Shown: piece after piece, positions 1 through 64,000 of the stretch | Layout: each line of letters begins with the position of its first letter | How positions within the stretch are numbered: the first letter of the stretch is position 1 | Assembly (NCBI GenBank): GCA_016758905.1 | Contig: JAEPQZ010000019.1 | Location: forward strand, 397,462 to 461,461 | Direction of reading: 5' to 3' | Length of the DNA stretch: 64,000 nucleotides | Source: Umbelopsis isabellina | Lineage: Eukaryota > Mucoromycota > Umbelopsidomycetes > Umbelopsidales > Umbelopsidaceae | Notes under the pieces: generated by a model | Told to the model about the DNA's origin: nothing | Seen by the model: the letters and a program-made list of their open reading frames with translations, nothing else | The model's database searches: none | Position numbers and translations under genes: made by a program

Positions 1-72
1 AATAGAAAATTGGTTAGTATACTGTCATAAAAACGTTAAAAATAGCTATTGTCATAGCTATAATCCACTCAC

Positions 73-337
73 CCCCTTCCAACAAGAGGAGGAAGATGAA
101 AACTGAGATAGGGCAAAAAGGGTAACAATTGCACCTAGTCCCAGGCGTCTGACCATCTTACGACCTAAAGTACGAGAAGAGAGTGAGCAGAGTGGTAAAA
201 CAAACATGGATACGTGCAGGAGAGCCAAAGTGGCGATTCATACGCTTACGTCTGCACTTATTGTGCATAGGAGGAGCCTCGACGTCTTCATACATCGGCA
301 ACTGAGAGTATTGAACGTTGTCCTTCTTTTCGCTCAT
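73..337 (-). CDS. Edge-truncated single-pass membrane protein (5' part only)
   Basis: I do not recognise this protein. The likely start is the ATG at 337 (MSEKKDNVQY). Exon 1 is 214-337, a 49-nt GT-AG intron spans 165-213, and exon 2 is 73-164. Exons 1 and 2 total 72 codons. A second intron opens at 72 with a perfect GTGAGT donor and contains a TACTAAC branch-point-like site (bases 11-21, minus strand) just before the window edge, so the gene continues to the left. The protein has a polar N-terminal tail with a basic patch (RRKRMNRH) and then a hydrophobic segment (LGLGAIVTLFALSQF) about 50 residues in. This is the layout of a type II or signal-anchor protein such as a Golgi enzyme, but no catalytic domain is visible in this part. 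Confidence 0.6.
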
Positions 338-610
338 ATTTGTTAGAGTAAAGAGTAACAAGAGGAAAGTTAAGCAAACTCGTTGCCAATGTCTTATATC
401 ATGACGATTTTGGCATTTTGCCAAGAACCGAAGGTCCCCGATCGGAATTTGAAACATTGTGAGTGATCGAGATTTTATTATAGCCTCTGATTGTCAACTT
501 GCTGTGCGATTTCACGCGGCTCTAATTAAGAAGAGATATTGCCCCGTAGAAATAAACAGCGAAATCATAAGAAAAAACCAGATATAATAAAGTGAGAAAT
601 ATTATGAATG

Positions 611-3264
611 CTATAAGCTATCGTCCCCTCTCCGTCGTCGTCTTTCGTCTAATAGAGCTGGGCTACCTCGACCATTTTCACTGTCAGTTGATGGAACACT
701 TAACACGGTCGATGGACTATTCACAGTAGGCGGTACAGTTAATCGAGATTGATTATCATCCTCTTCTGGAACTTCCGTCACTGAGTAGCCCATTCTTGAT
801 GGCTTTCTATTAGGAACTGCCGAGGCAGGTATGTAACCTGAACCATCTTCGGGAGCCAGCGCCGAATTATTAGGACTGATGCCATGTTGATAATACGTGT
901 TCAAGTTCGGGGAACTGCCTGTTCTCGCAGTCAAATTCGTAAAACTGCCAGTTCGATTAGATAGTCCCAATGCAGAAGATGAACTTTTGATGCCAGAATA
1001 CTCTCCACCTGGAGTTGACGCAGCTGAAGACGGCCCATGCAGTCCCAAAGCAACACTGTCGCCACTGTATCGCTTTTTGGCCCATGGCCGCGTAGGTACC
1101 GAAGGCTGAGACCGTGTTGATGTAGCTGAGGTTGGTCGACGTAGGCCCCCTAATATAGGACTAGACCCAATATTTATGGAAACACCATCGGGGTCATCAG
1201 AGTCCAAGTTCGAAACAGACACTCTAAATTCACCATCATCGGCATCCAAATCGTAGGACGCCATTGGCATTTGCGTAAAAGTTCGATTATGCCTCCATAA
1301 CCGTGAGAACCAATAACGTGTTGTGCTTGAAAGGTCGCGCAGTAACCTTGACGGGTAATAGTGTGAATGTGCTGGGCGACCACCATGGAAAAATCCATTG
1401 TGGCTGCTATCTGAACCACCGAGGATCCCCGCAGTGGAATCATAGCCTTTTCCAGACCGTCTGCGAGCTCGACTGCGAGATATACACCACACCAAAACGC
1501 AACAAATGATCATTATTGACATTACAAAGAATGCCAGTGAGTGAGTTCCTCCCGGTAGCGATTTGTGAAGAGGTTTTCCTGATACTCCGATAACCTCTTC
1601 GAGAGGTGGTTCGCCATGACCTTGATTACCGTGTGGCCCTTCGTCATCTGTGCTATGACCAGGTAAGTCACCGTCAGCCAGTGGTATTTGGTCAGACACA
1701 TACTGCAATATGGCTCCCAAAGTCCATGAGACTTGGATATCGTTGATGGTATCAATGCTTTGAAATGGTGGGCTCCAGTGCTTGGCATTGACACTCTCAA
1801 TAGATTGCTCTAAGACTTCCTTCTCTTTAGCTGCAGTACCTTGGCCACCAGCGTCAACGATTCGAGGTATTTCAATACCATCATGTAACACGTTTACGAT
1901 CCAGGCTGCTTTGAAGCACTGCATTTCAAAACGTTGAATGTCTAAATCACTTGCATGCTTATGATCAGAGAGAATTTTTTCCCATGCCGTACTACAATAT
2001 TCTGTAGCTTTCTTCTCATACTCAACGAAATCATATACTCCTCCTAAGCCCAGAATATCGTGTGATGAATACCAGTATTCAGAGATGCCCACGAATTTGT
2101 TTACGAGCCAATCTATGTGTGGAGTATGCACACCATTGAACAAGCAGGGCTCAGTAGGACACTCGACGTCTTTGTTCAGCAATGGCAATGTGGTTTCTAG
2201 GCACTTGTCAAAAGATCCCGTTCCGTGCAAAGTTAGTGCAATACTGGTTGATGACGAATCTGTCAAATTAAGGTTGTTTGGAAGACATGGGTCATCCAAG
2301 TGCAAAGTATGGTGCTCATCTAATAAGTCGGATTTAGGACCAGCCTCAGCGTATGCTTTTTTTACTCGCTCTTCCAAATATCTCCTGCGCGCCTCATTGC
2401 TGCCATAACCTAAGAAGGTGGTGACAAAAACATCATATTCCACTCTCCTTCCGTCTAAGGTATGCAGTGTAATTTTCTCCAAATCATCCATATGCTCTTC
2501 CTTTTGATGATGCTCAGGTTCAAATGCAATTTGCGTGCTAGCGCCTCCCATATCGAGGAACCCAAAGGTGTGATGTTGTTCGCGGATGCCGGCAGCATTT
2601 TTGGGTTGATCACTTAGCGCTGCTTCAATACTGGCATCAAATCCTCCCATAAGGTAATTGACAGCCGTCCAGCCGTACAACCCTTCCATTTCTCCAGATA
2701 TAATCTTGATCTGTTGGGCACAGTTATCTAATTTGAAATTTGAATTCTTTTGGATGTAATTACAAGTAGCTCCAAGAATCTCTTGCTGATCTGCTGCGGG
2801 AAGTAATCGCATTCCTGCTGTAGCCATCAGAAATATGGGTGTCTGTTTATGTTCTTGAGCAGGTACGACCTCCTCCGCAAAGTCCAACAACATTTTCAAA
2901 TGCTCGCCTATATCTTGGGTTTTTCCTGCATAAGATGATATGCCTAATGCATGATCCGATCAATAAATAAGTCTTTTCATAGATTAACTCCATGCGGAAA
3001 ATAAAAACCATGATGATCCCCCATACCTGGATGTTCTTTGAGTGTCCATTTTAGACCCAATTGATCTCCTCGTTCAACAGTAGGTATACGCCCCTTTAGT
3101 GCGTCCGGTGGCTGTGTTTCCACTAGGTGATTGTAGTCTTTCCATGAGTAGATGTGAGCTCTTGAGCCAGAGGATCCGGCATCGATAACGATTCCGTAGC
3201 GACGGTTCTGTAACCAGTCGCTATTGGAACCAGTGTCTTGGTCAGACGCTTGCAACGCAGACAT
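611..3264 (-). CDS. YND1: Golgi apyrase / nucleoside diphosphatase (GDA1-CD39 family)
   Basis: Hydrolyses nucleoside di- and triphosphates in the Golgi lumen, removing the inhibitory NDP left by glycosyltransferases. Exon 1 is 3027-3264, an 83-nt intron is 2944-3026, and exon 2 is 611-2943. The sum is 856 aa, in frame. The apyrase conserved regions appear in order: VIDAGSSGSR near residue 25, PGISSYA across the splice junction, ATAGMRLLP, then LDMGGASTQIAFEP. A strong transmembrane segment (AFFVMSIMIICCVLVWCI) lies about two thirds along and is followed by a long Ser-rich cytosolic tail. That architecture fits yeast Ynd1 rather than Gda1, whose membrane anchor is N-terminal. No signal peptide is evident at the N terminus. 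The tail of more than 250 residues is longer than I would expect for the catalytic role and may be regulatory. Confidence 0.92.
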
Positions 3265-4093
3265 AAATTCAAAAAATTACTTCTGTTCAAGACAGATGCG
3301 GTGACAGGAAGCGGGTTATTTCACGATGGTAGTCTATGTTCAGGATGTTAATGTAGTCAAGTAAACATAATCTTGAGGTAGCTGTACTGATTGCTGATGA
3401 AGTCTGGACAAGCGAGACTCTAATGTGAAATTATATATTGTCCAACAGTGATGATCGAATGAGGGTGCCTGGCTCATAATTTTTTACCAGCGCTGGTTTT
3501 TGGCGGGGCATACGTGGCTGGGTTGGATTTATTTCTTTGCTTGCGGCTGTAAATGGCTGATCGGCAGTATTTAAACTGTTGTATCTATAATTCAGAAGAC
3601 AATAATAGTAGCTACAACTCCAGAGAAAAATTGTGAGGGACTTATAAACAACTAAGTAAGATATACATGAGAAATTGTTCGAATTGATGGCAAGTCTGCT
3701 GGAGCTGTCTTTTCTCCTGTTCAACTAGATATCTTGGTTATCTTGGTGTATGGACAATCAGCAAATGAGGAGATGAACCCCCACTTAATAGTTTATTTGT
3801 ACTGCATTGCTACACTCTTTGAGTATCAGATCAAAAGGCTACTATCTTCTTCAAAAGCGTGAATTGATGTTAAAGGTGTGCCTTGAAAGGGCAAAAAGTG
3901 AATCTTGGAAGCCGAATTGCAACTTATGATTTCAATGCTGCCGCTATCAAACAGACCTTCAATATATAAGAACATACATAAACATAGGGAAAAGTATAAT
4001 TTACATTTAATTATCAGCTAAGGAAGACGTTGAATTGCTTGCGATATCGCAATCTTACATATTCCATTGATTGGTCGGCTGCTGATGGGCCAA
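3265..4093. other. Intergenic, no supported gene
   Basis: Upstream region of the apyrase gene. A 97-codon minus-strand open frame (3431-3724) is present, but it has no recognisable domain and looks like chance. Nothing else was seen. Confidence 0.5.
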
Positions 4094-4390
4094 TCAGCTG
4101 GGTTTGACCGACACAATTGCCTTTTTTTTCTTTGGTCTTATCAACCTACCCCATTCGAATTTACCTCCAACCAATCCCACTGCAGAGTGAATGACGGATA
4201 CCGGCCACTCCATACCGTCATTAGGTAGCCGGCGACGATATATACTCGGTATCGTCTCGCTGCTTATGGTCGTAGTGATATGGGTATCGTCGTCTTTTGT
4301 TATGAATGTAAGTGCCTCAGGTGGCAAAGTAAAATAGCACTCATGGTCACTGGCTATGTAAACATTACTGACAACGACATTGCAGAGCAT
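4094..4390 (-). CDS. Small hypothetical protein, 98 aa
   Basis: I do not recognise this protein. It is one uninterrupted frame from an ATG at 4390. The composition looks protein-like: mixed hydrophobic and polar N-terminal half, then a basic end containing RPKKKK. There is no signal peptide or membrane span. It lies 144 bp from the divergently transcribed transporter gene, so the two could share a promoter. It could also be a chance open frame or the last exon of something longer. Confidence 0.35.
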   Translation of the reverse strand: MLCNVVVSNVYIASDHECYFTLPPEALTFITKDDDTHITTTISSETIPSIYRRRLPNDGMEWPVSVIHSAVGLVGGKFEWGRLIRPKKKKAIVSVKPS

Positions 4391-4534
4391 CTTTGGCGAA
4401 CGATCCTATAACAAGCCGTTCCTGATAACTTATGTCAACACTGCCTCGTTTTCACTATACCTACTACCTTTCCTTCTAAAACGCAAGTTTTTAAAGAAGG
4501 ACTCCAAAGAGAGGTATATGTTCTTAGCCAGACT

Positions 4535-5957
4535 ATGTCTATCAAGATATCGCAACTAACTGATCTTAATAGTGGCATTGACCGCTCCTCTCGACCGGTA
4601 TGTCTCGTACCTACACACCACAATGACGATATTGTATCTGATGAGCCAGTTATACAGGATCATAGAGCACAATTATTGTCAGCGGATAACCCAGTTGAAA
4701 CATTTAGCGAAAGTTCCTCGTTAATGGCATCAGACGAAGAGGATGACCAACTTGGACATGGAGTGTCATACGGCTCTGAACAGTCAGACAAGTTGACTAT
4801 CCGAGAAACTGTGAAACTCAGCTTGACTTTCTGTATCATTTGGTTCTTAGCCAATTGGTCTACAAACGCAAGTCTAGCATATACCACAGTCGGCAGTTCC
4901 ACTATCTTATCGTCAATGTCAGGTATGAAGAGGTAGTAGCCTGAAAATGTAGAGGAATTACGGTATTGATTAAAACAATCACGCAGGTCTATTTACGTTA
5001 GGTATAGGAGCAATGTGCGGTATTGAAAAGATCTCTACCTTGAAGGTAGCCGCTGTGTTCATTAGGTATGGCTGTTGCAAACTTATGAGCTCACGTTTGT
5101 TCAAGGCTAATGACTTGCATTTAGTTTGATTGGTGTGACGCTGGTGTCTTATGCCGACAGTAATAACTCGTCAGGGACACCAATTGACCAGCCGGAACAT
5201 CCTCACAACCCACTCTTAGGTGATATACTGGCCCTGATGGGTGCATTTTTCTACGGATGTTACACTATTTTACTGAAAGTGCGCATTCAAGATGAGTCGA
5301 GAATGGACATGTCGCTTTTCTTTGGATTCGTAGGCGCGTTCAATGTCGTTTTGCTTTGGCCCTGTTTTGGCATATTACATGTACTCGGTATCGAAAAATT
5401 GGAACTGCCTGGCGCAGGAGCTATTTGGGGCTTGATTATTTTAAATGCTTTGATTGGCACTTTCCTGTATGTTTTTTAATTAATCTGTCTATTTGAACGA
5501 TGGCTATGTTCTAACCTATCGCCTCTAGTTCTGATTATCTTTGGCTACTTGCAATGCTGATGACTTCTCCATTGGTTGTAACACTCGGCCTCTCTTTGAC
5601 TGTATGTATATTGATATGCATGACTGACTCGTCCTGAGTAATTATTAACAAACCTTTTATTAGATACCAATTGCTCTCACTGGAGACTTCTTTTACAAAC
5701 ATGTGGTACCTAATTTACAGTATGCTATTGGTGCTATTCTGGTAATCATTGGTTTCCTGTCGGTCAACATGGCAGCATTATCTGAGGTGGATGAAGCTGA
5801 AAGTCATGAAGGCCGACAGCTTGTGCCACAGGAAGATTCTTTCCATCCATCTTTAGATATTCAGCAGAGATTATCTGCTGAGCATATACCCAAAAGCTCG
5901 GAAAGCTTGCATAGTAACAGAAGCTATCAATCATTGGATCAAGCTGGACCTCGATAA
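4535..5957 (+). CDS. EamA/SLC35F-type membrane transporter
   Basis: Multi-pass carrier of the drug/metabolite transporter superfamily, closest in layout to SLC35F5 and yeast vacuolar YML018C/THI74. The substrate is unknown. Five exons were read: 4535-4922, 4987-5065, 5125-5466, 5529-5601 and 5664-5957. They sum exactly to 391 aa. The N-terminal 85 residues are acidic and cytosolic. The hydrophobic helices that follow carry family-like strings: NWSTNASLAYTTVGSSTIL, KVAAVFISLIGVTLVS, GDILALMGAFFYGCYTILLK and SDYLWLLAMLMTSPLVV, with a final helix at AIGAILVIIGFLSVN. The C-terminal tail is polar. All introns are about 60 nt. The apyrase-side neighbour is divergent and the chitinase gene is convergent. 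Confidence 0.88.
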
Positions 5958-6180
5958 CTGAAAACAGTAGTAGCGACCACTGTGATGATTTTGGTGATGA
6001 AGAAAGCTTATCTTTTTACTTATAATCTATATTATAAACGATTGCCCTCATGTTAGACTCTCTTTTTATCAGAGACGTTTCTATGCATACATTGAACAGT
6101 TCAGTGGTTTGGTGAGTTTCAATTGTGATACGTTTATTTCAGCTATATGGTGGATATAGCATATCATGATCAACATGAAG
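5958..6180. other. Intergenic, convergent 3' ends
   Basis: AT-rich spacer between the transporter and chitinase stop codons. No gene was seen. Confidence 0.5.
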
Positions 6181-6230
6181 AATAACTTAGTAATAACTTA
6201 GTAATAACTTAGTAATAACTTAATAACTTA
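6181..6230. repeat. 11-bp tandem repeat over the chitinase stop codon
   Basis: About four copies of the unit TAATAACTTAG (plus strand) with a truncated copy. The array runs right up to and overlaps the minus-strand TAA stop of the chitinase gene at 6228-6230. It therefore forms the start of that mRNA's 3' untranslated region. Confidence 0.85.
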
Positions 6231-8409
6231 GAATGAGAAGTTGATGGTGCTGGGATCAACACCAACAAAGACCTTGTTTCCAGCCTTGCTACCCTTGATG
6301 TCGACCAAGACAGATTCGCTCTGGGCAGCAACCTTCTTACGGTTAGCCTTGATGGTCACAGTATTACCTGATTGACTAACAGTTCCAACGGTGCTAGAAC
6401 CAACAGTTTCACCGCTTGCAACGGTAAAGGTGAGCGTCCAGGAGTTTCCAATAGCTTTGGTGCTGGTGCTACGAACGTTGAAAAGACCAGAGAAAGTGGT
6501 AGCGTCAGCATTGGCTTCATCAACCACAAACGCAACTTGAGCGTTCTGGCTCTTGGTTGCTGGCACGGCAACAGGCTTTGCAGCGAGTGCGTTGACTGAG
6601 TTGGCTGAACCGCAAATCGCAGTATGGCCGCTAGCATAATCGCAATAAGCAGAGGCACCGTTTCCAGAAAGCTGACAAATAAGGCCAGAGGGACAGGCTT
6701 GGAACAGCCACTTTCCGTTGACGCATTGAGCGTACTGGGTACCAGAGCAGGCATATGCTTGAGTACATGATCCACCATTGACTGGGCAAGAACCAGTGCC
6801 TGTTGGGGTGGCAGAACTTGTAGTCTTGGTTGTTGTTGTCGTTGCCTTCTTGGTGGTGGTAGTTGTCTTTGTAGCAGAAGTAGTTTTTTGGGTTGTTGTA
6901 GTTGAACTTCCACAATTGTCGCCACTGTGAACGTATCCACCAATCACTGTGGCAAAGTTAGGACTGACCTCAGTATTATCATATGCCTCAGAAGCGTCCC
7001 CTGCAAGTTATAATAGCATAGGTTAAATCTCTCGTATCATTCTGCCATATATTGGCGAGGAATTTCAAAGTACTCACACATCATTACACCACCGAAAGAG
7101 CTGTATTGACTACGGAGAGAAGGTATAGTGGACTTCAAGGTGTTGGCGTTGACGTAGCCACTTCCAGCTGCGCCGGTGCTACCAGGAAGTCCAAGGAACA
7201 CCTTGACATTAGGGTTCACAGAACTAGTCTTGGCCCAGTTGTCCCAAGTATTGAAGTTGAAGCTACCGCCTTGAACAGAGCAGTAATTGTTGTCTGAAAA
7301 CAAAATCGTTAAACATAGCTCTTAAGAATGATTTTTGGCATACATTTAGGCATTAAACTTACAGAATTGGACCCATACAAAGTCATACCATGCACTATCC
7401 AAAGAAGCACCAAGCCATTGATCTGGGAAGGGGCATTGAGGAGCTCCACTGATATAATATTGCTTCGAGGTATCAGAAGCTGCATTCACAATTAGTATTA
7501 TGTATAAATGTCGCTTGATAAACTTCAGGTGATTTTAAGAAGAAAAAGCTCACCATAATGAGTTCTCATTTGAGTAATGAATGCAGCATAGCCGGTATTG
7601 GTTCCACCTTCAATATCCAAATCGAAGCCATCCAATACAGCAGTATCGAAAGGACGAAGACTTCCGTTGCCATTTCCGAACAAACCCCAGATTTGATCTG
7701 CATATGCTTGTGCAGCGCTATTGCTGCTGAATCCATAAGAACCATCAGCACCACCTTATCAATGAAATAGATTTTGTTAATGATACTGCAACATATAGCC
7801 GAAGCATATCGCTGCGGGGTGCAGCCACCATTATATCGATGAATTTGCTAGGCTTACCAAGTGAAAGAAGAATCTTCTTGCCCTTGCTTTGACAAGTTTT
7901 GATGTCTAAAAATAAAATAGATATTAGTTTTTGCATGAAAATCACACTTCAAAACAATAAATGTACACTTTACCATTTCCAATACTAGGGCAGTGGTATA
8001 GATTGGTGCCGCTAAAGTAACTGCAGCCGCCATCTTCGTTAGCAAAATCGATTTCGGGCTCGTTTCCTGGGCCGTAGAAAGTGTACAAGAATGACAAAAT
8101 GATAATGTCAACCGTGCTGTCTTGACAATAGGAAGCCAAGCTCTAAAAACGCAAGTCAATGGTCAAATTGGAAACCCTGATTTAAAGCACATATTGGCAG
8201 AAATCCTACTTGTTGGCCATTCGATGAATCCTGTCCCCTAAAGGCAGAGAGTGAGACGTTGTTTCCAGTCACATTATTGTGATTCTTGCTACTTACCAGT
8301 ACAAAGCATAATTGCCATTACAAGTGGCATCAAAAGCGCTCACAACAGCACTGGAAGCAAACAGTGCAGCAGCTGTGATGGCAGTAGTCAAGTAGCCTGA
8401 AGAAACCAT
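6228..8409 (-). CDS. Secreted GH18 class III-type chitinase with CBM19 and C-terminal module
   Basis: Endo-acting chitin hydrolase for wall remodelling or nutrition. Eight exons were read: 8297-8409, 8210-8237, 7974-8142, 7858-7905, 7554-7754, 7363-7479, 7078-7293 and 6228-7000. They sum exactly to 554 aa. The protein has an N-terminal signal peptide (hydrophobic run ending near VVSAFDA). It has a GH18 barrel of the hevamine type with catalytic DGFDLDIE (DxxDxDxE), a Thr/Lys-rich linker, and a six-cysteine chitin-binding CBM19 segment ([16 protein letters not shown] onward). The C-terminal 110-residue beta-rich module, ending [12 protein letters not shown], resembles carbohydrate-binding domains, but I cannot place it in a family. 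One exon is only 28 nt. The start ATG at 8409 is chosen because it gives a clean signal peptide. Confidence 0.93.
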
Positions 8410-10004
8410 TGGACTTGCGGATTCAGTAAATAGGTTGAGTATCTAACAGGTTACATCCCTAGTCAATTTATACCTTCGTATTAGGCGCGCGCAATTATGA
8501 GTTGGACACACAAATGCTCGCAGGGTCCATCGAGTGTACAGGTTTCCCAGACCCTGAGATTGTGTATCGTACTACCTGCACCAAAAAGTCATTCCGCACA
8601 CAAGTTTGAACAAGTTTTTGCTATCTGGAGAGCATGTTACTGTAAATATTTGGTGATACAAGGCTGCAAAGGCTAGATGGCGCGCAGGGTCCTGCACAAT
8701 AATTAAAGAGAGGATCAGCAGATAGGAACGCATGCAACTTTACATTGTTAGGTTTTCTCCAGTTGAATTTATATATTTTCTTACATATAAACGCGGACAG
8801 GCAGATTGATGAGCAATTAAGAAGTCTTCAATTTTGGAGAAGTACAGACAAGCAGGCCCTGTGCATAGAACCGCTACTGCATGTAATATGCAAGTGTAAT
8901 TTGAATTAATTGAAATGAACTCAGAAAATGAAAAATTGGCTATATGCATACTTGCTCCATGGTCTTTGTGTCTGTATTATCTCCACATAGTCTTCACCAA
9001 CGGGACCTTGCGTTGGAAATCGGGTAGCACCATCATGAAGTTTTCCTTTTATGATATATCTGACAAAAGCAGTAGCTGTTCCAGTGCCTGGGAAATTTAG
9101 GGTAATTTCCTCAATCTGGATATTCTAATTCCCATTATGTTTGCCGATGGCCACAATAATGAAGCTTTAACAGAAATATTGTACGGATCGAATATATTAT
9201 AATTTCTTTTTAAGGTAAAATTAACTCTCTGACTCAAGCAAATATATGAATTAAAAGGTAAACGAAGACATTGATTAAGGTTATTTAGCATAAGTCACTC
9301 AGTAATTTGCCGCTTATACTCTATAATACCGATGCAAGTAATTCATTTTACCAGGAAAATCACTTGCATGGATTTGTGCTACGATCGCGGGCAGCTTTTA
9401 ATATTGAGAGTTTGGCGATCACGGACCACTCGTGCGTGACAAGGCCGGCGACTTTATCTCGGGAAAGTGATACACAGAAGTGATGAGCATCATTGCCGAA
9501 TGCCACATCAATTTTTCTACCTATCAGCTTTCATGTGCTCTGACTTATTTTTAGTGCTCCTACAGCTATAGAGAACTATACAAACAGGCGGAGCAAGATT
9601 TCATGTAAGCAATCGATAACTGAACCAGAAGCGATTTGAGGCAAAGCAGCAAGGTAAATGTTCTTGGTGCGCGCAAATATAGTCTTGGGAGGGCATATAA
9701 TCGGATTTGGGCATTTTCACTTACTGACTAACACTTCGTTTAACCACTAAATAAATTTACCGGTCAATCTTCTGCTGATAGATCAGACCAAAGAATACCC
9801 CTTGTACTCAACAAAATTGCTTTAAACTAAAGAATTTATTACATTATGTTGAAGAAAGTACTTTTGTCATCCATGGCAACAAGTTTACTAGTTGCGATTG
9901 GACTATGTAAACATAACCATTTGCTGTGAATACTACTTTCTGATTTTAAGATGTTCTCGAGAGCACGGCCGTAAGTACTCAACGTTCGAGATGGTATATT
10001 ACTT
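8410..10004. other. 1.6-kb intergenic region
   Basis: Upstream of the chitinase gene and downstream of the next minus-strand gene. Only short open frames under 112 codons, without recognisable content, are present. Promoter elements are expected for the chitinase, but none can be named with confidence. Confidence 0.5.
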
Positions 10005-11323
10005 TTATGGTACAGCTTCTCCATCCTCAACATTTGTTTCTTTGTGTTCATCCTTTTTTTCTTGATCATTTTCGTCGAACGGAACGAATTCAAAGGAAGT
10101 GGATTCAATCTGCGTGGCACGCCTCTCTCGCTTAATTGCTTCCCAGTCAATTTTTGATTTCGCATTTTGGACATAAGCTGGCGTTGGTGCTACAACCGCT
10201 TTCGCAGTTGGTTTCTCATCCGCTTTTGTCCGAGCTCTTACTGATCTCGCCTTCACTAAAGCCGTCTGCGCAGGTTTCACCAATGGAGTAGTACGAGGTG
10301 CGAGAGGAAATGTTGTTGGTATAGTGTCGGATCGCGAAGTTTTGATGGGCTCATTGACCCTTTTAGGTTGTGCTAAATATGATAAACGAGCCGACACTGT
10401 TTGTGCTCTCCGTTCTAATCCACTTGGCGAGTTTGCGTTTCTATTTCCTGATGACTCAACAAATTAGCTGATGACTTCAGTCATGCACACGATGCTATAT
10501 TGATACAAACCTTCATACCCATTAGCATTATTCTTCTGATCCTGATAGAAAGAACTTGATATTCGACGAGGTGACGAGACCGCGATAGAGTTCCGCTTGG
10601 AGTTGTCATATATTTTGGCACTGGGTATCGGTTCGTTACTAGAACTAGTTGAAATTTTTCATCAGATCAGCTCGCTAAGTGCATAAAGCCGAGATATCTA
10701 CTGACCTTGTAATGATAGCTGATTGAGGACTAGCTTTTCGTCTATCAGCTTGATGGTGTTCCTGATCATCTGATATACCCGCTGCCTTGGTTTGTGCTGC
10801 AGAACTATTTTGCCGAGATACTCCTGCTAGCAATGAGCATCAGCTTGAGCGTTTTCAACAGAGGGACTTTTGTGTCTAATCCTCGCTCACCTTTTCCTTC
10901 ACTATCAACAGGACTTCGTAAAGAATGACTTTTATATGATATCGAATTCGGGGAACGAGCTGGCGCAGTTTTCTCCGGGACTATCTGTTCAAAGTGGTGT
11001 GATGGGCCATTGATGCTCTCAGGGTCCATAATAGATTTTCCTAAGTCGTACTGAGGTTCCTGACCTTCAGAAAAAAGCGTATGCGCCTGCTTCATAATAT
11101 AAGACATATGCTGCTTGAACAGAATGAGTACAATGTGAATCATTCTTACTGGATTATGCCTTTCAAGTAGCCGCTCTGTATGTAACTGTATTGTTTTACG
11201 GTCATTCGAGTATAACACCGCAAAGCATATCAGTTCTCGTAGAACGTTGAAAACCTCATATGGCGGCTGCTTATCCAGAAACTCATGAACATAAGGTGGA
11301 AAACTGGACAGGAATGCCTCCAT
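10005..11323 (-). CDS. Hypothetical protein: helical N terminus, disordered basic C terminus
   Basis: I do not recognise this protein. Four exons are supported by frame continuity. Exon 1 (10891-11323) starts MEAFLSSFPPYV. Introns follow near 10831-10890, near 10647-10706 and near 10455-10510. The last exon ends at 10005. The first about 100 residues look like a compact, mostly helical unit (VFNVLRELICFAVLY, MIHIVLILFKQHMSYIM). The rest is Ser/Pro/Lys-rich and probably disordered, with repeated SSP and basic clusters and an acidic tail (ENDQEKKDEHKETNVEDGE). No signal peptide or catalytic motif is visible. A scaffold or regulatory protein is possible, but the function is unknown. Confidence 0.65.
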
Positions 11324-11711
11324 CGCTGGTCAATGTTCGCTTGATTTGCAAAGAAGTTGTGTAACAACGGTTGAGTAGGTTAAATAAAGCTCTGAAATTT
11401 CAGCAATAGCAAGATTGTCAGCCAAGGGGGTCCTGTACCATGATACAAAATTTACTTTTCTTTTTGAGCTATCTCGAATAAAATGATATTTGATTCGTTC
11501 TATATACACGCCGAACAGTCGGTGACCATGATGTCAATTCTAATTAAAGCTATCGACAAGCTCATTCTATATTACAATAATTAAACAAGATATACACTTG
11601 AATATATACAATGGAAAGTACAATGGACAGTGTAACGAATAGGACAATTTTCTCTGTGACATATCACGGAGTCTGCAGTCGCCTTGCATTATCAACTCTT
11701 TCTTCAGGAAT
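11324..11711. other. Intergenic, tandem minus-strand genes
   Basis: Short AT-rich spacer between two minus-strand genes. It should hold the promoter of the 10005-11323 gene and the 3' end of the next one. No other feature was recognised. Confidence 0.5.
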
Positions 11712-13062
11712 CTACCAGTAGAAAAGCCATATTGCAATTATTACTACAAGTACTGAAGATCAACGAGATTAGCAAAAGTATACAAAGCGTTTTAATTGTC
11801 TCGAGAGCAAACTTACATGCTATCCAGGTACGGAACTGCTTCCAAATGTCTGAATTCCTAGTAGCCATTTTAATCACATCTACTCGAACTTGCATAGTTG
11901 TCAGCCAGCTGCCATAACGCGACATTTTTTGCTCACGGCGATTTATGGCTTGAGTAATAGCAGTTAGTTGGCGAAATAAAGAATAGCATTCATTTTTACA
12001 AGTCTCCAATCTATCTTTTGATGATATAAGTTGGTTTGCACGATCAATCTTTTCTTCCAAGCTAGGAAGTGAGCTATCCAAGGATTCCAATTCCTTTGTG
12101 TATTTAGATATCTCACGCAAATCCGTTCCTAGTCTTTGCTCTATTGCTTCTAAAATCGCTTTCTGTGCTTGTATGTGCGCCTGTGCATCATTAATTAATA
12201 TTTCCAAATGCACCGAAGCATCCTCTTCACAAGTTGGCTCCAGAAGTTCAGCAGTGCGTTGACATAACTGCATTTCAAAGCGGACTCGGTTATATAATTC
12301 AGTTTTATCCTCCATGTTCCTCAGCTGGAAATTGTATGTCCGACCGTCATGCTCGGTTTGAATACGAGTGTGAGCCATGGCATTACTCTCAATCACCAAT
12401 ATCCCTATTGGTGACCAGACGGATGAACCCATCTTGTCCAGCCCACCAAGCACCTTTCGGACGCGTTGCAGCTTTTGTCCCAAGACTGCGGGATGATCGC
12501 CTTCGGAGCTATAGAAAGAGTATATAGGGTCCGTCTTGTAAGCTTCTTCAGATAATTCTAACGGATAGGGAACCATAAGGAGTTGCCCCGTATGACCAAT
12601 GCGTAAAAACACTATTCGATTAGGCTCGTCCAAATTTGGTATCTGCATGCAAACAAAAGTTTTTTCTTTGTAGGCAAATGTAGGTTTTTCTTTGAAGGCC
12701 ACGCTGCTAACGGATGCTTTGTTTTTTCGATGCCGCCAAGTGGATCTGTCATGGCGCAGGCTTCGTTGATAAGCGTGCTCAGGGCTCATGCCAGCCGCGT
12801 AGATCATCGAGTCAGATTTGGCACTGAAGGCTTTTGTACCACTTTGAATTGCCATTTTCAATTTTCTACCAGGCGATAGTTTTCTGAATGATCCAAGTGA
12901 AGTTGCATTGTGGGCATTCTTGGGTTGAGTGTCTATAGATAAGTGTGCTCTTGAACCATGAGAGGATGATGGTAATTGGACCCGCTGTAGGCGAGCCGAA
13001 CTAGGATGTACGCTCATTGCAATGTTTTGGCAATTGACCAAACCCTTGGGTAGAGATGTCAC
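11712..13062 (-). CDS. Tail-anchored coiled-coil protein of unknown function, 428 aa
   Basis: I do not recognise this protein. Exon 1 is 11817-13062. A 64-nt intron (11753-11816) has a perfect GTAAGT donor, a CTAATC branch-like site and a TTCAG acceptor. Exon 2 is 11712-11752. The exons sum to 428 aa. Splicing changes the end of the protein to a short pure hydrophobic helix (ALLVVIIAIWLFYW) right before the stop, the layout of a tail-anchored membrane protein. The N-terminal 110 residues are Ser/basic-rich. A beta-rich middle follows (about 130-260, including ILVIESNAMAHTRIQTEHDG, possibly PH-like). Residues about 270-400 form heptad-like coiled coil (LGTDLREISKYTKELESL). This could be a SNARE-like or membrane-tether protein, but no canonical zero-layer was confirmed. 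Confidence 0.75.
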
Positions 13063-13226
13063 AAACTGGCCGTAGCATAAGAAAATTTTTGATCTCCACC
13101 AGGCAATTAACTGTTAATGTAACCCAAAATTATATGGTGTCGAAGCTCGTGTTTCACAATTAAAACAGTTGGATCCTTTCTCAACTCGTGTGGTCGGTTA
13201 TCTTTCTACTCCATTCCTTTCTACAG

Positions 13227-16200
13227 ATGCTTCCAAATTCGAGGATCTTGCCCTCATCTTCACCGCCTCAAATATCATGGTCGGCAAGACCCACAACAGT
13301 TAACTCGATGACTCCGATATCTCCACCGAAAGATTTGACACCGTCCCATTCATCCCCAACCATATCGAAGATGCCACAACACACTAGGCAAGAAGTGAAC
13401 CCACTCTATACTCATCATCAAACTGGCTTGTGGAGCCCAGCACCACCAAATCTAGGAGCCAGCGATCTGCAAAAATCTATTGGAGGGACCAAAAAGGTAC
13501 ATAAATTTCGGTTTTAATGAAATGATATGGAAAAAATTGAAGATGGTCAGCTAATGTAATCTCCTATTGAAAAAGAGTACAGTACGTAAGGGATGGGAGT
13601 GGATACGAAGAAAACCAAATGAGCCTCCTCAATCGATAAGCTCACCGGCTTCAGTATCCGTTCAATCGATATCTAGGAGCGACACCACACATGGCAATGT
13701 GAAGTCGCAAATGGTATCAAGACCATCTCCTATGGCATCCAGCAATTCTGACTACTGCCTTGACAGAGAGAGAAGACTAAATAATTCCATAGGCGTCCAT
13801 CCAGCTAATACGGGGTCACATGCTCCAACAATCGACTCACGACCAAGAATACCAAAATCTAAAAGCGATTACCAAATCCGTCCGCCTGTACGATCATCAA
13901 GTTTGAGACGGAAGAAATCGTCTAGTGAAAAGTCGGTTGAATATGACAAGAGAAAATCAGATGGCACTATGTCCATATACAACACATTTGGATCAGAGGA
14001 TATTCAGGCCATTGTGGACGTAGCTCCCCCTGTTAATGTGCGAGCTACTAATTCAGGCATTAATCGTCCAGCGACTGAACACAAGAGTGGTGGCGTCCGT
14101 GAGACACATGTGCTAAGTAAGGCTGCCTTGGAGGACTTACAGGGCCCAGAGACTAGTAATTCTGATGCTGCATCTTGGATTGCAGATCAATTTCAACACA
14201 TTAACCCAGCTCTGCTCTCCCAATCTCAACCTCAGTTTGACTCATCTCAGATACCCAACAGTACGGATGCTCGAAGGTCAACGCAGTCAAACAATACTGT
14301 GACCACCGCTGAGTACGAGTCAGCCGAAGATATTTCATCTGATTCTGATTTGGATAGTGACGATTTTGTAGATGCCCTATCACCTGAAGAGGCGGAAAGA
14401 GCGAAAGCGGAAGCCAAGCTATCCAAAAGACTTAGTGGTCATAATTTTGGTAGTGCCGGAGGTCTTGTTCTGAACATCCTTGATGAACCAGTCAAACGGA
14501 CCAGTTTTGATCATAACAACCCAACACCCGAAAGTTTGGTCAAAGCTATGCTAGAATGGAAACGATCGAGTGTGGATGGCAAAAGGATTAGTCCACAAAG
14601 TTTACAAGGGTTAAGAACATCCTTAATACGTGACATGCATAACCATGAACATAATGACAAGATTAACACAAAGGAGAAGAAACTGCCATCCAGGCTACAA
14701 AGTGTACCAGATATTAAGCTGTCACCATCAAGTGCTCCATCCACGCCAATAGAGATGAAGTTATTTGTTGATAACTTTACCAATAGTTTTGATTCGATGA
14801 TGTCCGAAACCGAATCATTCCATTTATCAGATTTGAATGATCCTCGCCAACTTTCGACGCCACAACTTTCTATCACCCGTGTTGCTCAAGACACAAATGA
14901 GGATGATAACGATGATGATGGCGGTGATGAAGCTGTTCGGGCAGCGAATGCCTTATGGGATGAAGATGAATCGTTCGTGGAAAAGGAATCTATGACAGAA
15001 TGGCTTGGACAAAGGTGAATGATTGCTCACAACGTTGGACGATTATTATTGAGCTTTACTGACTTTCTTTTGTTTCTAGCAAGAGTTTAAATGCCAGAGC
15101 ATTACATCTATACATGCAAAATTTTGACTTTTCTCGTATGAGACTTGACTCTGCATTCAGGTACTTGTCAGATGCTTTGTATGTTAATAATACAAACTCT
15201 CTAACGTATACAACAAACTTTATTAGAAAATTATGTAGCAAACTGTTCCTCAGAGCTGAGGCACAAGTAATAGACAGGGTGCTGGAAATATTTGCTAGGC
15301 GTTACTGGTCGTGTAACTCGGAGAGCCTATTTGGGAGCTCAGGTACAATTTGAAGATCATTTATATACTGGGTAACAGAAGGGTTGGCGCCATGGCTAAA
15401 AAGGGTTTATATTAGACGTTGTTTACGCGGTGGTTTATTCGCTATTGCTGCTCAATACCGATCTACATGTGGCTCAAGGGAGTCATACTCGTATGACACG
15501 CTCAGCCTTTGTTAGGAACACCATGATGACTGTTCGTGATACGCGACCACCTGTGCAGCAAGATGGTCGAGCTATTCATCAAACAAAAGTTTGGGAGGAT
15601 CATATGGAAACCATGCTTCGTGACATGTATACGTCAGTCAAAGCCAACCAGATTCTACAGCCTATCCAGCCTGGTGCTCGAAAAAATGGCTATCTTAAAC
15701 GCCGTATGGGCTCCATTCGCAAATCAATGCGAAGTAGTATGCTGTTCAATTCTAATCCTGAACTGAAGGATCAGGTACGTAGCAACATTGGTTAATTAGA
15801 TGATTTGACGGGCCACATAACCTTGCTCCCGTTCATAGGTAGGAGAAGAGTCGCAAACTGACTCTGTTGCGCATGCTACAAATGCTACAACTGTTGCACA
15901 CACCGCACCTGTTGCACATGTTCCATCAATCCCTGCTATTGAGGTAGATGAGCCAGTCAACGAGACTTCTAATATTTCTATGAGTGCTAGCTCAACAACA
16001 GCCACACTTCCTAGTGTGACAAGAACAAGTGACGATGACTCTATTGATGAGGCATCTCCCTCATCACAAGCTGACACTCGCTATTGCAAAAACGGTTTTG
16101 TGATTAGGAAACATCTTTTGGAAAGCGCCGAAACTAAAGCAAGACATCGTAATTGGTCTGAATACTACCTCAATATAGAAAAAGGCCACATTTGCACTTA

Positions 16201-17174
16201 CTATGTAACTGGAGTATCTTTAAGTGATAATGTCAACCGTAGAAGCGTGTTCCGTTTAAGCGGCATTAACGGTGTTCCCAACGGCAATCACAGTTCTGTC
16301 GCACTATCAAGTGAACTTGCACCAACATCTAACATTGGCAGTAGTTGGAGGGTAGGTATAGCAGCCTACTTCATCTTGAATTTGAATACAGTACTAACCA
16401 CAAAATTATAGGCAACTTCCCAAATTGCTGACAAGATCTCCCTGCTACATGCGCTAGCCAATGCCTTGCCTGCACCTGGATACAACCGTCAGAGACCATA
16501 TGTGTTTGCTCTTCAGTTACCTAACGGTGGCGTCAATCTATTTCAAGTCAATTCGACTGAAGAGGCCCATGCTTGGGTTGACTGCTGTAATTACTGGGCA
16601 GCTCGCCAAAGTAATGTATCTCTTGCTCAGGGAGTCATCAATATGGAATATGGCTGGAGTGAACGAGCTTTGGAAGAAGATATTTCCAATGAATCTATCA
16701 ATTTGTATGACTGGAGCCCTCCAACACCGTCAATGACGGCCAGTCACTTGGATGAGTTTAGCCAGCTGAATCAGCTTCGCAAACATTTAGACGAGCTCAA
16801 TGATGAGATGGATGAGCATTGTACATTAGATAAGAAAATTGAAAGCAAAGTACGTTGGGTGCTTTTATATCGCGGCTATGATTGCTTTATACTAATCGAC
16901 ACTTTTGTAGTTTGCCAGCCGAAAAAATCTTCAGACCAAAGCCCTTAATAACTGGCACCACAAGTTGAATTATTTACGGCGAGAAATTATCAAGTATGAT
17001 AGTTACTGTAACATATTAACAGAATCGATGGTGAAACAAGACAAACGGCGACGAGAAATATTCTCGGCCACAATGAAGTCGACACCACCGCTCAAGATTG
17101 AAGAAAGCAAATTTGATCTAATCAAAGAACTCCAAGACGAACTCTTGCTTGTTAGCGAGAACAAATGGTTTTAA
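13227..17174 (+). CDS. Sec7-domain ARF guanine nucleotide exchange factor with PH domain
   Basis: Activates ARF-family GTPases on membranes. It has the layout of the fungal Syt1 / animal EFA6 class. The first ATG in the opening frame is at 13227. The first intron starts at 13497 (GTACAT), and its acceptor, near 13575, is weak (purine-rich). Exon 2 runs to about 15016 and encodes a long disordered Ser-rich region. The Sec7 domain follows over exons about 15080-15780, with RAEAQVIDRVLEIFARRYW (the catalytic Glu is kept and the usual preceding Gly is Ala) and DVVYAVVYSLLLLNTDLH across a splice site. A PH domain lies at about 16080-16610 (KNGFVIRKHLL through EEAHAWVDCCNYWAARQ). A coiled-coil end runs to the stop at 17174. 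Total length was not summed. Confidence 0.88.
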
Positions 17175-17361
17175 ATCATCATAACCTACTCGATACCAGT
17201 ATAAATAACACACATAGATAAATGTACTACCAAATTCACTATAGTTAATAATCTCCTGCTTTCCATCACAAAATATACTAGTTGATCAAAAATTCGTATT
17301 GAAATGTTGAAAAAGCAGCGTTACTCTTTACGTTTTTATTATTTTTGTTGCGAAAAAGAAA

Positions 17362-17781
17362 TTAAGCAGAGGTGGCAGGGGCGGTCTGCTTCTTAGCTTG
17401 GGAACCTTCGCGGAAACCGTTCTTGAAGCGACGGGAGACGTCCTTCAAGTGGCGCATGCGGCCGGTACCGGTGGTCTTTCTACGCTTAGCCTTGACAGAC
17501 CAGTTGACTAGACACAGAGAATTAGTTTTACAACGTCGATGGAAAGCTGTCAATTAGCAAATTCAATACTCACAAGAACGGATCTTGGCAGCGGGGTAAC
17601 CGCAAGAAGCACAGGTCTTCTTCTGGTTGTGGAAAGCACGGTTTCCGCAGCGTCTGCAGAGAGTGTGCGACTTGGTGTGACGCTTACCGAAGGAAGTGGT
17701 ACCCTTGGTCTAAAGAAGAAATAGTGTTTGGTGATTAGCACTTGTACAGTTCTTATGAAATTGGAGTGTGGCAACCGCCAT
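17362..17781 (-). CDS. RPL37: 60S ribosomal protein eL37
   Basis: Small zinc-binding protein of the large ribosomal subunit. Exon 2 (17574-17709) encodes [18 protein letters not shown] with the zinc ligands CRRC and CASC. Exon 3 (17362-17507) encodes the basic end with [20 protein letters not shown]. The intron between them (17508-17573) has GTGAGT and TAG ends. The start codon sits in a tiny first exon. The best candidate is ATG at 17779-17781, giving either ATG-GCG spliced at GTTGCC (95 aa, start M-A-T-K-G) or a non-canonical GC donor directly after ATG (94 aa). A start exon of one or two codons is common for this gene. The usual length is 88-97 aa. Confidence 0.93.
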
Positions 17782-18354
17782 GTCGAGGGATACTGAAGGC
17801 TGGCGAACTACTGGCGATAAGAAATATAAAGTTGCGTTTGGTACGATCGTTGACTGCTTTGACAAAATTTGCGCTTCATCACCAATGTGGCAATGTACCA
17901 ATTCTCAACATTTGAGTGATGTATAATGCCAAAGAAACAGAAAGTCGCCTAGCTGTTGAAACGCATGTATCCATCCATCATCCATCTATTGGATTCGCCA
18001 AACACTATGCTCAAGTACGGATGCTCACCATTTCTCAATAGATTGAAGGAAAAAAGAGGAAGATTATGTATTAGCCAGGTGGCCTTGATATTGAGCGACA
18101 TTTTGAGGCGGACTTCAAATATAACTTTGGGTGGCCCTACTTAAGCCGAGACGAGACATTTCATTTCAGTGACAATAACGCTAAAAGAGCTTTTTTAGAG
18201 ATTTCTTTTGTCAAAGTTTCTTTTTTAATGAATATACGATATGCGAAAGGGGGATTGAGGCACTAACAAAGCCTGCTTCTAATGCACATTTTTTTTTTCA
18301 GTGAGAAAGGAAAGGGAGATAAAGGAAAACGAACACACAAGTATTTGTCTAATT
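17782..18354. other. Intergenic, tandem minus-strand genes
   Basis: Upstream of eL37 and downstream of eIF2-alpha. It should contain the ribosomal-protein promoter; a TATATTT-like stretch occurs around 17825 on the minus strand. No gene was recognised. Confidence 0.45.
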
Positions 18355-19528
18355 TCACATATCATCGTCACTGGCAGCAACGGCATCACCTTCGTCTTCA
18401 TCACCGCTAACAAGTTCGTTCTCCTTTTCGGCCTTAGCCATAAGAGCAGCAAAGTCACGATCATCGTTTTCAGATACGAGTTGAGCATCCTTCTCGACCT
18501 TAAATCGTGACCACTTGAAACCTTCCAAGGTTTCCTTCATGACCTGAATGGCCTTCTCCATCACCTCAAATCCAAGTTGTTTATCCAAGGCATCGGCTGT
18601 AACAACATAGAAAGGTGCAGCAAGGTATGTGACTTTGATGGGAACTTCCTCTGTTGAGATGGCTTCACCAGCAGTGAGAGCGGCCTTAATAGCGTTGACA
18701 CCGTCCAAACCGGTACATCGCAAATCGAGTTGCGCGCGAATTTTGACGGGTTGTGGGGTCATACGACGCTTGATGTTACCGAGCAATTCTGCGCGTACTT
18801 CGTCTGACATTTGAATGCCTTCGAAAACATCATCTGGTTGACTACGAATACAGATGTTGAGAGACAAAAATCAAGAGAGCCCGATTCAGTAACAGGTCAA
18901 ACTTACATGATAGCCAACTTGAAAGCATCAAAAGCATGACCAAATTTTTTATACAAGGGCCATCCGATAGTCTCGTACAACTCCTTGAGGGCGATATCGT
19001 GCTTTTGGGCAACATGGGACAAGATTGAGTGAACAGCTTTGCTCTTGTTGAACTTTTCCTCGCATTTTGAGATTTCTTCTGGAGAGACACGACGCTTTGA
19101 CAAATCAATATAACCTAGGGGAATCAGAGTTTAGAAGATTAGTAGCCGATCCTCAAGCCCATTGTGGCAATTCACGCAAATCTGAGAACTACCTTTCTCT
19201 TCGTCGACTCTGAGAACAACAACAACCTCATTTCGGTTAACACGAATGAGCTTTTGCACTGAACGAATACGTCTTCTTGACAATTCTGAAAGCAAGATCA
19301 TTCCTTCTCTGTCATTGTACTCCAGCTATTGAAGCGATTGAGATGAAAAAAGAGCGATGGTTACAATTGGTGAATTCGGATCTCAATGCACAGCGATTTG
19401 TTTATTCTTCTTACAAGCTTGACGTAGGCTCCCATATCAGCAATCTGTCTGACGTTCACCATGACGAGATCGTCAACCTCTGGGAACTCCTTCTCGTACA
19501 TTCGACAGTTGAATTTATCGGTAGACAT
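18355..19528 (-). CDS. SUI2: Translation initiation factor eIF2 subunit alpha
   Basis: Subunit of the eIF2 GTPase complex that brings initiator tRNA to the 40S subunit, and the target of stress kinases. The start at 19528 reads [20 protein letters not shown]. The S1-fold continues over two further exons with [17 protein letters not shown], which holds the regulatory Ser (Ser51 in the usual numbering). The helical domain ([34 protein letters not shown]) is followed by the C-terminal alpha-beta domain and an acidic tail ([17 protein letters not shown]). Introns lie near 18848-18905, 19108-19195 and 19323-19420. The acidic end is standard for the family. Confidence 0.96.
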
Positions 19529-19851
19529 ATTTGATTATCTACTGTTGATGTAAAGGTCTAAGCTTTTTTTTTTTGTGAGTCACTTTGCTGTTTTGGTTCC
19601 AAGCCGCAGCCTTTGGTCCTAGTGGCGGGATCTCAAAATTTTCAGCAATGATAAAAAGCTGAAAAATCCCCTCAGTAAAATGTTTAAATATGCGTGTAAG
19701 AAATAACACGTACAAACTATTGAAGCTTACCAAGCTTTGTTAATAGAAAGGGGGGAAATTTAAAAAGAAAAAGTCAATAAAAATACTTCTATTGTAGTAA
19801 GATCTGTAGAGAGAGATCCACATCAGTGATTCACAAAAAATAAAAAACTGC
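19529..19851. promoter_or_regulatory. Divergent promoter, eIF2-alpha / MAPKK
   Basis: An intergenic stretch of about 320 bp separates two divergent genes and must carry both promoters. It includes homopolymer T and A tracts. No specific factor site can be named with confidence. Confidence 0.5.
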
Positions 19852-19908
19852 ATGGGGGCCATGTCCAAACGGAGTAGCTTGCTTGTTATCCATTTGCATG
19901 GCAAATGA
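19852..19908 (+). promoter_or_regulatory. Upstream ORF overlapping the MAPKK start (ATGA)
   Basis: An 18-codon open frame begins at ATG 19852, with a second in-frame ATG at 19861. Its TGA (19906-19908) overlaps the MAPKK start ATG (19905-19907) as ATGA. If the mRNA begins upstream of 19852, ribosomes must either skip this frame or terminate and reinitiate at the overlapping start. The transcription start is unknown, so the role is inferred. Confidence 0.5.
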
Positions 19909-21289
19909 GCAAACTTTCGCGAAAACCCGCTGCCTTGCGGCTCGCTCCTATTACGCTTAAAGCATCTGCTTCGGCAACTACATCAGGAAGCGATTCCTTG
20001 CAAGCTAGTCTCAGCTTGAAGCCTTCTCACTCGTTTGAATCCACGTGTTCGTGGAAAGAAGATATTGCTCGCATCACTCACGACAACTCTTCTGACCCAA
20101 GCCCCAATGACTCGACTGCATCAGCAACCGAGAACGGATCGACGCGCCAGTTTGGCGAGTTACAGCCTGAGGAGTTCGAAAACATCAAGAAACTCGGGGA
20201 AGGTGCGTCAGGCACCGTTATGAAGGTCTTGCATAAGCCGTCTAACGTGATAATGGCCAAGAAGGTACGTCTTGATATCTCCATTGGTACTTTGAAGCAT
20301 GTTACGAGCTTCTCACCATTCAATGTTTATGCCAACCTCACAGACAATCACGACTGATCCTGACCCGGACGTTCAGAGACAGATTTTGCGGGAGCTTTCC
20401 TTTTTGAAAACATGTCACTCCCCACAGATCGTATCTTTTTATGGTGCATTCTTAGACGATGGCGATACTTCCATTGCCATTTGTATGGAGTACTGTGAGG
20501 CAGGTAGTTTGGAGGACATCTACAAACGCGCCAAAGACCTGGGTGGCGTCATTGGAGAACCTGTATTAGCTAAAATTGCTGAATCAGTGCGTAACATTTT
20601 TTGTTTTGAATCCATGGTAGAGTACAAGCATCTCATGTTATTTCCTTTGTAGGTCTGTCTTGGATTGGTTTATCTTCACTCGAAACAAGTCATACACAGA
20701 GACATCAAGCCGTCTAACCTTTTGGTGAATAAGGCAGGCAACATTAAGCTTTGTGACTTGGGTGTTTCAGGAGAGCTGATCAATTCACTCGCGCAAACTT
20801 TCACTGGCACTAAATATTATATGGCGGTAGGTGAACTTACCAATGGCTATAGCAGTAAGTCTTTACCCAATTAATGTTTTGTTATAGCCTGAACGCATCA
20901 AAGGATCACAGTACTCGGTGCAGTCTGATATCTGGTCGCTGGGTCTCACTATCATTGAAGTTGCTCAAAATTGCCCTGCTCTACCTCCCCCCGGTCAACC
21001 TCATTTGTCCATCTTTGAACTATTGGATTTCATCGTTCGACAGCCAGTACCAACTGTCAGTAGCGACCGATCCGCAGAATGCAGTGACTTTGTTGCCACC
21101 TGGTAAGTTTGATGATGTGCTTGTCTCAATGCTTAGACTTGTTTGCTCATAAATCAATCTAGCTTGATAAAGGATCCAGCTGATAGACCTGGTCCTAAAA
21201 AGATGTTGGAGCATCCTTTCATTCAACAATGGCAAGGTGTGCAAGTTGATATTGCATCTTGGATCAAGGAAGTGTGGGGATGGCAGTAG
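19905..21289 (+). CDS. MAP kinase kinase (MEK, Mkk1/2-like)
   Basis: Dual-specificity kinase that phosphorylates a MAP kinase. Five exons were read: 19905-20264, 20344-20586, 20653-20826, 20888-21102 and 21163-21289. They sum exactly to 372 aa. The N-terminal 90 residues are Ser/Thr-rich. Kinase landmarks in order are [12 protein letters not shown] (P-loop), MAKK (ATP lysine), [12 protein letters not shown] (catalytic loop), DLG in place of DFG (usual for MEKs), and activation-loop sites within [17 protein letters not shown] (Ser and Thr four apart). [19 protein letters not shown] comes next. The activation loop and the PPPGQPHLS insert resemble cell-wall-integrity Mkk1/Mkk2, but pathway assignment is inference. 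An overlapping uORF precedes the start. Confidence 0.93.
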
Positions 21290-21584
21290 TTGTTACCCAT
21301 ACCGTCCATTAGTCAATATACCTCTTATCATATACCATACCAAATCATGCCCTCTGAGGCATAGCTGAGATTTATAGTTTATCCCCCCCTCTCCCGTTCA
21401 TCACACACATACGTCAAATTTTGATCATTATGCTTTTTTTTCACATTCATTATTTTGCATTCAAATAAAGTGGAAATCACAATTAAATAACATTGGCAAG
21501 TATGGACACTTCACTGTCAATGTTGCAGGCGGGAGGTATGATTAGCAAGATGAATAAGGTAGATCGAGGTGGAACCAGCCGAGA

Positions 21585-23475
21585 TCATGATAACCCAGAA
21601 TCCACCAAAGAATTATGTAAGATAGTCTCCTTCAGGGCAGCAAATACTTTCCTGTTAAGTGGGGTCAGATATACTCAAGATAGCGGTAATGACGTGGCTC
21701 AATGTACATGAAGATATGGACTTACTTTAGCTATTGATTACAAAGGTATGTAAAAGAAAAAATGGTTATATTAGTTTAAGTCAAATTGATTGAAACAGAT
21801 AAGTTCTGAGCTTTTCGTTTGGATGGCTGAAGGAGGTGTAAAAAAACTTACGCTAGAAGTATCCGTGGCTTGAGTTAAGCTTCGAAAAAAAAAATATATA
21901 TATATAACTATATTCAGTTTCGAATGATGATGGCTCTCCAATAAAGCTTATAACTTACTGTGGATAGATAGTAAGTTTCATTCTATTTGCCTGGTTGAAT
22001 CGCCATAAGATGTATCTTGCGCCTTTGGTAATGTCGTTACCACCTGTACGAAGCCATATTAGATACAGAGATATATAATAAAACCCTCCTTTTTCTCATG
22101 CAAAATTACCAGTATAGTCGGGAAAGTACCTTTCCAGTGGCACTTTTGCTAGTTTGATTTTGAAAAGATCAACCTTGTTTAAGAACAAGATGATAGATGA
22201 TCTGACAAACCACCGACTGTTGATGACGGACTCGAACAAGATTAGGCTCTCTAGCATACGATTCTGTTTACTTTCTTCTAATAAGACTTGGTCATATTCG
22301 CTTAATGCCACACAAAAGATTATGGACGTGACGGATTCGAAGCAATGAATCCATTTCTTGCGTTCTGAGCGTTGACCACCAACATCAAACATACTGAAAA
22401 AGGTAAGATGAATTACTGGTTTAATTCAGACACCAAAATGTGGCGACACTTACTGTATATTCAATTTGCCCATATTGAACCTCGTTTCTAAAATGCCAGT
22501 GGATTTTAAGCGAGCTCTCAAAACATCGGCCACAGTCGGTATATACTCCGGCATAGTTAATCGTCGAATCTCTGCCAGAAAACTAAGCAAAACAAAGCAT
22601 AGTTGGGTGAGTTAAAATATAATGTCATATTCAATACATATATAGTCATATTTGTAAAGTATAATACGTACTAAGGTGCCGAATCCATAATGTAAAATTC
22701 GCTTCCTCCACGGTCCATAACAGTTTGAATCACAGGATCATGCCATACACTCTCGATGCTGGTGATAATTTCTGGACTAAAGGTCATTTTAGGATCTGTG
22801 GGCATCAGATATTCCTTAATGACTTGAGCATGTTGCTAGATATAGATTAAATATAAATTCCCAACCAAAACACCAAAAATAAAAAAAATAAAAGTGAGTT
22901 TGCGTTAGTTGTGCTGACAACATCATTAAAAGAATCCCCACTCAACTCCCCTTCCCCTGTGTGCCCATTCTTGGTTATAGCTTCTCACCATTCCCATAGT
23001 TCCAAAAGCTTAATATGCTCATAAAATAGTTTCATTTTTGTGTACAGGTTCATTTTTGCCATCAAACACAATGTCTACCGTTTAAATAAAAAGCGTTCTT
23101 ACCTCATTATAAGGTATTTGAAATTGGACATCGACTATACCTATAGCTTTCACTAAATCTTTGGCTGATTCTATCAAATTCTTGAATACACAAAGTCGCC
23201 ATGATAGAAGCTCGTCTGTGGAATAGCCATCCTGGTGGATAATCTTCATTTGCTTGACGATAGTTGATTTTCCAGATTCACCACTTCCTGTACAAGAGTA
23301 AACACGTTAAGAGCAGGCAGATGTTATCAACACGTTAAATCTTTAAACCATCTTTACCTAGGAGCAACAGCTTAACTTCTTGCATCAGACGCTTATTATC
23401 CTCTTCCAACTGCTTGTCGATATCATGGCTTCGCTGTCGGTTTTCTCTCTCCTCTGCCGAAAGACATACACCCAT
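21585..23475 (-). CDS. Heterotrimeric G-protein alpha subunit
   Basis: GTP-switch subunit coupling membrane receptors to effectors. Nine exons were read: 23358-23475, 23103-23287, 22835-?22672 (that is 22672-22835), 22454-22582, 22110-22393, 21959-22043, 21852-21879, a 5-nt microexon 21726-21730, and 21585-21651. They sum exactly to 354 aa, the standard length. The protein starts MGVCLS (myristoylation and palmitoylation signal). It has GSGESGKST (P-loop), [18 protein letters not shown] (switch II), FLNKVDLF (NKxD) and LTQATDTSS (TCAT-like box), and ends with [10 protein letters not shown] then VDSGLS. The microexon (CTAAA) is flanked by a clean AG and GTAAGT, and without it the last two exons are out of frame. 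The class (Gi-like or other) was not decided. Confidence 0.95.
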
Positions 23476-24501
23476 TGTGGAAAAAAGCGCAGGCAAAGTA
23501 GGCGTTGTAAGTTAGTGAAGGAAAGATAGTAGCAGGTCAAAGGTGAAGAAAGGGCTAAGAAATTGCAAGGCGAAAATAGGAAAACACGAAGAAAAAAATG
23601 GCGGGGGGCAAAAAGGAAAAAGAGAAAAGCAAAAAAAAAGACTTGGCTATGTCAGATTTGTAGAAATATGTGTTTTCCAACTAAAAAAGTGGATGAAAAA
23701 GAGGGGGTTGAGCCTTTGACTTGATGCACAGGAGATTGCATGTGGTGGTCCTCACCGTCCAAAAGTAGTTCCGCGAACCAGGTGATTGGTTTGCCTGTCA
23801 ATGGTAAGAAGAAGTAAAGCACCAATGGTAAGGAACAATAACATAAAGTCCGAGATTAGACAACGTATTTAATCGTTTTTCTTTGGCTACGTATAGAAGT
23901 GTAATGGACATTAAAAAGATTGACACTGTTTAATTATTTTAGTTGGTACGTCTGAAGCGTAAGGCAATCGAATCAATTGTGCGTAAGACGAAGAAGACTA
24001 TGAAAAGTAACCAGAAATGTTTTTTAAAAAAAAACAAAAGCGGCTTGGGTAACAAATTTTGAAAGCCAATAACGGCTCGATATATATATATATATTATAT
24101 TTTCGATTGAAACTCTCCAAGTAGGAGAAAACTTGATAGTGCCAGAGACAAAAGGAACAGGAAAGCGATAAGAGAGATTATGTACATACGTATTGCGAAC
24201 AATGGAAGTAGAATGTGCTATGGCCATTTGAACCTGAGCAAATGTCCAAAAAGGTTTGTCTTTTTTAGCCTTTTGCTCAAGACAAAGGAATGTTCCTGTC
24301 TTCCAGGCTGCTTGCCAAATAAGCGATTTCTTTTGTTATTCAACATTTTTCCATTTCGTGTTGCTAATTTTTTGATTTGAATTGATTTGATTTGATTTGA
24401 TTTGATTTGATTTGAATTTTTTTTTTTTTCGTTTTTCTTATATCTTCTTTTTGCGTGGAAATAATGTTTTAAATACTCCTGCCACATTTCCCAAGACCCG
24501 G
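23476..24501. other. 1-kb intergenic region
   Basis: Upstream of G-alpha and downstream of the HSF gene. It is purine-rich just before the G-alpha start (on the plus strand, A/G tracts at 23600-23640 and T/A tracts later). No supported gene was seen. Confidence 0.5.
24376..24415. repeat. TTTGA-type pentanucleotide microsatellite
   Basis: A run of TTTGA/ATTGA units followed by a T tract, lying just downstream of the HSF gene stop codon and probably within its 3' untranslated region. Confidence 0.8.
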
Positions 24502-26347
24502 TCATAAGCGTCGACGTTTGTTATAGTCCTCAGCTCTTTCATGGTCTCTGGCTATTCGGCCTAATAGAAAATGACTTAGTATTTGTTCGGTGCCTTCTAA
24601 ACATTGTAGTAAGTGTATTATTTTTGTTTTACTCACCAGGTGGGTCTTCGTTTGTCATATTCAGTATTTGAGATTCGCGCCCAAGCGCCATTTGTGCGTT
24701 TTGTTTTGGAGGGTATGGCGTGCTTGCTCCGCGCGGTGGCATGGACGGGCGAAACGGTGAGCGAGTGATGGGAGATAATTGAGGAGGTGACTCCGTCCAC
24801 TCTGACGGTTCACCAGCATCACCACGGTAGTTGTAGGGATCAGACCGTGTGGACATGGGCTCATCTTTGACAGATGGCCGACTTGACATCGGTCGTGGTG
24901 ATGGTAGCGAGTGTGTAGAGTGCCTTTGGTAATTGGTTGGCGGTGGTAACACTGATCGCATGTCCCGAAGTTTTTGACCAGTGTTTGATTCTCCAGTTGA
25001 GCTATACGCAGAATCATTCCATGGGCTGGTCTGATGATTTGAATTATTATGATTAATAGGGCTATACCGAGTTTGCGTATGTTGGAAACCAGAGTGCCGC
25101 GGTGCGATATCCGTATGGCTTTGCCTACTACTTGGAGGCGAATTGTCTCCTGAGCCTGTTCAAAATAATGTTATATCAATACGTTTGTTATTGTTTTCAT
25201 TGAGTAGTAAAACAACAGGAATACTAGTTACCATTAGAGCTTCGTGGTTTTGACGAATTTTTATCATCGTCTGTTGAAGATTGAAATTTGTTAAGAATTG
25301 TTGAGTTTCCAGGTCAATTAAAAACAAGCATGTTTGCTGGTCAACTGGAATATATGCTTAAAATACTTACTACTGTATAATTTAACATGTGCCGCAATAT
25401 CAGTCAACATCTAATCCAAACAAAGAGGGGTTAAATGCGTGTCAATGTTATGCATTGTTATTTACCACTAAAGACATACGTGATTCTGCCTAGCCAGGTC
25501 AGACTTTAAGGCGGTGGTATCTGCAAGAAGTTTATCATAGGAGTGCGCTAATTTTCTGATTTGGTCCTCCATGGCATATATATGCTTTTGTAATGGTTCG
25601 GGTGGATCATCTGGGGAATCGGTATTAATGTTTTCAGCAGCATTAGCTAAACGACTTGTACTGGCGACAGTGGATACAGAGCCTGAGCTTGTTGTCCTTG
25701 GATAGGCGGTTCCTTTCGCGCTTTTTCGTTTAATGTTTTGTAATTCTAAAATTCCACCTCGTCGAAAGCTGGGATGTCGAAACTCCCATGCTTGGCTTTC
25801 GTTGGTGATATTAGAATGGTGTATCATATCATTTACTTTGTGAAAGCCGTACACTACATTGAAAACCAATCATATGATTAACATTCATGCAAATCAGCGT
25901 AGAATATAAAGCATGATGTAGATGAATAATTACTGTTCAATTGCCGGACAAAGCTTTGCCAGTTGTTGTGCTTAAAGTATTGAGGTAACACGACCTTGGA
26001 GAACTGTGTAGGATTCGCAACGCTAAACAAATCTCCAGATGGTGACCACGAAATGAGATCCTGCATTTCCGGGTCTTCCAACATCCTGAATGTTATGTTA
26101 GCGACATGTAGTTTGTAAAATAGTGCAGTTCGGACTAAACTTACCTATACAATTTGTTGACAAAAGCTGCTTGCGTCTTGTGTACAGGCAACGGCGCCGG
26201 ATCCGAGGATGTTGAAGAAGAGCTCTGTAATGATGTGGAGCCCTTTTCTTGAGTGATATTTGATGGCAAGACATCCTCTGACTTGGCAGAAGAGTTTGAC
26301 GACAGTGAATCTCGATCTGATCCTTGATTATCTTTACCCGCTCGCAT
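24502..26347 (-). CDS. HSF-type transcription factor (Sfl1/Mga1/Hsf-like)
   Basis: DNA-binding regulator. The start at 26347 (MRAGKDNQG) leads, after a Ser-rich leader, into the HSF domain over three exons. Strings seen are [48 protein letters not shown] and [18 protein letters not shown] heptad-rich oligomerisation segment follows ([20 protein letters not shown]), then a disordered Ser/Pro/His-rich region. The last exon is reached through an intron opened by GTGAGT at 24639 or thereabouts. After splicing, the frame ends YNKRRRL at 24502-24504, so the longer frame read through this area is not the protein. The loop after the recognition helix resembles Sfl1/Mga1 more than stress Hsf1, but the subclass is uncertain. 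Confidence 0.88.
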
Positions 26348-27689
26348 GCAAAATTATATATGTCGTATAACTACAGCTAGAATAGCAAATTTCCAACAAG
26401 CAGGCGGAGGTTGGATAGTTCAGATAGCAAAAAAAAAAAAAAAAAAAAGAGATTGAAAATTGGGATTGGATGAACGTGGTCCTGCAGCGATATGTGAAGC
26501 TTGTGAAGAGAAAGTAAACACTGGGTATGGCCTGTTTCGCTTAAAAAGTTACTGGGTTGAAGTCACGGAATACCAAGTAAGCGGAGAAATAGCTTGGGTT
26601 AGATGTTGGGGGGAGATTAAGTATGTGGAAAGATTAATGCCAATGTAGGTCGCCAAGAGATGATTTAAGAAAAGAAGTAGAATGAATAAGAACTAAATGG
26701 CAAAAGATTCGTTCTCCTAGTCACGAGACGATCCACGCCAAGGAAAAGATTCTAGCAAGATGGGGAACAATTTATAGATTGCTTTTTGTTGGTTCAAGCA
26801 CAAAAAGACTAGAAAAAGCCCAAAAAAAAAAGGTCCAAACGAGAAAAGAAAAGGCAGATCGACGAATCAACGCACGCGCTGGACTTTCACGTCACATACC
26901 CTGGACCCAATGCGATGGGAGATAGCGCCAAATATGTGTATTGCGGAGAAAATTAAGCAAATCCTTCTAGGATGGTATTAGAACCCCTCAGAACAATGTC
27001 TAATTTACAGTTGCATATGGTCTTTTTTCTCATCCAACACCTGCAAAACGGGTAAAGTATTTTGTGGGCACTTTAAACACAACCCCCCAGGAGGAAAATA
27101 GCGCCGGTTGGTCAGTCGGGACTGCCACTCATATTGTGCTTCCTAAAGACGCCGCTTTCGTCACAGCGCAAATTTTTGTTATTGTTCAACAACCACCACA
27201 CTGCATATCGACAATAAGCTGCTTAGTCGTAGTACCAACTATTCTAGAGCTTCTTGGCCACCCTAGAACTTTTGTAGACAATGTTATTTATTGGTTTACT
27301 TTTAGTGGCAAAGTCATTTTTGCTTTCTTAAACCAGTAAAATGGGCCAAAGGATATTATGGGTCGCCTAGAAAAGATTCCAGACTCCTACTGCTGGCTGG
27401 TCGGAGTGTGAGACAAAAGTCAAAATTTGACGAAGAATTCCAAATATGGGCAAGTGAACCGCACCATCGGTCTTAGGCATTAACCGACTATGCAACTATT
27501 TGTGCGCTTCTTTTTCTTATTTTCAGGTGGAATACTGGTTTGTTTACTGTATTCCTGAGTCTCTGGTTCTTCCGCTGACGTTTCTTGGCGGTTATGTTGC
27601 TCTAATGACAAGGCCAGGGCATAACTGACCGGTGAATGTTAGAAAAAGTCAATTCGGTTTAAGCTATGTTTCATACCAGTAGTCTGGGC
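26348..27689. other. 1.3-kb intergenic region
   Basis: Upstream of the HSF gene, with a 20-base poly-A tract near 26430-26449, and downstream of MINDY. Open frames here use non-ATG starts or have no protein-like content. A long, purine-rich upstream region is consistent with a complex promoter. Confidence 0.5.
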
Positions 27690-29677
27690 TTACTCCAATT
27701 CTTCCTGTTGCGGTTTGTTTAAAACGGTAGAATGGTCCTCTGTCTCGGGCGGACCCGTATAGTCTGCATTAGATCCATGGCTTGGACAAAACCAGCTGTC
27801 GTAAAAGCATGACAAAGACTGATCGACATCTTCCAGACTTTCCCAGACTAGCGCCATCTCATACACAAACCCACTGTCTGTGACTAAAGTGTACAACAGT
27901 TCTAATTCCGGATGCTTGTATATTGTAGAGAACTGAAATCGCGCCATAAGTGGAATGTGGCGTTTATGAATTTTTTTTTTTTACCTCCTTTGTTAGAGAT
28001 TTTCCATGGCTTGTTAAATTGTAGAACTGTCTAGAAAAAACTTCTTACATGGTTATTACGAAAGAAAACACAGAGTTTTCCTTTGGGTATGGAATCCATG
28101 AGTAACTGTAACCCATGATAAGTCAACTGAGTGGCGCTTGACTCCAAGAACTGAGATATCACCAATCCTTTGGTGGGTACGCCAAAAAAGAAATTTTTTT
28201 AGCAGCCAATAATATTTCTCTTTTTTTTTTTTGACTACGTAACACTTTTTAGGTGTTTACCTGAATGAATTAATTCTGGATCAATATCATCTGCTTCAGG
28301 CTGGGTAGCTTGTTGCTGACTGGCAATATCACTGGAGATAACATGTTCAACAGCTGAGTTGTATGAGCCACATTTTTCTACTACCACTCTTCGTGTCTCA
28401 TTATCCTGGTACGGGCTTTAAATTAGCTAATTTTACTGCAACTATTATGGCGCAGTCATAATGCACTATCCAATACTTTACCTCTGGATCCACTACCCAT
28501 CCATGCACCAAATCCACATGGAATAGATCAAATAAGGCCAGTTCCTTGGTAGGTTCAAAACCGTAAATAGAGTTGAAATAAACATTGATGTCTAAGGTAA
28601 TAAAGAAATAATCCAGGTCCACGCGCGATGCCCCAAAAAGTAAGGAGGAAAGAAGCTTTTTTAAGTCACTCGGTAGCACAACACGGGCTCACTGATATTT
28701 CGTTTGCATGGTTCCTTACCCAACCCTGATCTCAAATTAGGTATAATTGACAAGGCGTTGTTCAGGTTGAATCGATAGTCCATCACATAGTCATCTGTTT
28801 TTTGCCTGGTCAAGCTGCCCTGACTGGTTTCCTGCTGCGTAGAAGAATTCTTCTGTGGTGACTCGTCATCTTCTTCCATAATCTAGAAGTTTTACATCAA
28901 TTCTATCTTTCTAGAAAAGACTTTCAATATCGTCATTGGTTATGATACCACACCTTAGCAGTATTATTCTGCGGAGACCGACGTAATAAGTAATCGCCTA
29001 ATTGACTAGCCAAGTATTCGAACGTTACTGTCGGCCGATCAAAAGGTGTTATACGAATATCTCCTCGCAATATTAACACGTTGCCTGTAATACCGGACAC
29101 AGCTGATAAGTTTGTGTGTGAAATCTATGTCTACCTTCATCTGTGTCATTACCTATGGCTACTAATGGACATGGTCCATTTTCTAGAAAGTTGTAGAGAG
29201 TTGATGAGATTGCATTAATACGAATGATTCATACGGCATATTCGTTCAGAGTACTCTCAAATCACGTACTATTTTGCGTTATTATTTTCACTCTTTTCTC
29301 TGCACCTGTCTTGGGGTTTATCCAATCAATCTCTTTCAATAGATATTCGTCAGTCTCTAGTTCTGCACTGGCTCTCTCAGTGGCACCTTGTGGGGTGGTT
29401 TCTCGGTTATCAGTGTTTTTGACTTCTGTAGTGACCTGTGAGGTATTGGCTGGTATATCGTGGTCATGTACTGAACTTGAGTCTTGTCTACTTATGTGTT
29501 GCTGATCCAACTTTTGCTCAAGCTCATGTATTGCATTGTCTGTGGGCACATCACAGTCAAGGTTTGAGCATTCGAGGTTTACTATGACAAGACATGCTTA
29601 GTTTGGTATTACAGTATTGTGTAGCACGCATATTTTCACTCACGTTGCTGGTCTGACGACGGATTGCTTGACGGCAT
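27690..29677 (-). CDS. MINDY-family deubiquitinase (FAM63/DUF544)
   Basis: Cysteine peptidase that trims K48-linked ubiquitin chains. The start ATG at 29677 (MPSSNPSSDQQ) is spliced to the second exon, which enters the frame PTDNAIHELEQ. The catalytic motif NKNGPCPLVAIG is assembled across introns near 29160. NVLILRGDIRI, DINVYFNSIYGFEPT and DLFHVDLVHGWVVD follow. The family end comes next: GKLCVFFRNNHFSTIYKH with the catalytic His, then LYTLVTDSGFVYE and VVWESL-like FVYEMALVWESL. The C terminus is acidic and ends QQEELE. At least seven exons are needed. An acidic insert (EEDDESPQKNSSTQQ) occupies the usual variable position. Confidence 0.9.
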
Positions 29678-29818
29678 TCTTTCCTCGTGATATTTCGATA
29701 TTGAGTATAACGGGAAAAGGAAGGTGTCATCTTGATGCGGTCATACTAAAATTCATCCGGAAAGCGAGAACGTCTTTTCATTTTTCTCACTCTTCATACT
29801 TCTTTTTACAACTGACTA

Positions 29819-30701
29819 ATGTATTCACTCAACGACGCTCAAGTACAAGCGAGACAGCAAAAGGTTGATTTGGATGTCGAACTTTCCAAATACAAGGTGT
29901 TTCGAGACCTAGAAGCTCAGACGAAGATCAGCAAAGTTTATATTTTCCTTGGCGGTCTTGGATTGCTTCTTGTCCTGATCATCTTTAATATTGCTGGCGA
30001 GCTTGTAACAGATGCTATTGCTTGGATCTACCCAGGTATGTCTTATTGAGCCTTTGGTTGCTTTCATGGTGGTTTGTGTTGCACACTGTAGCACCTTTAA
30101 TATGACCCTGATATTGAACAAAAGTCATCCTCTGACTTTCCTCCTCCTCCTCTTCCCCCTGAAACCATCACCATGGCGTGCTACTTCTATTCAACCGAAC
30201 AGTTATTGCTTCTGTAAGTATGAAGGAAGGCATGAGATGTGGTTTAAAAGTAATGCTGTTATTAACAATCCTCCTGGGGTGGTGATGTAGTTTCAAGCAA
30301 TTGATTCGCCAACACCTGCGGCAAACAGACAATGGCTGACATACTGGTCCATCTTTGGTGCGGTTAAGATGCTGGAATACTTTTTGAATGCGCTGCTCTA
30401 CTGGATTCCCTATTGGTTTGTTATCAAAACCATCTTTTTCCTTTGGCTTTCTCTTCCACAATTCACGGTAAGTGATATCACCACGAGGTAGTACAGCGGC
30501 GATGCGATAACGTAACTTAACCGTGTGCAACGTTTGTCAATGACACAGGGAGCTGAGGTAATCTATAACCAGTACAAGCAGCGGGTTTCCAACGGGAACG
30601 GGCCAAAGATAGATACCTTTAAAGCCAAGGTGTCGCAAATTTCTACCAAAAATAAGGATATCTTCAGCCCCAAAAGCCCCAAGTCTCAAAAAAGTCTATA
30701 G
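29819..30701 (+). CDS. YOP1: ER-membrane-shaping protein, DP1/Yop1/REEP family
   Basis: Reticulon-like hairpin protein that curves ER tubules. Four exons were read: 29819-30035, a tiny 11-nt exon 30203-30213, 30291-30467 and 30549-30701. They sum exactly to 185 aa. The N-terminal helix includes KVFRDLEAQTKISKVYIF. Hydrophobic hairpins are FLGGLGLLLVLIIFNIAG, YPVIASFQAID (built through the 11-nt exon), YWSIFGAVKMLEYFLNALL and YWFVIKTIFFLWLSLPQF. The end, EVIYNQYKQRV followed by a basic Ser/Lys tail, is the typical family end. The divergent MINDY start is 141 bp upstream, so the two probably share a promoter. Confidence 0.95.
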
Positions 30702-31184
30702 TGGCGCTCCATTTTAATACATATCTGCATGTCCACCACATCTTTATACATTATAAAATTATGTGATATCCCAACGAAACAAATGCAGTTCTGTGCGCCT
30801 TATGTTATTTTAACCAATTTAGTGTATAAATATTACGAGATGGTTATAAGTCTGTGTTCCTGACTCATTCACCTTGTTTGGAGTTTTGTTTGCAATTGGT
30901 ATCACTATGTAGAGACGGTTGCTCGGTCCACTTCACGTGGAAAGAGACTTGACAATGCAGAGTCGAGCCCATGCATATCAACACTGTCAAAAGTAACCTT
31001 GGTGGCAGTAATTACGAACTCCACAAGCGAAAAGCATAAAAATGGGGATCCAACTTAAAAAATTCAGTAGCCACATTCAATACAATTATTATAGTCTTTT
31101 ACACATTGGATATATAAGTTTGAGGGGATACTGACTATAAAAACAATTCTACTTGACATTACGATATGACTATTATAAAAAAAA
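30702..31184. other. Intergenic, convergent 3' ends
   Basis: AT-rich spacer between YOP1 and the chitin deacetylase gene. Nothing was recognised. Confidence 0.5.
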
Positions 31185-32626
31185 CTACAGATTCAACAAA
31201 AGACCGGTAACAACACCAGCAGCGGAGAAAACACCAGCAACAATTTTGCCGGCGCCACTGGCTTGAGATGCTGCAGCAGCGGATGCTTCAGCAGAAGAGC
31301 TAGATGAGGAGGAAGAGCCACCAGTAGATTGAGCACTTGGTGCAAGTGACAAGGATGATGAAGTGGTACTGCTGCTGTTATCTTCGGTGGGGTAAACAAA
31401 GTTGCTTTCCCAGTAAGGTTGAGAGATGTTTTGACATTCATGAACGGGAACAACGTTGAAGACTTGCTTGATTTGAGGAAGCCACTTCTCAGCCATGGAG
31501 ACAGTTGCGTTGTTCAATTCGTGTTCCAAGACAACGTGACCGCTGGCAGTGTCACTTCCGTTCTTGCGGGCGTCAATCCAGCCTTGGAAGTAACCATCAA
31601 CAGTAGCGGGAGGGAGATTACCGCCACCTTCGCCGGGCATGTTCCAGTCGTTGGTATCTTCATCCCAGATGATGGTGCGCATACCCATTTGCCAGGCAAT
31701 AGAACGGATACGATCATCAACATCACCATATGGAGGTCTCCAGCACTTGGGAGTGATGCCAATAACTTCTTTGATAGCACGAAGAGTCCAGTAGAATTGG
31801 GCAACGGCTTGATCGTTGGTCATAGTGGTCATGGGAGGATGGGACCAGGTGTGGACACAGATGGTCAAACCATCAGCCAAGGCTCTTTGTGCAGCTTGAG
31901 GGAATGTGAGAACGTTAGAACCAATGTAGAACAAAGTGGCCTTTTGGTTTGCGGCAGCCAAGAAGTTATACAAGTTTGGCTCAGCCCATTGATCAGGGGC
32001 TGGAGGATTGGCAGGGTTCAACGGACCATCGTCGTAGGTCAAACCCCAATCGCCTGGGTTGGGACAGTTGTAGATATCCGGAGGCAAGTAATCAACCTTG
32101 GGCTTAACACAGTTGGTGTCACTCCACCAGCAGTAAGGATCAGTGTTAGCATCGTAACCAGTGAAAGACAAATCACCATTGTTATCAGCAGTGTGGACCG
32201 TGGCGTTGGGAACCTTGGTCCAGTCAATAGCAGCGATGGCAGCTTGAACTTCAGAGCTGTTAGTGGGAGGGACTTCCCAAACAGCAGGATAGACAGACGT
32301 GTCGATGGTAACATTTCCAAGGGCGCCTGTAGGAATAGCAGCGCCAGGAGCAGGAGCTGCGTTGACATTTCCAGCAAGGGGAGTGATGGTAGCAAGATAA
32401 GCTGGGGAGGTTTGGGCGAGAAGACCATCAGTGGTTGGGGAACCGCTACCAACAGCTCCGCTGATAATGAAATGAAAAAAAGCAAGGCGTTGATTAGCGA
32501 TCAAAATACCGGGGCCTATCAGTGTTAAATTGCCCAAAAATGGTACCTGGCGGATGCAACAGGAGATGATTGTGCGGACACCATAGCGATCACGGCGCTA
32601 AGGGTAAGAGTTCTTTTGATGAACAT
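31185..32626 (-). CDS. Chitin deacetylase, GPI-anchored (carbohydrate esterase family 4)
   Basis: Removes N-acetyl groups from nascent chitin to make chitosan at the wall. Exon 1 is 32547-32626, an 86-nt intron is 32461-32546, and exon 2 is 31185-32460. The sum is 451 aa. A signal peptide (MFIKRTLTLSAVIAMVSA) begins at the ATG at 32626. The NodB domain has TYDDGP (metal and catalytic Asp), HTWSHP (metal His pair) and RPPYGDVDDRIRSIA. Further on, TIIWDEDTNDWN and VVLEHELN complete the fold. The C terminus is Ser/Ala-rich, ending with a hydrophobic GPI signal (GVFSAAGVVTGLLLNL). The order matches the zygomycete enzymes well. Confidence 0.95.
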
Positions 32627-33921
32627 GATGAAGGAAAGAGTAAATCAACAAAAGAAAGCTGAAAGAAAAAAAAATGGGATTAGCGACAATCATTGATTAC
32701 ATTTTATATCTTTTTAATAAAATTATTTTTTATTTTTTTTGGAAGGTTTATTTTTGCTTTGTGCCCAAAGCGAGGCTGCAACATGGAAAAAAGAACCACC
32801 GGGGCTCTGCTTGCGCGGACGATTCTTGCCCCATGTGTGTGCATCTTGCAAAATAAGGCAACCTGAAAATACATTACTCCGGTTTTTGAAAAGGAGTACG
32901 TGAATCAAAGGAGACATTATCAGGATAACAAGCATAACCTTATAAACTGTTTATTTTGACTCTTATAAACATCTTTTCGTTCGCAATTGGCTACCTATCT
33001 GCTGATACGATATGACATGGCGGTGTCATTATTGCAAGCGGGCCGTCTTGTTTCACCAGCGTAGTACAAGTGGTGCTGCTGCATGCCGCGGGCTTGAAAC
33101 CGTTCAATTTTAGCTTGGTTATCAAAGTTCATATATGAGCCTTAATTCTCACACCATCAGCTACGATCAGTAACATAACAGTATTGTACTAGGATTGAGG
33201 AGGCTGTCGGAATAGAACTTATTCAACAGGAGAACGGAGGCTAGCTACGTGGCTTGTGCCTTATTTTTACCCAATTGGTTTTAGAATTTCAAAAATAAAA
33301 ATAACCATATGGAGCAAAAATAATAAAAATAATAACACGGCTGGCTGGGGAATCTGTGATTCTGTAGCATGCTTGTCAGGTCAGCCTTGCGTTTCCTCTT
33401 ACTCTTTACAAAAAAGTGACATGCCCTCAGTGACTAAATTCAGTTACTGGTTTTACACAAAATGAGGGAAACCACGTGCATTGTTTACTTTGACCCTTCA
33501 AGGCAAAATATCCAGTGAAAAGGAGGCTCCGTGCTCAGCAACTTTTTCCGTTTTACAACCCCTTTGCAAGACTGAATTTGAAAATGCGCTCTTTAATTTT
33601 ATAAAACTCATCTTCTCGTGCAGGAAGTAGGGCACAAGACAAAGTGGGTATGGCGTTTTAGCACTTCTGCAAAATTGGGTTTAATTTAATGGCCAAAAAT
33701 AGCTATCGCTTCGGCAAGGCTGAGCAACGCCATATAAGTGAAAAATAAACCAGTTACGGCAATCGCGGCTAATTGTTTAATGTACAAAATTCAATATGTT
33801 CATCTGCTGATGACGGCTGCTAAAGAGCTGGGACTCGGATAATGACCCTAACCCGAGCTTGGCTGAGAAGGTCAAAGTCCGCCATCATACCTTTCTCGGG
33901 TCAAGCACAATCATAGTCATC
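32627..33921. promoter_or_regulatory. 1.3-kb divergent intergenic region, chitin deacetylase / gamma-SNAP
   Basis: Separates two genes transcribed away from each other. It contains T-rich tracts near 32720-32740 and otherwise AT-rich sequence. No supported gene was found. Both promoters must lie here. Confidence 0.5.
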
Positions 33922-35327
33922 ATGGAGGCTGAAAGAATCAAAACAGCTGTAAAACTGATGCAAGATGGCGACAAGGCGTAAGTGTAATTCTAATTGCCCA
34001 GAATCAAACACTAAATGGTGCAACTAACATGTTATGGCAGCTCTTCTAAAGGACTATTTAAAAAGCCAGACTGGGACATAGCAGGACAAAACTATGAGAG
34101 GGCTGGTACTTTACTGTCCATGACATAGACAACCTATCACATAAGCGTATTCTGACTCATTGTTTGCATATACAGCCACTGCATTCAAGGTTGGCAAGTC
34201 TTATGAGCAGGCTGTGCAAGCCTACACGAAGGCTTCTGACGCCCTACTCAAGGCTGATGCGTGAGTGGCTCAGCTTATTGATTTTCAATGTAAAACCTAG
34301 AGCGTACTAAACAATACAATATGCGACTAGTACTCATTTGGCCGGTAAATCCATGGAGAGTGCAGCGCAAATCCTTGCTCAGAACTTGCAACAACCTGAC
34401 AGAGCTGCCGATGCTTATCGACGAGCTAGCGAATTGTTCGTGACTCAAGGTACGATACTAAAAACATTCTCGATTGATATAAATGCTGGAGGCTAATCTG
34501 ACAACTTGTGATGCAGGCAGTGTTGATCGTGGCGCAGAACAATTAGAAAAAGCCGCCAAGTAAGTACAGCGAATCAGGACAAGGGGAAATTTCAACTTGA
34601 AGGATTAATTTTTGGTCCAGAGTGATGGAGAATGTGGATGTAAATGCTTCAATCGAGTTATATTCCCAATCATGCTCATTATACGAGCAGGAAGACAGAG
34701 GGCGTTTTGCGATGGATACGTTTAAGAAAGCAATTGCTCTCTTGGTCAAGACTCAAAAGTAAGTCGTTACAGATAGCGTAAGGAAGTGATGAAACCACAT
34801 GTTTATTTTGTCTCAATAGATACGACCGAGCCATGGAGATGCTACATCGTCAATCTGCGGTGTTACAGAAATTGACAAACCGGGGTGCTTTATATAAGGC
34901 CAATCTAAGTATTGTCGTTCTTGCCCTGGCTATGGGAGATGAAGTTGAGGCTAGCAAGCAATTTCACACTTTCTGCTCGTGAGTTTTAAATATTTTTCGA
35001 GACGTTTTACACGATCGTAAATTTGACATGATATTGCTACTCAGGCGTGATGGAGGCTTTCCACAGTCAGAAGAGGCTGAAATCAGTGACGATTTAATTA
35101 AAGCATACGAACATGGCGATCACGAGCTCTTGGTAAAGACAGTACGACGACAAAACATAACTTTTCTGGATAATGAAATTGCCAGATTATCGAGAACATT
35201 GACAGTGCCTGGACAATCTCTCGGTGGAGGTGGTTACGGCAATCCATCAGCTCGTGGCTATGGTGCACCGCCAGGACCCGGCGGTGGACCCCCTATGCAG
35301 CCCTCATATGGGGATGATTTGATGTGA
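33922..35327 (+). CDS. NAPG: Gamma-SNAP, vesicle fusion adaptor
   Basis: TPR-like adaptor that works with NSF in SNARE recycling. The start ATG is at 33922 (MEAERIKTAVKLMQDGDKA). About eight small exons follow, with strings such as WDIAGQNYERAATAFKVGKS, AVQAYTKASDALLKADATH, LAGKSMESAAQILAQNL, DVNASIELYSQSCSLYEQED and AFEVMEMLHRQ-like DRAMEMLHRQSAVLQKL. The C terminus has LVKTVRRQNITFLDNEIARL, then an unusual Gly/Pro-rich tail (GGGGYGNPSARGYGAPPG). The gamma-SNAP subfamily, rather than alpha/Sec17, is supported by the DRGRFAMDTFKKAI region and the overall spacing. A TGATG microsatellite starts over the stop codon. Confidence 0.88.
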
Positions 35328-35347
35328 TGTGATGTGATGTGATGTTT
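35317..35347 (+). repeat. TGATG tandem repeat across the gamma-SNAP stop
   Basis: About five units of GATGT/TGATG run from the last codons (Asp-Leu-Met-stop) into the 3' untranslated region. Confidence 0.8.
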
Positions 35348-35363
35348 GATAGATTCAATAAAG

Positions 35364-35660
35364 TTACTCTAAAAGCAGATATTCTATATCTTTTATTTCT
35401 TTGAGCACTTGCATTGATTGTTTTCCGAATTGCGCTGTATCATTACGGGTTAATCCACATCGTAAATCTGATGCAAAGGCAGGGGTTATGCATTCGTAGC
35501 TGCTTTTTTTCATGTATAAGTACGCAACTGTACCAACAGCTACGTAGTTAGTGTTTTTCATGCAGGTACCAGAAAACTTTTTAGAAAAGATGTTTAGTCT
35601 GTATAGCATTCCTAGTGCTTGAAACCTGCGTTGTGCGTCCCACGCCACTAATGACAACAT
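35364..35660 (-). CDS. Small hypothetical ORF, 98 aa
   Basis: I do not recognise this protein. It is an ATG-started, uninterrupted frame. It ends 37 bp from the gamma-SNAP stop codon on the other strand. It has a mildly hydrophobic stretch (NYVAVGTVAYLYM) and an otherwise mixed composition. It could be a real single-exon gene or a chance frame in the 3' region. Confidence 0.3.
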   Translation of the reverse strand: MLSLVAWDAQRRFQALGMLYRLNIFSKKFSGTCMKNTNYVAVGTVAYLYMKKSSYECITPAFASDLRCGLTRNDTAQFGKQSMQVLKEIKDIEYLLLE

Positions 35661-35973
35661 AACATAGCACCATAGACACTGCGGCAGAGACTAAAACACT
35701 CCATTTTCACTCACTCCATGCAGGTTCTGCAAACAGGTTCTTTCAAACTTCTTAAAATGCAACATCCTTGTACAAATTAATTATTGGACGACATCCCGGT
35801 ATAAAACAAATGATGTTTCAAATTTAATGCCATACAATTTACTTTCTCAGAATATGCGCCGCCCGATGTTTCTATTTTCCTTTCCACTCTCTGTCTACCT
35901 TTACACTTTTACTTCCATTTTCACATAAACTTCTTTTTCTTGCTACACTTCCTAAATCACTTATAACAAGAAA
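35661..35973. promoter_or_regulatory. Pyrimidine-rich upstream region of the 35974 gene
   Basis: The 110 bases before the next start codon form long C/T runs on the plus strand, ending in an A-rich start context (ACAAGAAAATG). This is typical of fungal promoters and leaders for well-expressed genes. Confidence 0.5.
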
Positions 35974-36279
35974 ATGTATCAACAACATCAGCACGGACCT
36001 AACCATCAATGCAGCCGGGATCCAATCTTAGAGGACCGTCAGTTTTCTTTTCATTTTGACGAGCCTATCTCAACCATTCATGATTCTGAGCTACATCATA
36101 CACCAGACTCAGAGTTCGCTTCAACTGGTTCATCTGCTGCCATTGGCGCCATAGCTGCTCAAAGTGATGCTACCACAGCTGGGTTCATGGCAAAAGACAA
36201 ACATCCTACACTCATCACTCGCGACTCCAATTCCAGCTTCCGCCATAAAGGTGGTAAGGTTTTAGAAGACGGTCGTTAA
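35974..36279 (+). CDS. Small hypothetical protein, 101 aa
   Basis: I do not recognise this protein. It is a single exon with a good start context and a pyrimidine-rich leader. The protein is hydrophilic, His/Ser/Asp-rich at the N terminus (MYQQHQHGPNHQCSRD), with a short Ala-rich stretch (SSAAIGAIAAQSDA) and a basic end (SSFRHKGGKVLEDGR). There is no signal peptide or membrane span, and the protein is probably disordered. Confidence 0.55.
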   Translation: MYQQHQHGPNHQCSRDPILEDRQFSFHFDEPISTIHDSELHHTPDSEFASTGSSAAIGAIAAQSDATTAGFMAKDKHPTLITRDSNSSFRHKGGKVLEDGR

Positions 36280-36414
36280 GTTCTATCTTGTCTATGTTCA
36301 GAGTGTAGCTGAATGATAGCGATCAGTACAGATGAGAAGTTTAATAGCGATTATGATATTTCAATATGTACTAGTGATTCTTTTCCTGTATTCACAAAAT
36401 AAATCATTGTGTAT

Positions 36415-37317
36415 CTATACAACTATGCCATTATAAACTGAGCGAGGATATTTAGCTGCTAAATCAGGCCATTGAACCAAAAAGCTATCCACAACATTAT
36501 AAAGTAGCTTTCCAGTTAATGATAATGTCTGCACTCTCGCAAACGATTCCACGTAAACAATATGTATATGCTTAATACCGAGTATCTGATTGGATAATGT
36601 AAAGTCAGCCCATTATTCGCCGGATCAATAATAAATGATAATGCATGGTTGTACTTACTCTTGGCAAATATGCTATCATACAGACCGCAATACAACTTCC
36701 TGGACCATTGCATAAGACCTACATAAAATCATGAGAATGTCAATCAACGACTAGGGTGTCGAAATTCACGGATGTTTCACTGACCAAATCGGGCATATTA
36801 TATAGAACGTATAGTGACCCTATTAGAGATTTGATCACACTAAATGGTACAGTCTGAAGTGGCTGTCCTACTTCCCGTAATCTTGGTATTCTATGTACAA
36901 AATACTTCAAATGTGGTGAGAATCAAGCCGTTTATATTGTGAAATCAACATAGCTATATCTTACATCTTTGCCTTCAATAGCCGATCGATCTTGCTCGAC
37001 TTTCCTTGCTTTGACCTCACTCAAGTCGTCGGTATTGGCAATTATGTATAAACGTGGACTATATCGCTCATGTATAATCTGACGGATCAGCGCTACCATC
37101 TCGCTCGTGTGGCCGCCTAGGCATTCTTGTCAGTGACCGTGTCTTTAACTGATGACAAAAGTCTGAATCTCAATTTACCTGATCCTAGCACAATGCAAGT
37201 TTTGCACGGACCTGTCCTCTTGTGCTTTGGCCGTGACCGATTCATAGGCAGGACCAGCCATAACCTCAATATTAGTACTAGGCTGACGCATGCACAGATC
37301 AGCATGCCAGTCCACAT
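36415..37317 (-). CDS. ALG14: UDP-GlcNAc transferase membrane-anchor subunit Alg14
   Basis: Anchors and completes the Alg13-Alg14 enzyme that adds the second GlcNAc to dolichol on the ER face. The start ATG at 37317 (MWTGMLICACVSLVLILRLW) begins with the expected N-terminal membrane helix. CIVLGSGGHTSEMVALIRQ follows over a splice site, then SPRLYIIANTDDLS, RIPRLREVGQPL and VLCNGPGSCIAVCMIAYLPR. The family ending RVQTLSLTGKLLYNVVDSF, then FLVQWPDLAAKYP, closes the protein. The stop is at 36415. Several introns interrupt it (near 36540-36640, 36715-36790, 36890-36960 and 37110-37170). Confidence 0.93.
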
Positions 37318-37482
37318 GGCGACGCTGATGGAATTAGTGGGACGGTACTGGTACAAAGCAATTGAAATTTTGAATAGGCGAACCAACTTGTTTTTTTTTT
37401 TTTTTTGGTTGAAAATTGTGTATGTTCTTTATGTCAGAATATGGGCTATCATACAAGTCTAATAACGCAACAAATGCAACGT

Positions 37483-39854
<2,372 letters not shown>

Positions 39855-40471
39855 TTGTAGTTAGCAATTTGACATGCGTCTCAAACTTTTTCTTTTTTTT
39901 CTTTTGTCAGTTCTGTCGGGTTGAGACCAGAAAAGTTTGACTGCCAATGAAATCTTTGTAATTTACTTCCTTCGGACTATCAAACAAGTGCCAAGTGCTT
40001 CTTGCACTAGCACAGGGTCGTCATTCTGATACAACGATCAATTGTATGGACAAGGACATTTCTGTAACAGTAAAATGATAGATGTATAGCTATAACTTAG
40101 AAATAATGAGGAAATCGATACATCTGTCTAGCAATTGTATGAAACACTGAATAACTGTGCAGCTTTGAAATCCCTTATGATGGCGCGTAGCTGAGACCAT
40201 TTCGCTATGGGGCTTATTGTGAAACTTTAATCTTGCTATGTGAAGTATAAGCAATCAATAGATAATGCATCTTTTGCAATTGTTAGCACCTAACGCAACA
40301 CTCATTCAGAATCGTATTTGATTGGCCAGCTCAATACCAACGCTGCTGGCCAATACCATTTGACCAACGGAAACAGTCACGGAGGTTCGTTCTCCTTGAA
40401 GATCGCAGTCTGAGTAGCAGTAAAGCGTTTCACCCTGACTCCTTACAAACTCATTCGCGTTGCCCATTAGC
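39855..40471. promoter_or_regulatory. Divergent intergenic region, LCB2 / ERGIC-53-like lectin
   Basis: A 617-bp region between two ER/Golgi-related genes facing away from each other. The LCB2 side is T-rich and a CT-rich leader precedes the lectin gene. No specific sites can be named. Confidence 0.5.
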
Positions 40472-42507
40472 ATGAAGGTGTCAGCAGTTTTCTGTTTAGC
40501 CGTGTTAGGAGGCTGTATTTCTGAGGCATCGGCTTACAAGCCATGGGGAAGCAGTCGAGATTCTTCTTCTAAACTTGAAAACCAGCAAACGCCGCCTTTC
40601 AAGTTTGACTACAAGCTTTCTTTTAAACGGCCGTTTTACTACAACAACACAATACCTCACTGGCAAGAGAGCGGAGGTAAGAAACTAATTGGCATGGGGG
40701 GCTCTGTCCACCAGTCTGTCGACTGTAAGCGTCGCGTTTGGTCAGTCATGGTCTAACAATCGCAATATCAGATGTTTTAAAAGCCAAAGATCTCATACGC
40801 TTGGCACCCTCGGTTCCAGGGTCAAAAGGTCGAATATGGTCTTCTATACCAAACACTCATAAGAACTGGGAAGTCATTATGCAGCTCAAGATCTCTGGCC
40901 AACACATTGGAGGAGGCAGAGGCATGGCATTTTGGTATACTAATGATCCCAATAACGATGGCCCAATCTATGGGTCACAAGATAACTGGAGAGGTCTAGG
41001 TGTTTGGCTGGATTCGGCTACACCACAGGTAAGCATATTATTATTCTCCTGCAATTCATTGTATGGGAACACCATTTTCACACCATTTGAAATCCAGACA
41101 CATTTGCCCATGACAATAGCTCTACTGAACGATGGTACCAAAAACTTTGCCGAACAAAATGACCCAAGAAAACATATGCTCGGTTCATGTAATATCAATT
41201 ACCGAAACACGCAAGAGCCAGTCTTTGTCAAGATCACATACAAAGAAAATACACTTTCAGTAAGATATTTAGTGTACGATTACTATTCTTGGCTGTCAGC
41301 TGATATATTTTTAGGTGATGATGGACCCTAAAAACCGAGGTGCTAGTTATCAGTCTTGTTTGAGAGAGCAGAATGTGCAATTACCTACAGGATATTATTT
41401 CGGTCTCAGCGTAAGTAGATCGCGTGTATTTCTACAAATTAAGGGCTGGGCATTAACTTTGTCTTTTTAGGCTGCTTCTCAAAATCCTGCTGACGACCAC
41501 GATGTCATTGCCTTTGAGACCTTTGAGTTGAATCCAGAAGCAAAGACTTCTGTATGTATAGACAACAACCGTCGTATTTCGCGTATATTGTTACTAATAT
41601 CTCATCTTACAGCATCCGGACAGGCCGATGGAGCAAGAGAAAAAGAGGCAAGGTCAAGCATTCACTGGGCTGACCGAGGAGCAAAAGAAGGTATAAACAC
41701 TTCGCGTTTTGATTTATGTACATATGTATGAAAATTATCATTCTAACCAACCTCGTGCATAGAAAATTGAGGATGTGCAATATCAAGTCAAGTATCTCGA
41801 AGAATTGGCAAACAAGGAAACTGTAACAAACGAAAATTTCAACAGCTTGGTAAGTTACCATCACCTGTTCTAGAGACATTATCACAGTATTTACTGATTG
41901 CAAATTAGGGTGCGGTTATGGACCAGCAACTTCGGGTGACGGAGATGGTTGAGTTGATACAGTTACAGTTGGAAGCAATGGGGGCTCCAACCAAGGAGCA
42001 AATTGTTGCCGGAGACTTCAAACCTGTTTTCAATCAAAAAGCCAATGATGCTGGAAGGTAAAACTCTCGCAATCTGTTGATGGTATGGTCCATATGGAAA
42101 TTAACACTTTCAGCCACAGAAACACAAAAGTTACTGGCTCTTCTGATTCTTATAATGCCGTGATTGATGAAATCAATAAGCGTGGCCGTGATCAAGACGC
42201 TCAAATCAGCCATGTTTTGAATGCTATCACGAAATTAGAGAAATGCGTACGAGCTATGGAGGTAAGACTAGTCACAAGGATATAGCGCTTGCAATCAGTA
42301 AACTAATCTCATGAAATGCAGCACATCCAAGGAGACCAAACCAAAAAGCTGGACGCTGTCACCAGTGGCGACAAATCTGAAACAAAAGGGTCATCCACGA
42401 TCCTCAATATAATCGCCTACTTCTTTATCGCTCAAATAGTCGTTTTTGCGGGAGCTTATGGATACTACAAAGTTCGCGTTCACCGTAATGAAAAGAAGTT
42501 TATTTGA
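40472..42507 (+). CDS. L-type lectin cargo receptor, ERGIC-53/Emp47-like
   Basis: Carries glycoproteins from ER to Golgi. The ATG at 40472 gives a signal peptide (MKVSAVFCLAVLGGC). The L-type lectin domain includes KFDYKLSFKRPFYYNN, GRIWSSIPNTHKNWEV, GGGRGMAFWYTNDP and GLGVWLDSATPQ. Further on, LGSCNINYRNTQEPVF and PTGYYFGLSAASQNPADDHD are typical of the family. A coiled-coil stalk (VQYQVKYLEELANKE) and a single membrane helix (AYFFIAQIVVFAGAYGYY) follow. The protein ends in NEKKFI, a KKXX-type COPI retrieval signal like that of ERGIC-53. It is split by about eight introns. Which lectin paralogue it is has not been decided. Confidence 0.93.
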
Positions 42508-42670
42508 TTTCGTGTGCTCGGCAAAACTGTCTTGACGCATGGTGAACAATCTTTTGCATTGAACGTTACGAAAAACATTCTTCCATTTTTTGTGAGTGAT
42601 AAAGTCTAGCTAATGCTATAATGATTAAAAGGACTACTTTATTCGTGCGCGAATAAATATTTTCGCATGA

Positions 42671-44292
42671 CTATTGCATATCACTATTCAATGATGATGA
42701 ACTATCTCGTGGTTCTTGCGTGCTGTGATCCCTCGGGCCATGCGAAGAAGGCGTTCCGTTCATTTGTACAGCATCGACCGGATTGCCAGTTCGCCTTCCC
42801 ACCTGACTTGATACGAGATACGCCTGATCTGTGTTTGTACTATCCACTGCTAGGGTGTCTTCAAGTACTGCCGATTGGTCTCCTGCATCTTCTGGCCTAT
42901 CCAATTCCTTTGTCTTGAGAACGGTAGTGTTGTAACCGTTGCAATGTGAGCATTTATGATACAAAAAGTGGTATTTCGCCGTTGACTTTTTTTCACAGTC
43001 ATTACACAAGATTTGCGACACAAAGTTCTCGTACTCTTGCGGCATTGTTTGAGCTTTGAGAACGGCATCTATTCGAGCAAAATACGCTGACATGTCATAT
43101 AATGATTTGAGACAAGTTGGACACTGGTATGAAGTTTTGACGTGCTCTTCGTGGCATTTTTCATGAATGCAGTGTCCACATCTCTATGGTTTTACAAAAG
43201 GCTTAGCATATAGTCAATTACATCAATCAGCATTTCCATCCTACCTCAAAGATGACTTTGCTAGTACTGGTGAACATATACTCTCCACAAATAGGGCAAT
43301 CGCATTCCAAATTGCGCTCAATACAACGATGATTTTCTTTCAACTTGATAACCATACATATATTGCATTTTTCGCAATGAAAGAAGTCCTCGCCTAATCC
43401 TTTTCCTTGTCGACATATGCCGCACTTATCGCAATGATATATTGACTTCTCAGAATCATCATCCCAAAGCTTGCATGTGTCACAGTAGTAATGAGCTACC
43501 GTTTTATGACATGCTCGACAGACTTGAGATGCAGTTTGTATCTCTGAGCAAAGCATACAAAACATATTTTTGGTTTCCCGTCTATAGATAATTTCTTGTT
43601 AGGAATGATGATTGATTCGAAAGGTGTTCCTGTGTAGCTTACCTGATCAGATTGTGATCTTCCACATCGTCATGACAAAATCGACAAGTATACCATTTTC
43701 CGCAGCAATTGGCTTGCAATTTGACTTTTCGTTTATAATGCTTGCAGCCATATATCTGCTCCTTTGCGTCCTATAAAAATAAAATATGGTAAGCCCAAGT
43801 CTGGTTAGCTGTAGGTAGTTCAATATCACATGTTAGATCATTTCAACTTACCTGGTAAGAAGGCTCCAGCTTCTCACCATTGTCTGATTCATTCCATTCC
43901 TCTATATTGTTACCGGATTTGGACTCTCCTGTAGCCCTTTGGTTTTTGCTACTTGGCACTTTCGACATTAAGCTCTAAAGCAAAAAGTTGGCTGTTAGTA
44001 AATACTTCAATGCAGATTACTCAACATTTGGAAATTACTGCACCTGCATGGCTCTAGCCTTCTCGATCGCACTCATATCTCGATTCGCGTGTATTTCTTG
44101 AATTTTCTTACGTAATTCAGTCTCTGACACTGGTGCTTTTGACGAAATTTGATTGGTATGGTCATGGCTGTTAGATGACGGAGAAATGTCCAAACTGTCA
44201 ATTCCACTATGTACGCCGTCATAGGTCGCATCAGCGTACTCTTCTTCAGAGGACTCATCTTCTTGGGTATGCTGTACAATATTTCTGTTCAT
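42671..44292 (-). CDS. CHY/CTCHY zinc-finger RING E3 ubiquitin ligase (Pirh2/RCHY1-like)
   Basis: Ubiquitin ligase with three zinc-binding modules. The ATG at 44292 (MNRNIVQHTQEDE) opens an acidic leader. The CHY module is seen as YGCKHYKRKVKLQANCCGKW with CRFCHDDVEDH. The CTCHY module follows: MFCMLCSEIQTASQVC, YYCDTCKLWDDD, HCDKCGICRQGK and CEKCNICM. The RING is CDCPICGEYMF to RCGHCIHEKCHEEH and CPTCLKS. A last zinc-ribbon segment (CNDCEKKSTAKYHFLYHKCSHC) is typical, and the tail is Ser/Asp-rich and disordered. An extra upstream exon cannot be excluded. Confidence 0.92.
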
Positions 44293-45218
44293 AATTGACG
44301 GTTCCAGGTAAAACAAGCTGTCAGTAACTGTGGTTTGACCAGGTGAAAGACAGGTTGCTGAACATGTTATCAGCAGTCACTTGCCTGATTTGGAAATTTG
44401 CATTTGAAGTTTTGGTGCTCAGTCATAGCAGCTATACTTCGCTTGTGTACCGCAGAGTACATACATGCAAAACTTGGCTTTTCAAAGTGTTAAAGAATTA
44501 TATATAAAGATCATTATCTACAATTGATTGTACTTGTGCTTGATCTGGTTTGAGATATTCAATGACTGCTCTTTCAGCTAAGATCGAGCTTGGTATTGTG
44601 TAAGATATCTTGCTGTCATATGTATCTCTCAATATGAACACGAATCGTCAATTGTTTTGTCAACTGGTTCTCTCAACTTGTTCTAAAATTTGGTAAGATT
44701 CATGCCGAATTGTGTTTAAAAATGTTGATAGCCTTCTTGCATGTCCACCATATAAATCAAGTTGGTAAGGACAACCAATCGATGATCTTATTATATACAA
44801 AATATTCAGTAATGTATTGCGTAATCAGCTTATTACTGAATGCTATCGTCAAAAAGCTCTTCACGCTATTAAGTTGACTAGCAATCACGGGTTCGGGCTG
44901 CCATGACTTCGAGGCGGAGTTCGATACAGAGTTAATAGGCCGATTAGACCCCCCTTCGTTTTGCAAAACCGGCAATAACTGGCAGCAAATGAGTTAAATG
45001 ACTGATAGAGCATGTCGAACTACAAGATACCTGACTATTCAATCCACCTCATTGGTTGCAAAATCATTGCGGCTTTCCTGGCGCACATACCAGTTTATAA
45101 TGGCAGTCACGAATCGTCGTGACGTCGGGAACCCAGGCGTTCAATTTTCATGCAAAAAAATCGAAGCTAAGCGAAACCAACTTCATATCGTTTTGTAAAT
45201 TCAACATTTGGACGAATA
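44293..45218. promoter_or_regulatory. Divergent intergenic region, CHY-RING / NMA111
   Basis: About 0.9 kb between divergent genes with no supported gene. Its NMA111-proximal part holds a palindrome and a CRE/ATF-like TGACGTCG (see separate entry). Confidence 0.5.
45106..45127. promoter_or_regulatory. Perfect 7-bp palindrome plus CRE/ATF-like site
   Basis: GTCACGA-ATCG-TCGTGAC forms a perfect inverted repeat (7-bp arms, 4-base loop). It is immediately followed, in overlap, by TGACGTCG, a CREB/ATF-type half-palindrome. It sits about 95 bp upstream of the NMA111 start. A regulatory role is inferred from position only. Confidence 0.35.
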
Positions 45219-48200
45219 ATGAGCCAGCATCCGCTTTCACGCCGAAAATTGTCGAATTCACCAGACGTCCTGACTGAGGCGGACGCTCCGGCTTTGCCCC
45301 TCGCCGCTCAAACTGCGTCGCACGAGCACCGACAGAGTTTCCGCGGACGTTCAAAGTCGCTAGCTTACGGTTCTCTCGCTTGGACTATGACAACACCACG
45401 CTTTCCTGTCGGCTATGAGAATACTAATATGGTTGGGGGTAATCAAATGTCTGCGGCCAAGTCGTGGGAGCCAATTCTAGAAAAAGCAATCAAAGCTATC
45501 ATATCGATTAAGGCTAGTCATGTTAGAAGCTTCGATACAGAGACGTCAGGTATGGCGTGTTGAGATCATAGTGCCGTTCAAATCCCAAGCTTTTCAATTA
45601 ATCATTACATATAGGGGTTTATTCCGCAACAGGATTTATCGTTGATGCCGAGCAAGGCATCATCCTTTCAAACAGACATGTGGTGTCACCTGCACCGATT
45701 GTTGCGCAAGCCGTATTGACAAACTATGAAGAAGTTGATCTGATCCCAATATACAGAGACCCCGTACATGACTTTGGATTTTTGAAATTTGATCCCCATA
45801 AGGTTAAGTTCATGGAGCTCGAGCAGATTGATTTATGCCCCGAGAAAGCCAAAGTTGGCCTAGAAATCAGGGTTGTGGGGTAAACTAGCGTATTTCGTTT
45901 GTACTTATTCCAAATTCCATAATTAACACATTTACTGCTTAGCAATGATGCTGGAGAGAAACTCAGTATCTTGGCTGGTACACTGGCGCGTTTGGACAGA
46001 CGGTATGTCTATTTTAACACTGTTGTCACAACTCAGCTCGATTAACTAAATTTATTACGTCTGTGTTGGTATCAGGGCACCGGAGTATGGCGTGGGTGAA
46101 TACAATGATTTCAATACCTTTTATCTCCAAGCTGCTTCGGGAACAAGTGGTGGCTCATCTGGCAGCCCTGTATTGAATATTGAGGGACAAGCAGTGGCAC
46201 TGAATGCAGGTGGCGCAAGCAAAGCTTCTTCAAGTTACTATCTTCCTCTAGATAGAATCAAGAGAGCCTTAGAATATGTAAGACGAGGTGAAAATGTTCC
46301 GCGAGGTACTCTACAAACTGAGTTTGAGTACCTACCATATGACGAGGTTCGCAGGCTCGGTCTGAAGGCACACATTGAAGAAAAGACTAGAAAGAAGTTC
46401 CCAGAAGAAAATGGAATGCTCGTAGTGCGATCCCTACTGCCAAAGGGTCCAGCTGATAATATCTTGGTTCCAGGAGATATTCTCTTGGGATGCAATGGAA
46501 ATATGATCACTAATTTTTTCCATCTTTTTGGCATTATTGATGATGCTGTTGGTGAGATCATAACATTAACTATATGCCGGGGAAAGAAGATACAAGACTT
46601 TGAACTTAGGGTCCAGGATTTACACAGCATCACTCCAAATCGGTTTGTAGAGATAGGAGGTGGTGTTGTCAACGAGCTTTCGTATCAATTGGCAAAAAGT
46701 TATTCACAACCTGTTGGCGGAGTATATGTTGCTACGTCTGGCCATATGTTAGCGAGCGCGAGCGCTTGGCGTAAAAGCATGATTTTGAGCGTCAATAATG
46801 TGCCTACTCCCAACATTGACGCTTTCATCGAGGCGATGAAGTTGTTACCTGATGGTGCTAGGGTACCAATAAGGTAAAACACATTCAAAAAAAAAAAAGA
46901 AAGTGTTAAGGTATGAGAAATTAAAGCTACTTTCTCCATTAGATACTACTCGCTACAAAAAGCATATAAGGAAAAAGTCATGATTATGCATGTTGACCGA
47001 CATTGGCATCCATTCAGAGTGGCAATCAGAAATGGTAATCATATTTCGCTTTTGCAATATCATTTTCAAACATATCAATTAATGTTGCATATATCGTATC
47101 CTCTAGATTACACCGGATTTTGGGATTTTGAAGAAATGCCACCTGCTCCTCCAACTCAACCATACAAGCCATCGACAGCTAGTTTCCCGTCTCTTGATCC
47201 TTCGCTGAAGCGGGCTGAAAAGCTCATGCCGTCTTTTGTTGCCATAGATTTTTATCTCCCTTACCTTGTTGATGGAATGAAGACTACTCAATTCTACGGA
47301 ACCGGCTTTATCGTCTCGACGAATCCTCCATTGATTGTTTGCGATCGAGATACTGTACCCATAAGCGTTGGAGATATTTTTATCACGTTTGCAAACAGTA
47401 TTATCATACCTGCACGTTTGGTGTTCCTGCATCCATTCTATAACTTTGTTGTTATCACGTACGATGCAAGCCTGATTGGAGAAACACCAGTCTGTCCTCT
47501 GGAGTTTAGCAACAAGATGCTTGCACAGGGAGACGAAACCTATCAAATCGGCATTGGTACTGATCACTCTGTGGTAATGAAAAAGACTACAGTAAGTGCA
47601 GTGACCAATATTGGTACGAAAGAATGCTCACCACCACGATGGAGAGCCATGAATGTTGAAGGCATAAAAATCGATGATTCTGCCAATTCACAAGGCGGTG
47701 TACTAACCGACGAGGAAGGCAAAACTCAAGCACTATGGGTGAATTATTCTTCTCAAAATGAAAAAGGCAAAGATATTTCATTCATGTGCGGATTGCCTAT
47801 TGACTTGGTTCGTCCTGTCATCGAACCGCTCATCCGTGGTGAAAAGCCTGTTATGCGCGGCTTAGATATTGAGTTCTGGACAATGCGCATCGCAGCAGCG
47901 AGAACGCTCGGACTAAGCGACGAGTGGGTGAAGAACATTGAAACCAGTGGCAGTACAAGACATACCATACTCTATGTCCTCAATATATTGGATGAGCGAA
48001 GTGCATGCGCCAAAATGCTCAAAGTTGGTGACATTGTCCTCTCCTTGAATGGGACTATCGCAACCAGGATGGCTGACCTCACCGTGGTACAACACCTGGA
48101 AAAAGTGCATATGGTAGTATTCCGAGATGGCGCGGAATTGGAACTTGACGTGCCTACTACCTATTTCAGCGGTTATGAAACAACCAGGGTTATAGGTTGG

Positions 48201-48683
48201 CAGGGAGCATTGCTTCAAATGCCATACAAAGCTGTGTTAGAACAAGTTCGTAATATTCCAACGGGAGTGTATGTATCATGTACACTCTATGGCTCGCCAG
48301 CATCGACTGTACTTCGTCCCGGCGTTTGGATTAGTGAAATCCAAGGCCTACCAGTCAAAGACCTTGACTCCTTTTTAGAGACTATCAAAGCTCACGAGCA
48401 GCATTTAACGAAGAGAAGATGCTCTCGGTATATTCCACCGGTACGCCGTAAAGAGTCTTTAGAAGATGAGGCAGAAGTCCCCGACAGCGCCGTTCTGAAG
48501 ACAGACCCTGACGACATGGATGACGATGATGATAATGATGAAGGATACATTCGTATCAAGACAGTTAGCCGTACTAATGTAGTTCGAGTAGCAGCTCTTA
48601 AAGTAGATTCTCATTATTGGGGTGCTTGGGAGCTTCTTAAAGATGATCGAGCTGTATGTGGATGGGTATGTAAATTGCCTTAA
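45219..48683 (+). CDS. NMA111: HtrA-like nuclear serine protease Nma111
   Basis: Duplicated HtrA protease with PDZ repeats, linked to apoptosis-like death and lipid homeostasis in yeast. The start (MSQHPLSRRKLSNS) is followed by a short Ser/Arg-rich leader. The first trypsin-like domain keeps His in ILSNRHVVSP, Asp in DPVHDFGFLKFDP and Ser in ASGTSGGSSGSPV. PDZ units follow (LPKGPADNILVPGDILLGC). The second protease half, from about 47230 onward, is degenerate, with CDRDTVP where the His motif should be and SANSQGGVLTDEEG in place of the active-site Ser motif. The acidic end (DDMDDDDDNDEG) precedes a last PDZ-associated segment. Exons are near 45219-45549, 45614-45882, 45943-46000, 46078-46875 and 46942 onward. 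An alternative short last intron could change the C-terminal residues. Confidence 0.95.
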
Positions 48684-48812
48684 ATGCACATTTCAGGCTG
48701 ATTCATCCGTTTGGGTCAGCCATAATAAAAAGTCAGTTTGCTGAGACTGTCATATGTCTTTCCCCACTTAATTGCCTGTCTACCCATTGACATTTGTTCA
48801 CTACTTACTACA

Positions 48813-51800
48813 ATGGAGGTAGTTAACGTTCAACCGCGTGACATTTACATACATTATATCTATGTACCTGACCAGGCAACTACCATTCGTTGGTGGTTCT
48901 CTACCAAACGCCATAACATTGCTTTTGGCTTGTACCGTACGGTCAACCAAGCCCAAGTAGCCCCTTCTGACGTTTTGTTTCAAACGCAAGACACCACCCG
49001 AGTATCTCCCTCCCCGTCTACTGGTGGTCGTCCTGCCAATGCTGGAGGAAATGGTACTGCGACCGGTGCTGCGAATACGACTTCAAGTCGCCGACCAACT
49101 CTTACCCACGAGGACAGTAACAACAGCTCTGACGGCCTAGCTGAAGGCTCAACATTGCATGCATCGTCTGCCTCCATTCGCTCTCGACGAAAGTCTGTAG
49201 CTTCACAGAAGCTAGCTGACAATATGGATGAAATTCTACCTATCGAGCACTGTAATTCTGCAGACAACAAAGTCTCTGGCCAGTACGTGGTCGATGAGCC
49301 TGGCAACTACGCTCTCGTATTTGGTAAGCAACACCAAAACAACAACTATCATAAGCAATTGCCATCTTGACATTCTGACGTACTGTAGATAACACTTTCT
49401 CAAGAAATACCTCAAAGATGCTGACATTCTCTGTAGCACTCGGTGAGCGAGAACAGGTCAGCGGCAGCGAGCAAACTGAGTTGGCAGGGTGGATCTTGAA
49501 AAAGAGAAGAAAGAAGATGCAAGGTAACGTATTCGACATGTTTAGTGAGATCGAGCAAGTTCATTAAAACTGAACTGGTTTTCTTTTAGGATGGGCAAAG
49601 CGGTGGTTCAACCTATCTTCCACAGGTGTTTTGTCATATTCTATCCACAACAAGTCCATCTGTCGTGGTAGCGTTCAGATATTCCTATCGACTATTTCTG
49701 TGAATCCTCAGCAGCGCTTAATTCATATTGACTCTGGAACGATGATATATCATTTGAAAACATTGACTCCAGAAGACTTTGAAAAGTGGACCAAAGCTCT
49801 GCGCGTTCACAAAGCTCGGAATATGGCAAATGGTCATCAAATGAATGACGGTAGTTTGGATGGCGCTGCTGTCAGTGAAAAGGAACTGGCAGACCAAGCT
49901 AAAGAAGCTGCTACTGTCCGCGAGGGATTAGCTGCCATTGATGGACAAATCAACTCTATTCGCAGCATTCTAGACACCATGGGTAACATGATTGGAGATG
50001 GCATGAATAGTCCATCAGGCTTGAGTCCGTCTCGCGCTCGCTTCAATTTTAGGCGAACTTCGAGCAAATCGCTATCGTCAGCACGTCCACCTCAAATAAA
50101 CGCGTCCCCATCTTCGTCACCGAGGAATAATGCCAATGACAGCACTGCTGCTGAAGACGTCGATGCTACGCAAATGCATTTTAGATTATTAAGTGCCATG
50201 AACAAGTTGAAGAAACAAAGAGATGAAGTAGTTGATGCATTTGACAAGAATCAGGCTCACTGGACCAAGATATATGCTGCCTATAAGGTTCTATCTGAAA
50301 GCAGTTATGCTAACCGAAACGATGGGTTCACTGTGGACAACGACGATATGGTCAGCGCAAGAGAGTCTTTCTCCACCGACAAACGAACATCAAGCTTTAT
50401 TTCTTATCGTACATCTAATCAGTCAGAGATATTCTTTGATGCTGAAGAAATTGTCATCTCTTCTGATGATGAGGACTATGCTTTGGCTGAAAATGATATC
50501 ATTGACGAAAACGAAGAGGATGATGATGGTTAAGTTGTTGCGATGCCTCCTACATACAGCCAAATTTGGCGACCAACACTAACATATATACTTTATAGAT
50601 CTTGTGGATAGTGACCAGAAATCTACACTCAGTGGTATGCTATCTGAAAATGTCAAGCGTCGTCAACTTTTACCATCACCATCGGTTGGAGATGCTGCGT
50701 CTGCTCTTTCTATATTCCGAAAGAATGTTGGCAAAGATCTTTCAACTATTGCTATGCCCATTTCTATGAACGAGCCACTGAATTTACTCCAAAGAGCCTG
50801 CGAGGAATTGGAATATTGTCAATTGCTGACTAGAGCAAATCAAGCAGAAACTTCTGTAGACCGCTTAATGTATGTTACTTGCTTTGCAATTTCAGGCTAC
50901 GCTTCTTCCCAGTATCGTACAGGCCGGAAGGTAAGATACCTACTGGACTCTTTCATTTCAAAAAGAGGGGAACATCTCATTAATTTTTTGTACAGCCTTT
51001 CAACCCGATGATGTGTGAGACTTACGAGTGTATTCGGCCCGACAAAGGCTTCAGATTCATTGCTGAAAAAGTCAAACACAATCCGCCAGTAGTAGCTGTT
51101 AGTATCTCCTTCTCTCTTTCTCCATATATATCAATGCTTCGAACAATGCTGACCATCAAAATTATAGGCGTATGCGGAATCAAAAGATTTCCGCTTCTGG
51201 CAAAATGCTGCGGTAAAGAGCAAGTTCTGGGGTAAATCCATGGAACTTATGTCAGAGGGCACAGTACACGTTACTCTGACAGAGCATGACGATCACTATA
51301 CCTATTCCAAACCATCAAGCTGGGTGCGCAACATGATTGCTGGCAACAAGTACCTTGAGCATGTCGGTGAAATGAGAGTACATAATCACAAGACGGGCGA
51401 GTATGCTACAGTGCTCTTCAAGGAAGGCACTGGTGGTGGTATATTTGGTGTACCTACCAAACGCAACATCATCAGCGTCAATATTTGCAATAGCAGTGGT
51501 AAAACCGTCAAGAAAGTCGTCGGTAAATGGAGCGAAAGTTTAGCTTATGAAATTGGCAAAGATCAGTATGAAGTGCTTTGGCGAGCTCAATCTCCTGGTA
51601 TTCCCGATCATGAGGATTACTATGGATTTACCAAGTTCTGCGTAGAACTGAATGAAATTACGGAGCTGGAGCGTGAAAAAATACCAATAACTGATACTAG
51701 ATATCGACCAGACCAAAGGATGTACGAAGAAGGTATGAAATGTGGCTTCTTCATAATTCGTATATTGGTGACAAGCTGCTAAATTCATTTGATACAGGTA

Positions 51801-52039
51801 ATGTTGACGAAGCAGATGTGGAGAAACAGCGAATAGAGCAAAAGCAACGCGACCAGAGGAAGAAATTTGAAGTAGACGGTGGCCAATTCGTGCCCAAATG
51901 GTTCGATCTTGGCGATCAAGAATATGAACTCTCGGAGGATGGCGAAAGCACCACCTGTCAAATATGGAAATATAACGGACAATACTGGCCATCTAGAGAA
52001 TCACAAAATTGGCCAAGTGACCTGCTTCAGTTGTGGTAG
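48813..52039 (+). CDS. OSH3: Oxysterol-binding protein homologue with GOLD and PH domains (Osh3-like)
   Basis: Lipid-transfer protein at ER membrane contacts. The GOLD-like N terminus has [19 protein letters not shown] and ends [10 protein letters not shown], interrupted by a Ser/Thr-rich insert. The PH domain is [20 protein letters not shown] through [21 protein letters not shown] long linker with acidic clusters ([13 protein letters not shown]) follows, then the ORD from about 50750 ([20 protein letters not shown]). The ORD signature reads [12 protein letters not shown] instead of the usual EQVSHHPP, so the second His is Asn. Further on come [16 protein letters not shown] and the end [19 protein letters not shown] with DLLQLW. 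The Gly-Gly-rich [14 protein letters not shown] loop is an unusual feature. Confidence 0.93.
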
Positions 52040-52370
52040 ATGAAACAATTTGATACCTAATTACTTAGTGTAATTACTGAGTGTAATATTTGATGCCGAG
52101 TATCTAATCATATGGATAGCATTTGGTATTAAATAGAGCCTGTATGTCTATTCGTGACTAATAAATGTGATATAAGGAAGCAGATCGAGTAAAAGGTGAA
52201 TGCGTGTGCTGTGCATAAGTATATAGACAGCACTATTGTATTTATGTTAAATATACATGTATAGATTGCGAATCGCAGTTTTTTTACAGATGTTGAACAA
52301 TCCTGTAATCGTTCAGAGCAATTAGTCAAATGTGTTACTGAGACAGGCTAAATGGTATATCGAACTGTCT
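52040..52370. other. Intergenic, convergent 3' ends
   Basis: AT-rich spacer between the OSH3-like and BORCS5-like genes. No feature was recognised. Confidence 0.5.
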
Positions 52371-53369
52371 CTAATTAGTCGATTTATGCCTTGCAAGTTT
52401 CAATCGATCTTCTTGCTTGTCTGCAGCGGCAGCTAACTCTTCTAGCTGGCTTTTGGCGGCGAGAGAAGAGTGAGATGTCGTGGTACGGACGATCGCTGGA
52501 CGAGATTGCGACGGAGGTGCGAGTAATGATGCTTTAGACAGCGATATCGAAGCTAGAGATGTTATACTACGCAGAAGCGTTGATTGATCCCCTGGTTTGT
52601 TATCAATTTCTTGTATAGCGTCAGTACTTGCTTCTCCAACATAAGATGGGTCTGAGTCATCGCTGTACTTTAGCTTATGTAACAGCGGCCAACTTGTTGA
52701 TGCTATCGTTGGATTGATTTCTATAACTTTTTGTGCTTCAATATTTTTCTCGAGCTGCCATAAATTCGATACCACTGTTTCTAAATTCGTTCTGAGGCGC
52801 TCACTTTGGACCTTGAATGAACCAACTAGTAAAGCTGTTATATAAATGCTTAATATATATATCAACGTGGAAAATATGCTCACCTTGTCCGATTTTCTCT
52901 GCTGTCACGGCTGCTTGATTGAGCGACTGTGACATTTTCTTAGTAACTGCAGCTGCTGTGTCGTCCAACATCTTACAACGATTAAATAGTCTGTTTTGCT
53001 CTATCGTCACATCCTTTGAGCATTTGCTGATATGTGTCTGCAATGTATCCAAAATATCACTCAAGTAATCTGCGGCAACAGAGGCTAAAAAAAGGCATTA
53101 GCCGAATGCTCAAGCACCGTCTCAATTACAATCTGTACCGGTAAACCTACATTCTACCGGTAAGCTTTTTGATAAATCCAAACTGTCTGTATCCTCCTTG
53201 ATACTGGATGGGCCAATACTGAGAAATTTGCTGAGCTGCGTCTGACTCATGGACAATGGTACTAACGGCTCTATCTGACGCTATTAGATCAGGATCATGG
53301 TTAGCCATGAATAGACAACGTGTCTTTCATCCTCGCAACTACCTTCATGAGCTTTTTCACTTCTGCCAT
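52371..53369 (-). CDS. BORCS5/BLOC-1-related-like coiled-coil protein (tentative)
   Basis: Possible subunit of a lysosome/vacuole positioning complex (BORC). Four exons were read: 53343-53369, 53151-53274, 52884-53084 and 52371-52825. They sum to 268 aa. The first ATG used (MAEVKKLMK) is the most upstream one I can join in frame, and an earlier exon cannot be excluded. The sequence IEPLVPLSMSQTQLSKFLSI is followed by SVAADYLSDILDTLQTHISK and a helical stretch (QNRLFNRCKMLDDTAAAV, QSLNQAAVTAEKIG) whose order and spacing resemble human BORCS5 as I remember it. The C-terminal third is Ser-rich and disordered, ending in a helix (LEELAAAADKQEDRLKLAR). The family call needs a profile search. Confidence 0.6.
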
Positions 53370-53896
53370 TTCCTTTTCTTCTTCATCATTCTTGCTGAAT
53401 TCGGTTACGTTTACTATGTCCTAATTGTGCGATCACTGTTGGTTAGATTTGGAACAAGGGAGCGCTAAATAGATTGCCACCATACCATGGCTATTTGAGT
53501 GCCTCCACAACGCTCAATCTGTAGCAGAGTTAGGTAACTAGCATGTACTGCAGGTTACTGAGTTTGTGGCGTTGGAGCTTAAAGGTTACTTAGAGCCACA
53601 TCTCCTTCCTCCACCAAGAACTGACAATTGAAATATAAAGTCACAGAATACAAAGTACCCTTCTGCTACTGTTCAAAACCGCCGAGCATATGCATTCGCT
53701 TCTCTCTCTCTCTCTCTCTCTCTCTCATTAATTGATTAACAACTTTGTGTTTTACATTTTTAGCCTATTTTGCAGACTTGCGCCATGGCTACCAATTCTT
53801 CCACATGCGCTTTATTACAAATAATATGTCCAGATCAAATGTATAGCACGCCGAAGATCTCTATTACCAACAATACATTATTGCCAATTACTTGTC
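53370..53896. other. Intergenic region with (TC)n microsatellite
   Basis: Holds a TC dinucleotide run of about 27 bases near 53700-53727. Part of the BORCS5-like 5' end may lie here. No other gene was seen. Confidence 0.5.
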
Positions 53897-54630
53897 TTAT
53901 TGATTTTTCAAGGCCTTCTCAGCGCGCTTAATGGAGGCCTTGTCGGTAAGTGGTTGCCCGCCGCCCATCATTCCTCCAAAAGGTGATTCGTTCTTGAAAG
54001 GCCGTCTGAGGTCACCGACAGCTGGCTCTCCCCAAACATGAAGCAAAGCTTGCTTGGATAAGAAGAAAGTCTTGAATACAAGGATAGATTGGATAACCAA
54101 TGGTTGAGTAAACTTGAATTGCAAATGAAGGAAACCGATGATTCCGAGTCCAGTCAGAGTCTGAGTGATGGACTTCTTGATTTCAGCAATATCATAGTCT
54201 GAATACCCAAAATGCGAACAATTAAAATTATCTTTAGCTGCCGCATGCTCGCAAACTTTATGATATACAATAATTTACCTTTGTTGGTTGTGACAACCAA
54301 TTCTTCTTGACCTTTGGTGCCATCCCACTCCTGAGCGGCTGGCTTAACATAGCGAAGAGTAGTTGTATCTAACAGTTTGAAAATGTAACGTTAGAAGCGA
54401 TTCTTTATATTGAAAGTGGGAAACAAGTCAGACAAACCATTCTTCTTGTCTACTACAGACATCAGCCAATAAGCTAAACCGATGACGGTTGCTTGAGCGC
54501 AAAGGTAAGTTGCCCGAGCATAAAATAGATTGTCCGGATTATCAAGATTCAATCTTTTGGCGAGCTGACCAAGAATAAGAAAACTCGCGACGTTGAAGAG
54601 AGGATGGTTTAGCCAAGTCGGTGGTGCCAT
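53897..54630 (-). CDS. PHO88: ER protein Pho88 / Snd3
   Basis: SRP-independent ER targeting factor, also linked to phosphate transporter maturation. The start at 54630 (MAPPTWLNHPLFNVASF) enters the first membrane segment. The helices are FNVASFLILGQLAKRLN, YARATYLCAQATVIGLAYWL and TLTGLGIIGFLHLQFKF. The end reads LVIQSILVFKTFFLSKQA, then KNESPFGGMMGGGQPLTDKA and a Lys-rich tail. The Met/Gly-rich GGMMGGG loop is typical of the family. Three exons are needed, with introns near 54200-54280 and 54370-54440. Confidence 0.95.
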
Positions 54631-54796
54631 TTGTAGAAGTAGATGTAGATGTTTGTGGCGATCGTCGGTGAATTGCTTTTTGACGACCCGAATTGAGCAG
54701 TCTCACTTATACCCAAAGATTTCATCGACGACCACCACCGAGTGCCAGTCAAACTTTGATACGTATAACTTGGACACATTGATTTGCACTGCCAAC
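54631..54796. promoter_or_regulatory. Compact bidirectional promoter, PHO88 / THOC3
   Basis: Only 166 bp separates the two start codons, so both promoters and both leaders overlap here. Confidence 0.6.
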
Positions 54797-56170
54797 ATGT
54801 TTAGCAAAAACGGATCAATACTCTCAGGATATACTCAAGAAGAGGTAGCTATGCTATTTCATTGGCAAAAAACAACAACAACCGCCTACTTAACGCGTTT
54901 GTGCACATAGGCAACGAAACTCTTCTCCGATTCCAAAATCAAGGAGTATAGAGGACATCGTGAAAAGGTTCATACTGTCGCCTGGAACTGCGATGGCCGT
55001 CGATTAGCTTCGGGATCAGTTGACAAGACGGCACGGATATGGACTCCACATAGAGGAGTAAGCTAAATATCAGAGATGATATTTACTATTGATATCAAAG
55101 CCAAACTGATGGATAATATCTTTTATAGACAGATGTGCGTTATTCTGTTGAGCTTCGGGGACATACAGACAGCGTAGATCAGCTAGATTGGGATCCGACT
55201 CATGCAGACCGTCTTGCGACCGCGTCTTGCGACCGCACAGTTCGATTATGGGATCAAAGAAGTATGCCATCCTACCAATCAATGAAATTTGTACGAGCTT
55301 TTGTCTAATTTACTCTCACAAGCCGGAAAATGCACCACAACGGTACAAACAGAAGGCGAGAACATCAATATCTGTTGGAGTCCAGACGGAAAGAACATTG
55401 CAGTTGGTGATAAGGTAAATTTTATAAATTTCCAATCCCTGTCAAAGATGATCAGCATGCTGATTTGCTGTTACAGAACGATACCGTAAACATCATCGAT
55501 ACTAGAACATTTGAAATTGTTTCGAAACAACAATACAACATGGAAGTTAACGAGATCAGTTGGAATATTGGTGGAGATTTATTCTACTTAACAACGGGAC
55601 AAGGAACCATAAAAATATTTGACTATCCATCATTCAAGCTACTTCACACTCTTCGAGCCCATACAGCGAATTGCTATTGTATTGAGATCGACCCTCGAGG
55701 ACGTTACCTTGCTGCTGGATCTGCGGATGCTACCGTGTCTCTCTGGGATCTGGAATCTTACACGTGTCTGCGATCCATGACAGAACTCAGGTATTGGTAA
55801 AAAAAGAAAAATATATATCCCCCATATTCCCACTACTAACGTATGAAACGTAGGTGGCCAGTTCGTACAATAAGCTTCAGCCATGATGGCCAATTCTTAG
55901 CATCTGCATCAGAAGATAGCTACATCGACATAGTAAGTTTACATTCAAAAGCTCTTCTAGTTATAAAAGTCAATATGTTAAAACAGCTTCAAGTCACATG
56001 TGGAACTTGGGCAATCCGTAAAACACATAGATTGCTCTGCAGCAATGAATACCGTAGCTTGGCACCCATATGAATACCATCTGGCATTTGCAGGAGACGA
56101 GAAGGCATCTGACGGTACATATGCAGGAAACTTTAAAATCTGGAGTGCTACAACAACTTTGACTGCCTGA
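54797..56170 (+). CDS. THOC3: THO complex WD40 subunit 3 (Tex1/THOC3)
   Basis: Component of the THO/TREX complex for mRNA export and transcription-coupled R-loop control. The start (MFSKNGSILSGYTQEE) is spliced to ATKLFSDSKIKEYRGHREKV. WD repeats read: VHTVAWNCDGRRLASGS with DKTARIW, LRGHTDSVDQLDWDP with DRTVRLWD, INICWSPDGKNIAVGD, NEISWNIGGDLFYLTTGQG, CIEIDPRGRYLAAGS with ATVSLWDLESYTCLRSM, RTISFSHDGQFLASASED and TVAWHPYEYHLAFAGDEK. The ending KIWSATTTLTA is short. Six or more exons are present. Confidence 0.94.
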
Positions 56171-56502
56171 GCATCTACTTTGATAAAGGCGAAGGGGATT
56201 CAAAACTATTAAATTAAATAAACTTGTACAGTACTAGATCTAAAGTGTTTGACTCTGTGTTCGTCTTGTATAAGAAATTCAATTGTCATGTAAAGGTACC
56301 CTAAGTAATACCACCATGTATTACATGCACTGTTGCAAAATGGTATTCTTCCTCTGTATCGGATTCATTTATGTTCATTTATTTGAAACAGAAAGAGGGA
56401 TATGAGAATGAAGTAGAAGTACATATTCAAAAGGTACACTGATCAGTGAATTCATTGGGAATCGTTGCAGCGACTAACGTCTGTTGATTTTTTTGGTTCG
56501 GC
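56171..56502. other. Intergenic, convergent 3' ends
   Basis: AT-rich spacer with no recognised feature. Confidence 0.5.
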
Positions 56503-57385
56503 TTAGTAAACCGGGGCAGCCATTGCTGGCATGCCCTTGGCTGAAGGAAACTCATCCAAGTCTCTCAATTTTTGATGTTGATTGTTACGCTTCAAACGTT
56601 GAGCATATGCACTGATGGCTGATGCAAAGTACAGCTAATGCAAACATTTTTAGTACTTATTCGAAACGCGCAAATTATGAATATGTTTTCTTACCTGCAA
56701 AGCATTTCCAACAAATACAATCACACCAAGTCCAATGGTTACATTGCGGATGGCTTGGCTACAGGCATCCTGAACTTGCACTTGCTGGTTAGGGATAGCT
56801 ACAGGTGAATGGTATGGGGAATCAGTGGCGGCTACGGAGTTGGTTACAGCCGCCTCGCAACCAGTTTCTACATCTGAACGTCGAACTAGTAGAATAATCC
56901 AAACAGCGAAAGAAGCTATCAGCGTCAGGATCACCATGATCCAGTATAATATGCTGAAAATCAAGACTAAGCGACGCTTTTGCGTAATACTTCCTACGAC
57001 GCCGAGCAAGGAGCTAAGAGTATAAAGTATATAAATAGCAGCCATAGACCAAAAAACTGGAGCGTACTGGCTGGATTGTATGGGATACATAGAGTCCAAA
57101 TCTATAAAAGAAGGCAGTTAGCTCTCGGAAGTCCTGCAGTTTTTCGACACTAGCGCTGTAACTACTTACGACTTTTAGACAGGAACAAGGAGACAGTGCC
57201 TACAAGATATCCAATCTATGATACACTATATCAATATTTCTGGGGTGCTTTCCTTCCACGCGTTTCGTTTATACTAAGGTACATACCGTTGACAGAACAG
57301 CGATAATAGTGACGCCGATTCTGAATCACAAAAACATTTAGTATATTATGCAGCAGCATATATGTTTGTGTGGCAATTACTTCAT
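56503..57385 (-). CDS. Tetraspan membrane protein of unknown function
   Basis: I do not recognise the family. The start ATG at 57385 sits in a 5-nt first coding exon (ATG-AA) joined through a GTAATT donor to the next exon, giving MKIGVTIIAVLSTIGYLVG. Four membrane segments follow: TIIAVLSTIGYLVGTVSLFL, VFWSMAAIYILYTLSSLLGV, LVLIFSILYWIMVILTLIAS with FAVWIILL, and NVTIGLGVIVFVGNALQLYF. The loop between the third and fourth segments has two cysteines (ETGCEAAV and DACSQAI), which could form a disulfide as in tetraspanin-like proteins. The tail is Arg/Gln-rich then Ala/Met-rich (GMPAMAAPVY). Confidence 0.7.
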
Positions 57386-57695
57386 CCCGACATCGTACCT
57401 CAGAGGGATACAGCAACAACATGTTGACATTCCCATTTTGACTGAATACTATAGATTGAATTGATTCAAGAAGAAACACCGAGATTTTTCTCTGTGCAGA
57501 GTCTCTATAGTTGATTCTCTGACGCTGAGCCACAGGCGAGACTCAGCCTCAGCTCATTGCCTCTTTTATTTGGCCCAATAAGGAAGGGACAAAAATAGAC
57601 ACAGACCTTCGCGATGCTAAATATCAAATCTACAGAGCCAGCATTTATACAATGGTAAGCTGGGGGAAGATATCTTTGGTATACAATGAGAAAAT
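57386..57695. other. Intergenic, tandem minus-strand genes
   Basis: Promoter of the tetraspan gene and 3' end of the Mso1-like gene. No specific site can be named. Confidence 0.5.
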
Positions 57696-59154
57696 TTAAA
57701 AGTATCCTCCATCCATCCTATCATTATCTGGTCTCTGTTGCGGTGGAGCCCTTCGTGGTCCACGCAGTCTTTCCCTATCTACCGGTGGGGCCATACGCTG
57801 TTCGCTTGGATGATCGTACATTGGTGATCGTCCTCTGGAGCGCTGCTGTCTATACTCATATTCTTCCATATCTCGCCTGGATGGACGTTGCTTCATATCT
57901 GCGGGTGGTTCGCGACTGGGTGCGCTTTCTCGTGATGGCCGATAATTCTCGCCTCTCGATCTATCGGTATAGTGGTCTACTTCCCGATGACTCAGTCGTT
58001 CTCTTTCATGCCTTCTACTTCTCTCATCATGCCTGTATTGATCGGGAACAGCCGTAGTAGCTGACCTGTTTAGCATGCGTTCTTCGTTAGTTCTGCTTGG
58101 CAAACGTTCTTCGTATCTGTTGACTGGAGAGTGGGCCTTCTCGCGACGAACACTGCGTGAAGAATGATTTTCGTCTGCATGGTGTCTGTATTCCTCTCTA
58201 CGTTCAGCTTCTTCTCTGAGGCGCTGCCTCTCTCGTTCGCGTGGTGTTAATTCGGGTATTTCATCTCCAGCATCCCATAGCCTTTGCCTATGGCGGGTAT
58301 TTTCTGACATTCTGCGATTATCCTCTTCACTATATCTCTCTCTCTCTGCAGATCTACTTGATCTCGGCGTTTTAGAGTCCCTCAACCAGTGAGGTAAGGA
58401 ACCTCCTTTTTTCTCATGATGTTCGCGTAAAATACGAGATACATGACTCTCTCCCTCCCAATCTGACTCATCGGACTCTAAAAAACGAATTTTTCAGGCA
58501 CCAGCTTATAATATGCGGCATTGCATGAATACTTTGCGTACCTGGTCCTTTGTCATCGCGATTTGGTATCTTTTCAGCCATATTTTGAGTCGCTTGCATC
58601 AATTTGTCCCATAATCGTGCTCCTTGAGAAGGTTGTTTTTCTGGCAAAAAGATACAATCAACTCATTGACACCTGAAGTTTTTGGCCTATCAGTATGTCC
58701 TTTTATACTTACCACCATACGCCAATTGTTTCCATTTATCATTCTGTTTGAGATTACCCCATAATTTCTTGCCACCGCCGGATGGTGTAGAAGCACCAGA
58801 GCTACTTTCTGCAATGTCGTTGAAGTAAATTTGCTGTTCTTCTTGTCCATCTGCAGCGGCATCTGCCGTAAGGTTTCTTCCAAACTTGGGAGCCCTATTT
58901 GAATCTGATTTTTTGGACGGCATTGGAGACGGTGGGGGAGATACGGGTCTAACCGATCGTACCGGAGATCGATCTCGGCCTATGTCTCTATCTTGTCGAC
59001 CCGTAATATGCGTTGATGAAGGTAATGGAGGCAGAGGAGGGCGAACGACATCCTCACATTTATGCCGCGCTGGGTACATTCCCACATCTTGACCACAATC
59101 TTTACATAGGACCACAATCTTTGATACTCTGTAGTCGATTGCTTCGGCGCCCAT
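57696..59154 (-). CDS. Mso1-like Sec1-binding protein with N-terminal zinc-knuckle-like motif
   Basis: Candidate exocytic SNARE-regulator partner. The start ATG at 59154 (MGAEAIDYRVSKIVVLCKDC) leads into a compact CxxC...HxC pattern (CKDCGQDVGMYPARHKC). A Pro/Ser-rich linker follows. The segment GARLWDKLMQATQNMAEKI and then SHVSRILREHHEKKGGSLPH with WL matches, in my memory of the family, the Sec1-binding region of yeast Mso1 (helix, then VLxxYYxxKGxxxPxWL). The C-terminal 200 residues are extremely Arg/Glu/Ser/Asp-rich and probably disordered, with an RRAPPQQR end. Introns lie near 58480-58545 and 58640-58710. The domain call rests on that short pattern only. Confidence 0.65.
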
Positions 59155-59514
59155 GATTAACGATGCAATATCAAAGAATTGTTGCACAACAAAATGAAAG
59201 CTGTATTAAATTTTAACATCCGATGCCATAAACCCTTTTCGGGCTATACCCCTGAGAACTCCAAATTTACAGCGGAAGCCAACAGATCAGCCCAATATTT
59301 ATACTAAATAACTTCGCAAAGCAGTACGGTATACGACGACTATAGTATACCTAAAGATGCTATACAGCTTTCTGCGAGAAGCGGTAAACTATTTTGAGTA
59401 AACGATAAGGGTCCACGCTAACTCTAGTACATGGAAATAGACAACATATAGTTCCATATTTTATATAAAATTTGAAGATATCCATAATAGTCAGCTTCTA
59501 TTATAGCATATTCA
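59155..59514. other. Start of the gene-poor chromosome arm end
   Basis: AT-rich spacer. The last recognisable conserved gene lies to the left. Nothing was seen here. Confidence 0.5.
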
Positions 59515-59883
59515 TTAATCATCCCAATTGATGCCGCAGTTTCCATACATAACTGACGAACCACTTGGCCCATATGAAATACTGTTCACCCATTGTGCAT
59601 TATTGATGTACGAATTTGTAGGAACGACTTCATAATTACCAGTACAGTCAGTCGTCGAAAACATCTTCACTGTTCCTGCTCCAGTGCTTTGTCCAATTTG
59701 CCAAGTAGTTGTACCTTTCAGGCATAAGCATTTTCTAGTTTCAACGCATGGAAGATCATCGCATTGCCCTTGTGGAAGTGGTCCGGTGCATGTATAAACG
59801 CCACAATACTCTGTACAAATGCCAAATCCTAATAGCAGCAGTATAGCGAAGATGCTTGTTTGGGTTCTTAGAGACTTGTGCAT
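59515..59883 (-). CDS. Small secreted cysteine-containing protein
   Basis: I do not recognise this protein. The in-frame ATG at 59883 (MHKSLRTQTSIFAILLLLGF) gives a clean signal peptide and is preferred over the upstream one. The mature part is about 100 residues, with about seven cysteines concentrated in its first half (EYCGVYTCTG, QCDDLPCVETRKCLCL) and two more near TTDCTG and GNCGIN. It has the profile of a small secreted protein, as often found near fungal chromosome ends. No toxin or enzyme motif is visible, and the function is unknown. Confidence 0.7.
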   Translation of the reverse strand: MHKSLRTQTSIFAILLLLGFGICTEYCGVYTCTGPLPQGQCDDLPCVETRKCLCLKGTTTWQIGQSTGAGTVKMFSTTDCTGNYEVVPTNSYINNAQWVNSISYGPSGSSVMYGNCGINWDD

Positions 59884-60993
59884 TTTACCAATGGTCCGAT
59901 AATTTAATTCGATAATGAGTTGAGAAGAGACAATAACGCAAACACCTTTGTTCTTATAGATTTTCATAATTCCTGGAATACAGGTTACGTCGCACAGTAT
60001 CGCGGAATTAAGCTATAACCTGGAAATGTTTCTCCCATTGGTTGTAGTGAATTTTATGTTATTAAATTGCTATCGCTGTCTGCTTTGGTGATTTAAATGC
60101 AAGTAAAATACATCTCTCCCTATTGATAAATTTCATTTCAGTCTTGTGCACTCCTTATGACATTATCAATGGTGTTGACATGTAATTGAGAGATGGCAAG
60201 CCATCAATGGTCACGATGCTTCTGCTGCGCAATATCTGTAGTACTCAATTCTGCTGCGCATTTTTCCATACAAGGGAAAGAAGTTGATTCACACATCGTA
60301 CAAAGTGGACATCTTTGCCTTTTCATGGCGATAAATGCCATTTTCATTCTTTATCTCTGTTGCATGTTGATCAAAAGTGCTTTTATTCGATGCTACAGCA
60401 AGAAATGTTGAGTCGTGCTGGAATACTACTCAAAAGTGTGAAAGAGCATTTGACTACGCCTACTCATTTGCAGAAGTTAACAGATAATTTAATATATTCA
60501 TGAGGAGCCGTCCAAGCTTCATATCAACATATTAGATAGCTAGCCATTTCTCATAGTTCTTTTGCATTGAGTATTTCTATAACCTGTAATTTACTCGTAA
60601 GCAAAATTAATGTAGACGCTACGAACATAAAATTTGTCACAAAACTAATTCAATTCAACTACTATTTTATGTCTATTCTGAGCAGTTTCACTTCTCCCAG
60701 ATACTGTTGGAATTGCCACAACTTTCAATCAATATCGTATCCTTTTGCGTTTTCATGGTTCCCATAGTCATTTATTTCCTATCAAATCCGATGCTCAAGT
60801 GAGCCAGACAGCAAGAGACTCGAATCTTAGTCTACCTTGACGAATGGATAATCTTAGCCTGCGACCAAGTCTTAAAACAAATGTAAACAACGACCTTGAT
60901 TCAAGGCTGCTATGACAGGGGTGGATTATCAACTATAAATTGTTTCTACAAGCTCAAGAACACACAAGGTTACATCCCCTCAGTTGTATCACT
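59884..60993. other. AT-rich subtelomeric DNA, no supported gene
   Basis: Short open frames only (largest 72 codons). None carries a recognisable domain. One internal 15-16 bp near-repeat (TTCTGCTGCGCA...) occurs at about 60220-60262. A TATA-like ACTATAAATT lies near 60932, ahead of the small ORF at 60994. Confidence 0.45.
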
Positions 60994-61166
60994 ATGGACA
61001 AATCCGAAATGGAAGCTATCGGTTTGGAAGCCTTCAAAAATTCTTCTAGCAATAGCCAGCTATTCCTAAATCATCACAAAATGCTTCGGCGGTAGAGCGT
61101 CAGAAAGTTTTACGTTCTCCTTATCGTGGAGCCCAGCGTCTCTTCAATAATGGAAGAAAAGACTAA
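60994..61166 (+). pseudogene. Possible broken small ORF (frame change)
   Basis: A promoter-like TATA stretch and a start codon (MDKSEMEAIGLEAF) open a 33-codon frame that ends at TAG 61093-61095. In another frame, from about 61050, open coding-like sequence continues to TAA 61164-61166, with a basic end (RGAQRLFNNGRKD). A one- or two-base length change, or an unrecognised intron, would link the two parts. I do not recognise any family. A chance arrangement is quite possible. Confidence 0.3.
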
Positions 61167-62507
61167 AAATTTGACTACATCATATTGGCGAATACATTCG
61201 ATTGTCCCTAAATAAACGCTATAGATATGAACACGGAAACGGCTATTCTGTTAGCTATGCGACCTTTTTACGCCTTTCCGATTTGCAAAAATGAGTTCTC
61301 TCTGACTCCTCTATTACAAATTCGGGTGACATTCTGTTAACAATAAATGTATTCGAGGAAAATTGTAAGTATTCCAAATATTGGAACAGTTCTTATCAAA
61401 CGCAATGCTCACTTCCCTACGAAATGTCCGTTTTCCGCTTTTTGTGCTCTGAAGAACATTCTCTCGGCAAAAATCATCAACAAGACAACCTTTGGTAAAA
61501 CTTTTTCAGAGTGCCGCAAATCTTCTAATGGTCAACACCAGTGCCACATGACTACGTAACATTGTCCAAAATTGGTATACATTCACTTCGGTCTAAACGG
61601 TCTCAACGGTTTGATGCTTGGCTTCAGTATTGCTCTAGCTAGATGAGTTTCCCCTTGAGGATGTCACATTTATGGGCAATTGATCTTTAGTGAAAATCTA
61701 TGTTAATCACTAACGAAGACAATGACTAGAATCTCAAAACATCACAGGGTGAATTCCTAGGCTATACAAATACAAAGCTTTACGGTTGAGCAGAAAATGT
61801 TGGCTAATGATCAACGATCCCATGAACTGCACTAAAACGGTCGATTTTTAAATTATGAGACTGTGATCGCCGACATCTTACCGTTTGCATTCCTTTGCAT
61901 CTAAACCGAGAGTCATCATATGGCAGTCAATTTTCAATTTTGCTTAGAAAAACATCCTCATGTTGGCAGGACCGACTATTGTTTGCTCTCATATACTTTG
62001 ATATACGTATCACCAGAATACTTATCCACTTGCAAAACCTGGAATAAATGAGGCAAATACATGAACACTAAATCATATCCATCATTATATCCTACAAAGT
62101 AGCTCAATGTTATAAAAAAAAAACCATTGATATATTACGAATTTGACCAATGCCTTCTACCTATTTCAACTTGCAGCATATAAAAATAATGATCACTGTA
62201 CGATGATGATTTGCTGCATATTGACATTAGCCGAATAGAACCGTAAATCGCAAAGACGAAACAGAAACGACAATTATCAAAACCAAATAGATTGTACTTA
62301 CCAAAACAGTAATATAGTCGGACAATTGGAAAATCAATATAAATAGTACACCATCATTACGAAAAAAAATAAAAAAAAAATAGGTTACCAGAGCACTCGC
62401 CAGAACAAAACTTCCAAGCAACTCAAACGGTAAGAAACTTTTATAGTAACATGTATCGGTTGTCTTAATCTACTGAATTAATGTACTTTAACATAGAATC
62501 TTAAGCA
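61167..62507. other. AT-rich subtelomeric DNA, no supported gene
   Basis: About 1.3 kb with no protein-like frame of useful length (a 70-codon plus-strand frame at 61347-61559 has no recognised content). No transposon ends were recognised. Confidence 0.45.
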
Positions 62508-62765
62508 ATGGCAAAAATTGTCTACTTTATTACCTTACTGATGCTGGTTGCCATGGTGACTGCCATTTGTATTGAGCCGGTGTTTATCAATGACAAAAGG
62601 TGTAGTACAGCCGACGATTGCATAAAATCTTGTCCTGAAGGTACAACACATGCTACATGTGCTAAATTCAGTGGCAACCTCAATTCGTACTGCTGTTGTA
62701 TGACCAAAGATAGTAACAGATGCTGTGCTCACTATGGCAGCTATTACTCATGTTTCCCTAAATAA
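62508..62765 (+). CDS. Small secreted cysteine-rich protein, 85 aa
   Basis: I do not recognise this protein. The first about 20 residues (MAKIVYFITLLMLVAMVTAI) form a strong signal peptide. The mature part is about 65 residues with 11 cysteines, including a CCC and a CC run, in the order C...C....C...C...C...CCC...CC...C. This density suggests a disulfide-stabilised secreted peptide (defensin-like or effector-like fold), but no family signature was matched. It is the last coding-like gene before the telomere, about 1.1 kb from the perfect repeat array. Confidence 0.7.
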   Translation: MAKIVYFITLLMLVAMVTAICIEPVFINDKRCSTADDCIKSCPEGTTHATCAKFSGNLNSYCCCMTKDSNRCCAHYGSYYSCFPK

Positions 62766-63064
62766 TCCTAAACAATAAAAGAACAGCGCGTCAAGTTATA
62801 CCCTTATTAAAGGGTATAGTAAAAGTATAAAGACATTTTGACGTAAAGTTTAAACGTCTTCTTAATACTATTTGTAAGGCATAGGCCGCTATATACAAAA
62901 AAGTGTTCAGATGTCGCGAAATAAAGCAGGAGAATTGTCCATAGCAGTGACACACAAGCAAGTGCTGCAGCGACCTTTTGAATAAAAAAAATATTACAAT
63001 TTTGGGTATACGTATATTTACGGAGAAAACGTGAATACAAGAAATGATCCAGAGACAGGAGTTA
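62766..63064. other. AT-rich spacer before the degenerate telomere block
   Basis: Short AT-rich stretch with no recognised feature. It contains a near-perfect small inverted repeat (ACCCTTATTAAAGGGT) at about 62800-62815, which could be a terminator or a processing site, or chance. Confidence 0.4.
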
Positions 63065-63860
63065 GTGTTTAGAATAAAGGATATAAAATTAGAATTTAAA
63101 ATTTAGGATTTAGAATATAGGATATAGAATTTAAGATATAAGATTAAGACTATAGAACTGAGGCTTCAGGCTTTATAGTTCAGCCACTAGGGTTAATATT
63201 TACAGTATACCATATAACAGATAAGCGTTAGAGCTTATCAGATAGGCTTTAGAATTGAGAATTTATCAGTTAAGGTTTAAGCTTTAGGATTTAGGGAATT
63301 TGACTTTAAAATTCAGGATATAGACTTTACAATATAGCCTTTAAGAGTTAAGGATTCAAGACTTAGGGTTAAAGATTAAGGGAAGTCAGGCTTTAGAATA
63401 CAGATGTTTAGGATTTAGGCTTTACACTATAAGATCTAGAATTTAGGACTTAGAATTGAGGCTATGGGATATAAGATTTAGGGGTGAAAATTCAAGGTTC
63501 ACGGTATAATATTTAAGATATACAATTTAGAACTGAAACATTAAAAATTTAGGATTTGGGCATTTACGAGAGAGCATTTAGACGATAGGATTTAGGAATT
63601 AGGCTTCAGGAATTAAATTAGGCTTTAAGATTTCAAATTAGGATTTAGGGTTCAGGATGGAGAATATAGGCTTTAGGATATAGCATTTAAGACTTAAGCT
63701 TTAGGGTCTAGAATCTAGATTATAGGGTTCAGGAGATATAACCAAAGATTAACACTATCCAATATAAGCTCTAGGATATAGGATTAGGATATATATATAT
63801 ATATATATAGTTTAGGATTCAGGGTTAAAATAGAAGATTAAAAGGTAGGCTATATAATTC
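63065..63860 (+). repeat. Degenerate telomere-like block in 7-nt phase
   Basis: About 800 bp of heavily substituted TTTAGGG-like units. Read from about 63100, successive 7-mers are TTTAGGA, TTTAGAA, TATAGGA, TATAGAA, TTTAAGA and so on. The TTxAG core keeps recurring at 7-nt spacing through most of the block with only a few 1-3 nt slips. An (AT)n run lies at about 63790-63809. The block directly adjoins the perfect array. Confidence 0.9.
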
Positions 63861-64000
63861 AGGGTTTAGGGTTTAGGGTTTAGGGTTTAGGGTTTAGGGT
63901 TTAGGGTTTAGGGTTTAGGGTTTAGGGTTTAGGGTTTAGGGTTTAGGGTTTAGGGTTTAGGGTTTAGGGTTTAGGGTTTAGGGTTTAGGGTTTAGGGTTT
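63861..64000 (+). repeat. Perfect telomere array (TTTAGGG)20
   Basis: Exactly 140 bases of uninterrupted 7-nt units. The G-rich strand runs 5'->3' toward base 64000, which is the orientation of a chromosome right end. The unit is the plant-type heptamer, not the TTAGGG hexamer most common in studied fungi. Confidence 0.98.

What the first reader, a model, noticed from the sequence alone, without database searches (positions are those of the whole stretch)
63065..63860. About 800 bp of telomere repeats decayed by substitution while keeping 7-nt phase
Units keep the heptamer spacing but differ at most positions (TTTAGGA, TATAGAA, TTCAGGC, TTAAGAC). G->A, T->C and T->A changes are frequent while insertions and deletions are rare. 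Telomerase slippage would change lengths; substitution-only decay points to a mutational process (deamination-like or RIP-like) acting on old telomeric DNA. The sharp switch to perfect repeats at 63861 marks the zone renewed by telomerase.
Basis: partly seen in the sequence, partly recalled or inferred. Interest (0 to 1): 0.75.

Follow-up and report, generated by a model that had tools for sequence, protein, structure and literature searches.

The report
Patterned decay of fungal telomere repeats
At this fungal chromosome end, about 800 bases of old telomere repeats have decayed in a pattern that ordinary mutation does not seem to explain: one letter of the seven-letter unit is nearly always lost and another almost never, and other ends of the same genome show the same pattern.

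Summary
Window 63065-63860 is a telomere-derived tract (lag-7 identity 0.52, z 13.7; 292 substitutions, 15 indels) running into perfect TTTAGGG at 63861, at the end of an Umbelopsis isabellina contig. Of 48 contig-end pieces, 20 carry TTTAGGG tracts, 17 with long degenerate zones, all facing the tip.

In 14 ends measured, mismatch rises over about 100-140 bp inward to a near-plateau (0.346-0.421 per end), then creeps up. Positions differ hugely: G7 kept 17%, A4 95% (hazard ratio 37, CI 28-50), while context-matched hazards in 25 homologous non-tract pairs are flat (0.09-0.15). A tract segment shared by two ends now diverges about like its flank (1.7% v 1.1%). Reverse-oriented CCCTAAA units beside tracts mostly keep G7.

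RIP does not fit: 39% of changes are not transitions. A special, strand-asymmetric mutational process near the tip, followed by burial, is favoured but unproved; evidence from flanking DNA is mixed. The sharp switch is real here, but 11 of 14 ends are graded, and the perfect-run length (five of 20 exactly 127 bp) probably reflects the assembler, not telomere length.

The parts
63057..63860 (+). Degenerate TTTAGGG tract, tip-ward orientation, about 37% mismatch to the canonical unit
   Evidence: Lag-7 peak; HMM segmentation and per-position matrix
63861..64000 (+). Perfect (TTTAGGG)20 run ending at the contig end
   Evidence: TRF 100% match, 20 copies; C11 is 461461 bases long and the window ends there
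63790..63809 (+). (TA)10 stretch inside the tract, one of the few larger phase breaks
   Evidence: Read directly in the sequence
62000..63056 (+). Non-telomeric flank on the inner side of a sharp tract junction
   Evidence: No tract call here on either strand; junction read

Best explanation
The block is a run of telomerase-made TTTAGGG repeats that has left the renewed zone. While repeats sit just inside the canonical telomere they receive a strand-asymmetric, context-dependent mutational dose: mainly G>A with the last G hit most (C>T at ApC on the C-strand), plus T2>A and G7>C, with the A almost spared. Net outward growth then buries them, the special mutagenesis largely stops, and slow background mutation goes on. 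A likely source is damage or error-prone fill-in of single-stranded terminal DNA, as described for uncapped yeast telomeres. Shown here: the position pattern, the gradient then near-plateau, tip-ward orientation, a similar dose at 14 ends, and an ordinary rate at depth in one shared tract. Inferred: that the process acts near the tip, that burial is by net growth, and which enzymes act.
For: Of 48 end pieces 20 carry TTTAGGG tracts, 17 with long degenerate zones. Retention by position at 140-700 bp from the perfect run (14 ends).75 .59 .79 .95 .59 .53 .17. Context-matched hazards in 25 homologous pairs with terminal tracts removed.094-.146. The positions climb roughly together and flatten by 105-140 bp (similarly; A4 is too rarely changed to judge). 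Plateau mismatch .346-.421 at 14 ends. A tract segment shared by C12-end and C2-start differs at 18/1049 sites against 8/739 in its flank. Reverse-oriented CCCTAAA units beside tracts or remnants at five ends keep the G7 base in 16/19. At C12-start the adjacent non-telomeric repeat shows the same bias: G before T changed 7/8, G before G or A 0/22, G before C 2/4, A 0/33. Within tracts G5 and G6 are kept .18-.23 before T.39-.42 before C.52-.61 before A or G. Apart from C12-end/C2-start, tracts share no more sequence than unit-shuffled controls.
Against: A second non-telomeric repeat, beside other tracts, does not show the bias: G before T changed 2 of 10, A changed 21 of 218. Flanks within 3.5 kb show no strand asymmetry (tract-end pairs: G/A before T .132 against mirror .127). 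The repeat beside the short tracts of C19-start and C23-end is identical over about 105 bp, differing only in the last few bases next to the tract (alignment), so nearby non-telomeric DNA is not generally hit. The slow phase beyond 1000 bp still gains T>A more than T>C, so it does not look like the neutral reference either. The class mix of substitutions (61% transitions, 18% A/T) is close to the neutral reference (57%, 17%); only its spread over positions and strands is odd. True distance from the tip is unknown. This window's own end is sharp, not graded.
Confidence: 0.46

Rival explanations
1. Variant repeats are made at synthesis. Telomerase, or another end-extending polymerase, misincorporates at preferred template positions during some episodes, and canonical repeats were added later on top.
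For: Position-specific, strand-oriented, largely A-directed errors are what a misreading reverse transcriptase could leave; A4 could be spared because realignment needs it (inference). Human telomerase is reported to make variants at hexamer positions 1 and 3 (PMC3919612, abstract and passages). A telomerase RNA-binding domain match exists on C21.
Against: The terminal runs are error-free over 79-140 bp at 18 of 20 ends (C4-end 45 bp; C2-start cannot be judged), and mismatch rises gradually inward at 11 of 14 ends. In the human report variants at positions 4-6 (the Gs) were scarce, whereas here the Gs are hit most. An 83% misread rate at G7 is extreme.
Confidence: 0.2
2. Ordinary slow decay. 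Inner repeats escape telomerase and collect neutral mutations over time, the scenario the Arabidopsis atlas calls obvious.
For: Substitution to indel ratio and class mix look ordinary. Repeats farther in are somewhat more decayed, and buried remnants more still (kept .498, four ends). Flanks show no special signature in general.
Against: Matched-context hazards vary 1.6-fold; tract hazards vary 37-fold between A4 and G7. Neutral TTT goes to A:C:G 53:96:41, but tract T2 goes .276.054.077. The near-plateau and the common rise of the positions do not fit one uniform clock.
Confidence: 0.16
3. Homology-driven cytosine mutation (RIP-like or a cytosine deaminase): C to T on the C-strand of repeated DNA, self-limiting once repeats diverge.
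For: G>A is about half of all changes, with a strong ApC (C-strand) preference. DNA methylase matches lie at two loci. A self-limiting process would give a plateau.
Against: 39% of changes are not transitions. Reversed CCCTAAA units are mostly spared. Plateau windows are not under-dispersed as a homology threshold would predict (1.08-1.89). APOBEC_N and NAD1 searches found nothing, but rang in no control genome either, so they do not show absence.
Confidence: 0.1
4. Selection keeps a protein-binding motif (the A and its neighbours) in the tract while other positions drift, so A4 is constrained rather than spared.
For: Retention peaks around T3-A4 and G7 is lowest.
Against: The shared C12-end/C2-start tract diverges no more slowly than its flank. 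T is almost absent at position 7 (2%), which drift alone would not give. T2 is not simply relaxed: it goes to A, rarely to C.
Confidence: 0.08

Closest known systems
Degenerate and variant telomeric repeats next to canonical telomeres in Arabidopsis thaliana (TTTAGGG; PMC11406999, passages and sections 6 and 9)
   Same: Head-to-tail, tip-ward, inward of canonical repeats, end-specific; a TATAGGG variant (T2>A) occurs there too
   Different: Arabidopsis arrays show local homogenisation, higher-order repeats and repeat-number changes; here no cross-end sharing beyond shuffled controls apart from one shared segment, a similar plateau at 14 ends and a 37-fold position bias. No per-position matrix for Arabidopsis was seen, so it may share the bias
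Human telomere variant repeats (PMC3919612 and PMC13174434, abstract and passages of each)
   Same: Proximal zone of non-canonical, end-specific units
   Different: The proximal human variants named there are TCAGGG, TGAGGG and TTGGGG (the last an A to G change); here A is almost never changed and the Gs are hit most
Hypermutability of single-stranded DNA at uncapped yeast telomeres (PMC2577886, abstract start and passages)
   Same: Strand-biased substitutions at chromosome ends
   Different: There mostly UV- or MMS-treated cdc13-1 cells over kilobases, and Pol zeta dependent; this is a natural evolutionary pattern confined to telomeric tracts, polymerase unknown
Repeat-induced point mutation (RIP), recalled
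   Same: Fungal, repeat-associated, rich in G:C to A:T changes, self-limiting
   Different: 39% non-transition changes, orientation dependence, no CpA in the unit

Membership tests
Telomere-proximal degenerate telomeric repeats | Lies between canonical telomere and subtelomere, same orientation as the telomere | tested here: met
   HMM scan of 48 end pieces and the window, both strands: all tract calls of 70 bp or more tip-ward, none reversed
Telomere-proximal degenerate telomeric repeats | Units derive from the species' own telomere unit | tested here: met
   Lag-7 peak and match to TTTAGGG; TTTAGGG tracts at 20 of 48 end pieces
Telomere-proximal degenerate telomeric repeats | Homogenisation and higher-order repeats (reported in Arabidopsis, not strictly defining) | tested here: not met
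   Cross-end similarity equals unit-shuffled controls; changes in adjacent units nearly uncorrelated
RIP | Changes almost only C:G to T:A (recalled) | tested here: not met
   39% of changes are not transitions; T>A and G>C common
RIP | Acts on duplicated DNA whatever its orientation (recalled) | tested here: inconclusive
   Reverse-oriented CCCTAAA units beside tracts keep the G7 base in 16/19, but they were picked by consensus, which inflates retention, and they are few
Telomerase infidelity variants | Variants occur among freshly synthesised terminal repeats | tested here: inconclusive
   Terminal runs are perfect as assembled, but the assembler probably hides what lies beyond about one k-mer
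ssDNA hypermutation at chromosome ends | Strand-biased mutations near the end | tested here: inconclusive
   In tracts T sites have hazards .24-.52 against A4 .047 and C12-start's adjacent repeat agrees; another repeat and general flanks do not
ssDNA hypermutation at chromosome ends | Dependence on translesion polymerase zeta | not testable with these tools
   Needs mutants

The most novel reading that the evidence does not exclude
Chromosome ends of this fungus carry a hypermutable zone, just inside the canonical telomere, that delivers a fixed, strand-specific mutational dose (ApC>ApT and AAA>ATA on the C-strand) to repeats leaving the telomere, so that the ends grow outward and write a readable record. 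The C-strand signature resembles somatic hypermutation (cytosine deamination in an AAC context, C>G, plus A-site errors with an A over T bias; a comparison from memory).
Probability: 0.28. Interest if true: 0.85.

Novelty: new variant of a known kind. Interest (0 to 1): 0.58.

Why it matters
Proximal telomeric repeats are usually read as neutral fossils. Here they carry a position-specific, strand-specific signature with a possible internal clock (the A), a similar level at all 14 ends measured, and natural controls (reversed units, a shared tract). That makes it possible to ask, from sequence alone, how repeats mutate as they leave telomerase's reach and whether chromosome ends grow outward.

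Tried and rejected
An early idea, a hot zone at 120-250 bp from the tip with a uniform telomere of about 120 bp, was dropped: the assembly paper names SPAdes 3.10.1 (PMC7928374, passages and the assembly section), five of 20 perfect runs are exactly 127 bp, and C2-start ends in an exact 127-bp duplicate. That 127 is the largest SPAdes k is recalled. Distances in the main profile are therefore from the inner edge of the perfect run; (context part) and 51 still count from the contig end.

An early neutral control from repeat families (4 families, 22 copies counted; 3 further families dropped for having fewer than 4 copies) suggested that T>A is tenfold enriched overall. The larger pairwise control showed that the overall class mix is ordinary; only position and strand are odd. 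That control is unpolarised, and one pair (C5-start/C8-end) makes up about a third of it.

The C12-end/C2-start shared segment was first read as proof that the distal tracts are young. Gene conversion, or capture of another end's tract, explains it as well, so it is used only for the rate at depth. One search counted the stretch 893-2680 bases from the C12 tip; the more diverged inner part of the homology (about 2700-3070, 72-91% identical) was left out. Its 18 tract differences are too few to tell the spectra apart.

A first null for cross-end homology broke unit phase and was replaced. Spill-over of the signature into flanks is mixed: yes at C12-start, no for the second repeat, no in flanks at large.

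Dropped rows: leave out C2-start and C19-end (18 of 20 ends); the profile part and the context part also leave out C24-end (17 of 20), and the homology null leaves out C2-start and C19-end and skips tracts too short for it; searches also leave out C19-start, C22-end and C23-end (14 of 20). Reasons: assembly ends, an unclear inner edge, short tracts.

Literature: 10 searches, two of them with no paper. From titles and abstract starts, none listed a position-specific decay of TTTAGGG tracts in a fungus. The library holds open-licence papers only. The Umbelopsis nana paper (PMC13042297, passages only) notes the AAACCCT telomere repeat; the passages seen do not mention degenerate tracts. PMC6527239 (passages) on oxidative damage in ssDNA did not help.

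Full report
What it is. The window is bases 397462-461461 of contig C11 (461461 bases) of a 22.03-Mb, 24-contig assembly. A GDA1/CD39 protein encoded in the window is 100% identical to INT43_008201 of Umbelopsis isabellina, on a contig of 461461 bases, so the source is this Mucoromycotina fungus. The assembly paper describes Illumina plus PacBio RSII reads and SPAdes 3.10.1 (PMC7928374, passages and assembly section). The telomere unit is TTTAGGG; a paper on U. nana calls AAACCCT a lineage-specific repeat (PMC13042297, passages).

The observation. In 63065-63860 the lag-7 identity is 0.520, z 13.7 against dinucleotide shuffles. Against TTTAGGG the block has 292 changes in 788 sites, 7 insertions and 8 deletions. 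Phase wanders through the block. The perfect run begins at 63861.

Other ends. Both ends of all 24 contigs were fetched, 6 kb each for 44 and 3 kb for 4; some letters read N. Twenty carry TTTAGGG tracts; 17 of these have long degenerate zones and three (C19-start, C22-end, C23-end) only short ones. An HMM scan of both strands of these pieces and the window (680,000 bases over both strands) gave tract calls of 70 bp or more only in tip-ward orientation, within about 2.1 kb of a contig end; in this window only the terminal one. Four ends (C8-start, C18-end, C20-end, C22-end) hold shorter buried pieces with non-telomeric repeats on their tip side; the C20-end call also takes in part of a neighbouring repeat. 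Random AT-rich sequence gave 0 of 40 calls. Chromosome interiors outside this window were not scanned.

Shape of the decay. From the inner edge of the perfect run, in 14 ends, canonical identity goes .831.768.681.671 over successive 35-bp steps, then .638.642.614.583.554 out to 1500 bp. The positions reach their level at about the same distance (A4 changes too rarely to judge). A process with one uniform rate and simple saturation would let slow positions lag. Plateau mismatch is .346-.421 at each of the 14 ends. Changes are nearly independent between sites and units and not under-dispersed. Eleven of the 14 ends start gently (2-6 mismatches in the first 35 bp); C23-start (10), C12-end (14) and this window's C11-end (18) switch abruptly.

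Position and strand. At 140-700 bp the retained fractions are T1 .75, T2 .59, T3 .79, A4 .95, G5 .59, G6 .53, G7 .17; G7 goes to A .66 and C .14; T2 goes to A .28. A wrap-around alignment with uniform scores ranks the positions almost identically, so the HMM emissions do not create the pattern. Twenty-five homologous pairs from the same ends, terminal tracts removed (15,470 columns, 1,570 differences), give flat hazards for the seven matching trinucleotides.094-.146. Relative to these, A4 is about 0.45-fold and G7 about 17-fold. If A4 records the neutral share, most changes at G5, G6, G7 and T2 are in excess. G before T is the worst context wherever it occurs in the tract.

Controls in place. 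(a) C12-end and C2-start share a 2.1-kb segment that includes about 1.05 kb of deep tract: 18/1049 mismatches in tract, 8/739 in flank, so this deep tract is not mutating specially now. (b) A repeat at the inner side of tracts or remnants at five ends contains reverse-oriented CCCTAAA units; they keep the G7 equivalent in 16/19 and A4 in 18/19. The units were chosen by consensus, so the figure is inflated, but it is far from 17%. (c) The tRNA-like repeat beside the tract at C12-start, compared with four other copies, has changed at 7 of 8 Gs before T, 0 of 22 Gs before G or A, 2 of 4 Gs before C and 0 of 33 As; 18 changes in all. That C12-start is the derived copy rests on its broken A and B boxes (recalled motifs). 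(d) Against this, the second repeat shows G before T changed in 2 of 10 and A in 21 of 218, and flanks within 3.5 kb show no asymmetry. (e) The repeat beside the short tracts of C19-start and C23-end is identical over about 105 bp and differs only in the last few bases next to the tract. (f) Deep in the tracts (1000-2000 bp against 250-600) losses are far more even over positions.02-.12, but T>A still exceeds T>C.

What this supports. The special process is tied to tip-ward telomeric tracts, is strand-asymmetric there, gave a similar dose at 14 ends, and no longer acts at depth in the one tract where this could be tested. That points to something that happened while the repeats were terminal or nearly so. 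Post-synthetic mutagenesis of terminal DNA fits the gradient (hypermutation of ssDNA at uncapped yeast telomeres needs Pol zeta; PMC2577886, passages). Misincorporation at synthesis fits the position bias but not the clean terminal runs. Burial by net growth is inferred. If length control counts intact repeats, decayed units would be replaced by new ones at the tip; this is a hypothesis only.

Limits. True telomere length and tip distance are unknown because the assembler probably stops in perfect repeats. One strain, one assembly, no reads. The neutral reference is unpolarised, from subtelomeres, and one pair makes up about a third of it. Figures beyond 700 bp may include misassigned flank.

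Noticed in passing
window 62508-62765 (+): Open frame for an 85-aa secreted-looking cysteine-rich protein about 300 bp inside the tract; no Pfam match and no NCBIfam match over cut-off.
   Followed up: partly
L027 (C19-start), L054 (C22-end), L055 (C23-end), L020 (C12-start), L011 (C3-start): Repeat ending in a tRNA-like A/B-box sequence, lying against the short telomeric tract at three ends and against the degenerate tract at C12-start; a further copy ends contig C3.
   Followed up: partly
C1-end, C2-end, C3-start, C6-start, C6-end, C7-start, C8-start, C13-end, C15-start, C18-end, C20-end, C22-start: Contigs that stop in a tip-ward satellite (CTGGCAGAGCC family), so these are probably further chromosome ends cut off by repeats.
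   Followed up: no
C13-start, C23-start, C4-end, C20-end, C19-end: A repeat at the inner side of tracts carries up to four telomere units in reverse orientation.
   Followed up: partly
C19-end, last 120 bp (L047): Non-telomeric DNA follows a perfect telomere run; no significant match in the fetched ends or the window. Insertion, fusion or misassembly.
   Followed up: partly
C2-start, last about 280 bp (L010): Exact 127-bp duplication through the perfect run, most likely an assembly loop.
   Followed up: yes
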